13,342 bases of DNA from Chrysochromulina parva. Taxonomy: Eukaryota; Haptophyta; Prymnesiales; Chrysochromulinaceae. Position 1 is the first letter of the stretch; each line of letters starts with the position of its first letter. Shown here in pieces: positions 1 to 13,342 of this stretch. A program made the translations under genes and the position numbers. The notes below the pieces were generated by a model. It did no database searches and had not been told where the DNA came from. It saw nothing but the letters and a program-made list of their open reading frames with translations. The DNA lies in NCBI GenBank assembly GCA_002887195.1, contig PJAB01001603.1, positions 1 to 13,342 on the forward strand, given 5' to 3'.

Positions 1-2
1 GC

Positions 3-3000
3 GGCAGCACGCTGGTCGTGTGGATCGCGGAGAACATGCTCGACGAGCAGCGGGCCAACGGCGTCCTCTTTGGCGTGCTCGCTCCGGCTTTGCAGTCGCT
101 TCATGAGCCTTGGATCAACGATCGCTCCACCAGCGAGCTCACATCCAGGGTGCTGCACAAATCGGGGCAGATGGTCTTTGGCTCGCAGTGGGAAGCGGCT
201 GACTGCCTTGCCGTGTCGACGATAGTTCCGCAGCTGCGCTGGACGCCGTCGAGCCTGCCGCAGGGCCGTCCGTGGGTGCATAATCTCGCCTCGTCGTTTG
301 AAGGAATGGCTCTGCCGAGGGACGGTGCGGTGCAAACTAGGTTGATGATGGGCACAGACGACGACGAGGGCGAGCAGCTGCACATCGAGGTGCAACTCAC
401 AGTGCGTAAGAATGGAAAGGAGATCGACGTGCCGCAACTTTTTGCGAGAGAGGATGGCCGAAGGCCTGAGATGGTCTTTGCTTGGCTGGCAGACGCACTG
501 CCCAACGGGGATGCGAAGAACGTGACCGCCCTGTATTCTCACGAGGTCCAGAGGGCTTCTGGTGACTGGATGAGCACGCTGCAGGTGCGGCTGATGATCG
601 GCGAGGTCGGCTATCTGCACCAGCTGCGCGACTTGGCGCTGACGGGTACACTGGAGAAAGAGCTTAGCAGCGCGTCGCTTGGCGGCTGTCGCTACGAGGT
701 CTCCGTGGACCGCGCGCAGTTTGCTCTGCTCTACGAGGAGAGTGTCTTATCACTCGATAAGCTGACCGTGCATCAGAGAGAGAAGCTCCGAGAGTGCTAC
801 GGCACGGCCGAGTCCAACCCGCTTTATCGACTGCTTCGCCGCTCGCAAGAGCTCTTCGACGGCATTGCCACGCCGAGCTACATCCACGTCAAGGCTCCTG
901 CAGGGGCAGGCAAGACCTTTGTGGCGCTCAACTACCTGCTTAGCCGGCTGCAGAGCGATCCGAATCTGACGGCGCTGTTCGTTGCGCGGAACCGTGCCCT
1001 TTGCCTCTTTTTCGTCCGCTGGATCATCAAACGCGAGCCCAACCCGCTCTATCGTCTGGGACTGCTGCGCCGCTTGCAAGTGCTCTTCGAGGGCGACAAG
1101 CGTGGACATCCGTTTGCCCTTGGCCCGCAGCGAGTCATGCTCAAAAATGGCGTCATCCAGGTTGAGTCATCTCACTCGGACACGCACAGGTTCAGCCTGA
1201 CAATCGTGGACGAGGCGCATCATATTTACACAAACCCTCTGTGCCGCGAGTGCGTCGGGGCCTATGTGCTACCGCCGACAGAGGCACGACACCTCATGCT
1301 GCTCTCAGACATCTCGCAGTCGAGTGGCAAGGAGGAAGAGCTCTATCCCAAGGGAAAGCCGAAGATGGTCACGCTCACGGAGGTCGTGCGCTCCTCGCAG
1401 CGCATTGTCGAGGCGGCCTCTGCATTCCAGCTGGGCGACTCCGTGCACAAGATCTCATGCCAGCACTCGGCAGCTGGCCCGCCGCTCAAGGCCTTCATGT
1501 TCAACCTCGAAGGTGGGGTGCAGCCAGGCTTCACTCTTGGCCAAGTCCGCCAGTACGCTGGCCAGACCGTTGAGGCCATCAAGCACGTCATCTCGATGCT
1601 CGGCTCCCTGCGGCTGCACGACCGCGTTGCGATCGTCGTCGACGAAGCCATTCTGAATGCCTTCCGGGGCACCTTTTCCGGAGGGGAATACCAGGGTGGC
1701 TTGCTCGGTGCGGAGCTGCTTGAGCACTTTACGAGGCGAGAGTTGGCGACGAAGCAGCAGATTGAGGCTGGGCACGCCCGATCCTTTCAGATCATCGACG
1801 CGACGCAGGCGGCATCGATGGCGATGGGGGGCAGCCTGGACGATCGCGAGTGGCTGATCGTGGACACGGTCGAGGCGTTCGATGGGCTGGAGAGGCTCGT
1901 CGTGATCGCCGTCGGCCTCGATGCCAAGATTGTCGAGGGTGATGCCTCGATGCTCAAGACCCGATCGTTACTCTACCGTGCGATGACTCGCGCGCACATG
2001 CTCGCCATCGTCGTTCAGCACAGCATCCCCGGCGGCTTCTTTGCCTTCCTCCATGAAGTCGCGCTCGACGAGTCTGCTGAATTTGATGCCGCGAAGGCGC
2101 AAAAGGCGCGCGACAGCACGGCGCTCAACAAGATGATGACAAAGGCGTCCTCAGCAGAGCCAGCGCACGCCACAAAGCAAGCCAAGGTGACAGTCCCAGC
2201 ATTGTCGACCGCAGTTCGAAGCCTCTTTAGCCGATTGGTGGGGAAAGCCTCTTTAGCCAGTGCTGGCAGCGGCGCGGCCTCTTTAGCCGATGCTGGCAGT
2301 GGCGCAGCCTCTTCAGCCAATGCTGCTAGTGGCGTTGTCTTTGCAGCCAATGCTGGCAGCGGCACAGACAATGCTGGCGCAGCCTCTGCAGACAATGCTG
2401 CTAGTGGCGTCACCTCTGCAGACAATGCTGGCAGCCGCACAGCCTCTGCAGACAATGCTGGCAGCGGCGCAGCCTCTGCAGCCAACCGTCAGATCAGGAG
2501 CCGCGTCGTCAAGCAGACGGTTTGGGACGCGAGCAGCATCGAAGAGTCTGAGGCGGTGAAGGCTGCTCCGTTCGTGTTGAATCCCTTTGATTCCTGGGCT
2601 AGTGCTGCACCGAAACCCACCGGCCGCATCGGGATGGGTGCGGCGGTGCAGAAGGCGGCCGCCGAGCGGGCAGCCGCCGAGAGGGCGGCCGCCGAGCGGG
2701 CGGCGTCCGAGAGGGCGGCGGTGCAGAAGGTGGCCGCCGAGAGGGCGGCGGCGGAGGAGCTGCGGCGCCGAGCCACGGCGCTAGGGCTGCTGCAGGCGCT
2801 CACGGATGTCAACGTCGCCGACGACGCGATGCTGAAGAAGGCGATCGCGTGGTGCGACGAGCAGGGCGTGACGAGCGTGTCCGACATGGTCGAGTACGAG
2901 ATTGTCGACGACTTTGTCGGCCACCTCGGCCTGAAGACGCTCCCCGGCAGGAAGCTGCGCAGCATGCTGCAGACACCGACATCGAAGGGAAGGCGGCCAA

Positions 3001-3047
3001 GAGGGCCGAAGCTCAGAAAGCAGAGGCTGAGAGGGACGACATTTTGA
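3..3047 (+). CDS. SF1 helicase-like ATPase with SAM-like domain (5' partial; N-terminal part of a helicase-SAM-TIR-kinase gene)
   Basis: The frame is open from the left edge, so the true start lies outside the window; the first ATG in frame is at 36, and GTG 18 is counted here as residue 1. Residues 1-290 are unrecognised. A P-loop ATPase follows: Walker A APAGAGKT (293-300), Walker B VDEAHH (397-402), a motif III-like LMLLSDISQSS (about 426-436), VDTVEAFDGLERLVV (615-629) and motif VI YRAMTRAH (653-660). This set fits a UvrD-like superfamily-1 helicase/NTPase, which would couple ATP hydrolysis to nucleic-acid or protein remodelling. Then come an Ala/Ser/Asn/Gly repeat linker (about 740-822), an Ala-Glu-Arg coiled stretch (about 874-915) and a SAM-like domain (about 923-983) ending GLKTLPGRKLRSML. 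The last roughly 24 residues before the TGA are basic and look out of frame; coding sense continues in the -1 frame. No intron is needed. ATPase call firm, exact family uncertain. Confidence 0.8.
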   Translation, partial: GSTLVVWIAENMLDEQRANGVLFGVLAPALQSLHEPWINDRSTSELTSRVLHKSGQMVFGSQWEAADCLAVSTIVPQLRWTPSSLPQGRPWVHNLASSFEGMALPRDGAVQTRLMMGTDDDEGEQLHIEVQLTVRKNGKEIDVPQLFAREDGRRPEMVFAWLADALPNGDAKNVTALYSHEVQRASGDWMSTLQVRLMIGEVGYLHQLRDLALTGTLEKELSSASLGGCRYEVSVDRAQFALLYEESVLSLDKLTVHQREKLRECYGTAESNPLYRLLRRSQELFDGIATPSYIHVKAPAGAGKTFVALNYLLSRLQSDPNLTALFVARNRALCLFFVRWIIKREPNPLYRLGLLRRLQVLFEGDKRGHPFALGPQRVMLKNGVIQVESSHSDTHRFSLTIVDEAHHIYTNPLCRECVGAYVLPPTEARHLMLLSDISQSSGKEEELYPKGKPKMVTLTEVVRSSQRIVEAASAFQLGDSVHKISCQHSAAGPPLKAFMFNLEGGVQPGFTLGQVRQYAGQTVEAIKHVISMLGSLRLHDRVAIVVDEAILNAFRGTFSGGEYQGGLLGAELLEHFTRRELATKQQIEAGHARSFQIIDATQAASMAMGGSLDDREWLIVDTVEAFDGLERLVVIAVGLDAKIVEGDASMLKTRSLLYRAMTRAHMLAIVVQHSIPGGFFAFLHEVALDESAEFDAAKAQKARDSTALNKMMTKASSAEPAHATKQAKVTVPALSTAVRSLFSRLVGKASLASAGSGAASLADAGSGAASSANAASGVVFAANAGSGTDNAGAASADNAASGVTSADNAGSRTASADNAGSGAASAANRQIRSRVVKQTVWDASSIEESEAVKAAPFVLNPFDSWASAAPKPTGRIGMGAAVQKAAAERAAAERAAAERAASERAAVQKVAAERAAAEELRRRATALGLLQALTDVNVADDAMLKKAIAWCDEQGVTSVSDMVEYEIVDDFVGHLGLKTLPGRKLRSMLQTPTSKGRRPRGPKLRKQRLRGTTF
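2239..2485 (+). repeat. Coding minisatellite, Ala/Ser/Asn/Gly linker
   Basis: Units of roughly 27-30 bp, imperfect and in frame, encode variations of ASADNAGSGA. They form a flexible linker between the ATPase core and the coiled and SAM-like regions. Length differences between copies are multiples of three, so the frame is kept; expansion and contraction in the population would be expected. Confidence 0.8.
2638..2760 (+). repeat. Coding repeat, AERAA units (predicted helix or coiled coil)
   Basis: Short 12-15 bp GC-rich units (gccgccgagcggg type) encode AAAERAAAERAAAERAASERAA-like sequence, with a VQK variant appearing twice. This would form a long charged helix before the SAM-like domain. 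The same composition (KAAKRAEAQKAEAERDD) reappears after the SAM-like domain in the other frame, which supports both frames being coding. Confidence 0.75.
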
Positions 3048-4840
3048 CCAAGTTCTGTGCCGAGGCCTTCATGGTGCCACCCATCATCACAGAGGAGATG
3101 GCGCAGAAAAGGAAGAGCTATGGACGCTCGCTCGTGCCAAGGGGCACGGCGTTTGACCGATACTATCCCGAAGTGGTAATCTCGTATGCGACGGGTCGCC
3201 GTGAGCAGGATTGCGTAGGCGCCGGGCCAGGCATGTATTATGCGGCGGGTTTCATCAGTTTCCTCGATCAGTGCGGCGTGCAATGCTTCAGCGGGCTGCA
3301 CGTCCCTCCAGGGACCGACTGGAAGGTGTTCATGCTGCGTCTGAAGGGGCGACATGCGAAGGCCAAGGTGCTGATCGTCCTCAAGACCAAGTCGTTCTAC
3401 GAGTCCGCGCCTTGTCTGAAGGAGCTCAGCTGTGCCATCGATCAAAAGATTCCAGTGATACCCATCGTCCTTGAGGAGAGCTTGCCCGGCCCCAAACAGC
3501 AGTGGTCGAAGCTCACGGACCAGGATTCCGAGGTGATGATCGCCAAAGTGCAGGAGCACCTCGGCAAGATCAACGACATCCCAAGCCCCGGCACGTTGCT
3601 CACCGTGCCCATCACTCTGGACGAGATCATCAAGGAGATCAATAAGCATGTCACAACTAAGGCCCAGGAGCTCACGACGTTGGCCACACAAAACTTTGCC
3701 GCGAAACGGGGCGCTCGTACATACAGTTGGAGCCGCATGAAGGAAAGCGGCACTGAGATCGATGGAAGCTCGATGCACGTGGTCAACTTAGTGAGCTGGA
3801 AAGAGCTGACGCTGAAAGAGGGACTCGGAGCGGGCCGCTTCAGCGAGGTGCGTGTGGCCGTGTACAACTCGACCCCATGCGCCATCAAGAGCCTAAGGGC
3901 GGCGACCACGCCGGCGGCCCTGCAAGAGCTAATGAATGAGTTCGAGCTCACGATGCGCCTGCACCACCCCAATGTGCTCCTCACCTTCGGCATCGCACAC
4001 GACGGCGACGGCGGGAAGACGGGCATTCTGATGGAGCTCATGCCCGCCTCGTTGCTCGATGTGCTGCACCACCACCGGCAGCGCGATCAGCTCGCCACGT
4101 GGGAGGCATCCCTCGCCCTCATCGCCCTCGATGTGGCCAAGGGCATGGCGTACCTGCATGCGATGGATGTGGTCCATCGCGACCTGAAGCCTGGCCACGT
4201 GTTGCTCACGGAGCACTGGGACGCCAAGGTGGCCGACTTTGGCACCGCACTCAGCAAGTACGCCGGACAGGCGGAGGGGGCCGCGGGCACGCCGCCCTAC
4301 ATGGCTCCCGAGGCCATTGCGCTCACCTCGGGCGCAAAAGCCAAGCCCACGGACGTGTGGAGCTTCGGATGCATGCTTGCACACATGGGGACGCGGTCCA
4401 TACCGTACAGCCATGTGAGACTGCCCGCCGGAACGCCTCCGGAGGAAGACTTGCGCGCGCTTATGAGGATCATCGTCAGAGGTGGAGCCACCCCGCTCGA
4501 CCAGCTGCGCAAAGTGGCCGGCTGCCCACCTGTCATCCTCGCGCTTACCACCCGTTGCCTTCAGACCGATCCTGTTCAACGGCCTGCGTTCCCTTTTATC
4601 GTGGACGAGCTCGAGCACATACAGGACGAGTTGCGCGCTTCGTGCCCCTCGACCAAGCTGCTTCGAGCTGATGTTCTGAGACAGTCGGGCGTATCCGCGT
4701 CGCCAACCTATGCTCCCGAGTCCAATTGGGTGACCTCATTGGCAAACTTAAACTCATTATTTTCCCCTTCCCTGGCCGATGGCATTAGGCAGCCGCCACT
4801 CGAGGATGGCCAAGTGGTAGACGGACGCTTATATGCTTAG
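2969..4840 (+). CDS. TIR domain - TKL-like protein kinase (C-terminal part of the same gene, shifted -1)
   Basis: Coding sense resumes in this frame with a charged helix (KAAKRAEAQKAEAERDD, near 2990-3040) directly after the SAM-like domain of the previous frame. If translated alone, ATG 3071 is the first plausible start. A TIR domain spans about 3166-3650: strand A VVISYATG, and SAPCLKELSCA with Glu at 3422-3424 at the position of the catalytic glutamate of NAD-hydrolysing TIRs, then IPVIPIVL. The kinase spans about 3812-4640: Gly-rich loop GLGAGRFSEV (3821-3850), Lys of AIK (3887-3889), HRDLKPGHVLL (4175-), DFG (4235-4243), GTPPYMAPEA and a C-lobe ending in DELEHIQDELRAS. HRD, DFG and APE are intact, but the usual Asn of the catalytic loop is His (4196-4198). 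TIR joined to a TKL kinase suggests a signalling or immune role (inference). It could be a broken gene because of the frame change. Confidence 0.85.
   Translation, partial: ADTDIEGKAAKRAEAQKAEAERDDILTKFCAEAFMVPPIITEEMAQKRKSYGRSLVPRGTAFDRYYPEVVISYATGRREQDCVGAGPGMYYAAGFISFLDQCGVQCFSGLHVPPGTDWKVFMLRLKGRHAKAKVLIVLKTKSFYESAPCLKELSCAIDQKIPVIPIVLEESLPGPKQQWSKLTDQDSEVMIAKVQEHLGKINDIPSPGTLLTVPITLDEIIKEINKHVTTKAQELTTLATQNFAAKRGARTYSWSRMKESGTEIDGSSMHVVNLVSWKELTLKEGLGAGRFSEVRVAVYNSTPCAIKSLRAATTPAALQELMNEFELTMRLHHPNVLLTFGIAHDGDGGKTGILMELMPASLLDVLHHHRQRDQLATWEASLALIALDVAKGMAYLHAMDVVHRDLKPGHVLLTEHWDAKVADFGTALSKYAGQAEGAAGTPPYMAPEAIALTSGAKAKPTDVWSFGCMLAHMGTRSIPYSHVRLPAGTPPEEDLRALMRIIVRGGATPLDQLRKVAGCPPVILALTTRCLQTDPVQRPAFPFIVDELEHIQDELRASCPSTKLLRADVLRQSGVSASPTYAPESNWVTSLANLNSLFSPSLADGIRQPPLEDGQVVDGRLYA
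4691..4840 (+). other. Candidate optional 150-nt intron at the kinase 3' end
   Basis: It begins GTATCC right after the codons for QSG and ends ATATGCTTAG, where the final TAG is also the in-frame stop of the kinase ORF. Its length is 50 codons and it is in phase 0, so removing it deletes the stop and joins the kinase to the duplicated C-lobe segment in frame. If retained, it encodes an ordinary Ser/Pro/Asn-rich tail. Only the splice sites and phase support it. Confidence 0.4.
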
Positions 4841-4850
4841 TGGAGGAGCT

Positions 4851-5090
4851 GGAACGCCTCCGGAGACTTGCGCGCACTCATGGCGATTATTGTCAATGGT
4901 CAAGCGACCTCGCTCAACCAGCGGCGCAACGTGGCCGGCTGCCCACCTGTCATCCTCGCGCTTACCACCCGTTGCCTTCAGACCGATCCTGTTCAACGGC
5001 CTGCGTTCCCTTCTATCGTGGACGAGCTCGAGCACATACAGGGCGAGTTGCGCGCTTCGCGCCCCCCGACCAAGCTGATGCGAGCTGATG
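4851..5090 (+). repeat. Tandem copy of the kinase C-lobe end (source 4430-4673)
   Basis: The block is nearly identical to 4430-4673 over about 240 bp, 417-421 bp downstream. It starts at ggaacgcctccggag and lacks four bases (gaag) early on; several substitutions follow. It stays open in the kinase frame from 4841 to the stop at 5216-5218, and encodes LRALMAIIVNG...VAGCPPVILALTTRCLQ... with the same PVQRPAF and DELEHIQ motifs. It could be an alternative last exon reached by splicing out 4691-4840, a readthrough extension past TAG, or a dead duplicate. Substitutions that keep the reading (D to G, F to S, L to M) slightly favour something once translated. Confidence 0.8.
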
Positions 5091-5218
5091 TCCTTCTGCG
5101 TTCTGGGACTGTGTGCACAGTCTTCGTGAAAGCCCATACGGGTAGTTACCTGCGGTGGTCAGAAGGTCCCCTAGGGTCAAAAAGTGCCACTTTAGAATTG
5201 TACCGTAGTCCGTACTAG

Positions 5219-5387
5219 TGTGGCACTCAACATCCGTCATCGTCGAACAACCGGAACCACCTCATACGATACGAGGACGGAGGCGCCAAGAAGGCGCCAC
5301 CTTTATCAACCGCACACAACGCAGGGGTCCCTCCATATTACTGTCGGGTAGCTTGTTAAGATAAAGTGATCGCCGATGACACCGTCA
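5219..5387. other. Gap between convergent genes
   Basis: This stretch presumably holds the 3' ends of both flanking transcripts. I see no coding sense and no clear polyadenylation signal. A short palindromic pair, GGCGCC-AAGAA-GGCGCC, lies near 5283-5299. Confidence 0.4.
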
Positions 5388-8300
5388 TCATCGGGGCCGT
5401 CCACTCGCCCGGCGCAGCGCGTCCACCCGCCCGAACAGATCCACTTGGCCGGGGCCATCCACTCGTCCTAATAGGGCAAGTTCGGTGATCGGCTTTCCTC
5501 CCGTGCGCCGGAAGTCGAGGGTGAAGCCAATAAGCGAGCACGGTGGCGCCGGCTCCTTGGCGAGGTGAGCCACCAGGTCGGCATGCTGCTCGCGCGCGTC
5601 CTCATGCAAGCAGTTGCGAAGGAGCTCCTGCAACGCATGGCAATCACGTGCAATTAGCCGATGCAATCACGTGCAATCGGGCATGCAAGCAGTTGCGCAG
5701 GAGCTCCTGTAACGTATGGCCATCTCGCCGTGCGCCACCATTCAGAAGGTCAATTCCATAAGAGGTCCATCATGTGCAATCGTGTGCAATCAGAGGCACT
5801 CACCTGCAACGTATCGTTGTGCGCCACCAGGAGGATGGAGTCGTGTGGCGCGTATTGAACCTGCGTGAGCAGCTCATGCATGCAATCAGCTGAGGCAATC
5901 ACGTGCAATCAGGCGTGCATGCAACCAACTGAGGCAATCACGGGCAATCAGCCGAGACCATCACGAGCCATCAGGCGATGCAATCACGGGCAACCATGCA
6001 CTGCACCGGCGTGAGAAGCTCCTGCACGCGCGACTGGAAGTCCTTTTCAGGCTTCGGGTTCGTCAAGGCAATCACGTGCAGTCTGGCACGCACCTGCGTG
6101 AGCAGCTCCTGCATGCGCGCCTGGAAGTCCTTTTCGGGCTCCGGGTTCGTCGACCACCACTGCGACTCCACCTCGGACGTCGTGATGGGCACCTTCTCGG
6201 CCAGCAGAGGCAATCAGCGACCCTCAAGGGCAATCAAGGGAGATCAAGGGAGATCGAGGGAGATCAAGGGAGATCGCACCTTCTCGAGCTCGGCCAACAG
6301 AGATTCCTCATCTGACTTGCTCACCTGCAATCAGGCATACACACGAGTCATTGTTGGGCCATCAGAGGCCATCAGAGGCCATCAGAGGCCATCACCTCGC
6401 GGCTCTTGGCGAGGCAATCAGAGGCCATCAGAGGCCATCACCTCGCGGCTCTTGGCGAGGCAATCAGTGGCCATCAGAGGCCATCAGAGGCCATCACCTC
6501 GCGGCTCTTGGCGAGGCAGCGTGTTCGTATATGCTCTCCGAACGAGTTGCCGATCGACGTGTGCAGGTTCGTCAACTCGCGCCTCTCTCGCGCCATTGGC
6601 TTGAGCTCGACCGATACGGCGCCGTTGGCCGTGAGGGGCTGCAGTGCGACCATTGCGGTCTGCACACAGCGGGCGAGTGGCGAGGACCAGATCGCGCCCA
6701 CCTGCGGCCATCAGGGGTCACCAGGGGTCATCAGGATTAATCAGAGGTAGTCAGTGGCGAGCACCAGATCGCGCCCACCTGAAGCAATGAATCGATGAGA
6801 GCCACCGGAGAGGCGGCGCCCGACACGGCGCCCCCGGCCGTTGAGTCTGTCGGCACGCGCGACGGTTTCGGCGAGGGTGCCGCCGACGGCATGCAAGCAC
6901 AAGAGCCGCCGCTGCCTCCGGCCGCCGCAGCGCTCGCCACGGCGCTTGTCCCTTCCACCGTCGCCTTCGCCACGTCATCAGCTACGCCGCCCTTCTGCTC
7001 ATCATCATCATCATCATCATCATCTGCGGGTGGAGGTGGCAACCCCACAGCCAAGGGCGCCGTCGTGGGCACCCTTGCCGCCACCGCCTCCAAGGCGGTG
7101 CCCGTGACGGCGCCCTCAGCGGTGGGCGCGGCGCCCGACACGGCGCCTCCCTCGCCGGCGGCGCGCAGGCGGACGGCATCTGTGAAGAGAACACGAAGCC
7201 CTTTGGACTGTGGGGTGATGGGTGTGGGGTGTGGGGTGTGGGGTGTGGGGTGAGCGGTGTGTGGTGGGGATGAGGGTGGGTAGAGGGGGGAGGGGGGAGG
7301 GTTGGGGGGTGGGGGTGCGGGGGGAGGTTACCTGCGCCCATCCCGCGGGGGAGAGCGGGTGGTCGGTCCTCTTAGCGATCTCACGCAGCTGGCCAGCAAT
7401 CTCGACGCCCTTACCCAGCGCGCCGCGCCCGGCGCCGATCAAGGACGAGATCTTGCCGCCGAGCGAACGGCCGCTCAACTCGGCGCTCGAGCTCGCGATC
7501 TCGGCGCTCTTCTCGGACGGCGCCGTCGTGGGCGCCGCCATGGCCTCGAGCGAGTCACGCACGGCCGCCGAGAAGGGGCTGTCGTTCACAGCCACGTTGT
7601 ACGGCGTCCCGACCGAGATCGAGCTGTGAATCGAGCTGTGAATCGAGCTGTGACCGCCACGGCGCTCTCGGTCTACCGCAGGGGGCGAGGTGGGTTCGCC
7701 CGGCGCGGCGCCCTCGATCTCGTCGTCGTCGTCGCCCAGTACGGCGCCGTCCTCGTTGGCCGCCGTCCCGAGCGCCGTACTGGGCACCGCGCTTCGGTGC
7801 GAGCCGCCCCTAGTCGCCGCCGTCGCGGCGTGCTGAAGGAGGAATAACTTTTTGATCGGCGGCACTGGGCCCACCCGCCACAGCGTGATCGTCACCGCCT
7901 CCACCGTCGCCGCGTCCGCTCGCGCCGTCGTGGGCACCACGACGGCGCGCGCCTTGGACGAAAGTTCTTTGGGGGGGCCTCCGATGAGCACCGCACCCAA
8001 CTCGAGAGGCGCCTCCGTCACGCAGCGCAGCGGTACCTCGGCCTTCGCGAGCAGCTCGTCCTAATTAGGCAAGGAGCGGTCATCAGCGGTCATCCGAGGC
8101 CGTCAGCGGTCATCAGAGGTCATCGATGGCCATCAGAGGTCATCAGAGGCAATCTCACCTTGAGCTCGTCACGCAGCTCCACGTGGAGCATTGTGTCAAG
8201 CTCCCAATGCGGGCGCCCGAGACGGCGCGCCGAGTTCCACATGCACACTCGGGAGCCCTCGCCCTTGGCGTGAGAGGCGGACGATCTCTGTGTCGAGATG

Positions 8301-11300
8301 GCGCTGCGTACCTGATGAGGGAGGCCATCAGAGTTGATGAGGGAGGCCATCAGAGCTGATGAGGGAGGCCATCAGAGTTGATGAGGGAGGCCATCAGAGC
8401 TGATGAGGCGAACGATCTCTGTGTCGAGATGGCGCTGCATACGAGGGCCGACGCCCAGTACGACGCGCGCATCGCCGGCCGCTGGTCATCAGGGGTCATC
8501 ATGGGTCATCATGGGTCATCAGAGGTCATCAGAGGTCATCAGTGGTCATCAGGGGTCATCATGGGTCATCATGGGTCATCATGGGTCATCAGGGGTCATC
8601 AGGGGTCATCAGAGGTCATCAGCGTACGAGGGCCGACGCGCGCATCGCCGGCCGCGCGCCGTTGGTCTCCACGTGCGCCTCGATCGCACACCAGCTCGTG
8701 TGTCGGCCGGTATGCAGTCCAGACGAGTCGGAGAGCCACATGCGTGCGTACCTGATGAGGCGGGCAATCAGACGTCCTCAGAGTCGGAGAGCCACATGCG
8801 TGCGTACGAGCGTCCGAGGCCCTCCCGATGCAATCAGGGGTCATCAGATGTCATCAGAGGTCATCAGCGTACGAGCGTCCGAGGCCCTCCCGATGCAATC
8901 AGGGGTCATCAGATGTCATCAGAGGTCATCAGCGTACGAGCGCCCGAGGCCCTCCCGGTGGGGCACGTTGCGCGCCGAGAAGAGATGGATCACCTGCGCG
9001 GGCTCGGAGCGCCGTGGTGAGCGCTTGCAGTCGCCTGTCTGCCGATCGAGTGGGTAATTAGTGGGTCCTCAGGTAATCAGTGGGCCATCAAGTATTCAGT
9101 GGGTCATCAGGTAATCAGTACATCAGGCAGTCAGGGCCCTCCACACGCACCGGCCCGACGAGCTGCTCGAGCTCGCGCTGGATCACGAGATTATAGCTCT
9201 CGTGGGGCGTCCTCGCCGTCTGCAGCAGGATCAGGTCGGTGATCATCCGCGGACCGCGCGAAAAGTCGAATTGGCAGCTCACGACGGCGCAGTTGGGCAT
9301 CACGTCCTCGCACAGCTTGCGGGCTGCTCATCAGTGGCGCATACGTGGGCCATTAGTGGGGCAACAGCGCTCATCAGCGGATCATTAAGGGGTCATTAAA
9401 GGGTCATTAGTGGGGCAACAGCGCTCATCAGGAGGCTACTTAGTGGCTCATCAGCGGGTCATTAAGGGGTCATCAGGTCATTCGTGGCTCACCGAGCTCG
9501 GACTCATCAGCGGGTCATTAAAGGGTCATCAGGTAATTCGTGGCTCACCGAGCTCGGGCTCGCGCCGTTGCACTTCCGAATGCAAGAAGCGTTGGAAGAG
9601 CGCGCGAAAGAAGTGGGAGTGACCAACCTGATGAGGTGGACAATCAGAGGCCATTAGAGGCCATTAGAGGCCATCAGTGACAATCACGTACCAGCACAAT
9701 GCGCTCGTGCGGGCAGTAGTGGATCTGGTTGATCAGCTCATCCATCCGCACGTCCACCTCCTCCTTGCTCTCGGCCGCGGTCACCCACCTGTGGGGAGAG
9801 GATCGGGGAGCGCCGTGGTGAGCACTTGCATGCTGGGCTGCACGGCCTCCTCCTTGCTCTCGGCCGCGGTCACCCACCTGTGGGGAGAGGATCAGGGGGG
9901 CGCCGTGGTGAGCACTTGCATGCTGGGCTGCACGGCCTCCTCCTTGCTCTCGGCCGCGGTCACCCACCTGTGGGGAGAGGATCAGGGGGGGCGCCGTGGT
10001 GAGCACTTGCATGCTGGGCTGCACGGCCTCCTCCTTTCTATGGGCCGCGGTCGCCCACCATTGCTGTTCCACCTCAGTTACGTCAAATTGGGCCGCCTGT
10101 TCACACCTCGCAAAGTCCTCGGCGCCCGCGAGGGCGCGAAGCAGCGACGTGGCTCGCGTGCCACAATCGGCGCCGAGGGATTGCCCTATCGTATCGCGCC
10201 CGCCAAAATTCTTCTTCTCACGTGCGTTCGGCTTCAGGTGGAGGGACATCCCAGAGGAGGACAGTAGCGGCTGCAGTAATTCGGGACATTAGGAGGACAG
10301 GAATTAGGTGGAGGGACATCCCAGAGGAGGACAGTAGCGGCTGCAGTAATTAGGGACATTAGGAGGACAGGAATTAGGTGGAGGGACATCCCAGAGGAGG
10401 ACAGTAACGGCTGCAGTAATTCGGGACATGAGGAGGACAGGAATTAGGTGGAGGGACATCCCAGAGGAGGACAGTAACGGCTGTGATGAGGGCGGCCATC
10501 AGTGAGGAGGGAGGCAATCAGTGGCAATCAGGGACATCCCAGAGGAGGAAAGTAACGGCTGCAGAGCCACGAGCACGCACGTGAGCTCATCAAGGGCCAT
10601 CAAGGGCTATCAAGGGCCATCAAGGGCCATCACCTGCAGAGCCACGAGCGCGGTCTGTACCGCGCGAGTCAGCGGTGAGCACCAGAGCGCCTGTGACGAG
10701 GAGGAATGGCGCCGTGGTGAGCACTGGCCTTCGTCTGCCAATGGGCTCCAGATTGGCAACGTACCTGTGCCGAGACGAGCGACCGAACGGCCGCAGCCTC
10801 CAATGGCGACGACACGTCGGTCGAGCTTGTGAGTGCCGCCCGAATCGCATGCTGTAGCCGGTACGCCTGCGCATAGCCGGTTTCGTTCAACGGGTGGTCT
10901 GGCAATGAGGTTCATTCATTGAATCAGAGGCTCATTAGCATGCAAACACACCTGCGCATAGCCGGTTTCGTTCAACGGGTGGTCGACGTGGGAGACCATC
11001 TCCATGACGTTCTTCTTGGCCTGCGCCTCGTTCCAGCGGCTCTCGCCATGACGAATGAAGGAGACTGTCTTAAAATGGATCGGAGACTCGATCTGCTGCA
11101 GCGTGATCGTCGATTGCTGCGACGGTTTCATCACCGTCATCGAGGGCTCTCCCTCCTCACTGGAGTACGGCCTCATCACGACGGTGAGCGGCTCGTTCGT
11201 GCCCAGGGTCGAGGAGGGCACGTTGGCGAAGGCGAGGAGGTGCTCCACTTTGCCCGTTTGCCAGAGCTCGACGTGTAACGACATGAGGGGCGTCACCGCT

Positions 11301-12640
11301 CCGCACCTGATGAGGGAGGCCATCAGAGCTGATGAGGGAGGCCATCAGAGCTGATGAGGGAGGCCATCAGAGCTCGACGTGTCACGACATGAGGTTCGTC
11401 ACCGCTCCGCACGTGAGCTGCCTCGCCGAGTTCCACAGGGGCGCGGACGCCCGGATCTCGGCGTCATCTCGGCGCATCTCCTTCCGGATCTCGGCGTCAT
11501 CTCGGCGCATCTCCTTGAGCTCCTTGAGCGGCCAGGAGGCGACGCCGCCCACGCACCTGATGAAGGAGGCCATCAGAGCTGATGAGGGAGGCCATCAGAG
11601 CTGATGAGGGAGGCCATCAGAGCTGATGAGGGAGGCCATCAGAGGCGACGCCGCCCACGCACCGGTCGAGTGAGTCGACCACCCAGAGCAATCAAGTGCA
11701 ATCAAGTGCAATCACGTGCAATCACGCACCGGTCGAGGGAGTCGACCACCCACATGAGCACGTACACCGCCGCGCCCTCGCGATCGGTGCGTATGAGCTC
11801 ATGCGAGAGCTTTGCACCATGGAGCAGAATGACGGGGCCGGCAGTGAGCCGTACGTATTGTGTGTAGCTGCGGTGGAGCTGTGGGGGCTGGCCGTCCGTC
11901 CCTAATAAGGGCTGACCGTCCGCGCCGAGCGGCGGCCCATTGCCTAATATAGGCTCTTGGAGGGTGAGTGACTCGGGTGATGCGAAATGCTGTGGAATCA
12001 CGAGAGCGGCACGCCGTCGGAGAGCCGCATCGACCTCGGCATCGTCGCCCGCCCCGCCGACGACCGAGCGGGGCGTGCCTCCTGGTGCGATCTGGCTGCG
12101 CATGCCGAGCAGCAGGCGCTCCACTTCGCCCGAATCGAGCTGCTGCGCGCTCTCGCGGATGAACGTCCTGCAGGCGACGAGCTCCGGAGATGTAATTAGA
12201 AGTGTCATCATCAGAGGCACTCAGAGGCACACAGAGGCACACGGAGGCACTGAGTGGCTCTCAGCGCACCTGAAGAAGGCGAGCTCCGGCAACCCGAGAA
12301 GCCACGGGTGCGCGCTCAGGGCCGCCTGCACGCTGCGAAGCGCCTCCACATTCACTTCCGTAGGCGCCGCGGGCTCGGGCGCCTTGGCTGCCGCTGGCTC
12401 CAGGTTGGCTGGGGGGTCGGGCGGCGATGCGGCCGGCGGTGGTGGTGGCGCCGGCGCTGGCGCCGGCAGCGGCGGAGGCGGCGGGGGCGGCGGAGGCGGA
12501 GGCGACAGCGGAGGTGGTAGCGGCGGGGCCGCTGGCTGTGAAGGCGCCGCAACGTCGTCCTCAGGCGGCAGGTCTGCGCCTTCGTCGAAAACAGGCGTGT
12601 CCGCCTTGGACTTGGGCTTGATATTGATGCCAAAAGGCAT
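5388..12640 (-). CDS. Double C2 + histidine phosphatase protein, 20 exons, 1387 residues (reconstructed)
   Basis: Exons in transcript order: 12640-12270, 12167-11730, 11556-11413, 11306-10952, 10866-10765, 10690-10634, 10270-10059, 9788-9692, 9627-9549, 9323-9151, 8993-8938, 8751-8628, 8311-8159, 8060-7332, 7207-6779, 6701-6498, 6324-6280, 6192-6094, 5860-5804, 5627-5388. All 19 introns are GT-AG, and phases match at every junction. The start is the ATG at 12640 (MPFGINIKPKSK); the stop is TGA 5390-5388. Layout: Pro-rich head (residues 1-123), helical region (124-225), C2-1 (about 227-375), phosphatase 1 (395-676), C2-2 (677-845), phosphatase 2 (857-1387). The halves align with each other in order, for example EVEQQWW/EVESQWW and DFSRGPRMITDLILL/DFRRTGGKPITELALL, so the gene arose by internal duplication. 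C2 suggests membrane or protein docking; the substrate is unknown. Exon borders are my inference from phase, homology between halves and splice sites; exons 15 and 11 had competing acceptors. Confidence 0.82.
6236..6276 (-). repeat. 10-bp GATCTCCCTT repeat in intron 17
   Basis: Four units of GATCTCCCTT/GATCTCCCTC fill the 5' part of the 87-nt intron. The period is again 10 bp, but the unit differs from the CTGATGACC family. Confidence 0.85.
6999..7024 (-). repeat. (GAT)n microsatellite coding poly-Asp in exon 15
   Basis: A TCA/ATC trinucleotide run on the + strand is read as GAT on the - strand. It gives eight consecutive Asp residues in the acidic insertion of phosphatase domain 2. Confidence 0.9.
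7208..7331 (-). other. Intron 14, CA/C-rich low complexity
   Basis: It runs from GTAACC to CACCCCACAG. Unlike the other introns it lacks the CTGAT repeat and consists of CCCCACACCC-type tracts. The chosen acceptor (7209-7208) keeps phase 0 and gives SKGLRVLFTDAVRLRAA after GWAQ. The next AG downstream (7181-7180) would shift the frame. Confidence 0.6.
8312..8399 (-). repeat. 22-bp repeat in intron 12, four units plus a partial one
   Basis: The transcript-sense unit is CTCTGATGGCCTCCCTCATCAG-like, adjoining the acceptor of exon 13. Each unit has CTGATG and CATCAG arms (inverted repeats) and ends with an acceptor-like CATCAG or CATCAA. Confidence 0.9.
8484..8622 (-). repeat. 10-bp repeat array in intron 12, 14 units
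   Basis: The unit is nGGTCATCAG on the + strand, i.e. CTGATGACCn in transcript sense, in perfect 10-bp register with small changes (CATGATGACC variants). Shorter runs of the same unit fill introns 1, 6, 8, 9, 10, 11, 13, 15, 16 and 19. Confidence 0.95.
9789..10058 (-). repeat. Intron 7: three tandem GT...AG units of 91, 90 and 89 nt
   Basis: Units 10058-9968, 9967-9878 and 9877-9789. Each starts with GTGGGTGACCGCGG (first unit GTGGGCGA), a copy of the first 31 or so bases of exon 8, and ends with CTCTCCCCACAG. Lengths differ mainly by a C-run. Every unit is therefore a complete candidate intron, and every unit junction is AG|GT. Confidence 0.9.
10238..10517 (-). repeat. 70-bp repeat, four copies, spanning the start of exon 7 and intron 6
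   Basis: The period is exactly 70 bp (starts 10238, 10308, 10378, 10448). Each copy contains the first ~35 bases of exon 7 behind an acceptor-like CTGCAG (CATCACAG in the most upstream). The copy nearest exon 7 (acceptor just before 10270) is the one whose reading continues into HLKPNARE. A fifth, partial copy at about 10530-10580 still carries the end of exon 6 fused to exon 7. Confidence 0.9.
11307..11372 (-). repeat. 22-bp repeat in intron 3, three units
   Basis: This is the same 22-bp unit as in introns 2 and 12. It follows directly on a 40-base copy of the start of exon 4 (11412-11373) and ends at the exon 4 acceptor. Confidence 0.9.
11451..11516 (-). repeat. 33-bp tandem duplication inside exon 3
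   Basis: Two perfect 33-bp copies encode EMRRDDAEIR twice, adding exactly 11 codons. It shows that exons, not only introns, take up tandem duplications in this gene when the frame is kept. Confidence 0.9.
11557..11644 (-). repeat. 22-bp repeat in intron 2, four units
   Basis: Same unit as in introns 3 and 12, placed between a fossil exon 2/exon 3 junction copy (11682-11643) and the real exon 3 acceptor. Confidence 0.9.
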
Positions 12641-13342
12641 CGTGAAGTCAAATGCGCGGCGGCGTGTAAGATGGAGACATGGAGTGGCCGTGCGTCGGCC
12701 TCGTCACTAATTCATACTTTTCCTGACGAACCTCCGTCGGCAGACAGGGTCGCGACGCACTTCGCCCAGAGTGCGACAGTACGCCAGTCAGTCAGTCAGT
12801 CAGTTTCGTCGCGGTCCCCCCGCGCTCACCACACCGCTTCTACAAGTTCCGTCAAAGGACGGCTCCGTTCCCCTCGGTCAACACGAGAGAGAGATTTGTA
12901 ACTGGACAACTGGACATTTTCCTCTCTGGACATTTTCAGAAACCGAAACGTTAGCACGTCCTGCAGCACGAGTTGTGGTCTTGCTTTGGCAGAGGGGCGA
13001 GCGGAAGCGGCAGCAGCTGCTGCGACTCTTACATAACAACGGCGTTCGATGCTCGAGGTCGTCAGTTTGAGCGCGGTTAAGTGTCGTTGATTTGGAAGAG
13101 TCTTCTTTGATGACGATCGCAATCAACGGGACCTCCCTCCCAACGGTCTGCGCTCGGAAAAACGCGGAAAATTTTGCGGATGGTTCCGAGAAAGCACCGA
13201 ATGTCAATCAAGAGTTGAGTGCCAGGAAAAGCGCCCGCCGCTCATGGCCGATGCTGGTGCTTGGCAGTCGCCAGCCGTAGCTCGCCAGACGCCGGGCGGT
13301 CGCCGGCGTTCAGTGGCCCACGCGGTGCTGGACGACTCACAT
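12641..13342. other. 5' flank of the double-phosphatase gene
   Basis: No convincing coding region: open frames here are short, with mixed composition and no recognisable domain. It holds five CAGT units (12785-12804) and a direct repeat CTGGACATTTTC at 12910-12921 and 12926-12937. GC is lower than in the genes, which fits a promoter and 5' UTR. I could not identify a TATA-like or initiator element with confidence. Confidence 0.45.
12785..12804. repeat. (CAGT)5 microsatellite
   Basis: Five perfect tetranucleotide units in the presumed promoter region, about 145 bp upstream of the ATG at 12640. Confidence 0.95.

Follow-up and report, generated by a model that had tools for sequence, protein, structure and literature searches.

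Results

Gene content of the window

The window, meaning the whole 13,342-nt stretch of DNA analyzed here, is contig C1603 of the Chrysochromulina parva assembly (45 Mb, 2,199 contigs). The best named matches to HSP70 of the same genome come from haptophytes (Scyphosphaera, 93%; Tisochrysis and Emiliania, 92%; Diacronema, 89%). The window holds the following features:

12640-5388, minus strand: histidine-phosphatase gene, 20 exons, 1387 aa, with tandem branch 1 domains
2603-4840, plus strand: uninterrupted open reading frame (ORF) that encodes a protein kinase domain and also matches TIR_2 weakly
3-3047: 1014-aa ORF with helicase/ATPase matches, overlapping the kinase ORF
4494-4674 and 4911-5091, plus strand: 181-bp direct repeat; part of the kinase ORF's 3' end recurs 417 bp downstream
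11451-11516, minus strand: exact in-frame 33-bp tandem duplication in exon 3

The kinase ORF and the 1014-aa ORF are possibly one gene that is broken near position 2980.

The phosphatase gene model was built by hand from a three-frame translation, and all of its 19 introns are GT-AG. The splice borders were placed with protein homologs and not with transcripts of the alga. The 1387-aa product matches Pfam PF00300 (E = 7.8e-23). Among 8,000 candidates scored, four homologs (P0001 to P0004) passed an E-value cutoff of 0.001. P0001 is continuous over all 19 junctions, with short alignment gaps at or near junctions 12, 13, 15, and 16. P0001 and P0002 do not carry the exon copies described below, and the two may be transcripts or cDNA. 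P0003 (76% identical) has no break at junctions 1 to 10 and an intron-like read-through at junction 11. P0004 stops past junction 7 and has intron-like read-throughs near junction 6 and in two further places. These two homologs could be either unspliced transcripts or genomic sequences that contain fewer introns. The 33-bp repeat is missing from all four homologs; duplications arise within coding sequence as well.

Exon ends are copied inside the introns

We compared each intron with 60 nt of its own flanking exons, with the flanks of the other 18 introns as a control. The original prediction held that at least 12 of the 19 introns contain copies of adjoining exon ends, and the search bore this out. 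Own-exon copies reached a local score of at least 24 in 11 introns and of at least 22 in 12 (introns 2, 3, 4, 6, 7, 11, 12, 15, 16, 17, 18, and 19). In the mismatched control, a score of 24 was reached by 3 of 342 pairings with upstream exons and by 4 of 342 with downstream exons. Over 20,000 permutations, the mean was 0.96 of the 19 introns and the maximum was 5, and none reached the observed sum. Introns 1 and 9 gave weak copies only (scores 20 and 21), and the exon-copy search of introns 5, 8, 10, 13, and 14 returned no copy.

Of the 27 copies listed at a score of at least 22, 22 run up to the extreme end of the exon. Because the exon queries end at the exon boundary, the extent past the junction was read from a free repeat search. 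In that search, the repeat passes the junction by 0 to 3 bases in introns 2, 3, 4, 7, 11, 15, and 18. The layouts are given below, all on the minus strand, with A' denoting the copied end of the upstream exon and B' the copied start of the downstream exon:

11557..11729: intron 2, compound; insert, joined A' (22/23) and B' (21/21), then a cassette ending in TCATCAG
11307..11412: intron 3, clean B-type; 45-nt copy of the exon 4 start (42/45, donor GTGCGG), then a cassette of three CTGATGGCCTCCCTCATCAG units (acceptor)
10867..10951: intron 4, clean A-type; 52-nt insert from GTGTGT (donor), then a 33/33 copy of the exon 4 end at 10899-10867 (acceptor GCGCAG)
10691..10764: intron 5; second-family core GTGCTCACCACGGCGCC present, exon copy not detected
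10271..10633: intron 6, compound; insert, joined A' (18/19) and B' (27/29), followed by a tandem array of 70-nt units that each contain the copied exon 7 start
9789..10058: intron 7; three units of about 90 nt, each a 32-nt copy of the exon 8 start plus a second-family cassette, GCATGCAAGTGCTCACCACGGCGCC..CACAG
9628..9691: intron 8; ends in CACCTCATCAG, exon copy not detected
8752..8937: intron 11, compound; exon 11 end twice (21/23), the second joined to B' (27/27), and a cassette ending in CCTCATCAG
8312..8627: intron 12, compound; TGAT array, split A', joined B' (36/38), and about four 22-nt cassette units ending in GCCTCCCTCATCAG
6702..6778: intron 15, near-clean B-type; 26-nt copy of the exon 16 start (25/26), then an insert of TGAT units ending in GATGGCCGCAG
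6325..6497: intron 16; two further 21/21 copies of the exon 16 end amid TGATGGCC units
6193..6279: intron 17; partial copy of the exon 17 end (13/14) near the intron 3' end
5861..6093: intron 18; copies of the exon 18 end (51/56 and 22/23), the 22/23 copy at the acceptor
5628..5803: intron 19; degenerate A' joined to B' (24/25), insert after

The particular copies that had been pointed out beforehand were all recovered. They are the near-copies that open introns 3 and 15, the copy that closes intron 4, the two further copies of the preceding exon end in introns 16 and 18, and the copies with both exons joined in introns 2, 6, 11, 12, and 19 (in intron 19, the degenerate A' was joined by eye).

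Two mirror-image layouts are present. In the B-type (introns 3 and 15), a 5' copy of the downstream exon start is the donor, and the insert is the acceptor. In the A-type (intron 4), the insert contributes the donor, and the copied end of the upstream exon contributes the acceptor. The copy in introns 3 and 4 is confined to one side of the junction and has no internal AG|GT. In intron 15, CAG stands ahead of both copies, and only this CAG is common to them before the junction. The compound introns 2, 6, 7, 11, 12, 16, 18, and 19 are stacked events or repeated units of copy plus insert, and in introns 6, 7, 11, and 16 such units are multiplied in tandem.

Two cassette families recur across the genome

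The first family is made of sense-oriented units of about 10 nt (CTGATKRCCT) and ends in TGCCTCCCTCATCAG; the 45-Mb genome contains its exact 14-mer terminus at least 1,050 times. In the window gene, unit cores (TGATKRC-like) number 92 in 3,089 bp of intron compared with 4 in 4,164 bp of exon, and the antisense strand of the introns has 1. Counted as words, of which one intron may hold several (intron status was checked in samples only), exact genome matches number 162 for CTGATGGCCTCCCTCATCAG, 726 for CTGATGACCYCTGATGACCYCTGATGACC, 494 for CCTCATCAGGTRCG, and 1,050 for the terminus GCCTCCCTCATCAG, the last with a pattern that omits sites with an A seven bases further. The backwards control gave 0 for each. 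The second family, GCATGCANGTGCTCACCACGGCGCC..CAG, is a motif of about 45 nt, and its core GCTCACCACGGCGCC has 723 genome matches and again 0 in the backwards control. The exact matches to CCTCATCAGGTRCG, GCCTCCCTCATCAG, and GCTCACCACGGCGCC place similar intron sequences at many unrelated sites. Because the inserts match genome-wide cassettes, the filler between the copies is not local DNA.

Among 100 terminus matches listed, the next base is G in 92 (70 GT, 18 GC, 3 GA, and 1 GG), and GTRCG follows in 23. The GC after 18 of them suggests possible GC-AG introns with a duplicated GC donor. Elsewhere, cassette words lie at a regular spacing of about 50 to 80 bp (C42:42385-42635, C165:32324-32459, and C2024:6152-6371), as if units of duplicate (here called X) plus cassette had been tandemly multiplied.

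Carriage by viruses or prokaryotes was rejected, as the 25-nt array pattern had 0 matches in viral contigs and 0 in GTDB genomes. The 16-nt terminus had 9 viral matches, close to chance by a rough estimate. A LINE source for the cassettes appears doubtful, as the assembly, which may lack repeats, gave five weak RVT_1 matches only.

Splice-site duplications at other sites

For the B-type, 60 sites were taken in list order, mostly one per cluster, from the first 100 CCTCATCAGGTRCG matches listed, pre-filtered for GTRCG. The best copy of the downstream exon within about 400 bp upstream scored at least 24 at 34 of the 60 sites, compared with 21 of 600 mismatched pairs. At 30 of the 60 the copy was anchored at the splice site, compared with 5 of 900 mismatched pairings; two separate runs of the anchored search selected an identical set of 30. 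In this sample, the duplicated target provides one of the splice sites. Splice-site-anchored duplication was absent at the other half of the 60 sites, which may be older or otherwise born.

In the 30 positive sites, X is 13 to 53 bp long (median, 25), the insert is 23 to 182 (median, 59.5), and the intron is 53 to 203. The lengths of X and insert are anticorrelated (rho = -0.50, p = 0.005, 30 sites), as expected under selection for a minimum intron length. GT opens the first copy in 25 of the 30; the other five open with GC, GC, AA, CG, and TT, and the donor is unassigned there. In this B-type sample, the upstream exon ends in AG, so that AG precedes the first copy, at 3 of the 30 sites. The duplicates are identical in 8 of the 23 ungapped cases, and 13 differences between exon and copy show no pattern by codon position. 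The insert 3' ends hardly vary, and 54 of the 60 have an A 17 nt ahead of the splice site (the search pattern sets the last 9 bases); the 5' ends are variable. When we looked by eye for terminal inverted repeats in the 30 inserts, we saw only a possible CTGAT/ATCAG hairpin near the 3' end. The frame over the join is open in 27 of 30 spliced sites versus 6 of 30 unspliced ones. This test is weak, because joins shifted by 1 or 2 bases still stay open in 20 to 25 of 30 in this GC-rich genome.

An HSP70-like gene on contig C266 has an 89-nt intron with an X of 20/20 and a TGATGACC array. With this intron spliced out, the Pfam score rose to 55.3 bits from 45.8, and the match reached profile position 371 instead of 360. 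The frame is restored in this gene, as it is in the window gene.

The second-family sample, drawn from the loci already sampled and three added for it, consisted of seven distinct motif sites with CAGG[TC] within 60 nt; others were dropped, including both of L145. A duplication at a score of 24 was present in four of the seven, compared with 0 of 42 mismatched pairings. At the remaining sites, L094 scored 21, L056 scored 23 and is apparently coding, and L144 had no duplication. Loci L060, L094, L107, and L143, together with window intron 7, have a flanking-duplication layout like that of the first family.

The A-type word AGGTGATKRCCYCTGAT has 36 genome matches, 3 of them inside the window, and 7 of the other 33 were examined. 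An exon-end copy stands at the splice site in four of the seven: L132 (24/24, score 48), L133 (28/28, score 56), L127 (17/21), and L128 (11/11), the last two both at score 22. In the other three, no copy was found at the splice site; L130 has one elsewhere, and L129 and L131 have none. The maximum over 42 mismatched pairings was 23, and scores of 22 lie inside that range. Because only L132 and L133 exceed it, the support for the A-type is a few clear cases (two of the seven). The A-type inserts vary at the end opposite to that of the B-type inserts.

The process is uneven

Candidates of the form X..X with GT..AG numbered 5 in 155.6 kb of neutral DNA, compared with 18 in the 13-kb window, 14 of which are on the gene's strand. 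The neutral DNA comprised 33 loci, picked via HSP70 and TCP1 matches plus five contig starts, and one of its five candidates is the HSP70-like intron described above. Genome-wide ubiquity of duplicate-flanked introns was rejected on this count. Five HSP70 matches lie in a single open frame (profile position 1-2 to at least 532 of 599), as do seven TCP1 matches (position 1 to at least 487 of 490); the others are split. The few neutral candidates and the unbroken HSP70 and TCP1 frames together argue that the process is uneven. The unbroken chaperone domains are those of TCP1 on C1647, C246, C88, C78, C1999, C1807, and C1036 and those of HSP70 on contigs that include C1518 and C153. Set against the 19 introns of the window gene, they show a very unequal intron load.

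Discussion

Probable insertion of cassettes at staggered cuts

We suggest that these introns are insertions of small repeated cassettes at long-staggered cuts in exons, with duplication of the target, and we consider this origin likely. The geometry of a staggered break, in which one exon terminus is repeated at the opposite end of the intron, is found in introns 3, 4, and 15 and at the 30 positive loci. The introns look like introner-type insertions with unusually long and variable target duplications. It is the combination of a one-sided duplicate with a genome-wide filler that favors an introner-type insertion in place of a local tandem duplication.

In this scenario, a long staggered cut or a pair of nicks would open the exon, and a cassette would be inserted there. 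Fill-in of the overhangs would duplicate the target X (13 to 53 bp in the sample and up to about 56 in the window) and so yield X-cassette-X. In the common B-type, the cassette would carry the branch point, the pyrimidine tract, and the CAG, and the upstream X, from its GT, would be the donor. GC donors may also be used in the B-type, judging from the bases that follow the terminus matches. In the A-type, which is rarer, the donor would come from the insert, in some cases with the final G of X added, and the downstream X ending in AG would be the acceptor. Splicing would excise the cassette and one X and leave the mRNA unaltered. Slippage or unequal exchange between X copies would later multiply the unit of X plus cassette, as in introns 6, 7, 11, and 16, and exchange between X copies could also remove an intron precisely. 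The staggered cut, the slippage, and the copying of the cassette from other introns may each have occurred in this way.

The cassette may have been templated by RNA. In one version, the 3' parts of excised introns would be reverse-transcribed at a nick, as in target-primed reverse transcription; we regard this as possible, though doubtful. The constant 3' end of the insert, which is the intron end, its variable 5' end, the variable length of the duplication, and the sense orientation of the units in the window all suggest RNA templating. In addition, the G that follows 92 of the 100 termini listed, most often as GT or GC, leaves few of them outside possible splice sites. However, splicing selection could yield most of these features, including the 3' constancy (the last 9 bases of which the pattern fixed) and the GT or GC. 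Furthermore, RVT_1 matches in the assembly are few and weak, the 3' junction has no AG match (the upstream exon rarely ends in AG), and the A-type inserts vary at the other end. The more specific idea that 3' fragments of excised intron RNA, with their branch point and acceptor, reseed introns, being copied into staggered nicks in transcribed exons where the fill-in of 13 to over 50 bp becomes the donor, is tentative and rather unlikely. Reverse splicing would call for an AG-ended upstream exon and no duplication, and the B-type sample has few such exon ends and does have the duplication.

A non-autonomous DNA transposon, that is, an introner of the classic kind whose target-site duplication is exceptionally long, is an unlikely vehicle. 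In its favor, Gozashti et al. (PMC9860276) report introners from Chrysochromulina sp. and from other organisms, with a splice site supplied by the duplicated target. However, the same paper gives 3 to 9 bp for the duplications of earlier families, and the present duplications are neither short nor constant, as those of a TIR transposon or MITE would be. Moreover, the variable 5' ends leave no terminal inverted repeat visible among the listed inserts.

Minisatellite instability could instead have copied the borders of introns that already existed, in which case the copies would say nothing about birth. The repeated border units of compound introns 6, 7, 9, 11, and 16 are of the kind that such instability would make, and A-type L128 and L132 are likewise tandem units. 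This explanation is nevertheless distinctly improbable, as it does not account for the simple A|B'-insert|B layout of introns 3 and 15 and many of the 30 loci, or for the simple A|insert-A'|B layout of intron 4 and L133. In neither layout is there extra intron sequence past the copy.

The original prediction ascribed the introns to local tandem duplication of a piece of exon that contains AG|GT, and a minisatellite could then have expanded inside. Part of this account stands. Flanking exon DNA is doubled, the exon copies are real, the duplicate is a splice site, several stages are apparent, and some units of X plus insert are tandemly multiplied. The part that is not supported is a plain duplication of an AG|GT segment as the primary event. 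Apart from intron 15, where CAG|GT is barely within the repeat, AG|GT does not normally lie in the duplicate and the repeat does not supply both splice sites; the copy mostly ends 0 to 3 bases from the splice site, and AG seldom precedes the first copy. An identical cassette terminus at the junction in hundreds of places is also beyond a local process. We therefore rejected local tandem duplication as the only cause on the strength of the one-sided copies and the genome-wide cassettes, and even with later expansion it seems highly unlikely as the origin. An assembly artefact is scarcely credible: repeats are readily misassembled, but this architecture is found again in many unrelated contigs, where the copies have diverged and the frames are restored.

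Cassette insertion at staggered cuts, if correct, bears on the long-standing question of intron origin, for which few datable cases exist. Here, there are many apparently recent births in one genome. Both mirror geometries are present, and one 19-intron gene has simple, compound, and multiplied stages. Because the long flanking repeats mark the ancestral site to the base, age, target preference, and loss by recombination should be measurable from strains of one species. The finding would widen the range of introner target duplications given in the papers cited here, and it would point to a staggered-cut or RNA-templated route over a standard DNA transposon. If the RNA-reseeding idea were true, introns would breed introns via RNA, no dedicated transposon would be needed, and each intron could, through its long repeats, be lost precisely or multiplied by slippage.

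Comparison with known systems

A literature search, mostly of titles and with subscription journals largely uncovered, found no report of long-duplication introners in haptophytes. Introners or introner-like elements were reportedly the subject of work by Huff et al. in 2016. The introners of Gozashti et al. (2022; PMC9860276) resemble the present introns in forming families of similar introns over many genes and in that the element provides one splice site and the duplicated target the other. Their target duplication is 4 bp in Chrysochromulina sp. and 3 to 9 bp in earlier families, whereas ours are 13 to 53 bp and variable and flank tandem units of about 10 nt or a motif of about 45 nt with a variable 5' end. 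The introner elements of Amoebophrya (PMC7789003) are likewise invasive introns with direct repeats. However, those direct repeats are 3 to 5 nt, with inverted repeats of 8 to 20 nt and non-canonical borders, and the present introns are GT-AG.

Intron gain at staggered double-strand breaks in Daphnia (2014; PMC4202315) has the same one-sided repeat geometry, with 33 such repeats of 4 to 12 bp. The present repeats are longer, and their filler comes from genome-wide cassettes. Rogers and Bendich (2025; PMC11782384) interpreted direct repeats of 4 to 30 bp at or near intron borders as insertion footprints; their abstract does not name a cassette family, and the repeats reported here are up to about 50 bp long and located at the splice site. 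Duplicated exonic sequence beside the intron is shared with intron gain by tandem genomic duplication (PMC4974935), but in our case a non-local insert lies between the copies and AG|GT is normally outside the duplicate. Longer and variable duplications, together with cassettes built from units, separate the present introns from the Daphnia and introner cases.
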